Below the pieces are notes generated by a model that did not search any database, had not been told where the DNA came from, and was given only the letters and a program-made list of their open reading frames with translations. Made by a program: the position numbers and the translations under genes. From positions 62,001 to 126,000 of the forward strand of contig JADQAV010000023.1 of assembly GCA_019775845.1 (NCBI GenBank): DNA of 64,000 nucleotides, given 5' to 3'. The DNA is from Myrmaecium sp. VS I D KN 1. Its lineage: Eukaryota > Ascomycota > Dothideomycetes > Valsariales > Valsariaceae. Below are positions 1 to 64,000 of this stretch, piece by piece (positions within the stretch are counted from its first letter, which is position 1; each line of letters begins with the position of its first letter).

Positions 1-2043
1 CCACTTCCGGAAGGATTTCGAGAACGAGGTGTCGAGGCATACATAGATTCTCTCCTGGACTTCGGGACCCGGTCATGGCTCCTCCAGACGCTCTGCGGCG
101 GCGTCCACATCTTGGATTTCTTCACCCGGGACCCGGACCTCTATTCCCTAATCATCCCGGCGGAATGGCGAGCTTGGTTCAAGAGCAGGGATATCATGGA
201 TATCTTGGACCTCTTTATGAGGGAAGACCTCCAGCAGTTAGAGGAGCATCCGGAAGAGTCAGGGGAATGGCGGGGTGGGCCTGCGCCGCCGCCGTCGTTG
301 GTGAAGTACCTGTGGGATGTGAGACGGCATCTTCTCGATCGGGACTTCCCTCCAAAACGGTCGGGACTGGAAGTGCCCAAGGAACCCACGATGTCACGCC
401 AGATTTCTCTAGGAATGAAGGTCAAGAAGATTCATGAGGTGGACAATTTCGCCCGCTATGTCGACCGTCTGACTGCCGATATCGCGGCTACGAAGAAGAC
501 GGAGATCACCCATATAGCGGACTTCGGATCGGGCCAAAACTACCTGGGACGTGCTCTTGCCTGTAAGCCATACAACAAGCATATCGTTGCTGTGGAAAGC
601 AAACATCATAATATCGAAGGTGCCATGAGCATGGATATCATGGCCAAACTGGTGGAGAAGCCCATCGTTATGCGGAACAAGAAGGAGTTCCGCAAGGCTG
701 CGAGAGCTGCAAAGGCTGCTAAGAAGGCGGGATGTGGACCCAACGGATGTCCACCTGTCGAGTCGACAGAATCAGATGATGACACGCCTTCAGAGGAAAG
801 GTCACAAGAGACAGTGCCGACAATCGACGACAAGGCTATCGCTACTAAAGGTGAACAGCTTAAAGTAATCTTACACGAACTCAACATCCCCGCCGACCAG
901 AAGATCGCGCACCTTCACACCTTCAGCGACGGTCAAGGTAGCATCCAATACATCGAGCACCGCATCGAAGACGGCAACCTCGCTCCCGTCATCGAGCAAA
1001 TCGTCAACACGCCCTCCTCCACCACATCCACCACCACTCTCGCCAGCACCACCGCTCCAACCTCCAACAACTCCACCGCCACCCCGGAAACACTCGACCT
1101 TACCGTCGCTCCTGTAACCAAGGACCCCAATTTGATGGTCATCTCCCTGCACTCCTGCGGCAACCTTCTCCACCACGGCCTCCGCAGCATCACGCTCAAC
1201 CCCGCCGTCAGCGCTGTCGCCATGATCGGCTGCTGCTACAACCTTATGGGCGAGCGGCTCGGTCCTCCCAGCTACAAACTGCCCTCCCTCCGTCCCCACC
1301 ACCCACGACTCGAAACCACCTCCTCGTACGACCCGCACGGCTTCCCCATGAGCGACCGACTGGCGACATACATCCCTCGTTCAGCCCCCACGCACCACAC
1401 CGACGACGCAGACCATCCGGACGACGCCCCCGACGACGCGGGCGTGCGCTGGAACATCACCGCGCGCATGATGGCGGTGCAAGCGCCGCAGAACTGGGGG
1501 CGGGAGGAGAGCGATGCCTTCTTCACCCGGCACTTCTACCGGGCGCTGCTGCAGCGGGTCTTCCTCGACTGCGGGGTGGTGGAGCGGCCGAAGGTGGGCA
1601 AGGAGGGCACGCTGCTGTGGGGTGCGGGTCGGAGTCCCGCGGGCACGGGTAGCCCGACCGCGGGGGAGGGCGGCACGGAGCCGATCATCGTGGGCAATTT
1701 AAGGAAGGGGGCGTATCGGGATTTTGTGACGTATGTGCGGAGTGCGTTGGCGAAGGTGGAGGGGAATGGGGGGGAGAGGGGGAGGTGGATTAGGGAGGTG
1801 GTGGGGGGGTTGAGCGATGAGGAGATTAGGGCGTATGAGGAGCGGTTTGGGGAGAGGAAGAAGGATTTGAGTGTGGTGTGGAGTTTGATGGCGTATAGTG
1901 CGGGCGTGGTGGAGGCGATGATTGTGGTGGATCGGTGGAGTTGGCTGAAGGAGCAGCCGGAGGTGGGAGAGGCGTGGGTGGAGGCCGTGTTTGATTATCG
2001 GTTGAGCCCGAGGAACTTGGTGGTTGTGGGGTTGAAGAAGTAA
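1..2043 (+). CDS. METTL25/RRNAD1-type methyltransferase-like protein (5' partial)
   Basis: The frame is already open at base 1, so the start lies outside the window; 680 residues are visible. At about visible residues 174-182 there is a methyltransferase motif I (DFGSGQNYLGRAL), and near residue 380 comes LHSCGNLLHHGLR followed by GCCYNLMGERLGPPSY. This order, a glycine-rich SAM loop followed by an H-(S/T)-C-G-(D/N)-L segment and a (C)CCY motif, is that of the METTL25/RRNAD1 family. Family membership is recognised from motifs; substrate is not known from sequence. An acidic, S/T-rich low-complexity insert separates the motifs (about residues 250-365). No intron is needed. Codon third positions shift from C-rich (about 1000-1480) to G-rich (about 1500-2040). 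Confidence 0.85.
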   Translation, partial: PLPEGFRERGVEAYIDSLLDFGTRSWLLQTLCGGVHILDFFTRDPDLYSLIIPAEWRAWFKSRDIMDILDLFMREDLQQLEEHPEESGEWRGGPAPPPSLVKYLWDVRRHLLDRDFPPKRSGLEVPKEPTMSRQISLGMKVKKIHEVDNFARYVDRLTADIAATKKTEITHIADFGSGQNYLGRALACKPYNKHIVAVESKHHNIEGAMSMDIMAKLVEKPIVMRNKKEFRKAARAAKAAKKAGCGPNGCPPVESTESDDDTPSEERSQETVPTIDDKAIATKGEQLKVILHELNIPADQKIAHLHTFSDGQGSIQYIEHRIEDGNLAPVIEQIVNTPSSTTSTTTLASTTAPTSNNSTATPETLDLTVAPVTKDPNLMVISLHSCGNLLHHGLRSITLNPAVSAVAMIGCCYNLMGERLGPPSYKLPSLRPHHPRLETTSSYDPHGFPMSDRLATYIPRSAPTHHTDDADHPDDAPDDAGVRWNITARMMAVQAPQNWGREESDAFFTRHFYRALLQRVFLDCGVVERPKVGKEGTLLWGAGRSPAGTGSPTAGEGGTEPIIVGNLRKGAYRDFVTYVRSALAKVEGNGGERGRWIREVVGGLSDEEIRAYEERFGERKKDLSVVWSLMAYSAGVVEAMIVVDRWSWLKEQPEVGEAWVEAVFDYRLSPRNLVVVGLKK

Positions 2044-2545
2044 AGAGCAAGGCACAGGGAAGGATTGAGGTTGTGACTGGTTCTCTTTGGATGCTCAGAA
2101 GCCTCGAATTTGGCGTGGATTGCATGGAAAAGCATTTAGAGGTTGGGTTTTGTTCTGTAGAGGATATTATATGGCAGACGAGTTCGGATCATGGCCTGAG
2201 ATCATAAGATAGATCGATGCTGCGATCCTTCATGTGTAGTCGCTGGGCCTTATACATCTACCTGCATCCTTCCAAAGGCTGCTCGCCATGCTTACCAAGT
2301 TAGTCAATAATTGAGACCTTCACCACTCGCAGCTCGTACCAGGAGTAGAGGATGGATGGACATTGATGTTGTGCCTTAGGCAACGCTAAAGCCTTACCCC
2401 TCTGTGTTACCGGCGTTCAGCCGAATGATGTCAATGAGTCAGGCACCGCGGAAGAAAATCATCAGATCGCAAAAGATACGGAAACCTTCACACTCATTCC
2501 CACCGTCATTCTTTTGAAGGAAGGATAGCAACAGCATCAGGACAA
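2044..2545. other. intergenic: 3' UTR of methyltransferase and PPX1 promoter
   Basis: 502 nt between two same-strand genes. No coding frame with support, no repeat and no clear TATA box seen. It must hold the terminator of the upstream gene and the promoter of PPX1. Confidence 0.6.
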
Positions 2546-3930
2546 ATGGCCGAACCGTACACCCCTCTTGTGGCGGACCCCAACATGAAGCTTCCGCCCT
2601 GCTCCATGCGCAGCTTCCTGGCGGAAGCACGAAGGCATCTCCGCAACGCGCCTCGCACCACCCAACACCTGACCTTGGTAATTGGCAATGAATCTGCAGG
2701 TATATATGACAAACATCCCATATTTTGATTCTAGCTCTAAGCCGTCTAACAAACCTCTCAGATCTCGATTCTCTGGTCTCTCCCATCCTCTTCTCCTACA
2801 TCCTCTCCCGGACCAAGCATCTCCACATCCCCATCTCGCACCTCCGCCGCGACGCGCTCCGCCTGCGGCCCGAAGTCCTCTCCCTCCTCCCGCTCTCCTC
2901 CCTCACCCCCGAGCACCTCATCACGCTCGACGAGCTCCCCTCACCAACCGAGCTCCCCGCGGACCGCACCTCCTGGATCCTGCTCGACCACAACAAGTTC
3001 ACCGGACCGCTAGCCAAACACTACAGCAGCAAGGTGGTGGGCTGCATCGACCACCACGCGGACGAGGGCGCGGTGGCGCGGACGGCGGCGGCGGAGCCGC
3101 GGGTGATCGAGCGGGCGGGCAGCTGCAGCAGCCTGGTGACGGCGTGGCTGAAGCCGCACTGGGACTGCCTGACGCTGCAGGCGATCGAGTCGACGCCAGC
3201 GATCGGCCAGCTGGGCGACATGCGCAACATCCTCGAGGACGCGAACCTGGCGCGGCTGTGGGACGCGCAGGCGGCGCTGCTGGGCGCGGCGGCGGTCCTG
3301 GTCGACACGGCGAACCTGAGGAGCGCGGAGAAGACGACGGACAAGGATCGCGCGGCGCTGGAGGCGTTGGAGATTCGCATCAGTTTGGGACGGGGCCCGT
3401 GGTTGGGCGTGGATTGGGATCGGGAGGGGTTTTGGAGGATGGTGGAGGGGTGGAAGGGGGATTTGGGGGGCTTGACGGTGCGGGAGGTGCTGGAGAAGGA
3501 TTACAAGGAGTGGGAGGAGGGTGAGGTTCGGTTGGGCGTGGCGAGCGTGGTGAAGAAGGTGGAGTGGCTGGTGGAGAAGGCTGGGACGGACAGGGAGAAT
3601 GGGAAGGGCGATGGAGTCTTCCTGGAGGAGCTGAAGGGGTTTGCGGAGGAGAAGGGCTTGGATGTTGTGGTGGTGATGACGACTTCGAATGAGGACGGGC
3701 GGTTTCAGAGGGAGTTGCTCGTGTGGGCGCTCAACGAGAAAGGCGTCAAGATGGCGAAGAAGTTTGCGACGGACGCGGCGGAAGAGCTGAAGCTGGAGGA
3801 ATGGAGCGCGCCCTTTGGGAAGCTGGACGATGAGGGTCAGAACGGACAGTGGAGGAAGGCTTGGTGGCAGCGGAACACGGCATGCAGCAGGAAACAGGTT
3901 GCACCGTTGTTGAGGCAGGCTGCCTTGTAA
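2546..3930 (+). CDS. PPX1: exopolyphosphatase PPX1 (DHH/DHHA2 phosphoesterase)
   Basis: Two exons, 2546-2699 and 3762-equivalent frame from 2762-3930; the 62-nt intron 2700-2761 has donor GTATAT and acceptor CAG. Splicing gives the family motif NESADLDSLVS across the junction, which fixes both splice sites. The product is 440 aa. DHH-family motifs follow in order: DLDS (about residues 52-55), LLDHNKF (about 125) and the signature IDHHADEG (about 147), all metal-binding aspartates and histidines. A DHHA2-type tail ends with QRNTACSRKQVAPLLRQ, typical of fungal PPX1. Known role of the family: processive release of phosphate from inorganic polyphosphate in cytosol. Start chosen because it is the first in-frame ATG and gives the usual short basic N-terminus. 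Confidence 0.93.
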
Positions 3931-4120
3931 GGGGAAGACGGCCAAAGCCGGGTTGACGACGGTGAGCCGAGCGCTTAGCGGCGGCGGCTGCTGCTGCTTG
4001 CTGCTGTTGTATTCTCGAGACGGTGTGTGATGTATCGCAACGCTGACCGATCTTGTTGTTGCGGTCTCGGGAAAAAACCCACGTGTCTACGCTGGAGAGG
4101 GTGAACGGCGGGGGGGGGGG

Positions 4121-4219
4121 NNNNNNNNNNNNNNNNNNNNNNNNNNNNNNNNNNNNNNNNNNNNNNNNNNNNNNNNNNNNNNNNNNNNNNNNNNNNNNNN
4201 NNNNNNNNNNNNNNNNNNN
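4121..4219. other. assembly gap (99 N) flanked by G11 and C19
   Basis: The N run is preceded by a pure G run (4110-4120) and followed by a pure C run (4220-4238). The homopolymers face each other as expected if reads from both sides lost signal and were base-called as G. See the finding on this gap. Confidence 0.97.
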
Positions 4220-5487
4220 CCCCCCCCCCCCCCCCCCCTCTCCAAACCACTTCTTCTTCGCTCACGAGACCGCGCGGTATGTATCCGTATCTCTTTAGTA
4301 CCTAGGCCTAGGGCTGTTGCTCGGTGGAACCCAGAGGACCAGAGGAACCTGTTGCTATGACGGCAGCTCGCGTGGGCAGGGAGGGGGGGGAGGGATCGTC
4401 CAGTCCCCTTTATTATGTGGAATCGGAGCGGTTCAGCTATTTACTATGGATGAATCGCTGCCCACGATGCCCACGATGCCCACGATGCCCAAAGGGGCTG
4501 GGACCCCCCTCAACCTCAACCTCTTCGGTTTGGGCGGGAAAAAAATGTGGCCTCTTCTTTTTTGCCCAAAATTTCCTTGCTTTCTCTCCTCTCTCTCGAG
4601 TACTCCGTACCTACTTACTCACCTATTGAATGCCCCCCTAAAGAGATGCACTCCTGCTGACGATATCCACGGGACATTGGACATTGGATCTTCAGGTGGT
4701 GACCGCTCCACTCGCTCTCACCAGGCTGACACAAAGGAAAAGAGCCAAAAAAAGCCCTCGATTTTCGGGAGCACCCGCGCGTGCCGAGGCTGAGGGGAGG
4801 AGATAATACGGATTTCCTGCATCCCTCCCCTCCCCTCCCCAGCATTCTGCGGCAAAACAAACGTGCCGTGCTGGGATTTTCTTATTATTCGCCATACCAG
4901 TGGTGGTGGTGGCGAGTGGGAGAAGGGGGTTGAAGTATGTATGTATGTAAATAGTAGACTACTAGGGACTAGGGATGAAACTTGCAATATGTATACGATG
5001 TTCACTTTTTTTTTTCTCCTTCCGCAGCAAGAGAGACTAGGTCCTAATATCATGAGCAGGCGGGAGCGAATACGCTGCACGACTATTCTTGGGCATGCGA
5101 GATCACACTTTTGATAGACAAACTCATGCTACTGTATGTACCTAGCAAACCGGTACGTGCATCGCTTTCGCAGGAGTTCAGCGTGTGAGTACCTATGTAG
5201 GTTGAGGTTGACGGACCGAGCGAGCGAGCGAGCGAGGTGTGGGAGGTATGAGGTACAAGGTACAGGTTACAGGTACCAAGGGCCGTTCGACCTCGCAAAA
5301 GCTGGAGAAGGGAAACGCACGAGGCGTATGTATGTATGTATACAGTACCCTCTGCTCGAAAATAGATCTATCACTTGTTGAGGCTTTTGCGATTTGGGAC
5401 GACTGCATCTTGCCTAATGCGCAGCTGGTTACTGTATGCAGGCCAGAGCAGGATGGGTTGGTTTGCAAGGAGGAGGAGGGGGATGTG

Positions 5488-5521
5488 CGTGTGTGTGTGT
5501 GTGTCTCTCTCTCTCTCTCTC
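5488..5521. repeat. (TG)n followed by (TC)n microsatellite
   Basis: A run of TG dinucleotides passes directly into a run of TC dinucleotides. The strand therefore has an alternating purine-pyrimidine part and a polypyrimidine part side by side. Confidence 0.85.
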
Positions 5522-7293
5522 CGTCTCTTTTACTCCCTCTGTTCACGCGAGCGGTCATGGCCTGGATTGGCTTCTTCTTTTTTGGTCTCCTCTTTCGATG
5601 GACGGAACGCGGTCGACGACGATGGCTGGAAGTCTGTCTGGCTGGGACGACTGGCAAACAGCTCTCCCACAGGCTGTTTTTGGATTGTGGGGACGTTTGG
5701 GTTAGGTTAGGTTAGTTGTTGTAGGCTATTGGCGCGGGGCGGGTGACGGGCGCTGCATTGACAACACAGCACGCATGGTGCAGGCAGGCCCGCTGAGCCA
5801 CTGATGGAGCGCAACGTCGAAGGGGGGTCGACGACGGTTAACGCATGTTGGTCGACGGAAAGGGGAAGGGGGCGATGGGGAGCGGTTTTCTCTTTCCTTT
5901 CTTTCTTTCGCCTCACTGCTCGTCGTTGGCAGAGAGGCAACGTCGGTTGGTGGATGAGGTTCAACGATGGGTCTCAGACCGGGTCGGTTGGGTCGCAGAA
6001 GCGGTCTGCTAGGTATCTCTCTGTCTTCCCCCTCCGGTGTGTCTCCGGGTTCTGAGCGCTCTCCCACCTCTCCCACCTCACCCACCACCCACCCCCCGAC
6101 CTGTCAGCCTGGCTGGTGAGCCACACCAGCGCGATGGGGATAGGATCGCCTGGAGATTCGACCGGGCTGTGTGTTGTGTGGGATGACGAGAGGGGGAGGG
6201 GCCCGCGACTGACTCGACTCGGTCCTCCGTTGCACTGCTGGCTTTCCCGGCGAGGCTACGCGGCGATCTGGTTCAACGAAGCGAGCTAGAAGCTGCGGTC
6301 TGTCCTCGCTGCTGGGAGAAGGAGGGCATTTGCTGGAAAAGTGTGCCCGCGAGCGCTGAGCTATGTAAAGACGCCGAATTGCACACCCGGATTGGCAAAG
6401 GGAACCGTCTACTTTACCCATAAATCTTCGCCCGCCAACAGCCACAGCGCCGATGAGTCCTGCCCTGCCCCCCTCCCCCTTGCTGTGAAGTCGTTTGGTG
6501 AGCTGCACGCGGCTGAAAACGGGGCTGGGCCAACCGCCAAACCGGCCTCTCACGGCTGGCGCTGCCCTGTGGAAGCGCGCAGCCGGACCTGATGCTTGCC
6601 CGGCCGTTGGGCCCTGATTCGCTGCGATGGCTGGCGCGGATGGATGAGGTGTCTGCTGCGCCTGCAAGTCATCGGTGTTTTGGGAGGAGGAAGAGGGGGA
6701 TCAAGGGGACGACTGAGTGGATTGGTTGCTGGTTGCTGGTTGCCGGTTGTTGATGAGCTGCCTCACGCCCTCTCCTTCTCCTGCAGCGCGCCCACCCGCG
6801 ACTGGACTGGATGGGACTGGGGGGCAAAGGAAGGCGTGGAGGTACTGGGTACAGTCGTCGTTGGTGACTGATGAGGAGAAACTCGCCGTAGCGGACGAAG
6901 TAGCCATGTACATACATACCTACATTCATTGATCCATCCACTCACTCATCCATCCATCCATCCATCCACCGCCAGCCGACTGTCGGTCTATCGCCACTCC
7001 TCCGCTGCGAGCAATATCTCACCCGGCCCCGTCGCCATCCTCCTCCTCCAATCCTCTGTTGCTGGCTCCATCGCCTTCACCGTACCTTGGTCCTTCCTCC
7101 CTCACAACCCACCAACCTCCTGTTGCGCGTCAGATCGGATCGCACCCGCACGGCCGACCGCACGCTGTTGTATCGACTGTATGTACTGTAACTCTGCCAC
7201 CTCGACGCAACACACGGACACGGATAGACACAGACACACACACACACATCCTCTGCCCCATCCATCCCTCCCTCCATCCTCTGCTCGAACACC

Positions 7294-7363
7294 GTACATC
7301 GTACATCGTACATCGTACATCGTACATCACACATCGTACATCGCACATCGCACATCGCACATC
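7294..7363. repeat. heptamer minisatellite, 10 copies of GTACATC-type unit
   Basis: Exactly 70 bp made of ten 7-bp units: five GTACATC, one ACACATC, one GTACATC and three GCACATC. The period is not a multiple of three, so all frames stay open through it. It sits about 290 nt upstream of the start codon of the RasGAP-like gene, probably in its leader. Confidence 0.92.
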
Positions 7364-7651
7364 GTTCACTGGCACCGACCCGTGGCTGCACTCCTCTGCG
7401 AGTTACCCGTCAGTTGCCAACCTTCAGTACCCCCTCGCCTCAGCCAACCGGTTGCCGTCGTGCTCGCCCAAAGACTCGAGGGGACGACCGTCGGTACGGG
7501 CACTCGGACCACGGCACCTCACCGAACAACACATCAGCCTTTCCCTAAAACGCATGCTGATTTTCCCCCAGTCGCCCTCCTGTTGTTCTGGCAGAGCATG
7601 CACCGCTGAACGGACATGACCTGAACGAGCTCGGGCAACGTCTCGAGTCCT

Positions 7652-10600
7652 ATGTCGGACGTCCTGTATGGCGAAATGATGAAGAGAAACTGCTCGACAC
7701 CGCCGGCGGGCCCAGCAGCCTCCTCCACTCCCCGTGAGTGCTCCCCCCGTTCCTCTCTGACTCGGCCCTATGACACCGCCCTCCCGCCACCGTGTGCGTT
7801 AATACCTCCTCTCCCTTCGCCAATAAGGCTGTGGCCATTTGACTGATGAGCTGGCAACCGCTAACTGTCCTCCCGTACCTACAGCTGTATCCCCCACCGT
7901 GACGGGCATCTCTTCAAGGAGCCACACCCCATCGCAACCCGACTTCCATGACCCTCCTCGAGAAGTCCCTCCACGGCCTTCAAGCCTGCCCAGGTCGCAC
8001 TCGCCTTCCACGCTGCCTTCGACCATGTCGGGTCGACCGGGCGGCCTCAGCGACATCGACAGGTCCGCGACCACCCCGCAGCGCCCCTCGATAGCTCCTT
8101 CCGCTTCCGCGCCGGCAGGAACACTTCCGCGACTGCTTCCGCCGGACTTTTCCCAGTACACCGATCCTTACCTCCCCGCCGCCGCCGTCACAACCTCCAC
8201 CACCTCTCTCGCCGAGCTCGCACATCTCATCCGACTTCAGGGTTATCAGGAACAGCGGCGGTCCCATTCCCGCGTTCGCTTGCACCGATGGCTGGTCTCG
8301 AGCGCGCTTTCCGCACGGCTCGTCCACTGCGGCGAGCTGGCCTACCGCACTTTGGTCGATTGCTTTAGATCGGATGACAAGAAAGGCTTTGCGACGCTCT
8401 ACAACGCCCTCCACGACGTTCGGAACTCTTGCGACGCGACTCGACGTTATGCTTTGCTTGAACCGGACTTGGACTTTGGCAAGTCCAAAGGCGCAAAGAC
8501 TGACAATGTCCAGCAGTCTTTTTCCACGTTCATGCATGAAATCCCGACGAAGATCCGCAACGATCTGCTTGATTTCCTTTCCGAGCTCAGAACTAACCCG
8601 GATTTTCTTGCCACGCGCATCACCAGTTTATCTCAGCAGGAGCTTGCCTCCTTGACTACTTTCCGCCAGGCTTTGGATCCCATTGACTCCGTGATTGGCC
8701 TTCAAGCCCGGGGAAAGATAGCTGGCCCTGCGTCCGCGCAGCGGCCTTCTCAAGCTCAGTCTGGCCCTAGCCCAGTTGAGCGTCTCCTCTCTTTTCAGCG
8801 CCATGATCCGCTTTCTGGCCTGATTTATACTATCTTTGCAAACTCCTCTGGGCCGGATTCCGCAGAGGATCTCCGCCGAACGGACGTTTGGGCCACCACC
8901 TGTGCCAGGCTGTTCATGGAAGCCAAGCCGGGCAGCGAACGGTTCATCAAGAGCGTCCTGGACGCCTGGGCCGGGATGCGTGAGTGGCCGGGTAAAGCTA
9001 ATCTTGAACTTTACTTGATGCAGGTCCTTCAAGATGGCCAGTTCTTGCTCGAGAAGGCCGAAGATCAGGCCGTCCGATCAAGAACGGGGCATCCGGAAGT
9101 CCGCAGCGCAAAGGACACCATCGCTGCCGATGAGTTCTACGACAAGGCTGTCCAGAGGCTGTTTGAAGTTATTGACGATGAACCCAGCGCAGGTGGTATC
9201 CCAGAAGGAACTATCGAGATTGGTACTGCCATCGTCAGAAAGCTCGATAACAACAAGAAGCACTACAGGGTCGCCCAGACGTTCATCGTCTCACGTTGGT
9301 TTTTCTCTACTTACTTGCTCAACGCTATCATTCATCCTGAGGTGCGTATTGATCGAGATTTCCCTCGCGCGTCGGATCTAACAGTCACCAGAGCCAAGGT
9401 ATCATGACACAACACCACATCAATGAACATGCTCGGCAGAAAATTCTCAAAGAAATCGCAATTAGGGCCCAGAAACATGTTTTGGATGCCACCTATAATT
9501 GGTAGGCGTTACTATGCCAGAATCGCATTTGCACGAGCTAACGTCTCGCAGGAAAGCGAATATTCCGATTCTGCCAGAGATCCGTACGCACATTGACAAC
9601 ATCATGAACAGGTTCAGCATCAAGCACGCAAAGTCTCACGCGAAACCCGTGCTCCTCCCCGCAAAGGCAATCACCTCTCCTCGCGAGACGGTGGAGGTTC
9701 AGCCCTTCATCGTCATCTCCCCTTCTGACATAGTTACTCTCGTCAACTCCCTGTTTCCTGAGCGTCGTCCACCTTCGAGTCACTTCGAGCGTGACTCGCA
9801 TCGCTCAGGACAGGCATCCTCCGCCGCATCTAGTATCTTCCAATCCAGATCCGCCGATTCTACCTCTATCCTCAGCCAGAGCGCTTCATCCATGACCAGT
9901 GATACTACTTCCCGCGAGCCTCTCCTAGACTCGTGTGGTCAGATAATCGACGCGCAGACCGCCCTCCTCGGCATCAGCCCACCTTATCACCTTGAAGAAG
10001 AACCAAAAATAGCCCCTACCGAAGAGTACGGTCGACGCTTGCGAGCAGCGTGCTCGGAAATGTCGCGACTTTTGGGCGTTGAGGCTAGCTCTGGCTCCTG
10101 CCACCCTTGTGCAGAGAGATGGGCTGTTTTGTATGTCTCGCCCGACGGGAAAGAACTAAAAACACGCATGCGTAAGGACGCTGAAGATGAAGAAGAATCA
10201 GACGAAGATTCACCAGCAGATAGTGACAGTGACGATGAAGGACCGTCCGGAATGGATCTTGAGAGCGACTACCATCAGCTGAAAGAGTCCATCGCGAAAT
10301 TGGTCGTGGAATACGAGATCCCGAAAGAACTGGCCCCGGAAAGCGATACCAAGGCTTTCAGCAACCGCACCACGACGCATAGACGGGATGCTGCGCGCGT
10401 TCGGACTCAGGGCCGTGACAAGCCAGAGATTCCAGAGATTTTGGGATCGAAAAACCCGTTCAGTAATCAAAGCAATCTCTCTAGCATGATTGCATCTCAA
10501 AGATCAGGTTTGCCGATTCGACATCGCTCACCGCAGCATCCTCGGAGCAGTAGCAATCCAAACTCGGAGTACTTGAAAGAACAGGAGAAGCCCTCCGTTC

Positions 10601-13158
10601 TCATTACCATGCTTGAAGCAGCCATGCATCAGTGCCAGTCCCGTTCGGATTTTGTTAACGCATACCAGTACTACAAAACGTTGCAGCAACTCAAGAAGAT
10701 TTCCTCGCCAACTCTCGTTCGCAACGGGTATGGTGCCCTCCTGAACTACTTCTCGAGGGGGCCTCGAGATTCCCTTGGCAAGTCTGCAAGTGCGATCGAA
10801 GAGTTTGAGGCCTGGTTTGTCTGGCTTAAGCAGTCCCAAGAACGCCATGACTCCACCATCGAGGAGATGATGCTTGGTTTGAAGAGCCTCCGGGACAAGA
10901 TGTGGTACATTACCGATGTTCGCAATTCCGCCGCGTACGAAGAAGCGAGGAACGTCGCAATCGCTTTGAAGATCATGGGACAGCCGACCAGGACGCTCGA
11001 GGGCAAGCCTATACAAACCCACAAGCCACGTCAACAGTCAAAGTCTATGTCCAACAACTTCTTGCTGAAGACCGAAGCGCAAGTCTTCGATGTTATGGCC
11101 GCATCTTCAGATCAAGGAGGGCCCAACAAGCTTGCTGACGAGCAATCAGATCTGACCGAGAGGTGGCTGTCACAGTACAGCATTTTCAATTTCTGCCAGG
11201 GTGAGGAGCGTATCCATCGTTTCTGCCTGGAGCTAGACAAGTGCGTCAACAAGCTTGTTGGCGATGGTATCCTCGATGGACCTGTGCTATGGTCCAGTGA
11301 GCTGTACCGCCGGGATAAGGAGATCCTCGACAGTGGTCGCCAGAAGGGTGATCTCTTCCTGACGGGCGTTGGCACCCTCTCTATTGCCGGTGACGAGGAG
11401 TACGAGCATGAGCCCGGTAGCCTTGGATTCCGCAGTCTTGACTTCGCGCAGCGCCCCAGTCAATCTAGTTTGCGTCAGCAACAAAGCTTCGAGTCCGGCA
11501 AGTGGACTTCAGGGCGTCCTGTTGACCTGATGGATTCTCAGGACTACTTTGGCGGCTCTAGCCCCGTGCTCACGATCGACTCGACAACCACGTTTTGGTC
11601 GCCGTTCCAGTCTACCCAGTCCCCGCTCAGCGCAAACAGCGTCCGCCCCAGGACCTCGTCCTCGTCCAAAGGAACTGTCATGCTCAAGCAATCGGCAAGT
11701 GTCAACGATGATAAACGTCGCTTCCTGTTGGATCTCAAGCAGACTCTTACTGGTCTCCTCTTGAGCGACCTTGGCAACCTTGTCTTTGGCCATGGTAGTG
11801 AGACGGACGCATGGTTCTCAAGTGAGCTAGGAGAGGAGTGCTTCCAGCGTAAAGACAATGAAGAGCGTCGCCGTAAGAAGGCTCTGGCGAGGAAAAAGTC
11901 AATGAAAAATGTCAAGGGTAGTAAATCCGAGCAAAGATCGGGGCCGTTGGACACTTTGGGCCGCAACGAGAGGAGTGGACCCGCGGCACCTGTTGCGACT
12001 CTGCAGCACGCTGCTGATTACCACTCTGCAGGCGAACACTCAGCCTCTTCCAGTGACGCTACTGCTCGCTCCTCAGGGGGAATGTCGGCCGCGAAACGCG
12101 CAGGGTTGCTCGAGTTCCCCTACAACCTTGCGTTCAGGCGTCTACTCCGCAAGTTTGCGACGCATCCTAACCCTTTCTCAAAGCTCCACGCTCTATACGA
12201 GCTGGAGCTGTTGATCGTCGCGTCTTTGAGCGCAAAAAATCGCCATTACACTGGAAATCGTCGCGACGCCCTTCCAGCTGTTCCTCCTTCCCCTACACTC
12301 GGCTCGATCCCTGAGCTTAGCTCGCGCGAACCCACGGTGCAACATGCGACGGCGCAAAACCTCGGAGAAGCCATTGCCAACTGCGAGGAGCGGCGCTCCC
12401 AGAGCCTGCAGCATGGCGGCAGCGCACCATCCTCGCCACAGATGGTACGCGCAAGCGGCACACGGTCTCCAAGCGGCCCGCCGAGCACTGATATGATCAT
12501 CGATGTTCTCCAAGGTCTCTTCCGCGATGCCGATATCCGGCCTAAGAGCCTGTTCCGCGACCTTCAATACATTGCCTCCTTCGTGCCGGCTTCTATGCTT
12601 GACAAGAGCGCGCGCGGGAAAGCTTTCTGGGATGCGGGCCTCGCCGCCCTTGGTCTCAAGCAGGATGTGTGCACTGCAATGATCGGGCTTGTCTCAGACA
12701 TTGTCGCGCTCAACATTCAAAATCGCTCTGCGGCGGCCCAGCAGAGCAACAATATTACGAATGGATCTGCGGACGGAGGCCCATCCGCCGGCACTCCGAC
12801 CGTGACCAACTCGGGCATCCCTACCGATGACCCGCTCGCCAAGTTTACGATGGAGGATGCGGCCCGCATGCTCATCATCACGGCCAAGGAGGGTGACCCG
12901 ACCGCGGAGCGCGAGCTGGCCATCTTCTACCTGACGCACCCGGATCTGGTGCAGCGCACCGTCGCCCCGCTCACGCGGCCCAGGGAGATTTTCAAGAGCG
13001 AGCTGGTCAGCAAGGACCGCAAGCGCGAGGACCCGCTTCGCAGCGATCCCATGACCATGTGCGTGGCCCACCACTGGATGGACCTGAGCAAAAAAGGCGG
13101 CGATCCTTTGGCCGCAAAATACCTCCGGCAACGGGATGAGATGGATCGGATACCCTAG
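7652..13158 (+). CDS. large conserved fungal protein with RasGAP-like N-terminal half
   Basis: Four exons: 7652-7733, 7885-9341, 9392-9501 and 9552-13158. Introns 7734-7884 (GTGAGT), 9342-9391 (GTGCGT) and 9502-9551 (GTAGGC) keep frame and give 1751 aa. An in-frame stop lies 30 nt upstream of the chosen ATG. After a Pro/Ser-rich N-terminus, residues of about 240-560 are helical and conserved-looking: VERLLSFQRHDPLSGLIYTIFANS, then FISR/VSRWFFSTYLLNAIIHPESQGIM, an arrangement resembling the FLRF-NPAIVSPE block of RasGAP domains. This resemblance is by eye only. The middle has an acidic stretch and Ser-rich linkers; the C-terminus (MEDAARMLIITAKEGDPTAE... HHWMDLSKKGGDPLAAKYL) looks like one or two Sel1/TPR-type helix pairs. 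Exon structure is well supported; the GAP assignment is tentative. Confidence 0.88.
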
Positions 13159-14421
13159 ATTATTATGCTTTGGGATGTGTGATTTGGATTTGGTATGTTT
13201 TTTCTTTTCTGGTGGTGAAATCGAGGCCGTGCGCGTGCAGCATCATCATCATCAATTGGGTGGTCGTTTCCACACGCCGTCCGTTCGTCCCGTTCGGTGT
13301 TCGTATACATGGAGTTTGAGAGGAGTTGGGTATATCCCGGACCGCCAATTGTCAGCTTGGTATCCGCCGTCCGTTATGTTTCGTCCCGAAGGGATTTATA
13401 CCTTTACGTTCATACCTGCACAGTACAGTTCCAGTTCTTCTTCTCCTTTTCGCCACGACTAACTTGATCACATTCTTGGTCTTTATTCTTCTTCTACGCT
13501 ACGATTTTCATTTTTAACTCTCTCTTCTCGTTTATTCTTTTCCTCCTCTTTATGTTGGGGAAACGAATTCATGCGCCACGACTTCAGGATCGAGCCCGAC
13601 TCGTACGTTCACGCACGTTCCACGTTTTATGCTCCATGCGCGATGCCTATTTGACTTCCTCTTCTATTTTTTGGTTTCTCTTTTCAGCCATGAACTGCAT
13701 GCATAGCCCGAGGTGTACCAAGCGGGAAAGACTGCTTCGACTGTTATCTTGGGAGGCTGTCTCTGCTTTTGTCATCACCACCCGAGGCCCGCTGCTTGCG
13801 ACTCTGCATGCTATATATATCACTCACGCATGTTTTTTTATGGTTTCTTCGTTGCGCCTGCCACGTTCTCTTCACGTTATGAAATTATGGGATGGGAACC
13901 GGTGGACTAGATTGGGCTGAGGAACGCAGATCCTGCATGCGTTGCGTCTTTTGCATCTTTATGACTCTGAAGGGGATACGATATATATACACATGGCTTG
14001 GGTCACTTTGTTATGTAGCACATGAATGATTATGAATTTTATAGAGCGGAGATGAATAGGACGTGATGATGGGTGGTGCCGGCTTTGCTGTGATAGAATT
14101 CAAGTTCAAGAAGTTTTTGTGTTTTTTCATACTTTATAGAAACCTCAGTCCTACTCCTTGAAGCTCTCTACCAGATTTGCAAGGCTGCGAAGTGGGGACC
14201 TCGTCGTCGTTCCGGATCGTGGCACTAAGCTACATTAGGGCGATGATGGTGGACAGGGCGATGCCAAGAACGAACAATAAGGTACACCTCGATGCCAACA
14301 ACCACGCGCGCAACCAACAATCTCACCATTTCCCAAGCAATGTCCGGCCGATAATCCCTCCTCAAGCCCCCGTATACCCCCATTCTCCTTCCGCGACCTC
14401 AAGAACACCCATCCACCAGCC
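13159..14421. other. intergenic: 3' UTR and AP-1 mu promoter/leader
   Basis: About 1.26 kb between same-strand genes. T-rich stretches (about 13430-13560 and 13640-13690) suit the 3' UTR and terminator of the upstream gene. The segment from about 14300 is C-rich and AC-rich as expected for a leader. No supported coding frame. Confidence 0.6.
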
Positions 14422-16301
14422 ATGGCGTCCGCCATCTTCTTCCTCGACCTGAAGGGCAAGGCAAGCACGCCCGCCGCTCCCCCCCCTCCTCCAAAACCCC
14501 TCCGGACGGCCGCCCGCAGCAGCAGCGAGAGCTAACCCGACACCGCTGCAGACCCTCCTAGCCCGTAACTATCGGGGTGATATCCCCATGTCCGCGGTGG
14601 AGAACTTCCCCGTCCTCCTCAGCGAAGCGGAAGAGGAGAGCTCGGCGGTGCCGCCGTGTTTCTCCAACGAAGGCATCAACGTAAGCAAGCCATGCCGTTT
14701 CTTCCCCTCCACCGACAATGCCCCGCGCCTCCTCCTCCTCCTCCTTCTCCTCCTCCCGGCCAGACTGGCAAGGGTCGAACGAATTGGGATTGTGATAATG
14801 GTATGCTGATGTGCAAGCCTGCCTGCCTGCCTCCTCCGCCGGGGAATTCTATAGTATCTCTACATCCGCCACAACAACCTCTACCTCCTCGCGCTGACGA
14901 AGCGGAACACGAACGCGGCCGAGATCCTGCTCTTCCTCCACAAGATCGTCGAGGTCTTCACCGAGTACTTCAAGGAGCTGGAGGAGGAGAGCATCCGGGA
15001 TAACTTCGTCATCATCTACGAGCTGCTGGACGAGATGATGGATTTTGGGTACCCGCAGACGACGGAGAGCAAGATATTGCAGGAGTATGACGCACCGCTG
15101 CTTTGGGCCTCCTCGAGGGAGAGGCGGTTGCTTTGGATCATGGTGCTGACGTGTTCTTCCCGCGATCCAGGTACATCACACAAGAGTCACACAAGCTCGA
15201 GGTCCAGGCCCGACCGCCGATCGCCGTCACGAATGCCGTCAGCTGGCGAAGCGAAGGCATCCGCTACCGCAAGAACGAAGTCTTCCTGGACGTGGTCGAG
15301 TCGCTCAACCTGCTCGTCTCCGCCAACGGCAACGTGCTGCGCTCCGAGATCCTGGGCGCCATCAAGATGAAGTGCTACCTGTCCGGCATGCCGGAGCTGC
15401 GGTTGGGCTTGAACGACAAGGTCATGTTCGAGACGACGGGTCGGGCGACGCGAGGGAAGGCGGTGGAGATGGAGGATGTCAAGTTCCACCAGTGCGTGCG
15501 GCTGTCGCGGTTCGAGAATGACCGGACGATCAGCTTCATCCCGCCGGACGGCGAGTTTGAGCTCATGAGCTATCGGTTGAACACGCAGGTCAAGCCGTTG
15601 ATCTGGGTAGAGTGCATCGTGGAGAGTCACTCGGGGAGTCGGATAGAGTACATGCTGAAGGTATGCTTCTGGAACACCACACGCAGAGGTTAGCTCGGTT
15701 TGATTAACCCTTGTTTTCTTCTACTCGTCCAGGCCAAAGCACAGTTCAAGCGCCGCAGCACGGCCAACAACGTGCAAATCATCATCCCGGTCCCGGACGA
15801 CGCGGACTCGCCCAAGTTCCGCACGAACATCGGCACCGTCCACTACCAACCGGAGACCTCGTCGATCGTGTGGAAGATCAAGCAGTTCGGCGGGGGGAAG
15901 GAGTTCCTCATGCGCGCGGAGCTGGGTCTGCCGTCGGTCCGGGGCGACGACGAGAAGGGAGGAGGGATGATGGGCGGGTTTGGCGGGAGCATGGGTGGGG
16001 TTGGGGCTGGGAAGGGGAAGCGGCCGATCAATGTGAAGTTTGAGATCCCGTACTTTACCACGAGTGGGATTCAGGTTCGGTATTTGAAGATTATTGAGCC
16101 GAAGGTGAGTTTTTTCTTTTCCCTCATGGCTGGCTGGGTTCATACAACCCTTTGCTCGCTGCTGTGCTGGCGGAATCGCTTTGATTGAGGAGAACCGTTA
16201 CTGATGAGAGTCGCTGCTAGTTGCAATACCCGTCGTTGCCGTGGGTGAGGTATATCACGCAGTCCGGAGACATCGCGGTGAGGTTGCCGGATGTGCAGTA
16301 A
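14422..16301 (+). CDS. APM1: AP-1 clathrin adaptor complex medium subunit mu
   Basis: Six exons: 14422-14460, 14552-14680, 14855-15084, 15171-15660, 15733-16104, 16221-16301; product 446 aa. The N-terminus MASAIFFLDLKGK followed by RNYRGDIPMS is the longin domain of AP mu chains, and YLYIRHNNLYLLALTKRN and EYFKELEEESIRDNFVIIYELLDEMMDFGYPQ are mu1/mu2 hallmarks. The mu homology domain starts near residue 165 (WRSEGIRYRKNEVFLDVVE) and ends SLPWVRYITQSGDIAVRLPDVQ. AP-1 sorts cargo between trans-Golgi and endosomes; the mu chain reads YxxPhi signals. A Gly-rich insert (GGGMMGGFGGSMGGVGAGKG) lies in the MHD near residue 385. Intron 1 (14461-14551) begins GCAAGC, a GC-AG intron with a good GCTAAC branch site; intron 3 splits a Glu codon in phase 2. 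Confidence 0.96.
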
Positions 16302-18758
16302 GGTGTAAACCGATAAGGGCGTTGGTGGGGAGGTGGAGGTGGACCGCTTCGGTGCGATGCTGTCCGATCGGTGGCAGGTTTTTGATGTTGAAAGAGAAGG
16401 GGGCTTCATGCTTGGTTGGTCATTCATGTATATGGTTCCTGTGACGAGGAAGGGCTGCGACATGCGGCGTTGTGTTGTTCGGCAAGGCAGAGAGGGATGG
16501 GATGGATCATGAGCATCATCACAGCGCAGAGAAAGAAAGGGATGGTGGGATGGTTCGAAGAAGACTTCTTCTTCTTCGTTTGTAGAAATTGTGTGTTTTA
16601 TTATACTATTACCGAAGCGCTTTGAGTCTTGTTCTCCTGGGTATCTTCCTCTTCTTCTCCGTCCGGTTCCCTGCCGTCTTTTCTCGCTTCGTCTTCGCTT
16701 TCCTTTCACTTTCTATTCGGTTACGTCTTTCTTCTAGTACTTTGTTTCCTCCTTCCTTACTTTTTCCCTTCCTTTTTCTGCTCGAGGTCCGTCATGTTAC
16801 TTCCTTTTTCCCCTTCCCACCGTCTCCTTCACCGATTACTTCTTGTTCGGTTCTGCCTTGCCTTTCGCTCCTGATTCCGTCCAGCTTTGCCCGAGGTACT
16901 GTATGGGAGGGATCCTCCACGGTTGCATCTGCAGGGGTGGTGCATGCGTAGGATTGGATGATCGACGGGCACGCGAAAAAGGTGGTGATGGAGGAAGAGG
17001 TGCGGCTGAAGGACGGCGTGGAGAGAGAGCGAGGGAGTTCTTTCCGGATCGATGATGTTTGGTAGGGGATGTGGGTTTGGGAGAGGGGAGGGGTATGGGC
17101 TGAGATAGGAAAGGGATGGCGAACTACGACCTCATGGGGACAAGGATATCAAGGTCGTGGTGATGGTCGTGGGGTATTCTCTTTCAGAATAGCTTACAGT
17201 AAGTATGTACATCGTGTGGGTGTTTGTGGACATGCTCGTCGGCTGGGCGAGTGTTTTTGTTGCAATGATGGGAAGAAGGAGTGGAGTGGAGGTTTGGAGG
17301 GATTTGAGTATGAACGCATGTATGTATGTATGCATGGATGATAGTGGGCTGGAGTATAGCAGGTAAAGATGCACATAGGCAAAGCCGGTCAAGTAGTTCG
17401 ACCCCCAGAACCGTGCAGCGAACTGCCGAGGAACTATCGAATTAGTTGCTGCAAGTAATGCTGGTAGCGAAACCTGGCCGGTGGGTTGGGGAAGAGAGAT
17501 CGGCCTCGGTGCGGTTCATGCACACGAACGGATAGAAGGGGGGGGAGGGGGCGTTTTGGACGTTTTCTGGCGGTTGAGCCTTGTTTTTCTTTCGGCTGGG
17601 AATGCCAAATGGCTTTTTTGTTTTTGTCAGCGTCCCGGGGAATCGTGGGCTGAGGCGATATGGATGCATTGTAGTATCGGATGTGAACTACGGCTAGTGG
17701 TAGGATGGGGTATAGGGAGGGGGATCTCTGAGAGGTGATGGACGTGTAGTATCAGGTATCAGTTATGTAGCTCTTACCTTCGCATCCGTAGAGCTGATGT
17801 ACGTAAGGGATGTTCTGCAGGGAGTATGCAATAGGAATAGCGGTAGCAGTAGGATTTGTAGCAATGCAGGTGGGGGAGCTGAAGCTATCCGGGCACTCCA
17901 GCTACTTGTTGCTCAGCCTGGCGCAGAGAGGGGGGATGGTGTGACTCGTTTGGGAAAGGGAAAGGAAGGGGATCTGCAGGAAGTGGTGCGGCTGAGAGGA
18001 GGAGAGATGGGATGGATGAGATCATGGCGGAGGATAGCAAAGTCCGGTAAGTGGAAGAGACCCCCGGGATGGAGGAGCTGGAGGGGCACAGGCAGGTTCG
18101 CTCTTGGACTCCGAGCGTTTCATCGGGGGTTTGCAGGACTCGAGGTCGCCCGGAAGGGGGTTTGAGGGTCGGGCGGCGGGCGGGCAGGCGACGAAATACC
18201 CCGGATTCCCGTCCCGGACTCGGGATCCTTTCACGGCGGGCGCGGGCGGTCCGTCTGCGACGGCTCGAGTCGGGTAAGGTAGGCCAGGAGCTTGGGCCCA
18301 CACAGAACAGGATGAGAGCCTGAAGGTCTGTGATGGAGGACGGAGGACTGGGGGCAGGCGAATCAAGATGGGAGCGATTCCAAACATCCACCACCACATA
18401 CCCACCACTCAATTACCTACGAGGTGAGCCCTGGAGGTGCCTCGAGTCCCTTCTCAGACCCCTTTGCGAACCCTGACGATCGATCTGGCCGCGGGAGAGA
18501 ACAAGGGAAAGAAAAAAAAAACTTCATAATAAAGTTGACTGCAATTAAACCTGTCAAACTTATATGTTCGCATGTGTCAAAACAAAGTTATAACTGGCAC
18601 CGCTCCTCTTTAATCGTTTCTTCTCGAAGAAACCATTTGGACCACGTGCAAGAGGGGGGTTTGAGGATGGGTTGTGCATATGTATTTTTTTCTTTGTTGT
18701 TGTGCTACAAAGGGATGCTGTGTTTTGAACTTGTCCTCTCTCTCTCTGTGTGCTATTT

Positions 18759-18800
<42 letters not shown>

Positions 18801-19962
18801 TCCTGCAAATCACCACAGCCCAGGGAGGGGACCATGACCGGCCGGTCTCTCTGTAGCTAGGTAGCTAGCTAGATACGTGATCGAGGGAGAGGAAGGACCC
18901 GCTGATGTGCCGCAGGCCCAGGGATCCATCCCACTATTTTATCCTGCCGGACTCTTCCTCCCTACCACCTACTGCAACCCTTCGTCACCAGCATGATGAA
19001 TGATGGCATATGGCCTTGGTTTCGTTCGTTAGCGTGGTGATCCTACTGACTTATCGTGCGGAGCGGAGAAGGGGAGAGAAGGACAAAGAGATGGATCGGA
19101 TGAAGGAAAATGGTTTCAAATCGTGAATACATGCTGTACATACCGAGTCCATCCCGTCGAGGGATTTTGTTGAGTGAGTGAGTGAGTGAGTGGAGGGAGA
19201 GGGGTCGCGCTTGTGTGTTTTCGGGTTCCTGGACCTGCGTACTCCGTACTCTCCTCGCTCCTCGCTCCTCGCTCAGCCTTGCGGCGTAACCAGGGCGGCG
19301 CGAGGCAAGGTTGGACGGTACCTTGCTTTGGGAGTCCCGTCGGTTCAGCTTGTCTTCTTGTCGTCGTCCACCGCCGCTCAGCTTCGGGGTTGGTCCGTCA
19401 CACCTACAGTAGTATATTGCTGGGCGTTGTCGCGGCAACCGCACTCGGGGCGCATACAAACAGCCTTGGAATCCCCGGCCAACCACGCCCCGGTTGTCGT
19501 TCTCCGCTCTTGCCTTCCTGCCTTACCTTAGGTACGAATACTGCCCGGTCCGGGACTCTCTCAGTGTTCAGCGGTACCCTCGTTGTACTGTACCTTAGTA
19601 CCTTCCCTACCACCTACTACGTACTTGCCGAGTACCTCCTACCTTACCTTACCATACTGGACCACAACACCTCACTCTCACCTCTGTCCACTGCTTCACG
19701 CACGCCTCAGGCCGCATTTCTGCTGCACTTCCTCTCGTTCTCCTCCGAGCTTCTTCATTCTTCAACGTCCTTCGTTTTTGCTTCTCCTCCAACGCGTCGC
19801 CAGCGCATCTCCCCTCGCTCACCGACCGATTGACTTCACCATCTCCGCTATTATCTCCGACACAGCCACGACCGAGTCCCTCGCCAAAACAACACGCATG
19901 TACACGCACTAATCGCATCCATTCGCACACACGCACACACGCGAGATCATTCTCAGAGGAGG
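16302..19962. other. 3.7 kb intergenic region, no supported gene
   Basis: Contains the AP-1 mu 3' UTR, a T/C-rich stretch (about 16620-16870), a (CAG)12 run (18760-18795), (TGAG)n near 19171-19191 and, from about 19200, the pyrimidine-rich leader of CYK3 with many TACCTT-type motifs. Open frames of 120-215 aa occur on both strands but have no conserved motifs and Pro/Ser/Arg-biased composition. Confidence 0.6.
18760..18795 (+). repeat. (CAG)12 trinucleotide run
   Basis: Twelve perfect CAG units followed by CAA, in a region with no supported gene. Immediately preceded by a (TC)n tract and TATTTA. Confidence 0.95.
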
Positions 19963-22900
19963 ATGGCAGCACCCCCTGGACTGCCGACACGCTTCCCATG
20001 TTGGGTCAAGGCCGTATATTCGTGGGGAGGAGAGGTATGGACTTATCGCCAAACCCCGGCACAACCGCCGTGCTCGGAGCGCACCGCGGCTACTGTACCG
20101 CCCACCTGCTGCTGCTACCGCTGACGCTGACACCGGTGTATTTGCAACCGACAGACGAAGAAGGACCTGGGATTCATCGAGGGCGACATCATCGAATGCA
20201 TCAACGCCGGCGACGGCGCGTGGTGGATGGGCCGGCTGAAGAGGGACCGGCGCATGGTCGGCGTCTTCCCGTCCAACTTCGTCGAGATCCTGCCCGACCA
20301 GCTGCAACCGTGGAATCGCCATGTGAGCCCGCTGCCCATCCGCAATGGCAGCAACGCGAGCGCGACCCAGCGCGGGAGCCCGAACTCGACCCCGCCCAAG
20401 GCCACCCCGCAGAAGTCGAAGAGCATGTTCCGGAAGCCGTTCTCCGCGCACGCGGCTGCCGGTCCGCCCAACGCGGCCGCTGCGGCTCGTAAGACCGGGG
20501 CTGCGAACATGTCCCCCCACGGTAGCGTTACGAAGGCGCATAAGCCGTACTCGTCGATGAAGAAGCCCTCCCCGTACGAGATGCCTCAAACCACACCCAA
20601 GAAACCTTCGCCGCCGCCAGTCATTGCGCCGATACCCCCACGGCCCTCCAACATGTCTAACTTGCGGGCGAAGTCTCCAATGCCACCGCCGGTGCATGGC
20701 TCGCCATATCGCGCGCCTTCTCCCGCTCCTCCTCCACAGATGGAACCGCCCAGGATGCCATCACCCGCGCCGCCGATCATGGACGACGGCAGAGGCCCCT
20801 CCCCAACTCCTTCCTTCCACACTGTCCAGCCGGCAAGGATAACGTCGCCAGCGCCATCATATCACCCCCATCAGATGATCAGAGTAAGGTCACCACCAAG
20901 CCAATTCCAAGATTACAGACGGCAATCACCGTATCAAGATCCCCGAGGACCCTCTCCCGTCGCGCATCAGAACTTCAGAGCCCCTTCGCCAAATCCGTAT
21001 CAGGACTTTAGAGGCCCTTCACCGAATCCTTATCAGGGACAAAGGGGTCCTTCGCCGAGTCCGTACCACGTGCAAAGAGAGCCGTCTCCGGACCCATATG
21101 CAATGGCACTCACGCTGCATCGGGGAGCATCTTCTCAACCGTATATGGATCGCGAGGATTCTCCTCCGCCGCCGCCTCCACCTCCACACCGTGTCCTCCG
21201 CCACTCCGCTGGAGTTCCATCCCCAAGGCCTCACACCCCCTTGGCGCACCCTTCAAGAACTCCATCTCCGCATCCTTACGGCGACAATGGTGTCCAGGAT
21301 GGGTATCGGAGCGGTTTCCACACTCCTAACCCTCCTTCTCCCGCACCACCTTCCCCTGGACACACTGGCCATACTCCGTCTCCGCTTACGCATGCTATGA
21401 ACGATGTGATGTCCTCCCTGCAAGGCATGGGCCTGCCGCCGAGTCCATCCCTGAGAAGTCATTCCCCCGGAGTCCCGCCGAGGATCCCTACGCCTGAACG
21501 GGCGGCGTCACCGTCGAACATCTGGTCACCAGACGCATTCGACGAAATCTACAAGGAATCCGCGCGGAAGATTCGACCTCTTACCTCTCACGGTTCGCAT
21601 GCTGGTTCTGGACAGAGCGATGAGGAAGAGGAGTACAACTCGCAGTATGGCTCGCCCCCGCAGGTCCAGAGTTACGTGCAGCGCATGGAAAACCGGCTCT
21701 CGCACATGCAGCATGATCACCCTGCTCCATTGAGCAACTACTCTAGTTCCAACCCGTCCTCACGGGACGGTCCGCCACCTGCGCCGCCGCTGAAAGGGCA
21801 GCAATATCGACCCCAATCGTCTATGAGCCGAGCAGCGCGCGAACCCGAACAACAAACCCAAACCGTCGGCCGATCGCGAGGAGGTTCGATTCGGAAGGCC
21901 CTGAAGAAGCGAAAGTCCGCTTATGAGCTGGGTAAAGACACCTTGAGCCGTACCTTCACGACCAAGAGCAACGGCACTAGCGCCTCTTCGAATGCGTACT
22001 CCACAACCACGACGAGCACCACCAGTACAGCCATGACCGCTCGCAGTTTGATGAGTGGCTACTCTGCCGGAGGCTTTAGCGCCACGAGTGCCGGCAGCCT
22101 GGCGAAGCGCAAGTTCGGTCTGGGACAAAGACCTCACAGCGTCATCGATACGAGGGAGGCGACTCCCAGCAGGTTTGGGTTCCGGAAGGAAGATAACAGG
22201 CCGGAGACTCCATTCACCGGGGTTACGTACCATTCCAGTCAGGATGGATCGGAACAGCAACAGGAGTGGCAAGAGACCAGCGGGCCGCTAGGCGGGCTTC
22301 GATCCCCACGGAAGAAGAAGAGTGGTTTCTTCAAGAGGATGGTGGAGACGGCAAAGACGGGCGCGGCGAATGCAAGAAGCACGATTGCTGCTGGCAGCTT
22401 GAGCAGGCCGACTTCCAGGCAAAGCGTTAAAGCCATCCCAGACGGCATCAACGCGATCGCCGGCGGCCGCGCCACACCGGTTTCCCGGACGTCTAGCCCT
22501 GCCAAGGACATGAGCGCCAGCCAGATCGACTGGATGCAGGTTCGTCGGGACGTGAACCGCGCCAACTCCCTGAGCAAGAATGAGCGCATGGAGCGTGCTG
22601 AGCGCTGCGAGCTGAATGATATCGCCGTCATTAATCCGGTCGATGCTCTTTACGAAACCGCGGAAGGTGATGAAGGTATCGACGGCCTACCCATCGCTGA
22701 GCCCACGGACTTCTTCGCCTCTAATCTCACCCTGGTGGACAAGTCCGCGCGGTTCATCAACAGTCTGCCGCCGACGATCAATCCTACCTCGCTTGCTCAA
22801 GGCTATGTTTGCCGTCCCTATCGGAGCGATGTCCAACGGCTTCGTGCCATCTTTACCTGGGTTGCCGAACGCATCGTGTGGGAAGAAGACTTTGAGGGCC

Positions 22901-24333
22901 AAGTCGATAGCCGCCGCACCATCCAGACCCGGCGCGGTTGCAGCGAGGAGATTGCCGTTCTGGTCATGGAGATGTGCAGCGCGGTTGGTCTGCACGCCGA
23001 GGTGGTGAGGGGCTACCTCAAAGCTCCTGGCGAGATTCTGGACCTCGAAATGGTGGCCCGGCCCAACCACTGGTGGAACGCGGTGATCGTGGACGGCGAG
23101 TGGCGGATCATCGACTGCAGCCTCGCGAGCCCGACGAATCCCAAGCGCGGCCGGTACGCCAGCGCCAGCTCGCAGGCGGCCGAGACGTGGTACTTCCTCG
23201 CCCGCCCGATGGAGATCTGCTACACGCACGTCCCGCTCCTGCCGGAGCAGCAGCACATCGTGCCGCCGGTGCCGCACGAGATCCTCATGGCGCTGCCGTG
23301 CGCGTGCCCGCCGTACTTCCGCAACCGCCTCCAGATGGCCGATTTCGACACCAGCCTGCTGACCCTGGAGAACCTGGAGCTCGCGCACATCTACTTCTAC
23401 GTCCCCGAGGAGGTCGAGTGCGTGGCGGAGGTGGAGGCGAAGCAGTTCGTTCAGGATGCTGACGGCGACACGTTTGAGAGTGGAGAGATGGTGAAGAAGC
23501 GCGCGTTGGCGCAGGCTGAGTGGATTGGAGGGAGGAAGCGGTACACGGTGAAGGCGTTGCTGCCGGGGGATGAAGGGCATGGTGTGCTGAAGGTGTATGC
23601 GGGGAGGAGAGGGCTGATGGTGAGTACCAGTATTGATGAAAGAGAGGAGTCGTCTCCAGAGGAAACCATGACTAACTCCCACCAACAGCACTCCATCAAA
23701 TCCAACCCGCACCCGCTCGCCTTCGCCCTCCCCATCACGCACACCGGCTCCAACCCGCCCTACGACTTCCTCCGCCTCCACCCCACGCCCCACGCGACCC
23801 GCCACGACCTCTACGTCGCCCAGCCGCAGTGCTACCGCCTCCCCGCCAACAACACCTTCGTCTTCACCGTCCGCCAACACCCCTCCAGCCTGTCGGGCTC
23901 CTCCTTCAGCCCGCAAATCGGCGGCGTGGGCGGCGTGGGCGGCGTCGGGCGACCGACATCCCCCAACCCCTTCGCCCGCCCCACCTCCGCCCTCTCCACC
24001 CACAGCGTCTCCGTCTCGGGCTCGCAGTACTCGGCCTCGTCCGAAACGTCATCCGCCGCCGCTGCTGCCGGGGGCAAGGGTTCCGCCAGCGGCCCCAAAC
24101 CGGCGAAGCTCGCGATCCAGTCCCCCGGCGGCAAGATCATCCGGCTGCTGCGCAAGGGCCAGGAGCAGCCGGACAGCCGCCCTCGCAGCCGGGACGAGGC
24201 GAGCGGCGAGTGCGCGGACGGGACGGTGTGGGAGACGGTGGTGAAGGTGGGCGAGCGCGGGGTCTGGCGCGGGCTCGTCCTCGCGGACCGCAGCGCGCGC
24301 TGGTGCGTGTTTGCGGAGTGGGAGTGTGTTTGA
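19963..24333 (+). CDS. CYK3: cytokinesis protein 3 (SH3 + degenerate transglutaminase-like domain)
   Basis: Exons 19963-20034, 20155-23619 and 23689-24333; 1393 aa. The first 24 codons (RFPCWVKAVYSWGGE) join TKKDLGFIEGDIIECINAGDGAWWMGRL to make a complete N-terminal SH3 domain (about residues 13-70), ending VGVFPSNFVEIL. A long Pro/Ser-rich linker carries four to five PSPxPYQ repeats (about residues 285-335). The transglutaminase-like domain spans about 870-1020: RRGCSEEIAVL, then NHWWNAVI (His about 996) and IIDCSLASP (Asp about 1011). Aligned to the usual GxCxxYA, the nucleophile position is Ser (about 954), preceded by Cys, so the triad looks incomplete, as known for fungal Cyk3. Cyk3 promotes primary septum formation at the actomyosin ring. 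The last intron (23620-23688) is 69 nt, stop-free and in frame, but has donor GTGAGT and branch CTAAC. Confidence 0.93.
20940..21105 (+). repeat. tandem Pro/Ser-rich coding repeat in CYK3
   Basis: About four to five degenerate units of 12-13 codons, each with the core (R/E)GPSPxPYQ, lie between the SH3 and transglutaminase-like domains. PxxP content makes SH3 or WW ligand function plausible, which is inference. Confidence 0.75.
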
Positions 24334-25631
24334 TTTTTTCCCCTGTGTTCCTTTTTGTGTTTTTCTGTGTGTTGTGTGTGTGTGTTTGTGGGCGTGTATA
24401 ACTCTTTTGTTCTTTCGACTTTTTTTTTCCTTTCTTCTTTCTCAGCGTTATGATATCCACTCTGCGCTTCTTTTGTCTTTTTTTTCGTTCTGTGCCTCCT
24501 CTTTTGTTCTTTTCTTCTCTTGTTTTCTTTACCGGGGCTGGAGATAAAGGAAGGAAGGCAGATAGGAAGAAGGAGGGGGAAGACGACGTTTTTTTGATTT
24601 AATGAGAGGTGTTTTTCCCTTTATTTTCCATTCTGTTTCCTCTGTCCGTCCACCGGTGGGTGTGGGTTGGTACTGTAGGTCGGTGGGTTGATTTGGGGGG
24701 GTGTTGTGGTTGTCTTGTGTAAATATACTTTTCTTTTGGAGACACTGGGATGCATTGCATACGATCGATCGAACGGATGTGGTTCAGTTAGAGTCAGTCT
24801 GGTGGAGCGGATTAGGAGAAGATGCATTGAAAATGGGAGATTGGTTGAAACAAAAACAGAAATGGACCGAAAGGTTGGTCTTCGCTTTCTATATGTTCCT
24901 TCTGTGATCCAGTCCGGCGTCGTCTGCTCCGCCGTGGTCTGCTCCTGCATCCGCCCCACTTTGTGAATTGTGGAATTGGGGGGATCGGGTTCTCGGAGAC
25001 GATGGCTTGATGATAGGTATCAATCTTTCGTTATACCACGGATGAAAGATGGGGATGAGAGCGTGTGATCCTCCTCCCTTTCCTCCTTTTCCTCTTCCTC
25101 CTCCTTCATGACGGATAAGAAGCTGAGCAGGGCCGGCCGTAGCGTTCTGGCCGCGAAAGCAAGGGTGAGCTGGTAGACATGGCGGAAAGACGAGAGACAG
25201 GAGACAGAGCAGGACGACGCAGAAGGGGGCAGATACTGCTCACGCAGTCTCTCATCGAAAAGTATGACGATGGAAGTAGGGATGCCGGTTCATTGCTTCA
25301 ACGTGTTAAGGAATGGAAGGAATCCGGGTTGTTCTCGATTGAGGCGAACAAAAGGATTCAATAAGTCCCATAAGCGAGGAGTATCTCTTGCTTGATGTGT
25401 TTGCGAAGAAAGAATGATCAAGATGGTGAAGAACACGAAGCAAGATGACTATGACATATAGGCGACCGTGAGAGACAAGAAATAACAAATCGATGACTTA
25501 GTAAGCAAGAATAGGTGAAAAAGAAAAAAGATGGTGAAAGGGGATGGAAACCATGTGACTCGACCAGGACAAGGTGCTTGCGCCATGCATCTCTTTCAAG
25601 TAGGTAGTAGTGCATCTTGCAGAGAAAAGGG
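24334..25631. other. intergenic: CYK3 3' UTR and spacer
   Basis: The first 300 nt are T-rich with many TTTT runs, as expected for a 3' UTR and terminator. The rest has short unsupported frames only (61 aa at most on +). No repeats of note. Confidence 0.6.
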
Positions 25632-26251
25632 TTAAGTTACAGGGTATCTGAGCCAAGACATGCCATTTTCCCAGTCGAATGGGATCTGTCCGTAAAAGAA
25701 GTCCGGGGCGCCCACTAGTGCAGCTCCATCATGCCCGAAGGGGTCATAGTCTGGGATCTTAGACATGCCGAAACAGTAAAGCCCATCTAAGGTAAGGAGA
25801 TGGGCGAGATAGGAAGGGACAAGTCGGATTTCGATGTTCAGGAGAGTCTCCGTGCAATACACCTCGCTAGAAGATTAGCTGGCGCTCAAGCTTGGTTGTG
25901 GGTTCTGAGCTTACACATGAATCCGCTATAGGAGTTCCACGTTCTAGTGCCATCCTGGGAGGACGATCTATCACTTCGTCAATGCCTTTGCATGTCATGT
26001 ACACATATGTCAGGACGTACCACTTCCTCTCCCTCAATCGGGATAGCATGCTGGAGACCAGTAGGGGTTGGTGGCGGTTGCGGAGGAGGCGAAGGAGGAT
26101 CTCCACGGGAGCACTGTCTCATGATGGTCATCTGAGAAGGCTTTGGGAAAGTTTCGGTCAAAGTATGGGAGGATTTCGTCTTCTGCTCTACCAGAGCCGC
26201 ATATCGATCTTCCAAATAGGACGGTTGGAACAATTCTACAGCAAACACCAT
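25632..26251 (-). CDS. putative orphan protein, three exons
   Basis: Spliced model read leftward: 26251-26021, 25954-25917, 25866-25632, giving 167 aa. Intron 25867-25916 has donor GTGTAA (or the overlapping GTAAGC), a GCTAAT branch site and TCTAG acceptor; intron 25955-26020 has donor GTACGT and CCCAG acceptor. Phases agree and the joined product reads TWNSYSGFIEVYCTETLLNIEIRL, with a Trp/Tyr/Phe-rich C-terminus (DPFGHDGAALVGAPDFFYGQIPFDWENGMSW). A Pro run (PPSPPPQPPPTP) lies in exon 1. I recognise no family. An alternative start about 225 nt upstream adds a hydrophobic N-terminus. The last two exons are better supported than the first; it could be a decayed gene. Confidence 0.4.
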
Positions 26252-27785
26252 TTCTGTAGATAACGAAAGTATTGAGGTTGTGTAATCGGAGTGACAGCGA
26301 GGAAATATATGATATCTTAGGCAAACAGGCTCAAACGGTGAAGAAGGGCGATGCGATGAAGGACTCATTAAAAAGTGAGAGAACCCGCACTTAAGTAGTC
26401 CGATATGAAGAAGAGTCGCCAAGGTGAATGGCAAGTACAACTCACCGAGAAGCCAAAGGAGCCGCATGCTACGCACTGAGATGGTAGCATTCAGGGCGGG
26501 CTGGTGGAAGAAGGCACGTTGTTCCGTCTCCCGTTAGACAGGGCAGGAACCCGCTCGCACTGGATTCGCAATGTTCACAGTGAGAGATCAACTGTCTCAA
26601 AAAAGGGGTTTGTCCCATCGCTCGCAAGAGGCCATACGCTACGGCAGCTCGGCGGCATCGGGCGGATTGAATGAAATGCAGAGCTCCGTAGCTAGGACGG
26701 CTCTCAACTCATTTTCGTAGTTATCGCCGCCATTCGCGAAGGAAAGGAACGGAGTGCTTCCCGGTCACTTAGAGCGGGCGGATAAGACAGCCGTCGCAAC
26801 TCCAGATGGAGAGGCAGCTGTAGAACGGGGCTATGCCACGGAACGTGGGTGAGCTGTCAAACAGCCTTACTCTCCCGCCATCCAATCCTCGCTCCCGGAA
26901 GTGTTCTGACAGGCTTCCCCGTGTACGACGTTGCTCCCGGTGGACTTCGGCCCAGAGATATGGCTGCCCGTCAAGCCGATGCCTCCACGCCGACGCCCTG
27001 CCCCATACAGTCACAGACACGAGCTGTCATTTCAAGTCGGACCGAGCAAACACGGTGAATTGAAAGCTTTCGGTCGTTCCTCCGTGTCATATGCTCCTTC
27101 GCCGGCAGCCCGAGTACGTTCCGCTCAGGGAGCGGATAGCCAGACGGAGGATATATGGGGGGATGCGTTTCCGGCAAAAGCAAGGTTAGCCGCAGCAATC
27201 CGCCGCTCACGGAGAGAGACATAGCCTAGCGCGTCTGAATGAAGGCAGTCTGGGTGCTCTGGTTTGACTAGGTAGACACCTACCTTGAGGTACTCACAGT
27301 GGAGGTGGATACCTTGGGGGAACCTGGAGGTGGATGGCGGGGAGCGACTCCGGAGGAACCTTCAACCGAACGCCGAGGGACATCCTCAAGCTCCACGGGA
27401 AGCTTCAGCAACAGCACCACCCGGTTTGCGCCAACCAACAGACAATCGTTCAACGCGCCTCGCCGAGCGCGAGAAACCGCACGCCCACTCCCGCGCAGAG
27501 GCAGCCCGCGAACACCAGTGGGGTTCGTACTTGTCTAAAGCACAGCCACGCGTTGCCGATCTCCACTGCATGCGGGAAGCCGTGATGCTTACCGTGACTT
27601 CAACATAGACCCATATCCGTCACCACCCGTGATTGACAGTCGGTAGCACACGGCTGGGCAACGGCTTACTGTGTGACTTCGCACGCCTGCTTCAGACAAA
27701 CACCTTCGCTGCCGGACGTTCCCCCGTATAGACCACGCGCCGAGAACAACGCGAGCTCATTCGCCCCAACCATATACCACACCAG
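26252..27785. other. intergenic, no supported gene; TAF6 promoter at right end
   Basis: About 1.5 kb. Several overlapping short frames on the + strand at 27285-27608, none with motifs. I see no repeats. The last few hundred bases must hold the TAF6 promoter. Confidence 0.55.
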
Positions 27786-29284
27786 ATGTCTGTGTGGAAT
27801 CCGGATAATATCCGCGATGTCGCGGAGGCTGTGGGGATAGGGTCATTGAGCGACACCGTCGCCGAGGAGCTTGCGCGCGACGTGGAGTTCCGCATAGGAC
27901 TGGTGCTGGAAGAGGCGCTCAAGTTCATGAGGCATGCGAAGCGTACGCATCTGCGAACAGACGACATATCGCAAGCGCTACGGATGCTGAATGTGGAACC
28001 GCTTTATGGCTATGATTCAACAAGACCATTACGATTCGGCGAGGCTTCGCTGGGCCCTGGCCAACCCCTATACTACGTCGAAGACGAGGAGGTGGATTTC
28101 GAAAAGTTGATCAACGCGCCGCTGCCCAAGGTACCGCGAGAGATCAGCTTCACAGGTAACGCACCCCCCCATCGCTAGAAACCTTGTCATTTCATCGACT
28201 GACGTTGTTCGCAACAGCACACTGGCTAGCCGTGGAAGGCGTCCAACCTTCCATCCCGCAGAACCCCACGTCGGCGGAATCACAAAATCGCGAGCTTCTG
28301 CCGAAGGGACCGGGAGCCAACCCGTTCCTGGCTGCCGCCGCAGGCAACGACAATGTCTCCGTCAAGCCGCTGGTCAAGCAAGTTCTGAGCAAAGAATCGA
28401 TCGAACTGTCCAACCGACTGTTCAGCGCGCTCGTTGACGAGACCAACGACGAATGGCGGAATGCAGCCCTTACGTCTCTCCGCACCGACCCCACCATACA
28501 CCAGCTCGTGCCATATTTCATCGAGTTTGTCGCCGACAAGGTGACACACAATCTCAAAGACCTTTTCATTTTGAACAGCATGATGAGTGCCGTCGCCGCT
28601 CTCCTTGAAAATCCCACCATCATGCTCGACATGTACATCGCCTATCTCGTCGCTCCCGTGCTCACCTGTCTCGTCGGCAAGCGACTCGGCCCTGCTCCCA
28701 CTACAGCCAACAACAACCACAGCACCTCCTCCGAAACCACCTCCCTCACCAACGGCACCTCAACCTCCTCCCGCGTCAGCATCCCCCACTTCGCCCTCCG
28801 GGACCTCGCCGCCAGCATCCTCGCCCGCATCGCCCGCCGCTACGCCGCCACCTCGCGCGCCCTCAAGCCCAAGCTCGCCCGCTCCTGCCTCAAGAACTTC
28901 CTCGACCCCAACAAGCCCCTCGGGACGCACTACGGTGCCATCATCGGCCTCGTCGGCATCGCCGGCGCCGAGGGCGTCCGCCAGCTCGTCTTTCCCAACC
29001 TCCGGCACTTCGACTTCATCCTCGCCGAGGCGCTGGCCTCCGGCGACGAGGTCAAGAAGGCCGAGGCCGAGGGCGTCGTCCAGGCCCTCCTCGGCGCGCT
29101 CGAGCTGCTCGTCAAAGACGGTGTCGGCCTCGGCGGCGCGGCCGTTAATGGCCCGAGCGTGGTTGATGACGCGACTAGGGAGAAGCTGAAGGAGAAGGTC
29201 GGTACCGTGCTTGGCGAGCGGGTCGCGAGGGAGAACAAGCCCCGTCTGACGGCCGCGGTTCTGGATACGCCCGTGGAGTTTTGA
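27786..29284 (+). CDS. TAF6: TBP-associated factor 6 (TFIID/SAGA subunit)
   Basis: Exons 27786-28155 and 28218-29284, intron 28156-28217 (donor GTAACG, branch CTGAC, acceptor CAACAG); 478 aa. Residues 1-70 form the TAF6 histone fold: [19 protein letters not shown], then [23 protein letters not shown], pairing in the family with TAF9. The linker [14 protein letters not shown] and the splice-spanning [21 protein letters not shown] are diagnostic. The C-terminal half carries the TAF6 HEAT region ([25 protein letters not shown]-type, [27 protein letters not shown]). Role: core promoter recognition in TFIID and SAGA. A low-complexity Ser/Thr/Asn insert lies near residues 290-310. It converges on SAR1. 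Confidence 0.96.
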
Positions 29285-29960
29285 ACGGTGTTCCGTGTGT
29301 GAGCTAGGTCTCTTCCTTTCTTGGTTCATCAGGACGATCCGGAGTATTTCGCGTTTGGGGAAAAAAAAGAAGGGAGGTGTCAGTGTCGAGGGTGACTAGG
29401 ATTGACGTTTGTGTTCAGTTTCTTGGTTCATAGGCCGAAAGGTTGGCCTAGCCTGGATCGGCTGGGTGCATGCATGCATGTTTCGGCGTTGACTTTCTGC
29501 TGTTGCTCTATGCGAACTAAGATGATATCCTAGCTTTTTCCATGTATAATGAATTGTTCTGTAGAAGAAAACACTATGATGTACGAGACTGCAGGATCTT
29601 CCAAATCTTTATAGTGTTTATCGTAGGAAAATGTTTAACGAATTAATGATGAGATTTGTTTATATCGACGACTTCGGAGATTGAAGACACACACTGTGAG
29701 ACAACCAAAACGCCCGCTGCCATCAAAAATAGTCTGTCGCAATCAGAGAAAAAAAGCAAACATTCCTCTCCTCATATGGTCCGGGTGCAGTCCATGAAGG
29801 AGATTACGGTCTTGCGTTCCATTTCCCTCCTGGGCTCCCGTATTTGCAGTTTCATGCAGGGAGAGGACCATATGGTATATGACAGACCAAACTATACCGC
29901 ATTTTGTTCTCCCGTATCCGCAAAGTCGCTTGGGCGGTTCGAAGTACGTGCATTCTCACC
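29285..29960. other. convergent intergenic region TAF6/SAR1
   Basis: 676 nt shared by two 3' ends. AT-rich with several TTTA/TATAA stretches suited to bidirectional polyadenylation. No supported frame. Confidence 0.6.
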
Positions 29961-30881
<921 letters not shown>

Positions 30882-32804
30882 GGTGAAAGATCTGAAAGCT
30901 GATCTGGGGAGTGATGTATGCTTGCTGCCAGGAAAGTGTACCTATCTGTAAGTGAGGTGACGGTCGCCGAGCCCATGTCCAGCGCCTTCTTGGCGCCACC
31001 TTGCCTGTTTTCGCACGGGCACAATCCTTGTCTGCCGGCATCACAGACCTCAGGCAGAAACGACATCAAAGATACGCCTTTGAGACGCCGTACATTGGCT
31101 TGATAGCCTTATAACTTCTTTGGCCTTTCATTGTGCTTATGCTTTCTTTCCAAGCCCCTCCTTTCGCTCTGTTAGTTGATCTATCTCAGGAGAGGCCAAG
31201 GGCATTTTCTGACTTGTTCATCGATGATGCTCAACTTGAGAAAGCGGTAACGACACTTACCTGTCCAACATCCCTAACACTTCGGTCATCCCCTTCTAAA
31301 AACCCTGGACGAGCATGAATTGGAAGGTTAGAAGGATTACTGGCGAGTCTTGAACTCGGGGAACTAACTTCAAAAGCATCTGATAATTCATCCTTCAGGG
31401 CTACGACAGACTTGAAAGATTAGGTTGACGAACAGAGCTCTCTGAAAAGTCCGCTGTACCCCTGAACTCAGCTAAAGGACCTGCAAATTGGTATTGCAAT
31501 CTTTATCTCACCAGATTTACCGCCATCTCGAAGGACACTCGAACTTGGCTGGGAGCCTTCGCCATCTGTACGGGGATTTCCTCTCCTCTCGGGGGCCTTT
31601 CCACCCTCTATTACCATCCGACAACTTCAACACAAAATACGAGCATATCATACGCCGATCGATGAATGGTGGGAGTACTGCCAGTTGTGCTTCTTATCAT
31701 TAGACTGCAGTCATATATGCAGATTAATGCTTTCATAGGAGATCTCCGTTACGGAGTCCAGGTTGCCAGCCTGGCGATATCTAGGTAAGTCATACGTAAC
31801 GTTGGCAGCAGAGCCTAATATTTCAGTCTTTGGTTGGATCTGAACTCTACCAGATTATAAGCTGGATATAGGTATTTTGCTTGGTATCTCTCCCGGTGCT
31901 CCTGGTCGTGTAATATCGGTGCCTGTTTCCACTGTGGTTGGGGGCAGCCCTTGTCTTCTCAGGATTCAGGCTGCTATTCTAAGTTCAGCGTATTTGGGAG
32001 AGTGATCGTTTAAAGGCGGGCGGTTTTCACAATCCGTCTTATCTGGATACTTGCTTGAGTGCTCTGAGCTTGATCATTCTCTGGATAAATCCTCATCTTG
32101 GGATCGAAACCACTCATCAGCGGAAATTCGCACAGCAATAAGAGTAGTAAACAGCAGTCTACAGTCCGCTATGGCCAAGACCGGTTATATAATAGCTAGG
32201 TAGGCAGCTACAGTACATCCCGGTCTTCAAACACGGCACAAATGCAAAGCTATTTCTATTTTTCTCATCATAGCTCTTCTCCATTTCACCATTCAACGCC
32301 AATAGCAGGGAACTGCTCGACATTCACCTACCGCAGCACGCAATCAAGCACGAAAAAGGGCTTTGACTCAGACCAATGCCTGCTTCAGCGAATGCAATGC
32401 GTAAACTTATCGGCGAAGTGGATGTTAACCTGATAACTGGTGTTGCGGGGTGCGGGGTGTGGATGACTTGAATGGCCCAATCCGCGAGCTCGCTTACGTC
32501 TTCAGCCTTCCCTGGGCGATCCTAGGCTTCACATCAAATCATCCCGCAATGGCGCGATGGTCTGTTTGCGAATGCTATCACTTCATTCGCCAACTCAGCT
32601 TTGTCTCATCGAGACGCCGACGGTTAAATCGGCAGCAGCCGTACCATCGAAACCGAGACCGAAGATGGGGGTCCTGATACTATTCCGTGTCTCATTTTGC
32701 GGGGTTGAAGAATCGGAGTATAAAAGCTATGGACGACCCAATGACTTGGCTGATCACGCTGCAGCTCTTCTCCTCAATCAATCAGATATTCATAATCTAA
32801 CAAG
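30882..32804. other. 1.9 kb intergenic region, no supported gene
   Basis: Lies between divergent genes SAR1 and the dioxygenase. Base composition is more AT-rich than flanking genes. Short frames only (75 aa or fewer with no motifs, one of 106 aa overlapping the dioxygenase start). The right end has the dioxygenase TATA box. Confidence 0.55.
32719..32726 (+). promoter_or_regulatory. TATA box of dioxygenase gene
   Basis: TATAAAAG, 79 nt upstream of the start codon, a perfect match to the eukaryotic consensus at a sensible distance. TATA promoters in fungi often mark inducible genes. Confidence 0.7.
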
Positions 32805-34106
32805 ATGGCTACTGAAACTACCACACAGGAGGTTCCCTCTGTCAAACTTCAACAACCCACTCACCGTGAGCCGTTAAAGCTCAAAGGTGTGCTCGAGCAA
32901 TACGAATACTTCGACGTCACCCCGGTCATCGGCCGTGAGTTTGTGAATGTCAACCTGAAAGACTGGCTACGAGCTCCCAATGCCGATGAGTTGATCCGCG
33001 ACCTCGCGATTACCAGTAAGGCATCCAACAGTAGCGATAGCGAGCCTCTACTAACATCGAGCCAGTCTCACAGCGCGGTGTCGTCTTCTTCCGGAAGCAA
33101 GATGATGTGGACAACGAGCTGCAGAAGGAACTGGTCCAGCGTCTGGGAGAGCTCTCTGGCAAGCCTGAGTCATCCAAGCTGCATATCCATCCGATCAGCA
33201 ACTCCGGGCGCAGACTGGGCGGAAAGGACGATGAAATCAGCGTCATCAGCTCGGAGCAAGCCAAGGAGATCTACAAGTCGAGAAGGGAGCGCCTGCTAGG
33301 GAAGAAGCAGAGCGCAAAGCAGGGCTGGCACTCGGACATCACTTTCGAGAAAGTTCCCAGTGACTATGCCTTGCTCCGCTTGACCCAGCTGCCGAAGACT
33401 GGTGGAGGTCAGTGGTCGTACCCTAGAAGACTGCCACGACTTCTGTTAACATAAAACACCAGACACCCTTTGGGCATCCGGCTACGAAGTTTACGACCGC
33501 ATCACCCCGCCCTACCAGAAGTTCCTCGAAACCCTGACGGCGACATATTCACAGCCCGTGTTCAACGAGTCCGCCAAAGAGAACGGCTTCGAACTGTACA
33601 GCAAGCCTCGAGGCTCGCCCGAGAACGTCGGCACCGACCTGACCGCCGTCCACCCGGTGATTCGCACCAACCCGGTCACGGGCTGGAAAAGCGTGTTCGC
33701 CGTCGGCCACCATGTCCAGAAGATAAATGATCTGAGCGACGCGGAAAGCAAGCACTTGCTTGAGTGGTTCGTGAACCTCATCGTGGACAACCACGACCTG
33801 CAAGTGCGCCACCGGTGGCAGAATGTCAACGACCTGGGTAAGCAAGAGAATTCTCCACGCAGTAATGAAATATCTTGCACAAGTCTTGCAAAGCTAACCC
33901 GAGTTGATGTAGCTATTTGGGACAACCGGAGTGTCTACCACACCGCGACATATGACTACGACGGCCTTGGACCGAGGACTGGTCAGCGAGCGGTCAGCTT
34001 GGGCGAGAAACCTTACCTGGATCCTTTGAGCTCATCAAGGACGGTGGAGTTGGCGAAGGAGCTGGAGAATGCAGAGAAGAAGGTGCCGCTGGAGGTGCAA
34101 TCATAG
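32805..34106 (+). CDS. TauD/TfdA-family Fe(II)/2-oxoglutarate dioxygenase
   Basis: Exons 32805-33015, 33066-33407, 33463-33837 and 33913-34106; 373 aa. Joins give ISQRGVVFFRKQ at the first junction, TGGDTLWASGYEVYDR at the second and DLAIWDNRSVYHTATYDY at the third, all classic blocks of fungal alpha-ketoglutarate-dependent sulfonate/taurine dioxygenases. The Fe ligands are visible: HxD in GWHSDITFE and the distal His in SVYHTATYD; the 2-oxoglutarate arginine is likely the Arg in PRTGQRAVSL. HPVIRTNPVTGWKSVFAVG is also typical. Substrate cannot be told from sequence (sulfonate esters, phenoxyacids or others). Single gene with no visible transporter partner. It converges on the next gene with a 232-nt spacer. 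Confidence 0.93.
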
Positions 34107-34338
34107 ATTCGAGTTAGGAAGCAAGAGCACTGGACATGCTACAGCAGCACGTAATTTTAGCACTTGATTGTATGCAAAGTGCTTTTTTCCCGCACAAATT
34201 GATTTGATTGCTACTTATCCTTTATAGGTTACTGAAGACAGAGGGCCCTATCTTAGAGCTTCCCGTGCCCTGAGCCTTTGTTCTTGGGCCTTGACTACGC
34301 TGAATCAGGTACAAGGCAAAGAGCCCGACCATGACTGC

Positions 34339-35541
34339 TCAGAATTCGTCCGTATTTCGCTCTTCGTCCTTTGTGCCATCCATATCCAAGTCTTCCAACG
34401 TTTCTCCAAGGACCTCAACCTCATCAGAGTCCGTCAGCACTAATCCCGCTTCGCCCATACCGCCCTCATACTCCTCATTCTCCACGGACTGCGAGTTCAC
34501 AAAGTATTTATCATCCTGCAGCCTGCCGATACGAAGGTAGTACAGGTAATCAAGGGCTCCTACCTGCATTTTGAAACCCTTCATCCACGGCTCATCCGCT
34601 TCCCCGTTACAGAAGTCATACTCAGAACTCCAAGTCGAAATGTAGCGACCCAGATCATTTATCTCCATATGCAGAGCTGTGAGGCGGCCGTTGTCCGCCC
34701 CTTCGCGGTTCTCCGCATTGGGCCACAGTGGAACAAACTGCGTGACGGTCTCCGATTGAATGATGAAAACGCGAGACTCCCGCGAGAAGTAATACTTCGT
34801 GGCAGTGGCCGGTGAAGGGAAAGGGACCACATCTGGAATGCTGCGTAGGGCGTCCGGGTCAGTGGTCGTGATAATCTGCGCGGTTGGATGAGGAACGACA
34901 AGGTGCTTTGGTAGTCGCAACCAGTACAAAGGTCCGATCTCTTTGCGCAACTGGGCGAGCTGGAAGTGGATTTCGTCCAAGTCAAAAGCGTCGAGGAGCC
35001 AATGCAGCATCTCCTCTTCGGCGACCTCGATGGGAATGAAATCGACTTCTTTGTAATGTGTCAGGTAGGCGTCCTTCAGTATCTTGGCGTGGTCATCGAA
35101 GCCGTGCTGGAACAGGTACCATGTCACCGCTTTTGCCCACTCTTGAGGAACCCACAGCCGCTCTAGGCCGTCCAGAGGGAATTGGTAGTTTGCGCTGCCA
35201 ATAGTAACCTCCGGAAGCGGGAGAAACTGGTCTGTCTTAGGCGGCTTGAAGCTCGGCACGAAGGTTCCAACTCCCGGATCACGCTCGAGGACAATAGCAG
35301 TATCGCGGAGTTTACCTGCTGTTTCGAGATCGTCAGACATGAACTCCCGGAAAGCGCGCATCCGTAGGTTATCACGGTGCATTGCGGTTCTGCTATTTGC
35401 ACTATTGCCAACCCCGGTGACGAGGAATGCTTCATCCGGATGTGAGACGGTGTATGAGCTGCAAGAGTCAACAGAGCTTGCGATAGAGCCGACACCGTCT
35501 CCCACGTCAGCAGCAAGAGACTTGACTGTGGAAGCCATCAC
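34339..35541 (-). CDS. conserved-looking protein of unknown function, intronless
   Basis: 400 aa, starting MMASTVKSL; the second Met is an equally good start. No family recognised. It reads as a soluble globular protein with no signal peptide or membrane segment: FPLDGLERLWVPQEWAKAVTWYLFQHGFDDHAKILKDAYLTHY, YYFSRESRVFIIQSETVTQFVPLW and a C-terminal acidic tail rich in Glu/Asp. The layout (helical N-terminal part and an aromatic beta-rich C-terminal part) recalls SMI1/KNR4-like immunity or scaffold folds, but I see no decisive motif. It ends 232 nt from the convergent dioxygenase and starts 534 nt from the stop of SSL2 on the same strand. Confidence 0.8.
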   Translation of the reverse strand: MMASTVKSLAADVGDGVGSIASSVDSCSSYTVSHPDEAFLVTGVGNSANSRTAMHRDNLRMRAFREFMSDDLETAGKLRDTAIVLERDPGVGTFVPSFKPPKTDQFLPLPEVTIGSANYQFPLDGLERLWVPQEWAKAVTWYLFQHGFDDHAKILKDAYLTHYKEVDFIPIEVAEEEMLHWLLDAFDLDEIHFQLAQLRKEIGPLYWLRLPKHLVVPHPTAQIITTTDPDALRSIPDVVPFPSPATATKYYFSRESRVFIIQSETVTQFVPLWPNAENREGADNGRLTALHMEINDLGRYISTWSSEYDFCNGEADEPWMKGFKMQVGALDYLYYLRIGRLQDDKYFVNSQSVENEEYEGGMGEAGLVLTDSDEVEVLGETLEDLDMDGTKDEERNTDEF

Positions 35542-36075
35542 CTAAACCTGTAGAGTTAGGAGTCAGCGAAAGTATATAGCAAAGGACTTTATCCAAGGAA
35601 GTTGTTGGTAGAGAAAGATTCGGTACAGAGTCGAAGTTTGATCGATCTTATATACTAGTAACCATGTCATGCACGAGAATCTGGAAAGTACCAACAACGA
35701 TAGTCGGCCGTCAGCGTAACAACGAAATACCTGGTAACGTGAAGAATGATGTAAAGTAGGCCGGCACGTCCTGGATTTCACGAAAACTTGTCCAAATGAA
35801 ATGGAGATTTAGCTCAGGGAATCGAATGGAATAAGTAATGGCTGGCTCCGGCCTATAGAAAGCAGTAATGCAACTGACAAAATAATTGACGGACGACAAC
35901 AGGGTATGTTCAAAGAAAGAGACGGCACAGATGAAAGTCAAGTAGTCGAACACGGAGACACGGACACTAAGGTAGTCACTTGTCCTAGCTGCTAACAATA
36001 GCCCTCTATATGAAAAATGTAACCCCGGGACGCCGAAGCACACACATAAGGGCTTGTCCAAACCTGTGAAGACTA
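35542..36075. other. intergenic between SSL2 3' end and unknown gene start
   Basis: 534 nt. A 116-aa minus-strand frame (35711-36061) has no motif and is rejected. AT-rich, with TATATA-type stretches near 35573 and 35648. Confidence 0.55.
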
Positions 36076-38547
36076 TCAGTTTTCCGATCTCGCCTTTCTC
36101 GCATTGATTGTGCCTCGCTGCAGCTTTCGGATGAAGTCATTCTTGGCTCCCTTCTTCTTAAGCTGTTGATTCTTCGATTTGACGTCAACCTCTACGTACG
36201 CCATGTCCGCACCTCCGCCTAATTCTGCAAGCGAACCAGCGAATCTCCGGACACCGGACTTTTTGTTCCGGTTAAATTTGCCCTTTCCGTTGCTGAATAG
36301 ATCGTCTTCAATCTTTTCGGTAGATCCCAAGTCGTCGCCTTTCTGCGATATGGTGAAGAGCACTTCGGCTAAGAGATCGTGCTGTTCCTGCTTTTCTCTG
36401 AAGGCCAGGTTGGGCATGCTTTCTAAGCCTTTAAGAGTAGTAATTACCTTGAAAGCATAACCTTGGTCAACTAAGAAAGCTTGGCGTTTGGAAGAATAGT
36501 ACATCTCCATGGTGTCCTTGCTCACTAAAGAATAGAAAAAAGCGTTGAAACCCTCGTCATTACGCCTTTTGGCCCGCAGGATACGGCCGAGTCGCTGCGC
36601 TTCTTGACGACGTGAGCCGTAATGCGAAGAGATCTGAATCAGGCATGTTGCCTCGGGTAGATCAAGTGAGGTATCGCCGATTTTGGAAAGGAAGATTGTG
36701 TTAATCTCTGGGTTATGTTGGAAATTTTCGAGGATCCGAAGCCGTTCAGATTGAGGTGTGCCTCCATAGATATATGCCTTTTTGAGCTGCTTTGCATATC
36801 GCTCAAGAGCATAGACGTTGTCAGAGAAGACAATGATTTTGTCACCACGCTTCTCGTGGTAGTCGATCAGAAATTGACAATACTGAAATTTGGTTGGGTT
36901 CATTGTGAACAGGAGAGCCCGTTTGTTGACACTGTCGGCTTGCAGGTATTCTGTATAAAACTCCGTCGTCATTGGACACCAGACCTCCGCACACTGAACC
37001 CTGGCTATGTGACCTTCTGCGGAGAGCTCTTGCCAATTGGCCTCGTACAGTTTCGGTCCGATCAGAAAATTCAAGTCTTCAATTTTGTCGTCCTCTCTGA
37101 GCAGAGTGGCCGTGAGACCAAGCTTCGAGTGTGATGCGATAGAATAAGTGACTTTCTTGAACATTTCCGCAGGTACGACATGGACTTCGTCGGCGATTAA
37201 CAAACCCCACTCTCTTGACTGGATGAAATCCATGATTTTCTTCGATTCGTAGGAGCGATTGCGAGACTGGGTGATCATACTGTAGGTGCTGATGATCACA
37301 CCTGCGTTACCCGGAAATTTGTCCTTGGTTTCAGCCGTGAAGCTTGCGATGTCGTTTGGGTTGATGTTCGTCCATTTCAGGAATTCATTCCTCCACTGCA
37401 CTACAGACATCGAACTGGTACACAAGACCATGATCGATTTCTTCACCGTACAGGCTGCAGTGATACCCACAAGCGTCTTGCCAGCACCGCAAGGGAGAAC
37501 GATGATACCAGAACGCGCTCGACCGTTGCCGAACATCTTGTTCAAGGCCTGCTCTTGGTACGGTCGAATCTGTGCTTGGGGCTTCAAGTCAATGTCCAGG
37601 TTGGCATTACGCATATCCATGTGGAAATCATATTCCTCAGTAAGGGGAAGTTCGATCTCCCGAGCTCGTTTAGCAATCTTCTGCACGTCCTCCCCTCGGA
37701 TCTGGAAAGAATGCACTTGGTCTACCTCCTCTTCTTCATCATCATCCTCTTGTCTGAGCTCCGCGAGATAATCTGCCTCGGTGGTTTCGTTTTCAACCAG
37801 GTTCGTAGCTTGACTGGCATTTGCGCCTGCTGCCAACTTCGTCCCCGGAATGACTAGACTTCCTTGTTTTGGTGCAGCTTCTTTCATAAGCCCCTCCGTA
37901 GTATCGACTCGACATGGCCCAATGATCGGATCCTGAAGCAGTTTCTGTAGGACATTGGGATCTGTACTCTCCACGAAATAACGTGTGTTCTTTAGAACCA
38001 AGCGGGCTTTGCCGAAGGACGACGTAGATGTGATGATGTGGTTGATAATATCCTCTGGCAATTCTACTTTAGAGATTGCGTCCAAGTCGTGGATGATATC
38101 CTCGGTCGTGAGACCAACTGATACGGCAGCGAAGAGCGAGTGTGGCGTAAGAGTATATTCATGCATTTTGGAAACGCGGGACTGGGGCTCCGCTATATTG
38201 ATTAAAAAATTCTGAGCATCCCTAAATGATCTCGAGAAGCTCTCCAGAATAATATGGCCCTGCGGATCAACCCAGCAGGGCCGTTTCTTATGATCTGGCT
38301 TTAACTTCGCATCGAACTCATCGCATTTGGGGAACAAATGAGAAGCGGGATCCTGATGCTGCTTAGGCCGCGTCCGTACTGGTTGGTACTTCTGTACCAG
38401 GTGCTGTATGTCTTCCGTTTCAGTCTCGCTCATCGCAGGTGACTCGGTGTACTCTTCATCGCTATGATCTGGGGTCGGTCGCTCCGACGCTATGCGCTTC
38501 GCAGGCCTTCCTGAGGCCGCCGAAGTTGGTTTACGCTTCGGAGGCAT
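36076..38547 (-). CDS. SSL2: TFIIH helicase/translocase XPB (Ssl2/Rad25), intronless
   Basis: 823 aa in one exon. N-terminal basic/acidic region, then the XPB damage-recognition-like domain, with superfamily 2 helicase motifs: Walker A LPCGAGKT (about residues 351-358), motif II as DEVH (about 453), motif III GLTATLLRED with the XPB RED motif (about 485), and the second RecA domain with IVFSDNVYALERYA, INTIFLSKIGDTSLDLPEA and QRLGRILRAKRR. The C-terminus ends with the Lys-rich tail normal for Ssl2. Ssl2 is the double-stranded DNA translocase of TFIIH that opens promoters and acts in nucleotide excision repair. All catalytic motifs look intact. It is divergent from HID1 with a 573-nt shared upstream region. 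Confidence 0.98.
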   Translation of the reverse strand: MPPKRKPTSAASGRPAKRIASERPTPDHSDEEYTESPAMSETETEDIQHLVQKYQPVRTRPKQHQDPASHLFPKCDEFDAKLKPDHKKRPCWVDPQGHIILESFSRSFRDAQNFLINIAEPQSRVSKMHEYTLTPHSLFAAVSVGLTTEDIIHDLDAISKVELPEDIINHIITSTSSFGKARLVLKNTRYFVESTDPNVLQKLLQDPIIGPCRVDTTEGLMKEAAPKQGSLVIPGTKLAAGANASQATNLVENETTEADYLAELRQEDDDEEEEVDQVHSFQIRGEDVQKIAKRAREIELPLTEEYDFHMDMRNANLDIDLKPQAQIRPYQEQALNKMFGNGRARSGIIVLPCGAGKTLVGITAACTVKKSIMVLCTSSMSVVQWRNEFLKWTNINPNDIASFTAETKDKFPGNAGVIISTYSMITQSRNRSYESKKIMDFIQSREWGLLIADEVHVVPAEMFKKVTYSIASHSKLGLTATLLREDDKIEDLNFLIGPKLYEANWQELSAEGHIARVQCAEVWCPMTTEFYTEYLQADSVNKRALLFTMNPTKFQYCQFLIDYHEKRGDKIIVFSDNVYALERYAKQLKKAYIYGGTPQSERLRILENFQHNPEINTIFLSKIGDTSLDLPEATCLIQISSHYGSRRQEAQRLGRILRAKRRNDEGFNAFFYSLVSKDTMEMYYSSKRQAFLVDQGYAFKVITTLKGLESMPNLAFREKQEQHDLLAEVLFTISQKGDDLGSTEKIEDDLFSNGKGKFNRNKKSGVRRFAGSLAELGGGADMAYVEVDVKSKNQQLKKKGAKNDFIRKLQRGTINARKARSEN

Positions 38548-39120
38548 GGTATGAGGCGACTATACGCTATCCTTTGTCAAGCTGAGTTGGGAGGGCTATC
38601 GCTTTGAAGGCGAGTATGCGATATGGACAGAGGGGGCGCAGGGATGCGTTTGCGAGATCAAGATATAATTTTGGAGGTGGAGGATATTGTAGATGATTCT
38701 CAAAACGATATGGCGCAGGTTTTCCCGGTGTCAGCTGAGGAGGTGTCTCGCTGAGGTCAATCGACCTCTCTCCTCGTCCTCCGCACCGTGCCACTTCCGC
38801 GCCTCTGGCGCTTTCCTTGAGAGGTCGGCTTCGGATCAGTATGAAGGTAGCGGACTCGACCGTCTCTCAAGCCTCGAAGGACGGTCGGAGGTAAGTAGCT
38901 AATTTGGGTTATGGTGGTGGTGAGGTGAAAGTAAAGAACTGTGGTTCAGACGGCAGGGCCGTCTTTCGTAGGGGCCGTTGACGCCAAAACACAGTCGTCA
39001 TGCCCAGACTTCTGACATCCATCCGTTCGGGGCCCCGTACATCCTCCCGCTTGCTCTCCACCAAGTACCCCAATGTTTCCAGGCATTCCTGTAATGCGAT
39101 CATAAACCCGCAGATCTGCC
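38548..39120. promoter_or_regulatory. bidirectional promoter region SSL2/HID1
   Basis: 573 nt between two divergent start codons. A 69-aa + frame (38693-38902) lacks motifs. No clear TATA box; such TATA-less shared promoters are usual for housekeeping pairs. Confidence 0.5.
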
Positions 39121-42100
39121 ATGGGGGCTTCAGACTCAAAACTTGTCTTCAAGCAAGGCATATTCCGCCTTGCAGAGGAGAAAGATATACCGGCAGACGA
39201 TCCGTACTGGACAGGTGTATGGTATCTCAGCCTGCTTGTCGCACGTAGAAGCTGACCTTGCTACCGCGATAGTTCTGGGAGCTCCCTGAATCCGTAGAAG
39301 ATGTCTTTTCCCTATTCTCACCGGCAGACATTCGCCGCGCTCGCGACAGTGCTCTTGGGAATCTCGAGACCCTGGTACTGGCCGTCACATCCAGGCTGTG
39401 CGTCTTGCGAAACCACCCTTCGTTCCCTGATCCCGAACTCGCGCCCGAACGCGATGCCCTCAATTGCATTCGCGTTTTGACGAGGCTTCTCCCTTTCATA
39501 TATGAGGCCGAACATCTGGAGAATTGGGAGGAGAAGTTCTTCTGGGGCGCGCGGCGGAAGCGGAGCCGAAGGGCTCAGTTGGCCAAGTCAGAAGTTCTCT
39601 TTGACGAAGCCAATCCGGACGGGAATCCTAGAGAGGACTCCCCTGGCTTCGAACCCGCTAAACCGCTGGCCGAGGAGCTTATAGATACTCTCATCGACCT
39701 ACTCTTCTTCTCAGACTTTACCCTACCGAAGGTCGCACCGGGAAAGAAGAAAGTCACCTACGCAATCTGGCAAAGCGGAGTCGGCTGCAATACCCCGGTA
39801 GCCTCGACACGGGAGTATGAGAACAATAGGACAGAGATCCTCCGGCTACTTCTGACCTTATCGAGCAAGTCAATGTACATGACAGCAAGTACGTACGTTG
39901 TGAACCCCTCTGTGCCGAGCGGAGCTAACTGGGGTAGATGTACTGCCTGTCAAGGGCGTCAGAGCCATCACTTACATGGCCACATGCCCGGATAAGCAGA
40001 TAGTGTTGTCTCTGCTCTGCTCTTTGCTCAACACGGTATGTGGAATCTTCCTTCCCGCGTGTTATAGAACGTCCATTAATGTTGCTCTAGACATTGAAAT
40101 ATAATCCGGCAGCCTGGCGGGTACCGTACGATCATGTTGTCTATAAAGACCCCAAGCAAATCCTAGTCACATATTGCTTACAATTGCTGCTCATTTTGGT
40201 TCTATACCCCATCCCTGAACCGGGTAACGGCCCTCCTCCCAAGAACTTCTTCCGCCACTTTCTAGGAAGGCTACATAGGCCTCAGGACTTCCAGTTCCTA
40301 GTCGATGGTATGACGAGAATTCTAAACCAACCGGTAAGTGGACCGGATAGAGCTACAGTGTATCAGGACTTACAAGATGCAGATGCAAGCGTCCTCGTCC
40401 TATCTACCTGGAAGCAAGAAGTCTCTCACATGGGCTCCTGAGATGATCATGCTTTTCTGGGAAACACTCCAGTGCAACAAGCGATTTTGTTCTTTCATTA
40501 TTGATACAGACCGTGCCCACGACTTTGTGGTCCTTGTATTGTTTTACGCCATAGATCAGAACCATGATCTCACGCGGCAGGGCTTGGTCAGGATGTGCGT
40601 TTTCGTACTGCAGACCTTGAGTGTTCAACCGAACTTTGGCAAAAGCTTGAACAAGATATTCGAGGGACAAGAAAATCTACCCTCAAGCATAAGGATACCC
40701 AATTTCCATGGGACTTACGCAGATTACCTCATCACTGTAAGGGGCGAGCCGACAGGGCGTCAATGGAATTTCTGCTAACCTATTGTAGTCTATCTACACG
40801 CTGCTTACCTCAAATAAGGGGAAGCTAGATGCTATATACCCTGCATTACTGGCTATCCTCAACAACATCGCTGCCTATGTTGAGAACCTAGGCCGGGCCT
40901 CGAGCTCTAAGCTAATCCAGCTCTTCGCTTCCATGTCTAGCCCTGGTTTTCTCTTCGCCAACGAGACGAACCATCTGTTGCTTGAATCGCTTCTTGAGGC
41001 CCTGAACGCTATCATTGAACACAAATTTCACCGTAAGCACAATTCTGTATCCGCTAAGGGCTGCGGTCTAACTAAGCCATGATAAGAAAACGCCAATCTC
41101 GTCTATGCAATCTTACGCTCGAGACGGAGATTCGAAGCATTAAGGAACTTCACCTTGGAAAGCGGCCAAGCTGAACTGGAGCGTCAAGCTCAGCTAAGGA
41201 AGGAGCGCGGTCAAGAGAGCGGTCAGGCCAGCAGGACAAACTCGCGAGCGAACTCGATCGATAGCGTTCGAAGTCCTGTGAATGCAAGAGCCCCGAGCTT
41301 GAGCAATGTACCAGAAGAAAGCAGTGCCTTTGCAATCGGAGACGATGAAGATTCCGAAGATGAGCACGGTCCGGATCATACAACCGGGTCGCCCGGCCGC
41401 TCCACCCAGCGTGGAAGTACCTCTGGCCCAGTATCCAGAACTGCTTCGGTTTCTTCTTCGGTCGATGAAACAATTCCTTTGCAGCTCCGAGGAATGTCTG
41501 AAAAGGCGAGGGGTAAGATGCCTGCAGGTCACCCTGGGTTCTCGCGCCAGAATAGTGTTAGCAGCTTGCACAGCTTGACCGCTTCAATTGTAGGACCAAA
41601 TGGCACGTTCGTGCCCACTACGGAATGGGTGAGTGTGTTCGAATTTGAAGAGTTAAGACCATGCTGACCCTCTCTCTAGCTGGAGAGCTGGCTGCCGCAG
41701 CTACCCCTACACACTATCTTGACAGTCATCTCCGAGCTGGAACCGCAACTGCCCAACTTAGCGGTGATCAAAGACCCCACGCCGGTTCTAGAGAGCATTC
41801 GCAAGGCCGAGGTTCGCGGCATTGAGCCCTCGCCTATTCGGGTCCATCTTTTCGAATGGTCTCCGCTCTCGCTTGGGTGGTACGAGTCTCTACTATGGGG
41901 CTTCATATTCGCAGGCGAGATGCAAGTCGCGAAGGGAACAGCTGGCGTGTGGAATGGCACAGCCATCCGTCTGTTCCGGGTGCAGGAGACGGCGGCCCAG
42001 ACGCCTTCGCTTCTAGCGCCTCGAGGAGCTGTCGATGCCGTTGGCAGCAACTTGGTTCAACGTATCGGCAGTCTCAATCTCCGGGGGTCTTCCAATGGGC

Positions 42101-42156
42101 AGGCTGGGTCGGGTAACGGTGGCAACAATGGGCAGGCAACGGTAAGGGATGTGTGA
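39121..42156 (+). CDS. Hid1-family protein (HID1 domain-containing)
   Basis: Eight exons: 39121-39216, 39273-39888, 39938-40035, 40091-40333, 40383-40736, 40789-41032, 41087-41628, 41680-42156; 889 aa, all GT-AG with agreeing phases. The start MGASDSKLVFKQGIFRLAEE is the family's myristoylation-type N-terminus (Gly2). Further hallmarks: WTGFWELPESVEDVFSLF, YNPAAWRVPYDHVVYKD, TWAPEMIMLFWETLQCNKRF and the C-terminal LFEWSPLSLGWYESLLWGFIFAGE. A Ser-rich disordered insert (about residues 590-715) precedes the last block. HID-1 acts at the medial/trans-Golgi in dense-core vesicle and secretory traffic in animals; S. pombe Ftp105 (Hid1 family) localises ubiquitin protease Ubp5 to the Golgi. It shares an upstream region with SSL2. 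Confidence 0.93.
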
Positions 42157-42596
42157 CCGAGAACTTCAGGTCGGTCAGGCGTTAGGGGGACAATGTCACG
42201 GCTGCAAAGGAGGGCCGAGAGCCAGTATGGGTAGGTATTCCGGATGCGATTGGCGTGCCTGGAGACATGGGTTCATGCGGGACAGGGGCATATCAATCCC
42301 GGATGGAGGATAAAGCGCTGGTGACCCCGGACTTGACGAGTGGCTGTGCTGATGTGGCGCGCAACTGTGGCAATTGCAGCAGCTAACCTATCATATTCTA
42401 TCACTTCATGTTACTCTTCCTTTTATTTCCCCTTGTCGCAGGATGTGACTACGTTTTCCTAGTTTTATTCCTCGATCATGTCGTTCCTATTTCTTTCTGT
42501 GTCTGCCCCTTATTTGAGATTTTCGACCTGGGTCGTTAGAAATATAGTCTTGCTCACCCCCTACTTCGGTTATACATAGCGTCTCTCATTTCCTGT
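42157..42596. other. intergenic: HID1 3' UTR and hydrolase promoter
   Basis: 440 nt between same-strand genes, T-rich around 42410-42500. Nothing else seen. Confidence 0.55.
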
Positions 42597-44281
42597 ATGA
42601 TGGCTACTGACGCCTTCGACGTTGGAGCGGCTCAGCTAGAGGCTGTCCAGCCGTACAGCATGCATGTTGGTTTGAGCTACATGATTTCTGTAAAGAGGTT
42701 CCGCTGACTTTCAACCAGGTCTCCGCCCGCTATCTCGAACTCACCAGGAAAAAACTCCAGTTAACGCGGCTGCCACGAGAGATCCCACTACCAGAACATC
42801 GGCGCTGGGAATATGGAACTCCCAAGACGGTCCTGGAGCCTCTGATCGACCACTGGTATCTACAATTTCTTCAGCGCTCGAGTCACAGAACGATCGACGA
42901 GGAGCAGGTAAATCGCTGACACGATCCACAAGGCTAGGAAAGTACGACTGGCGCGCCCAAGAAGCCGCGCTCAACGCTCGTCTCCCCCAATGGCGAGCGA
43001 CGATCACGCTCGAACCCACGAACGAGGCTCTCCGGATCCACTTTGTCCACAAGCGATCGACGCACGCGAATGCGCTCCCGCTCCTGATATGTCACGGATG
43101 GCCGGAGACATTCGCGGGCGTCGCCAAAATCATCGAGCCGCTTACGGACCCGGCGTCGGTGCCGGCGGTCGGAGAGCCTCAGGCGTTCCATGTGGTGGTG
43201 CCGAGCATACCGGGCTTTGGCTTCAGCGATGCGAGCATGCGTGAGGACTTTGGCCTGCGCGATACGGCGGATGTTTTTGATACGCTTATGCAGCGGCTGG
43301 GGTATACGCGGTACTTGGCGCATGGGTCGGGATGGTAAGTTATGGTTCATCCGATCACCAGTCTGAAGCATCCACAACCCCTGATGCCTCTGCAAACCTT
43401 CAACATGCTAACTACCAACCGTCCAAAGGGGTTTCAACCTACTCCGCACCCTCTCCATCCGGCACCCAACAAGCTGCGTAGCCATCCACACCACCACCCC
43501 GGACTTCCCTGGCCCCACCTTCCGACGCAACCCAGCCACCTGGCTCAAATACCACATCGCCCGCCTCACCCGCGCGCGGCTCCCCTTCCTCAACTTCGGG
43601 TACCTCCCAAGCGACTTTTCTGCCCCTACCACCACCATACCAGACACCCCCAAACCACCAACAGCCTCGCAAACCCACCTCATCCCCCAAGCACCCCACC
43701 TGCCCTCCTCCACCACCACATCCACGCAAACCACGCCCCTCCTCCCCCTCGCCCTCGCCCAGCACCACCAAACCACCGCCTACGCCCTCACCGACTCCCC
43801 CGTCGGCCTGTTCGCCCTCGTGCTCGACAGCCTCCGCAGCCGGTCCACCGACGCCTTCTTCTCCTCCCTCTCCCCCCCCTCCACCAACCTTCCCGTCCCA
43901 GCCTCACAGCCGGGCAACCCGACCCTGGGCCCGAACCCGTCCGCCTGGACCAACGAAGACGTCCTCACAACCACGATGCTGCACTGGCTTCCGGGGCCGG
44001 AGGCGGGGATGCGGTGGCTGCGGGGGGCGGAGCGGGAAGCGGAGGAGCTGGAGGAGCTGGAGGGGGGTTTCTGGAGGGGGTCTTCGGTGGGGGTGAGTGT
44101 TTGGGGTTCTCGGTGGGGGAGGAAGGTCGGGTGGGGGAGGGTGGGGTGGTGTCGGAGACATTCTTCTTCTTCGACTCCTGGTGGTGAGGAGGTGGGATGG
44201 CCGATGTGGGAGGTTCCGGGGGTGTTGGTGGGGGATTTGAGGGAGTGGGGTAAGGAGGTGGGTGGGAGGGAGGGTGGGTGA
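42597..44281 (+). CDS. epoxide hydrolase-like alpha/beta hydrolase lacking catalytic residues
   Basis: Exons 42597-42665, 42719-42855, 42933-43334 and 43429-44281; 486 aa. The N-terminal EHN domain is clear: VSARYLELTRKKLQLTRLP and DHWLGKYDWRAQEAALN (formed across the second junction). The hydrolase core has the oxyanion motif HGWPET and PSIPGFGFSD. At the nucleophile elbow the usual GGD(W/I)G reads GSGWG, so the Asp is Gly. Near the C-terminus the usual GGHFxxWExP reads VGWPMWEVP, so the catalytic His is Trp. On this evidence it is unlikely to hydrolyse epoxides by the family mechanism. A low-complexity Pro/Thr insert (about residues 265-300) sits in the cap. The last 100 codons are strongly G-rich. 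A second ATG directly follows the chosen one. Confidence 0.88.
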
Positions 44282-45419
44282 TGGGTGATGAGGGATGGGA
44301 TGGATGGTGATGTTGTGAGGGGGATAGATGTGATGTGGATCGTCTTGTTGGTTACGTTGTAATCCGTCTTGGATGGGATTTATATTGTCTGTCTTTGGTT
44401 CGGGGTTGCTGCGCAGCGTGGTATGTGTGATATGGAAAGGCGTAGTTATGAGGAGCAGACGATGGATTTCTCCTTACGTTTTTCTTTCCTCTGTTTATTT
44501 CATGTTGTTTATGTTTTGGTTTTTCTGCGAGTAGGCGGAGGTGTTCACAATACTACATAATGATCAGGCTTACGACTGCCGAACATATGGTATCTACCGA
44601 TGGAGAGACATGCATATAAATGATAGTACGTTTCTTCCGCTGCGAAAATTGGAGTAAAAGCTATTATTGTTCCATGCTGTTCACTGTTGTTCGCTGCTCG
44701 ACCGCCGGAGTCTGCTGTAGGTTTGCACTGACCGCTCCGTCCAGACGATCGACGATCGGGAAGGCTGAAAGAGAGCGGCCGTCAGGCTGGCGACGCACTT
44801 GCACCTGCCAAGCCTCGCACCTAACGGCCCAACCGCCACCAAGGAAAAAGCCCCGCGCACCGCTTACCCGCCAAAATTCTGCTCGATCGCTCGTGGGTTT
44901 TCTCCTCCTCGCTGCTTGTGTCGCACCGCTTCTTCCCCCCTTCTTGTATTTTTCTCTCTCTCTCTCTCTCTTCAATCTGTCAATTCTGCAACGACAGTGT
45001 GACTGCGACCTCTTCTTCCGTGTCGTCCCACCTCGCACTGCTCGAGGCGACTGTCGTGACGGCGAAAACGTCTCTCCATCTTTCCCCAGCTCGGGTGCTC
45101 GGCCAGTGACGTGCCCTGCCTGTCTCCTGCAGCTGCAACGCAGACCGCAGACCGCGACTTCTTCTCTCCCCGACCCGCCCTCACGCACGCATAATTGTAC
45201 TTCGCTCTTCCCAGCAGGGTCTATTTAGATTTACCTTGCAAAACCCTTCCCCTCTTCACAACATCCACCTTCCCCGACCATCTTTCCTCCGGCCTCTGCC
45301 GCTCTCCGTCCGAACACCTTCAAGCTGGCACACCTCGATCATCCCGCAAATTCTTCCACTGCTAGGTCTTGAGCGGCCGCGCAGACCTCACCCTTCCGGT
45401 TTACCTTGACCTTCGTTCC
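44282..45419. promoter_or_regulatory. SPE2 promoter and AUG-free leader
   Basis: Contains the 3' UTR of the hydrolase gene, then a pyrimidine-rich tract with (TC)n at about 44952-44972, a common fungal core promoter sign. No ATG occurs on the + strand from 44677 to 45419 (743 nt), suggesting that much of it is transcribed leader. Confidence 0.6.
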
Positions 45420-45568
45420 ATGCGTCAAGAGGACCTACTGCGATTCCTAGCTAAGCCTGCGAAGTGAGTATCTGCTTGCTATGCCTATATCCTCGTTGCT
45501 TTTCATTCCCCACGACCTCTGGAGATGGGACGAAAGCTAACGAAAACTCATCGCGCAGGCCCAGATAA
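45420..45568 (+). CDS. upstream ORF in SPE2 leader, spans a leader intron
   Basis: First ATG of the leader. Unspliced, it ends at 45467 and encodes MRQEDLLRFLAKPAK. A leader intron 45464-45558 (donor GTGAGT, branch GCTAAC, acceptor GCGCAG, 95 nt) interrupts its penultimate codon; spliced, it is 45420-45463 plus 45559-45568 and encodes MRQEDLLRFLAKPAKPR. No other ATG lies between the acceptor and the main start (45999). Short uORFs mediating polyamine feedback are known in animal and plant SAM decarboxylase mRNAs; function here is inference. Confidence 0.65.
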
Positions 45569-45998
45569 CACCCCCAACTCCCACCACCACCACCACCTCG
45601 TAACCCACCCTTTTTGAAGCAGATACCCTCGTCTGCTGGACCCGATACTTTACCAGGGTATCGGAATCTGTCAGTGCGAGGACCGCCGCGCATAGTCACC
45701 ATTTCGCCGAAGAAGGCTTTCTTCATCCCCCACAACGCCCGCCCTCCCTAACGTCCTTTACCAAAGGTCGTTTTTCTCCCATATAACATTGCTGCTGGCA
45801 CCAGCCAGCCTCTACGAATCTCCCACTCTCCCGTGGGCCTTCTCCTTCAGGCGGACACCGCATTGTTCGTCTGGGTGGCAGATAGTGCTTCACTAGCCGC
45901 AAAGCCACAACCCTCCTCTCCCATCCGTCTTCAGTCGCAAGCCAATCCCGATCGATCGTAGACACGCGACGGCGCTTACCGTTCGAACCTCCACGGAT

Positions 45999-47606
45999 AT
46001 GGTCGCTACCGAAATCCCCAAGCATTATACGGCTTCTCCATCTTCGTATGGTACTACGCCGCACCTGACTATCAACCGCGAGGCTACTATCGATCTCGAT
46101 TCCAGCAATGCTTTTGAGGGTCCCGAGAAGCTCTTAGAAGTATGGTTCAGCCCCTCGGCTACCGCGCTCCCGCCCAGCGCCGGCCCCATCGGACTGAAGT
46201 CCGTCTCTGCTGAGGTCTGGAAGGAGATGCTCGACTTGGTCAACTGCAAGGTTTTGTCCGTGGTCGAGTCCGAACATGTCGATGCCTACCTCCTTTCCGA
46301 GTCTAGCATGTTCGTCTTCCCTCACAAGCTCGTGCTGAAGACTTGCGGCACCACCACCCTGCTTCTGGGTCTTCCCCGGATGTTGGAGATCGCGCACCTC
46401 AACGCTGGCTTCCCCGGTATCGAGCCTGATCTTGTCAAGGGCATCCCCGCCGCCGCCACGCCTTACCGGGTTTTCTACAGCAGGAAGAACTTCCAGTTCC
46501 CCGACCAGCAGCGCGGTCCCCACCGCAGCTGGAGGGATGAAGTCCGATTCCTCGACAAGATGTTCTTGGGAGGCAGCGCCTACATGATTGGCAAGATGAA
46601 CGGAGAGCACTGGTACCTCTACATCACCAGCCCGCACACTCAGCTGACTCCGCCTGCTTCCCCTGGCGATGAGAAGGCGACTGGCTTGGAGACGCAGACG
46701 AAGTACATCCATGCGCCCGTGGCCATGATGCCCGGCACTGCTGAAGACCAGCAGGACGAGACTCTGGAGATCTTGATGACCGACCTTGACGAGCAGAACG
46801 CCAGACAGTTCTATCTCGAGGACGCGAGTGCGGTCGCGGAAGGTCTACATGTCCAGAAGATCCGTGAGATGCGCAAGAAGGCTGTCGCGTCCCTTGGCAC
46901 CATTGATGAGGAAGCCACCCCTGAATCCAGCATGGCTGGCAGCGCCTTCCTCAACGGCCGGACCAGGGATACCGGTAGTGACTTTGACGTCTTTGAGCAG
47001 ACCTCGTCCGACCACAGTGGCTTCACCAGCGAGGATTCCAAGTCCGACGACCTTACCTTCCCTGAGGAGCTGACTACCGAAGGCCATCTTCTCGGATCCA
47101 TCGTCAGCGACCACTGCGGTCTTTCCGATGTCTATCCTCTCACCAAGTACCCGGACGCTCGCATCGACGCGTACCTGTTCACGCCCTGCGGCTTCTCCGC
47201 CAACGGTGTCATCCCCGCTCCTCCCGGCGTCGCTCCCACCGACGGCAGCAACAGCACGCACTACTTCACCGTGCACGTCACGCCGGAGCCCCATTGCTCG
47301 TACGCGTCCTTCGAGACGAACGTGCCCGCCAAGCAGACCGGCCGCGAGACCGCCGACATCGTCGAGCACGTCGCCAACATCTTCAAGCCCGGCCGCTTCA
47401 GCGTGACGCTCTTTGAGGCCAAGCCGGCGGGCGAGGCCGAGAAGATTGGCGACGCGGCTAAGCGCTCTGGTCGTATGGATAGCATCGCGGGCTACCGCCG
47501 GGTGGACCGCATCGTTCATGATCTGGATGGGTATGACCTTGTCTTCCGGTACTATGAGCGCAATGACTGGAAGGGTGGCGCGCCGCGCTTGGGCGAGAAT
47601 TACTGA
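45999..47606 (+). CDS. SPE2: S-adenosylmethionine decarboxylase proenzyme
   Basis: 535 aa, intronless CDS. The self-processing site LSESSMFVFPHK is present: cleavage between Glu101 and Ser102 makes the pyruvoyl cofactor on Ser102. The following VLKTCGTTTLL carries the conserved catalytic Cys (about residue 115). YSRKNFQFPDQQRGPHRSWRDEV and GKMNGEHWYLY are also family blocks. The enzyme makes decarboxylated SAM, the aminopropyl donor for spermidine. Fungal enzymes are longer than animal ones, and the insert here (about residues 215-345, acidic and Ser-rich) agrees. C-terminal HVTPEPHCSYASFETN holds the conserved His region needed for processing. The start gives the normal N-terminus before the core; the long leader with one uORF suggests translational control. 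Confidence 0.97.
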   Translation: MVATEIPKHYTASPSSYGTTPHLTINREATIDLDSSNAFEGPEKLLEVWFSPSATALPPSAGPIGLKSVSAEVWKEMLDLVNCKVLSVVESEHVDAYLLSESSMFVFPHKLVLKTCGTTTLLLGLPRMLEIAHLNAGFPGIEPDLVKGIPAAATPYRVFYSRKNFQFPDQQRGPHRSWRDEVRFLDKMFLGGSAYMIGKMNGEHWYLYITSPHTQLTPPASPGDEKATGLETQTKYIHAPVAMMPGTAEDQQDETLEILMTDLDEQNARQFYLEDASAVAEGLHVQKIREMRKKAVASLGTIDEEATPESSMAGSAFLNGRTRDTGSDFDVFEQTSSDHSGFTSEDSKSDDLTFPEELTTEGHLLGSIVSDHCGLSDVYPLTKYPDARIDAYLFTPCGFSANGVIPAPPGVAPTDGSNSTHYFTVHVTPEPHCSYASFETNVPAKQTGRETADIVEHVANIFKPGRFSVTLFEAKPAGEAEKIGDAAKRSGRMDSIAGYRRVDRIVHDLDGYDLVFRYYERNDWKGGAPRLGENY

Positions 47607-48640
47607 TTGTGTTGGCGGACGGGCTCTTGTAATTGAGAGGAGGAAGGCTTGTGTGAGGGAGTTCACGTTTTTGGTTTTGTTGAGCGTTGTGTGAGTTTTT
47701 CTTGTACAAAGGCGTAGTAGTAGTGTATCTCTCTTGTTTTCTTCTTGTATCTTTGTTTTGTATATCTGTTTTGCTCCGATCGATTCAATGATGATTATCA
47801 CGGCCGCATCTTTGGGTATTTTTACTGATTGACTTATTGTGTCTACAGCTTTCAGCTTACTGGCTTATGTATTTCTACTTGCAAATGGACCAGCTGTGAA
47901 CATATGTATTTTCCTTCTTTCACTGGCTGGCTGCTCAACTTCTTCGTCCTTGGGGCCATTATAAAGCTAAACTTCCGTATGACCTACTCGACTGGAATAC
48001 TATTCCTTATGATTTGACGACCAAGCGAAACAAGTCATGTGAACTCGCGAGGCTGCATAGTATCTTTGTACTATAGGTACTAGCGAGAGTCCTAGGCGTC
48101 GATGTTTTTACGACGTACGTACTGCAGGCGCTCTTCTGTTGTTCGGATGTGGACTTTCAGATGGCGGTTGGCAGTTGGGCAAGAGGGAATCTGGAGTACT
48201 CCGTACTGATGAGACATGCATGTGTCGATCAGTGCTTATAGGATCCACTGAAATAAGGGACCTGTTCATCAGGGATGAATTGACAGGTACCGCCAGCCTA
48301 TCAGACGGGTTCTGCCGCGACGCCGCGGAGGGATGGTCCGTGCGGGGCTGTCGTCGATACAGTCCTCCGTATCGACAATTGTAAACAGCGACTGCAAACA
48401 CCATCAATCGCCGTCCGTACTGCCCGTTCAGTCCACCGTACCAGATGAACGCGCCTGCTTCCCTCGCGTCTCCCTCTCTACCTTCCGTCCTCACTACAAA
48501 CTCCCATAGCCACTGCACTTTACCAACCAAACCGCACTCACAACTGCTCAAACCATCACCCGCAACTTCCCAAGCAAATCCTCTCGCACTTCCCAATCCG
48601 CACGAACAAGAAAACCCTCTTCGATAACCACGCGAAAACG
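47607..48640. other. intergenic: SPE2 3' UTR and coiled-coil gene promoter
   Basis: About 1.03 kb. T-rich after the stop, then a C-rich AC-rich leader-like segment (about 48400-48640). A 187-aa minus-strand frame (48108-48671) has no motif and overlaps the next gene's start; rejected. Confidence 0.55.
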
Positions 48641-50965
48641 ATGTCTCACTCAATGAGCTTCCAACGCCCATCCTCCCGCGCGTCCTCCACCTCTTCTTAT
48701 GCCGTCGACTTCGATGCGCTCCCGCACAGCGAACTATCTCAGCTTCACAATTCTTACAACAAGCCCGACGATGATCGCACCTCCTCCTCGATCGCGCTGC
48801 CTTCGCCCACCGCCCCGATCGATGTCGTTCGCACCGACGACATCGATGGTCCCGTCGACTTCACTCAGAACCTCGAGCTGTACATGCGTGGAGACCTGCC
48901 GACCGCATTCGAAGCCCCCGTCGAGAAGCCCGAACCTCTCAAGATCACGACTCCCGGCCGTTGGTTCGACGATGATGAGAATCAGCCTATCAGAAGCGAT
49001 ATGGAAGACTGGATCAGCGGCGACGACGGCTCCCCGAACCGGACCCCCAAACCCATGCGCCGCCTCTCCATGAAGTCCCCCCCGACCACCGCACTCTCCC
49101 CAGGAAACCCGATGTCACCGTACTCGCCCTCAAAACTTCTCTCGGAGAGATGCCTCAATCGACCTGCCTCACCCGCCAAATCCTTACCGAACGCATCCTT
49201 AAAGACGAAGACGGCCCCGATCCTCTACACCTCCTTCAGCTCGCCCGTATGTCGCACACCGTTCCCAGTCAAGGATGAAAACTCGATCATCATCACCCGC
49301 CCGGGTCGCTGGTTCCAGAATGGAGAACTCAGCAACCTCCGGGACGGCCTCGAAGACTGGCTCGACGACGAGAACGAACCCGAAAAACCCATTATCAAGA
49401 AGGTTCCCGGCAGCAACCGCGGCTCAGCGACCTCCTCCTCCGCCCAGCAACGAAGCAGATCATCCACCCTCTCCTCCATCCCCGAAACCGAGACCGAATC
49501 CTCCCTACCCTCCTCACGCCTCCACCGAACGAGCAGCAACACCTTGTCCGCCTATTCAGAGGACAACGAACCACAAACCCCCCGAGAACGGCGATACCAA
49601 CCCACGGTCGAAGATGCCGAAGACACGCCGCAGTCCAAGCTGGTGCCCAGAGCGCGGACGCCCGTGGACGAGGTATTCAACATCCAAGAGATCCTCAGCA
49701 AGCCGAAAGACGAGCACGACCAGTGGAAATCGGAGCGGATCACAGAACTCGAGTCGATCCTCACCCGAATGAACAAGCAACTTGACAGTTACCGATGGGG
49801 ATACAAGGACCTTTACAAGATGTTCAAACGGATGTGCAGGAACCACGATACCGAATTGAACGACGCACGGCAGAAAAACCAGGAGCAATACGAACAGAAG
49901 TTGAAAGAACAGAGGGAAAGGCATCAGCAAGAGATGGAAGAACAGCAAAAGAAACATAAGGAAGAGATGGAAGAGCAGCGGAAGAGATACGAGGTGGAAC
50001 TGAGAAAGCAAGCGGAGAAACTCGAAAGCCAAAAGAAGGTAATGGACGAACAGGAGGAGTACAAAAACGAAGACGCCATCATCATCGAAGAACTCGAAGA
50101 CGAATTACAAGGCCTCAAAGAACGATTCGAACGGGAAAAAGCGGCCCACGCAAGCGAAGACAAAAACAAAGAGATCAAGAACCTCATGTCCCAATGCGAA
50201 TCCCTCGAAAAGAAAGTCGAACAAGCGGAAAACACGGCCACGACGGCAACCACCACCATCGAGAACCTCAAACGAACGATCGAAACCCTCGAAACCACGA
50301 ACCACGACCTCGAAGAGCGGAACACGAAGCTCACACAGGAACTCGAAAGCATGCGCTCGAAAGCCGAAGCCGCGGTCCACAAAGCCGGCGAGATCGTCGA
50401 GAAAGAAAAGACGGCACGCGAACACGCCCAGAAAGAAGTCGCCACCCTCCGCACCGAAATCGACGCCCTCAAATCCGCCACCACCACCCTCCCTCCCCCC
50501 GAGCCTGCCACGAAGCGGACCACCACGAGCGACGACGAGATGACGGCCGCCGAGTTCCGCCGCACGATCGACCGGCTGACGGGGTGCTTGCAGCAGGCGA
50601 TGGAGGCGCAGCGGGTGGCGGACGAACAGGTTTGCGCGCACGAGCGGCGGTGTGCGGAACTGAAGGCTGATGGTGCAGTGCTCCACGACGACCTGGACCG
50701 GCTGCGCCGCGACCGCGCTGCGGAGCTGGACCGCTGGCGTCAGGAGAATGGGCTGCTGAACGGGGCGATGGATCGGCTGGTGGCGCGGGAGGTGCGGAAA
50801 CGGGATCGCTGGTGGGAGGGCCGGGTCGAGAGCTTGCGCCGGGAGAAGGAGGAGTTGGCCAAGGCGTTGATGCGTGAGTGGGGTAAGGCGGAGTGTGGGG
50901 TTGCGGAGGTGCCTGGGGGCAAACAGCGGTTTCGGTATCGGTTTGTGAAGAGGGGTGAGGAGTAG
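48641..50965 (+). CDS. coiled-coil protein with paired PGRWF...DW motif, unknown function
   Basis: 774 aa, intronless. The N-terminal 350 residues are Ser/Pro-rich and disordered-looking but contain two copies of a short motif: TPGRWFDDDENQPIRSDMEDWI (about 104-125) and RPGRWFQNGELSNLRDGLEDWL (about 219-240), separated by about 115 residues. Residues about 360-680 are a long charged coiled coil (repeated EEQ/EEM/KKH heptads), ending with a Trp-rich basic tail (RKRDRWWEGRVESLRREKEELAK). No family recognised with certainty. The build (disordered N-terminus with repeated short linear motifs, long central coiled coil) suggests a cytoskeletal, septal or spindle-pole scaffold, which is inference. 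Confidence 0.85.
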   Translation: MSHSMSFQRPSSRASSTSSYAVDFDALPHSELSQLHNSYNKPDDDRTSSSIALPSPTAPIDVVRTDDIDGPVDFTQNLELYMRGDLPTAFEAPVEKPEPLKITTPGRWFDDDENQPIRSDMEDWISGDDGSPNRTPKPMRRLSMKSPPTTALSPGNPMSPYSPSKLLSERCLNRPASPAKSLPNASLKTKTAPILYTSFSSPVCRTPFPVKDENSIIITRPGRWFQNGELSNLRDGLEDWLDDENEPEKPIIKKVPGSNRGSATSSSAQQRSRSSTLSSIPETETESSLPSSRLHRTSSNTLSAYSEDNEPQTPRERRYQPTVEDAEDTPQSKLVPRARTPVDEVFNIQEILSKPKDEHDQWKSERITELESILTRMNKQLDSYRWGYKDLYKMFKRMCRNHDTELNDARQKNQEQYEQKLKEQRERHQQEMEEQQKKHKEEMEEQRKRYEVELRKQAEKLESQKKVMDEQEEYKNEDAIIIEELEDELQGLKERFEREKAAHASEDKNKEIKNLMSQCESLEKKVEQAENTATTATTTIENLKRTIETLETTNHDLEERNTKLTQELESMRSKAEAAVHKAGEIVEKEKTAREHAQKEVATLRTEIDALKSATTTLPPPEPATKRTTTSDDEMTAAEFRRTIDRLTGCLQQAMEAQRVADEQVCAHERRCAELKADGAVLHDDLDRLRRDRAAELDRWRQENGLLNGAMDRLVAREVRKRDRWWEGRVESLRREKEELAKALMREWGKAECGVAEVPGGKQRFRYRFVKRGEE

Positions 50966-51583
50966 GGTTTTTCTGAGTATTCTTGTATTATGCTTTCCTG
51001 GTTTGGGTTGTATTATCATGGGGCATTCATCAGGCTGCATGGTCATGGTTGGGGAGAGGGGGCGTTTGGTTGCAGGCACTTTGGGTTTTGGGGGTTTATA
51101 TGGGGTTATTGGTTCTTTTTTCTTTCTTCTTTTTCAGAGATATCCTTATTGCCTACTCCTTGGGGTTTTCGGTTCAGTATAGTACTAGTAATTCTTGGGT
51201 TTAGGAATCCATCATTTTGAAAGACTTGATCGGTGGCTTCTCTTTTCAATCCCATGTCTGGTTTTGCGTTGAATTGTTACTAAGGAGTAACGGTCAGCCA
51301 TGGATTCATATTCATTCCTTTTCCACGTGTTCTCCTCTTCTGGAACCTTTGTCGAACAACACCTCGTACTTGAACACACTGGTTTCAGTTTTGAAAGTGT
51401 GCAGCATTCAAATCCAAGTAAGATCTATCCACCCATTTCCCCCCTAAAGAACGCCGCGCCGCGTCCATGGTATGCCTTACGCCAATCACATAGAAGAAAC
51501 AATAAAAAAAAATCCCACATCATCCTCCTCTCTCATCCTTCCCTTCCCCATCCACCCACCCAGCCCCTCACAGCCCATGCCCC
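50966..51583. other. convergent intergenic region, coiled-coil gene / LCL2
   Basis: 618 nt shared by two 3' ends; T-rich on + for the first 250 nt, A-run at about 51503-51511. No supported frame. Confidence 0.55.
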
Positions 51584-52032
51584 TCAAAGCAACCCCTTCC
51601 TCGCCAGCTCGATCTTGCGCGCGACCTGTCCCGGCCGGCGGCCGCCCTTAGAGGCGCACACCGCGATCCCCTCCCCGAGCTCGACCTTGTCCTCGACGGA
51701 GGGGAAGGGGCAGGGGCAGTGGTGGGGGAAGTGCACGCAGGCGAGCGTGTTGGGGCAGAGGTAGTTTGTGCAGTGCGCTGGAGGGGGAAAGGTCAGCGAG
51801 GGAAAGACGGGGGACGGTTCTTCTTCGTACCGTTTTCGTATTGCTGCTGGTACCAGCCCGAGTCGCTGCGGACGTTTTGGGGTGCTTGGTGGTGGTGCTG
51901 TTGACCGCCGCCGCCTCCGCCTCCGCCGCCGCCGCCGCCGCCGCCGAACATGTGCTCGAAGAAGTTAAACTGGGCGGTTGCGAGGCTGGTGAAGAGGGTG
52001 AGGGTGAGGAGGAGGAGGTCAAGGGGTTTCAT
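51584..52032 (-). CDS. LCL2: long chronological lifespan protein 2 homologue
   Basis: Exons read leftward 52032-51831 and 51777-51584, intron 51830-51778 (donor GTACGA, acceptor CTCCAG); 131 aa. Signal peptide: [21 protein letters not shown]. Then FNFFEHMFG, a 14-residue poly-Gly run, [16 protein letters not shown] and, in exon 2, a Cys-rich core ([37 protein letters not shown]) ending [11 protein letters not shown]. This order matches fungal Lcl2. Secreted or ER-luminal; the yeast gene affects lifespan and has been tied to ER-associated degradation, but biochemistry is unknown. The poly-Gly run is coded by a GGC/GGT microsatellite-like tract likely to vary in length. Confidence 0.93.
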
Positions 52033-52478
52033 GGCGGCTGTAAGCTTCGGCGCTTGGTTGGTCGTTTTGAGGGGAATCGAGGTGGACGTCGTGATGAGCT
52101 GTGATGGAGCTCTAGCAGTGAAGCCGCTAACGTGGAGCTTGGGAGGTGCTGCCCGACTGTTTCCAGGGTTCGCGGGACTGCAAACATGCCAAGGGCGGCG
52201 AGATGGTTTTGCCGAGATGCGGCTCGGGAGCGAGGCGAAGCTCGGACCACTTGGACGCCCGGCTGCTCGAAAAAGTTCACGACGACTTTCCGTTGCGTTG
52301 ACTGACTGACGACGACCGACCACTCCTTCGCGACAACGACCACTTCCTCCCTTTCTTCACTAACGTAGAACAGCGCAAGTGCAAACCGTCAAGTGAGTGC
52401 TTACCGCTCACGGAAGCATTTTCCCTGTTCGTGAACGAGAATCGATCACTGACTGCGACTTCTTCCCCGACCTGCAGG
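52033..52478. promoter_or_regulatory. bidirectional promoter LCL2/NOP10 with NOP10 leader intron
   Basis: 446 nt between divergent starts. A leader intron 52393-52477 (donor GTGAGT, acceptor CTGCAG) ends one base before the NOP10 ATG. No TATA box recognised. Confidence 0.6.
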
Positions 52479-52773
52479 ATGCATCTCATGTACACCCTCG
52501 ACCCCAACGGCAAGCGCATCTACACGCTGAAAAAGGTGCTCCACGGCGAGGTCACCAAGTCCGCCCACCCGGCCCGCTTCTCGCCCGACGACAAGTACAG
52601 CCGTCACCGTGTGACGCTCAAGCGCCGCTATGGCCTGCTGATCACCCAGGAGGATCGTGAGTGCTCTCTTGCTCTCTCCCTTCTTTTTCCCCATGGCGTG
52701 GGGGGTTGGTGAGAAATGCGGATAACTGACCCATAGCGCAGAGAAGAAGTCTAAGGCCGCCCTTGGCGCCTAA
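52479..52773 (+). CDS. NOP10: H/ACA snoRNP subunit NOP10
   Basis: Exons 52479-52656 and 52742-52773; intron 52657-52741 (donor GTGAGT, branch CTGAC, acceptor GCGCAG). 69 aa. The product [20 protein letters not shown], then [27 protein letters not shown] is the complete Nop10 fold, with a short Lys-rich tail [10 protein letters not shown]. Nop10 binds the Cbf5 pseudouridine synthase in box H/ACA particles that modify rRNA. Yeast Nop10 is 58 aa, so this is slightly longer. An alternative acceptor (CATAG, ending 52736) five bases upstream would send translation into a different long frame (see next entry). Neighbour NOB1 is also a ribosome-biogenesis gene. Confidence 0.95.
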
Positions 52774-53125
52774 GCTGGTGGCGGAGATGCCGATGGAGTG
52801 GGAGCCGGAGGAGGGACGCAAGAAGGAGCTGTGCGCTCCCAAGTCGAATGCCGAAGGTGCGAAGGTTGGAAAAGGCAAGGCCAAGGCTGGTGCTAAGAAG
52901 AAGTCGATGGTGGGCAACGACGACTTTGTGATCAAGATGAAGCCGAAAGTTCATTTGGGCGAGGGCGGAAGTCTGAGTATCGCCATGCGTAACGATACTC
53001 GCTGTGGCACTGTTGATAGTGCGGCCGATTCTTCGGGCTCGGAGAAGACTATGCCCCTCCATCCCTCTCCTAAGGGCAAGCGCGCTCGTCGCGGTGGCAA
53101 GAAACAGCACCGTCGTTGCGCTTAG
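52730..53125 (+). CDS. coding-like frame overlapping NOP10 3' end (basic protein, gene of origin unclear)
   Basis: A frame open from 52730 to the stop at 53123-53125, different from the NOP10 tail frame. Codon use is strongly coding-like (AAG far over AAA, GGC/GCC common) and the product is sensible: MPMEWEPEEGRKKEL, KKKSMVGNDDFVIKMKPKVHLGEGG and a C-terminal basic KGKRARRGGKKQHRR typical of nucleolar proteins. No good start codon with its own promoter is visible; the first in-frame ATG would be at about 52787. Splicing NOP10 exon 1 to the CATAG acceptor would fuse it in frame to give 188 aa. It may be a separate small gene, a dual C-terminus of NOP10, or a remnant of a neighbour. Confidence 0.45.
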   Translation, partial: PIAQRRSLRPPLAPKLVAEMPMEWEPEEGRKKELCAPKSNAEGAKVGKGKAKAGAKKKSMVGNDDFVIKMKPKVHLGEGGSLSIAMRNDTRCGTVDSAADSSGSEKTMPLHPSPKGKRARRGGKKQHRRCA

Positions 53126-53553
53126 TGGCTTTTCCTGCTTTGCTCGCTCGCCTTACGTCGTTCCTCTCGGTTTGCATCTTTCCGGCTTCTCGTCGAGTTG
53201 GGGTTTTGCGAAGAAGGGCGATCACGGTGTTCAGGGAGTTCACATTTCTGCCGTCATGGCAAACGGGTTTCGAGACAAGGGTGGTTCTTATATATGCTTT
53301 TCACTGGGGTAAAATGAAATGATTTCCATCCAAAAATTGGTACGATGATTCCACAAAAGGTCTTCGCTTCTCGAACCTCTGCATTGAAATCGAACGTCTA
53401 AACAAATCAACTGTCATCGAATGCTTTTTGGTAATCCCCGAGAACGCCTGTACCTATGCCCGCCCAATGTCGACCTCTACGTGGTGAATCATGCAGTCGT
53501 AAAATGCCGAAGCCATTCCCATATCCCCACAATATCTGCGACAAATGACCAGC
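53126..53553. other. convergent intergenic region NOP10/NOB1
   Basis: 428 nt shared by two 3' ends. No supported frame. Confidence 0.55.
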
Positions 53554-54837
53554 CTAATACCTCTTCTTCGAGTTCACGTTTCTTCCCGCGCCGACCTTGA
53601 GACGTCCGCCGGTCTTGCCCCGTTCACCGGTGAGGATGGCGGGAAGGTAATCCTCATCCATCAGGTCCCTCTGCTTCTGCCGCTTCTGCTCATTCACAGC
53701 CCTCATGTACTCCTTCTGGTCCTCGGCGAGGAGCAGCTCGTTGCCCCAGCCGCCCTTGCCGCCGCCCTTGACCTTGCCGTTGGCGCTGCCGGCGACGGCC
53801 TTGGGCACGCTGTACCGGTTGCCGCGGTTGTTCCACTGCATGTTGCGCTTGAGGTGCAGCTTGAACTCGCCGTTGGCGCTGGTGGAGCAGGAGACCTTGG
53901 TGAGGGCGTCCTTGCCGCAGCGGGGGCAGAACTGCTTGTCCATCTGCTTGGTGGTGTAGAAGCAGGCGTGGCAGCGGAGGATCCAGGTGCGCAGGTGCTT
54001 GACCCGCTGCAGGCCCGACGTGATCAGGTTGAGGTTCATCTGCAGGAGGACGTTCTGCAGCGCGAAGTCGCCTGAGATGGTCGCCACGCGCATGTTCTGC
54101 GGGCTGGCCGTCTCGTCGACGACGCTGTTGTTGTCGCGCGCTTGGTGCTTCTTCAGGTTGGATGGCGTGATCCAGCCACCGTCGGAGTCGTCGGAGTCTT
54201 CTTCGGCTTCGTCCGCGGCCGCGGATGGTTCCGGTTGTGCTGGGGTCGCCTGTTCCGGCGTGCTCTCGCCTGATATCTCCAGCTTCTGAATAGATTCTTC
54301 CACCTCTTTAACGACTAATGCTGCAGAAGATGTCTCCTCCGCTTTCTCCGTGGAATCCACCTCCCGCTCCTCTGCCTGTTGGTCCTTGCTCGACGGAGCG
54401 GGCTCGGTTTTCGCAGCATCGGCCTCTGCAGGTTTATCCGTCTCTTCTGCCTTTTTCTCCTTGCTCGGAGGTGGTCCGTTGGTCCTCTTCTGGCCAGGAA
54501 CCGATCGTAATCTCCAGTCACCCCCGTTCAGTTCACACTCCAGCTCGTACGCCAGCGCGATCACCTCCAAATCGTTCCTGCTCAGCACCGCATAGTCGCC
54601 GGTCTTCCGGGCGAAGTCCCCCACCGTTTTCAAGCTGTGCGGCGTCGGTGTGCGCAGGGTGAGAAACGGCATCAAGGTCGTTTCCAGCAGTCTCCGGGCC
54701 GCTTCATCGCGGATTTCTGAAATGATGGCTGGGGTGGTATAGAGGGCTTCCGCATTTTCTCTCAGGCGAGAGACCTCGTTGCGGATGATCGGACCAGCAT
54801 CGATTACGATGGAGTGAATCGGTTTTTGAGTCGCCAT
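53554..54837 (-). CDS. NOB1: 20S pre-rRNA D-site endonuclease NOB1
   Basis: 427 aa, intronless. N-terminal PIN domain: HSIVIDAGPII (first catalytic Asp), TTPAIISEIRDE and TGDYAVLSRNDLEVIALAYELE with the second and third acidic residues. A long disordered acidic linker (about residues 120-225) follows, then SDDSDGGWITPSNLKKHQ and the zinc ribbon CHACF...FCPRCG (about 290-310), and the NOB1 C-terminal LHLKRNMQWNNRGNRYSVPK. Nob1 cuts at site D to form the 18S 3' end in cytoplasmic pre-40S particles. All family landmarks are present and length matches the family (about 400-460 aa). Confidence 0.97.
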   Translation of the reverse strand: MATQKPIHSIVIDAGPIIRNEVSRLRENAEALYTTPAIISEIRDEAARRLLETTLMPFLTLRTPTPHSLKTVGDFARKTGDYAVLSRNDLEVIALAYELECELNGGDWRLRSVPGQKRTNGPPPSKEKKAEETDKPAEADAAKTEPAPSSKDQQAEEREVDSTEKAEETSSAALVVKEVEESIQKLEISGESTPEQATPAQPEPSAAADEAEEDSDDSDGGWITPSNLKKHQARDNNSVVDETASPQNMRVATISGDFALQNVLLQMNLNLITSGLQRVKHLRTWILRCHACFYTTKQMDKQFCPRCGKDALTKVSCSTSANGEFKLHLKRNMQWNNRGNRYSVPKAVAGSANGKVKGGGKGGWGNELLLAEDQKEYMRAVNEQKRQKQRDLMDEDYLPAILTGERGKTGGRLKVGAGRNVNSKKRY

Positions 54838-57800
54838 GCTGTCGCAGTGGTCACCACAGTACTACGGTCGAGATGCAGACGTCCACTGATGTTATGAAAA
54901 GGGAATACGTATGAACGGAGCTCCTATATGCGGGATAAGTTGCCGGGGAGGGTGTGAAGTTGTGCGGTCCGCCTTATCACTCTACTCAAAATATTTCTGA
55001 CGTTCATCAGGGTCTTGGCCCGCGGTCGTTGCGGAGTATTTCTTTCTCGGCCAGGCGCCGAAATGCCCGTGCGCGGCACCGCAAAGTATACCGCGATCAC
55101 GTGACCACGTCCTTGCCTGAAACGGAAAGTTTTAGATGCGAATTAATTACATGGCGGCCCAACATGGATCGGTACCTGAGCTGCCAGGCGTTCCTCTCAA
55201 GCTAATGACGTCTCTGAAGGCTTAAGCTAAGTACCGCTTCACTTCCTCTCAATATTACTCCAAAGGCACATGCCGAGATCGCTCTTAGCCGGGCCAGCAC
55301 CACAGCCGGGCAGCCGGCAGCTGGGCAGCTGGCGGCTGGCAGCGAGCAACAAGGCCCGGCAGCATCACGAACGCCTATCAAGCTTCGGTCTCTCGCTCGA
55401 AGATCGCTCGAAGACTCAAGGCCTCCACCGCCATCACATTCCGCCTAGGATGGTCGAGTAGGTGAACAATCGAGGCAGAGAACATGCCGGATGGACAGGA
55501 AACGGACCAGGCGCTATATGAGCGACGAGGAAAGGTACAGGCATAGAGCCCAGACATCGGTCAGCCGTAACAGCAAGACTGGCGAAGAATAGGTTGTGCC
55601 AGGGCGTGTCAGGGCCGCGTGTGGCTTGTTAAGTTTGCGAATTAATTACTCAGGTGTGGAGTGCACGATGCAGCTCTCATCTGCTCATCCCGCTAACATC
55701 CAGTAGATTCATCCGTTGAACAACATCGAGAGAGTGCGGTTCTCCTGATACTTGGAGCCTGTATCAATTCCGAAATCCTAAAGCGTCGTCATTAGCGAAG
55801 TGTGCCAATAGAACCTGCTCGCTAGACGTCGAGCCCTAATACGTCGCCTGTACCTCGATGGCCCATCCTGAGTCCACGGTTGTTGCGTGTCATCCGGCGA
55901 CAGTTGCCAACGCTCTGGACAGTGGTGACGTCTGTGCCCTTCCGAGCAACCTCTCTTCTCTTCTCTGTTGCATGTGGCGACCGGGAACCCTGCGCGGATT
56001 GAAATGCCACCGTTGCTGATTTTGGCTCATCGCAGAAGGCTGCTGCCACCAACACATCATCTGGATACTGATGATATCCGCGCATCACCTGGTTTTAACG
56101 GGGAGCATGAAGATCTAATATCTTCGACCCGAGTGGCAGCCCCGAACCGTTCTGTCGGGTGCGTAAAGTTGCTCCTTCAACCTAATATTCGACGCTATAT
56201 TCTTCCCCAGTTTGCCTTCACGGGAACTCTGCTGTACGGCTCCGGAAGATGGCACAAGGACCTGTTCTACTGGCAGGGTGTAACCTCGGTCTGCCTTCAT
56301 TCCATCATGCGGACGGTCCACGGGGTCGATGAGCTCGATTGGCTGTAACGGGGCGTCCATAAAGGGGATGGATGACCAATGAATGTAACTTACCATGGCG
56401 AATTAGACGTCTATGCGTCTTCCCGTTTCATCGGTCGGCATATCGACGACCTTACACGAGTACTGTAAGTCTCGGCGCGGGCCAAGCCATATTCCGTTTC
56501 TGCAGTCATTTGCTCCCCGGCTCTTGATGGCATTCGATTCCCGCATGGCCAGGTGCAGATCGCTCTCCTTTTCCCTTCAAGTTTCTCATCTGTACCTTTA
56601 TCTCCTGCTTCCGGTGAGATGGCTGCGCAGGGGTCCAGATGTGATAGTTTTTGGACGCTCCAATGGCTGCGAGTAAGTTCGACTAGTCGACGATTCGATC
56701 CCGCTTTTAGCGTACTCCGCCGCACAAAGACCTTGGACTATGTTGCCATCCTTGGGCAGTGGCAGCTGTTTTGGTGCGCGGACCGGTGAACAGAAGGCAG
56801 TAAAAGTAGGCAGCAAGGTTGTGTGCTTGGGCACTTGATGCCCTGCCCGCGCCTTTGCCCCGAAACTGGGGGATTCTCGTTAGCCACATGTCGGCGTGTG
56901 GATCACCTGGGCCCAGAGGCGCTTAAAGAGGCTTCTCCGCCTTGGGGTACTTAAGCGGAGGTCTGTCCCCTTCCTTCTCGTGGGAATGGTTTTTGTGAGA
57001 GGGTGAAGAATTCGAAGTTTGGCTCCTGGATGGAACTACTTATCTCCATTCCCGCCCTCCCGGCACACCGGCTAGTCGCCCAGGGCTTTCTGCAGTCGAG
57101 CAAATCGACGAGTGCGGTCCGTTCCTCACCGATATTCGCTTCCTCTTACCCGAGATGCTCTCGCTCTCCCATCTCATCTGCGCCTCCTGAACCACACGGA
57201 ACATCCCAGGCTGGCCGTTCCCAGGGATTCCTCCATCTGACGTCGTCGATCGCCTGTCACAGCTGTCAAACCCGCGGGCCGAACCCCGGGCAGCTGTTAT
57301 GACGCTGTGGATGTCGAACCACCACTCTTGGCAGCGACGTGTCAAAAGCAACAGGCTCACACCAATCTGCAAACTAGGGGGCCAGATGTGCTGCCATTCG
57401 GCCACCCAACTACTCTCGGTTGATATTGGGTCAAAATCCTTATACTATCATGCCGTTATGGTAGTATTGAGATGCCCGAGGGCTCCTGGCCTCGAGTTGG
57501 GACAATCATCAGAGAAGCCGTATGAAACTAGGGGAGATTGGGCATCAGATGCAGACACTTCCAGCTGACATCCTCAGCGCACTCTGGGAAGAAGACGACG
57601 CCAGCAAAAGCGCCCAACCCCCACCCATCTCGATAGCGGCACCCATGGGCGATGACAAAACTTGTTTTATGCCAGCCCACTGCCCCGGCTGACGTGCGTA
57701 TACCCGGCGACTCCAACCGATGGCCCCAGCGGTGTGCCTGCGGAATCGCTTGAACGGAAGGAATTGACCGTGCGGGTGAGGATACTCGAATCGGCACGTC

Positions 57801-58074
57801 GCCACGGAACAACACCGAAAAAGCAATCACATTGGGGTGCAACTCACATATTGCCAAAGGGGCCGAAGGCATCATCAGAGATGACGGGGCATAGAGACTC
57901 GGATGGGCACGGCAGCATGACTGGTGTACCCATCCTGGTAATAATCCTCGAATGGTGTTCACGGATTCCACCTCCACGCTTCTTTTGCTTTTTGATTATG
58001 TGGAGCTGTCTGCCAATCTACACGCGGATGAAGCAGGTTGGAGCGGTGGCCGGGTCACACGGACAGATGACTGA
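54838..58074. other. 3.2 kb gene-poor region
   Basis: No well supported gene. A 14-bp exact direct repeat (TGCGAATTAATTAC) occurs at 55137-55150 and 55636-55649. An imperfect GGCAGC(C/T)GG run lies at about 55303-55340. Minus-strand frames at 56115-56396 (93 aa, with GTAAGT right after its ATG) and 55822-56088 (88 aa) have coding-like composition but no motifs and cannot be joined convincingly. The segment 57528-57980 is open on both strands without motifs. Confidence 0.5.
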
Positions 58075-59079
58075 GAAATCATCGTCAGCGCATTGTTCAA
58101 GCCGCCGTGGCATCAGACAAATGTAAAAGCGGAGACGATTCTCGGAGTGCAGATAGACCTGCGAACAACGTCTGATCATCCTCACGCTTCAAACGACGGC
58201 TTACTCGTGATCATCTACTCCGATATGACGGTTAGTATACGCTGCTCTGCAATTAGTCCGCAGGCTAACTCATTCACCTCCAGCCTCCGTTCTGGTTTCG
58301 CATCTGTCCCTTGCGCGAGTCCGCTTATCGTCCACGACCTCCAGCAAACGGAGTGGGTATATCGTCCTACAGTCCGCCTGGGGTGCCTCATCATCACCAG
58401 TTCAGTAACGAAGGGATTGCAACGACGATCTTTCAATGCGATGGGCAAACAATCCGCATAAACTTCGCTCCTCCTAGCGTGATGGTTTATAAGGCAGCCT
58501 CGGTCTACTTTCATGCCGGCCAGTTCTACATCGCAAATTGTGATGTGCGTGTAACAACTGTTAACGAAACAGAGGGTGCTCCGGCTGCCGGGAGCGAGGA
58601 TTGGAGAGGTTGTTGGAAGCCTCTACACTTTGACTGGAACCCCAGGAATTACTCATCATACGCATGCAACTCGGCAGACGGAACCACCCTTTGCGTACAG
58701 AGGCCAGATCAAACATGGGTAGAGAAACTGCTGCCACCGGTTTATCACGCCCGGCCGGATAGGCACACTATGCACCCGCACTATGGTGGGCTCAATGGAG
58801 ACTTGCCCGTCATTTTGGCGCTGATAGCTTTCTCTGTCGATGAAGAGCAGATGGCAGCCGCGCTTTGCGGATGCTTGGTCAGGGGATCGTTTCAGGCTGG
58901 CGGACTATCCACAGGATGTAAGTTGTTGCTACCTCTCAATTGAAGTATATATCTAACCGTTGTTGCGGGAAACAGGGGTCGATGGAAGAGGCTTGGTCGT
59001 AGAGACCTGGATATTGCCCCGTGACCAGGCAAGAGTGGCGGATTTCGAGAACGGCCAGGAAGGATCTATATTTGCCTGA
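58075..59079 (+). CDS. orphan protein, 3' part with two introns; 5' end unresolved
   Basis: Exons (open from 58075)-58230, 58284-58917, 58976-59079. Intron 58231-58283 has donor GTTAGT, branch GCTAAC, acceptor CTCCAG; intron 58918-58975 has donor GTAAGT, branch CTAAC, acceptor AACAG. Both joins keep one frame, reading SDMT-PPFWFRICPL and STG-WVDGRG. The visible part is about 298 residues with Trp and Cys scattered (DWRGCWKPLHFDWNP, YACNSADGTTLC) and no membrane segment or known motif. A stop lies just upstream of 58075 and no ATG follows for over 100 nt, so at least one 5' exon is missing from this model. I recognise no family; gene-poor surroundings suggest a lineage-specific gene. Confidence 0.55.
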
Positions 59080-61829
59080 CCATTCCAAACACATTCCTCC
59101 GCCTGGGAATTCGTCAAGATTGGCTACTAACTATCCTATTTCTCTTCCCACCACTTTTCATTGAGTTACTAAGTTGGAGCTCTGTTCCGGCTTGGGTGGG
59201 CCGGCCTCTCCTTGCCTGTGCTGGGCATTTCCTTCGGATTGCCTTCGGATGAATGGTGAACGGGGTATTTTAACGCTCTTGAAGCGACGGCCATACTTTA
59301 TATTCTCCAACTCCTGTCAATGCTTTTGTGTGCACGAAGTTCGTCGCGGTATATAACGTCAAGTCTCATAGTCTATGTCTTGGCTTTCGCCTGACTGCGA
59401 TGGCAGCGCATCCATTGTTCTTTTCGTTGAACGGGAAGCTTATCTACGTTCTGAATGGATGCGACCCTTTGATTCCCTGTTGCAATCTCACACCGATGGA
59501 CGAACGAAATGCGTCCGCATACTGTTTTGCTCTCCTTGACTGTTGGGGGAGTGACTGAGAGACCACAGAGAGCAGGTCCTCTGTTCGTTCGTCGGTGGCG
59601 TCAATACGGACTTTCAATGCCGTTCACTTGCCGATGGGACATTGGACCCCGCATCCCTCGAGCCTCCGCGGAGCCGGCTCCGCTTCCACGGCTTTGCAAA
59701 TTGCATCGTACCTAGGTAGGCGCCACACCAGCAACCGGGCCGAACCTTCCTACCGCTAAATACTGTATCGATCTGCACCTCAACAATCTCATGTTGAGAG
59801 GTGACGACGGCTGCTATAACTATGTATCGAAGACGAGCTCAGTAGAGAGGCGGGAGTTGTTGCTATGGATCATGTTTCCTGTGCATCGCTCCCACTTTCT
59901 CACTTTAATGTTTTTCAATCGCTTTTTCATCTTTCCACTCCGTGGCCTCGTAGGTTGGTAGTTATCCAGTTCTTCATCTGCCCCACCGAGCTTTTCCCCT
60001 TTCCCCCCCTGCTAAACAACACTCTCCTCGGAGCCGCCGAAGGGGATGCGATTCTGCAAAGGGTGCGCGATGATATATGGGAATGTTTGGAGGGGGAGAA
60101 TGGCATTGGTAACGTCACGAGAGCGAAGGGATTTCTGCCGCCGAGTTAACTCCGTGGTGGTGGCAACATGGAGCTTTGCCGGTGGTGGTTAGTTACTATC
60201 GCCAGGTACATAGTACCTTACCTACATATGCCTAGGAGTTGAAAGATGGTGGGATGTGAGGGAGCGCGAGGCCGTTACGGTGGCTGTTTTCTTTTGCGAT
60301 CTCTTCCTTTTCTTCCGTTGCTGAATTTCTCTCCGATCAGATCATCAGAGCTGAGATGGCGAGGAAGAGAGCGAAGAGAGAGAGAGCGGAGTCGGTTCCA
60401 TGGCGGGTAAGGTACAGTGTATTGGCGCAGCCGGTGGTTAGCGTTGCATAATGCACGTCTTGTTGCAGGGAAAAAACAGCCTCGAAACGGTCTTTCATTC
60501 CTGTAAACCAAGATCTCAAGCCACATGCATGGCGTAAGCTAACCACCGGCGATAGCAATACACTGTGCATACAGCTCAGGCTGATTTGAGAAAAGAGAAA
60601 GGAAGGGAACGAGCTCGGTAGGGACTCCCTCCGAGGAAGAGAAGTCATAGGTCGGGGTTGGGTCCGAAAGATGCAAGGGAGCATTGGTGAGGGGTATTTC
60701 ACTTCCCCCCTCTTCCCATTCCTTCAGCCAAGCGATACCCGAAACCCGCCGCCACGATTGGACCGGAGACGATTCCCTCCTCCCCCCCCTCCGTGCGCTC
60801 CTGCATGCATGCAGCCCAGTGGTGGTGCTCTCCTCCCTCCTCCCACGTCCCCTTTCCCCCTTCCCACTTCCCGCCCCGGTGGCTTGTCCCTCCCTTCTCG
60901 AATGTGGAAATCCCGTTTTTTCCAGGGCACCTCCTCTTCGGTAGGTAGTATTCGACTGCACCTTCCCCGGACTTTTTGCATCAGGATTTGTGGTTTTCTA
61001 AATGAATACTTCGTATTCCATTTATAAGTGAAAAAAAAACATATCTTATACGATCTTCTTCTTCTCCTTCTCTCCACTCTTCCTCCCGCATCATCATCAC
61101 GCCTCGCTGTGTCCCTCCGTCCTCTCCACTCTCCACCTCCGAATCTCTCGCTGTGGGAAATCCCGAATTTCCCATCAGGCACCGAGGCACGACCACCACC
61201 GCCGCCACCCCGTTCCTTAGCTTTAATCCTCCACTCCCTTACCGTACTCTCTCCGCGCGCCACCGCCGCCGACGCCCCGACCCCGAGAGCTTCATCTTCA
61301 AGTTGTCTGGACGTCTGCTACCGTCGTCGTCGTCGTCTTGAATATCCGACCGCTCTCGCTCGCTCACTCTCTCACCTGCTCACCCGCTCACCGGCTCCCT
61401 CACTGTCTCTCTCATCCCTCCGCCGAAGAGATTGCAGGCCGTCTGCGCTCCCGCCTGCCTCTCCGTCACCATCTCCTTCCCCGCGCGCCGCATCTCACCG
61501 TTCTGCCACCTCCCAGCTTGACTTTGTTTGGATTGTCTTCTTCTTCACTGTGTGTGAAAAGTTTGCGACGCTCTCGGCTTTGATTGAGTCGTGCCGTTCT
61601 TTTTTATTCTGATCTCTCTATTTCTGTTGTGATTAGTTGGTCTTTCTTCGAAGAAGCCTGCGCGACCTGCTCTCTTGAATTCTCTATCATAATTTCCCTC
61701 TGTTTTCTCTCGATTTCTGGTGATTTTCTGCCTCTTTCGTCTTTTCTTCTTTCCGGTCTTCTCTTTCCCTTTTTGTTCTTTCTCTTTGCGTTGGCTTCCG
61801 TTGATATATATATCCCTATATATTGCACC
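59080..61829. other. 2.75 kb intergenic region ending in a pyrimidine-rich leader
   Basis: 59080-60950 holds only unsupported frames (the + frame 59865-60149 has a coding-like tail but no motif). From about 61030 to 61829 the + strand is markedly C/T-rich with CTCTC runs and several ATGs, a leader of the Zn2Cys6 gene. Confidence 0.55.
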
Positions 61830-64000
61830 ATGCCGCAGCGCCAGCTTATGCCTGCGCCACCCGACCTCAAAAAGTCCGCCCAGACACCCCAAAAGCAGAA
61901 GCGACAAACTGTGGCGGTGGCCTGCAAGTCATGCCAGCGAAAGAAAGTCAAGGTAGGTCATGACTGAGTATTCGTCTCTTGCCCTACGCACCCTCTTCCT
62001 CGCACTCTTTACTTTATCGAACAATCTCTCTTTTCATATTTCCATACTCCTGTTTCTGCTGTGGACCGTTCCCTGTCAGCCATTGACCACGTCCCGCGAT
62101 AGTGCGATGGATTACGTCCAGCATGTTCGCCTTGCTCGACCAGAGATCTCGAGTGCGTCTACGAGCTCGACCCGGGCCAGACCCGGACCATGTCGCTGAA
62201 AACGCGGGTGGAGAGTCAAGGGAAGGAGCTCGAGGCGTTCCGCCAGCTGTACGCCCAGCTCCTCGTCAGTTCGCCGGAGGAGATGCCGGAGCTGTTGCAG
62301 CAGGCGAAGACCAATCCGATTCTCGCCGCGCTGCCGGCGTCGCCCCCTCATGAAGAAGGGAGCCCGCCCCGGGAGAAGAAGCGCAGGGCTCTGTCTTTCG
62401 ACTCGAATCCCACTCGGCCGTCTTCGACGGTCGGTCGGGCGCGGTCTGAGATGGGTGCTGAGTCTCCCCCTTCCGCGCACGCCCTTCCGTCCTTCGCGAT
62501 TGCAGAGCACGTCGTCGATTGCTTTTACCGGTGCTCTGGTCGCCTCTTCCACGCCTTCCCGGTTAGGCTGGCTCGGACGATGTTAGAACGGGTATACAGT
62601 AAGCCGGAGCAGCCGACTGTGCTGGACATCGCGTCGCTACGGAGCATCATGGCCATCGCGTGCCAGTACATGTCCGAGGACTACAGCGAACAGCTCGGCC
62701 AGGAAAGCTACGAAATTGCCAGGGGGCTGTTCGGCCAGGTGCTTGAACAGGACATGGTGTACGCGATGCGGATGTCGGTGGCGTTGGCGCAATACAACGT
62801 GATGCGGAAGAGCTCTGCCGCCGTCACCTTCATCGAGCTTGGGCTAGGCGTCGGCCGACGGCTAGGCGCGAACGTACGGGAGTGCCCGTCTGCGTACACG
62901 GCGAAGGAGTGGTCGAACATCCGCCGGGTCTGGCGCTGTCTCGTGTTCATGGACTCTTGGCTGTGCTCCACTCTCGGCTTGAGCTCCAGCTCCCTTGACG
63001 ACGGCATCTTCGAGCTCCTCGCCGTGGACGAGGCAGCCTTCCAGTCCGGCGATCTGACAGAAGTCCTACCACTGGAGATGTCTCAGGTCTCCTTGCTCAC
63101 CTCGCGCATCGTGCGCGCGCTCTACAGCACCGAAAAGGTTGCTCTCTCCGACGTGCACCCGACCATTGAAGATCTGGAGAGGTGGTACGAGACGTCCTAC
63201 GTGAAGAGGGTACTGCAGCCGGAGGCCTCCCTCCTCCACGACTCCTGGCCTGAACATGAGCTGAGCGACTTCACCGCTGCCGCTTTCATCCAGCTCCTCC
63301 GCAATAATGCCGTCGTCCTCATCTACCGCCGTATCCTCTTCGACCAGGCCCAGTCGTCGGACCCTTTCAGCATACGCTCGCCGGAAGACTCAGCCAGCGA
63401 GCGCATGGCCGCCTACAGCGTTATGGGCCCCCGCGCTGCCCGCTCCTCGGCGCGTATCATCCAGGCCATGCTTGACCGCCAGTCCATCTTCCGTCGGTGC
63501 TGGCTCATCATCGGCACCGCTTTCACCTCCGCTATCGTCCTCCTCCAACACGTCAGCCAACACGTCGGCCAGCATCATCGGCCGTCGCCTACTCGAACTC
63601 CGACTACCGGCAGCGGAAGCAGCGCCAGCCACAGCCGGAGCGAGCGCAGCAGCGTAAGCGTTAGCACCAACAAGTCAACATCCTCCTCTTTCTCTCTCCT
63701 TACCACCGCCGCCGCGCCTAATCCAAATCAACTCCCTCCCCCCCTCTTCCCTACCGCCCCTAAACCAGCCACCGGCGCTGCTACCGCCGAAGACGACGAT
63801 CGAACCGCCGACCTGCAAGCGCTGCAGTCCTGCCTCGCCGCCCTCGCCTACTGCGCCGTCGCCGACCGGGCCGCGGCCCACCTGCACGCCACGCTGTCGA
63901 CGCACTACGAGAACCTGCGGCCGCATCTGTGGGGCAGCGGTGATGGCAGCACCGCGTCGCCCGACCCGGTGCTCCGCGCCGAGCTGCTGGAGCTGGTCCA
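61830..64000 (+). CDS. Zn2Cys6 fungal-specific transcription factor (3' partial)
   Basis: Exons 61830-61952 and 62103 to beyond the window; intron 61953-62102 (donor GTAGGT, acceptor CGATAG). The intron splits the zinc cluster: CKSCQRKKVK joins CDGLRPACSPCSTRDLEC, giving CX2CX6CX6CX2CX6C exactly (about residues 31-59). A short coiled-coil-like linker (SLKTRVESQGKELEAFRQLYAQLL) follows, probably for dimerisation. The middle homology region starts near residue 175 (AEHVVDCFYRCSGRLFHAF) and contains ELGLGVGRRLGANVRECPS, as in Fungal_trans domains. Later there is a Ser/Thr/Pro-rich insert (about residues 540-600). At least 673 residues are visible and the frame is open at base 64000. Target genes cannot be inferred. 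Confidence 0.93.

Follow-up and report, generated by a model that had tools for sequence, protein, structure and literature searches.

A putative repressive leader of the Neurospora SAM-decarboxylase kind upstream of the SPE2 gene of a filamentous ascomycete

A hairpin motif termed SDC has been described upstream of fungal S-adenosylmethionine (SAM) decarboxylase genes, with 34 examples from 26 species and a stem of typically 11 bp (Li & Breaker, 2017; PMC5640933); this and the following statements refer to the portions of the cited articles considered here. The leader of the Neurospora crassa SAM decarboxylase gene NCU01083 contains two uORFs and is spliced from two donors to one acceptor into two forms; in the form made with the upstream donor, all that remains of the uORFs is the 3' half of uORF 2 (PMC5640933). 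Changes that break the N. crassa stem raised reporter output, re-pairing moved output back towards wild type, and the measured repression was credited to the hairpin (PMC5640933). The same article reported, in both cases as data not shown, that splice-form levels were unchanged in two stem mutants and that the motif exhibited no specific binding of spermine or spermidine. Its conclusions state that the motif likely coordinates with a uORF, and its section on SDC leaves uORF-mediated regulation open.

Leaders of polyamine-related genes have also been described in other organisms. The mammalian AdoMetDC mRNA carries the MAGDIS uORF (PMC4505036, PMC11900008), the uORF of yeast HOL1 ends with PS directly before the stop (PS-stop), and that of AZIN1 contains PPW (PMC11550727). 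The 5' UTR of Schizosaccharomyces pombe spe2 has been claimed to sense spermidine (cited in PMC10043782 and PMC11900008), and PMC10043782 regarded the support for this element as insufficient. Within the portions of the open-licence PMC literature covered, PMC5640933 was the only treatment found of a filamentous-fungal SAM decarboxylase leader, and no printed uORF peptide was found for a filamentous-fungal SAM decarboxylase; the parts considered of PMC3982577, PMC2075485, PMC8216456, PMC11428646, and PMC7049704 contained no filamentous-fungal SPE2 uORF.

The locus described here lies in a 64,000-nt stretch of DNA, which was analyzed as a whole and is referred to as the window, and the source genome appears, judging by its gene make-up, to be that of a filamentous ascomycete. 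A Pfam profile search of the ORF at 45999-47606 computationally identified PF01536 with an E-value of 3.3e-119 over profile positions 2-343 of 343, and the best PDB match was a SAM decarboxylase proenzyme (6.5e-53). PF01536 had a single match in the whole genome (25,660,682 bases), and the profile search confirmed the earlier identification of the gene as SPE2, the product of which is a spermidine-making enzyme. Other genes identified in the window by Pfam included an XPB/RAD25 helicase gene (36079-38547, minus strand), a gene for a CYK3-like protein with a transglutaminase-like domain (20227-24330, plus strand), and NOB1 (53557-54837, minus strand). Ornithine decarboxylase (ODC), at which the polyamine pathway is also controlled, had one match in the genome (L004, C5). 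An antizyme match (L005, C62:19479-19877, minus strand; PF02100, E = 2.9e-34) contained one TAA inside the matched stretch, which is perhaps an intron or the frameshift site known from antizyme genes. The features of the SPE2 locus are listed in the table.

Table. Computed and predicted features of SPE2 and its leader (positions in the window)
Feature	Position	Strand	Basis
Presumed first leader exon; ATG-free up to 45420	44980..45463	+	Start assumed just past pyrimidine tract
uORF read unspliced, MRQEDLLRFLAKPAK and stop, the TGA stop lying within the donor; exon-1 coding part 45420-45463	45420..45467	+	
Predicted leader intron, 95 nt, GTGAGT..CTAAC..CGCGCAG	45464..45558	+	Consensus donor, branch-like site, acceptor
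uORF exon-2 end when spliced: completes K, then P R, TAA	45559..45568	+	
Predicted hairpin, candidate SDC-like; 12 uninterrupted pairs, 6-nt loop, 123 nt before main ATG	45846..45875	+	
SPE2, S-adenosylmethionine decarboxylase, 535 aa, uninterrupted ORF	45999..47606	+	PF01536, PDB match

We compared this leader with that of N. crassa. Both lie upstream of a SAM decarboxylase gene, and in both a uORF ends past the 3' splice site of an intron in the leader (here, by predicted splicing, 45463 is joined to 45559-45568). A candidate hairpin of 12 predicted pairs precedes the gene here, and it was compared by stem length with the published motif, typically of 11 bp. The lengths were similarly set side by side: the N. 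crassa clone included about 905 bp upstream of the ORF (967 bp less 62), and with a start at 44980 the spliced leader here would span about 924 nt. The two leaders differ in the number of uORFs, with one here and two in N. crassa, and no consensus counterpart was found here of the further upstream donor whose use takes out the uORF starts in N. crassa. The lack of such a donor is compatible with membership of the SDC kind, as that donor is a feature of one species and not of the motif. The repression measured is that of the N. crassa leader.

These likenesses led us to favor, with moderate confidence, the view that the SPE2 leader is a repressive 5' leader of the Neurospora SAM-decarboxylase kind, in which a leaky uORF and a hairpin would lower translation. 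In the proposed mechanism, scanning ribosomes would traverse the long, AUG-depleted leader and reach one uORF with a weak start context, which some of them would translate while others leak past it; the exon downstream of the spliced leader intron would supply the last codons and the stop of the uORF; and the 12-bp hairpin, 123 nt before the main start, would then hinder scanning. The uORF and the hairpin would thus jointly hold SPE2 translation low, with polyamine feedback as the likely purpose. For this mechanism, we infer a transcription start, splicing, uORF translation, repression, and a polyamine response. The first-pass annotation had proposed a fungal counterpart of uORF-controlled SAM decarboxylases; a repressed leader with uORFs, one of them cut by an intron, has been published for N. 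crassa, which makes the general idea plausible though not new, and the repression there is credited to the hairpin. Given its likeness to the Neurospora layout, the SPE2 leader probably represents a further case of an established type of control rather than a new system.

The distribution of ATGs was computed for the whole upstream region. The plus strand between 44674 and 45999 contained three ATGs, at 45420, 45481, and 45525, the latter two of which lie inside the proposed intron. There was no ATG in the 743 nt from 44677 to 45419 or in the 440 nt from 45559 to 45998, which agrees with the first-pass annotation on both the ATG-free stretch before 45420 and the single uORF followed, intron excluded, by an ATG-free path to the main start; the stop of the spliced uORF and the main ATG are 430 nt apart. 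The leader start at 44980 is an assumption drawn from a pyrimidine tract at about 44936-44975. Chance levels were obtained from 2000 dinucleotide shuffles per stretch, as the fraction of shuffles with a count at or below that observed. The 743-nt stretch contained 0 ATGs against 3.8 expected (fraction 0.0115), and the 440 nt of that stretch counted from 44980 contained 0 where 2.2 were expected (0.071). For the 440-nt second exon, the observed and expected numbers were 0 and 2.6 (0.05), and for the 924-nt spliced leader with its assumed start they were 1 and 5.7 (0.0115). CAT, which is the same word on the other strand, occurred 13 times in the spliced leader against 13.1 expected, and the proposed intron contained two ATGs against 1.9 expected, neither of which is a depletion. 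The ATG depletion of the SPE2 leader is thus strand-specific, and its presence outside but not inside the intron is consistent with scanning of a leader from which the intron has been spliced. The 743-nt stretch probably takes in the promoter, because it runs through the pyrimidine tract.

The intron signals were evaluated by pattern. With the pattern used, 45464-45558 was the sole consensus intron in 44900-46000, and a consensus intron was present in 48 of 2000 mononucleotide-shuffled leaders; the strict form borne by the leader intron, GTGAGT..GCTAAC..CAG, occurred a single time when both strands of 264 kb were counted. Splicing at these sites is predicted. A second acceptor AG, absent from the first-pass annotation, was found 6 nt downstream at 45563-45564; it also gives an end of PAK directly before the stop (PAK-stop) and is the sole route found to a spliced mRNA that could carry the short form of the uORF. 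No GTRNGT donor able to splice the uORF out was found between 44900 and 45463. A weaker donor-like GTGTGA was located at 44997, and GTRNGT-type sites at 44717 and 44893 lie upstream of the pyrimidine tract.

Next, we considered the uORF itself. Its peptide reads MRQEDLLRFLAKPAK unspliced and MRQEDLLRFLAKPAKPR spliced, with 15 or 17 codons and ends of PAK-stop and PAKPR-stop, respectively. Two forms set by splicing had been proposed earlier, and both can be read as described, but the difference between them is partly automatic: the unspliced stop is the TGA of the donor GTGAGT, so that the short form is a by-product of donor and phase. A splicing switch of the uORF C-terminus is weakly founded: it is the donor that provides the stop of the unspliced form, and transcripts that keep the intron may not be translated at all. 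The uORF start has T at -3. Compared with 61 gene starts, its context scored at the 3rd percentile (the main SPE2 start at the 33rd), and compared with 1017 window ATGs it scored at the 18th. Leaky scanning is expected from so weak a context, which is equally what a chance ATG would show. In its own genome, the uORF peptide matched only itself.

Relatives were sought in bacterial, archaeal, and viral contigs. The whole SPE2 protein gave 31 pattern-matching stretches in bacterial and archaeal contigs, none of which was a relative; the 109-aa conserved part gave 51 stretches there and a single locus, in an Acidobacteria bin, where 13 residues matched; and the viral contigs gave one stretch, which was not a relative. 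These results are uninformative on conservation among fungi, because the collections contain no fungi. The Neurospora arginine attenuator peptide had no match in the genome under study and was likewise uninformative as a control.

The uORF could also act through its peptide, in that the nascent chain would stall ribosomes at the stop under high polyamines, as with MAGDIS, and splicing would possibly set an end of K-stop or KPR-stop; we regard such peptide-specific control, which is argued from analogy, as unlikely. It concerns the right gene, the weak start context would permit leaky scanning, and mature mRNA could be switched between the two forms through the tandem acceptor. Furthermore, a single uORF is kept in an otherwise ATG-depleted leader, in contrast to the ODC gene (L004 on C5, minus strand, upstream of 2455), whose likely start is preceded by 661 ATG-free nt. 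The likeness to the MAGDIS uORF lies in a short uORF in the leader of a gene for the same enzyme, but MAGDIS has 6 codons rather than 15 or 17, its peptide is another one, and the uORF here crosses an intron. HOL1 and AZIN1 resemble SPE2 as polyamine-pathway genes with a leaky uORF, and the spliced peptide here has proline next to last, as does the PS-stop of HOL1 in the portion of PMC11550727 considered, which is a thin resemblance; they are nevertheless other genes, and none of the known polyamine-stall ends (MAGDIS, PS-stop, and PPW) was found in the uORF peptide. In addition, the short form arises from donor sequence and phase, and it was for the hairpin, not for a peptide, that repression was demonstrated in N. 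crassa (PMC5640933, sections considered). A more specific version, in which the choice between acceptors 6 nt apart or intron retention sets the uORF end to K or KPR and only one of these forms stalls with polyamines, so that splicing would tune a nascent-peptide sensor, is very improbable.

To place the leader among its neighbors, we used a comparison set of 59 ORFs of at least 250 aa, SPE2 included, in 264 kb of the genome (the window plus 200 kb); the ORFs served as stand-ins for genes, so that not every start is correct and introns are left out of account. The predicted stem at 45846-45875, which the first-pass annotation did not mention, was the longest uninterrupted stem of the spliced leader, and 11 of its pairs were present in the MFE fold of 45559-46010. 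Stems of at least 12 pairs occurred in 5 of 300 dinucleotide-shuffled leaders. In the last 440 nt upstream, SPE2 alone among the 59 genes had a 12-pair stem, and 3 had at least 11 pairs; within 1019 nt upstream, the corresponding numbers were 4 genes with at least 12 pairs and 9 with at least 11. The significance of the hairpin is modest, and these statistics need some discounting, because it was looked for after the published 11-bp stem was known and as the second candidate after another hairpin, at 45642-45664. The prediction was made from one sequence.

That other hairpin was set aside: its 36-nt window ranked 540 of 10661 by energy, and its pattern CGATACN{6,14}GTATCG had 7 occurrences in the genome, compared with 4 of the reversed pattern used as a control. 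It forms, with 45618-45637, a pair of adjoining predicted hairpins 3' of the uORF. The folds of 45610-45700 (z -2.35, 1 of 200 shuffles as stable) and 45559-46010 (z -1.65, 4 of 100) were predicted to be only mildly more stable than shuffles. No Rfam family matched in the window at gathering scores, and the two matches in 44600-46100 had E-values of 0.98 and 6.6, far below gathering scores.

Should the stem at 45846-45875 repress on its own, the uORF would be incidental and too leaky to matter. Mutations of the N. crassa stem alone altered expression, which re-pairing restored (PMC5640933, sections considered), and a start context at the 3rd percentile of gene starts is consistent with this possibility. 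The remainder of the leader is, however, depleted of ATGs on the plus strand, which suggests that upstream starts matter, and the hairpin here is a predicted one; we therefore consider control by the hairpin alone distinctly unlikely.

Long ATG-free stretches were also found elsewhere in the comparison set. In the 1500 nt upstream, 3 of the 59 ORFs, SPE2 among them, had an ATG-free gap that reached or exceeded 743 nt; in the same set, SPE2 included, 3 ORFs had at most three ATGs in 1019 nt upstream and 2 had none in the last 440 nt. In the 1500 nt upstream of the CYK3-like gene, an ATG-free gap spans 767 nt, and the XPB/RAD25 gene has no ATG over the roughly 450 nt that precede its start. A long ATG-free leader is thus no peculiarity of SPE2, and what sets it apart from ODC is the retained uORF. 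An ordinary long leader, in which uORF, intron, and hairpin have no regulatory role, would be consistent with these gaps, with the long, ATG-free leader of ODC, and with the 9 genes bearing stems of at least 11 pairs within 1019 nt. Such a leader is quite improbable, given that the combination of features matches the leader of the N. crassa orthologue, for which repression was measured (PMC5640933, sections considered), and that the SPE2 stem was the strongest of the 59 genes in the last 440 nt.

A spermidine-sensing RNA switch, as claimed for the S. pombe spe2 element (cited in parts of PMC11900008 and PMC10043782), which likewise belongs to a fungal leader of this gene and was set beside the present one by description only, is extremely improbable, as that claim is disputed, with its support rated insufficient in the part of PMC10043782 considered, the N. 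crassa motif had no specific spermidine or spermine binding (PMC5640933, data not shown there), and a three-arm switch in 45618-45664 was dismissed on energetic grounds, the alternative pairing of 45622-45629 with 45655-45662 being predicted at -9.7 kcal/mol against -20.5 kcal/mol for the two local hairpins.

A repressive leader of the Neurospora kind thus remains the reading that we favor. In the sections of PMC5640933 considered, Li & Breaker did not settle which of uORFs, splicing, and hairpin carries SAM decarboxylase regulation in filamentous fungi. The leader described here, with a single uORF, a single predicted intron, and a single clear predicted hairpin, offers a simpler system for this question than that of Neurospora, and its tandem acceptor allows a switch of the peptide end to be tested directly. 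Should polyamine feedback operate in this leader, filamentous fungi would join animals and plants in the control of SAM decarboxylase through its leader.
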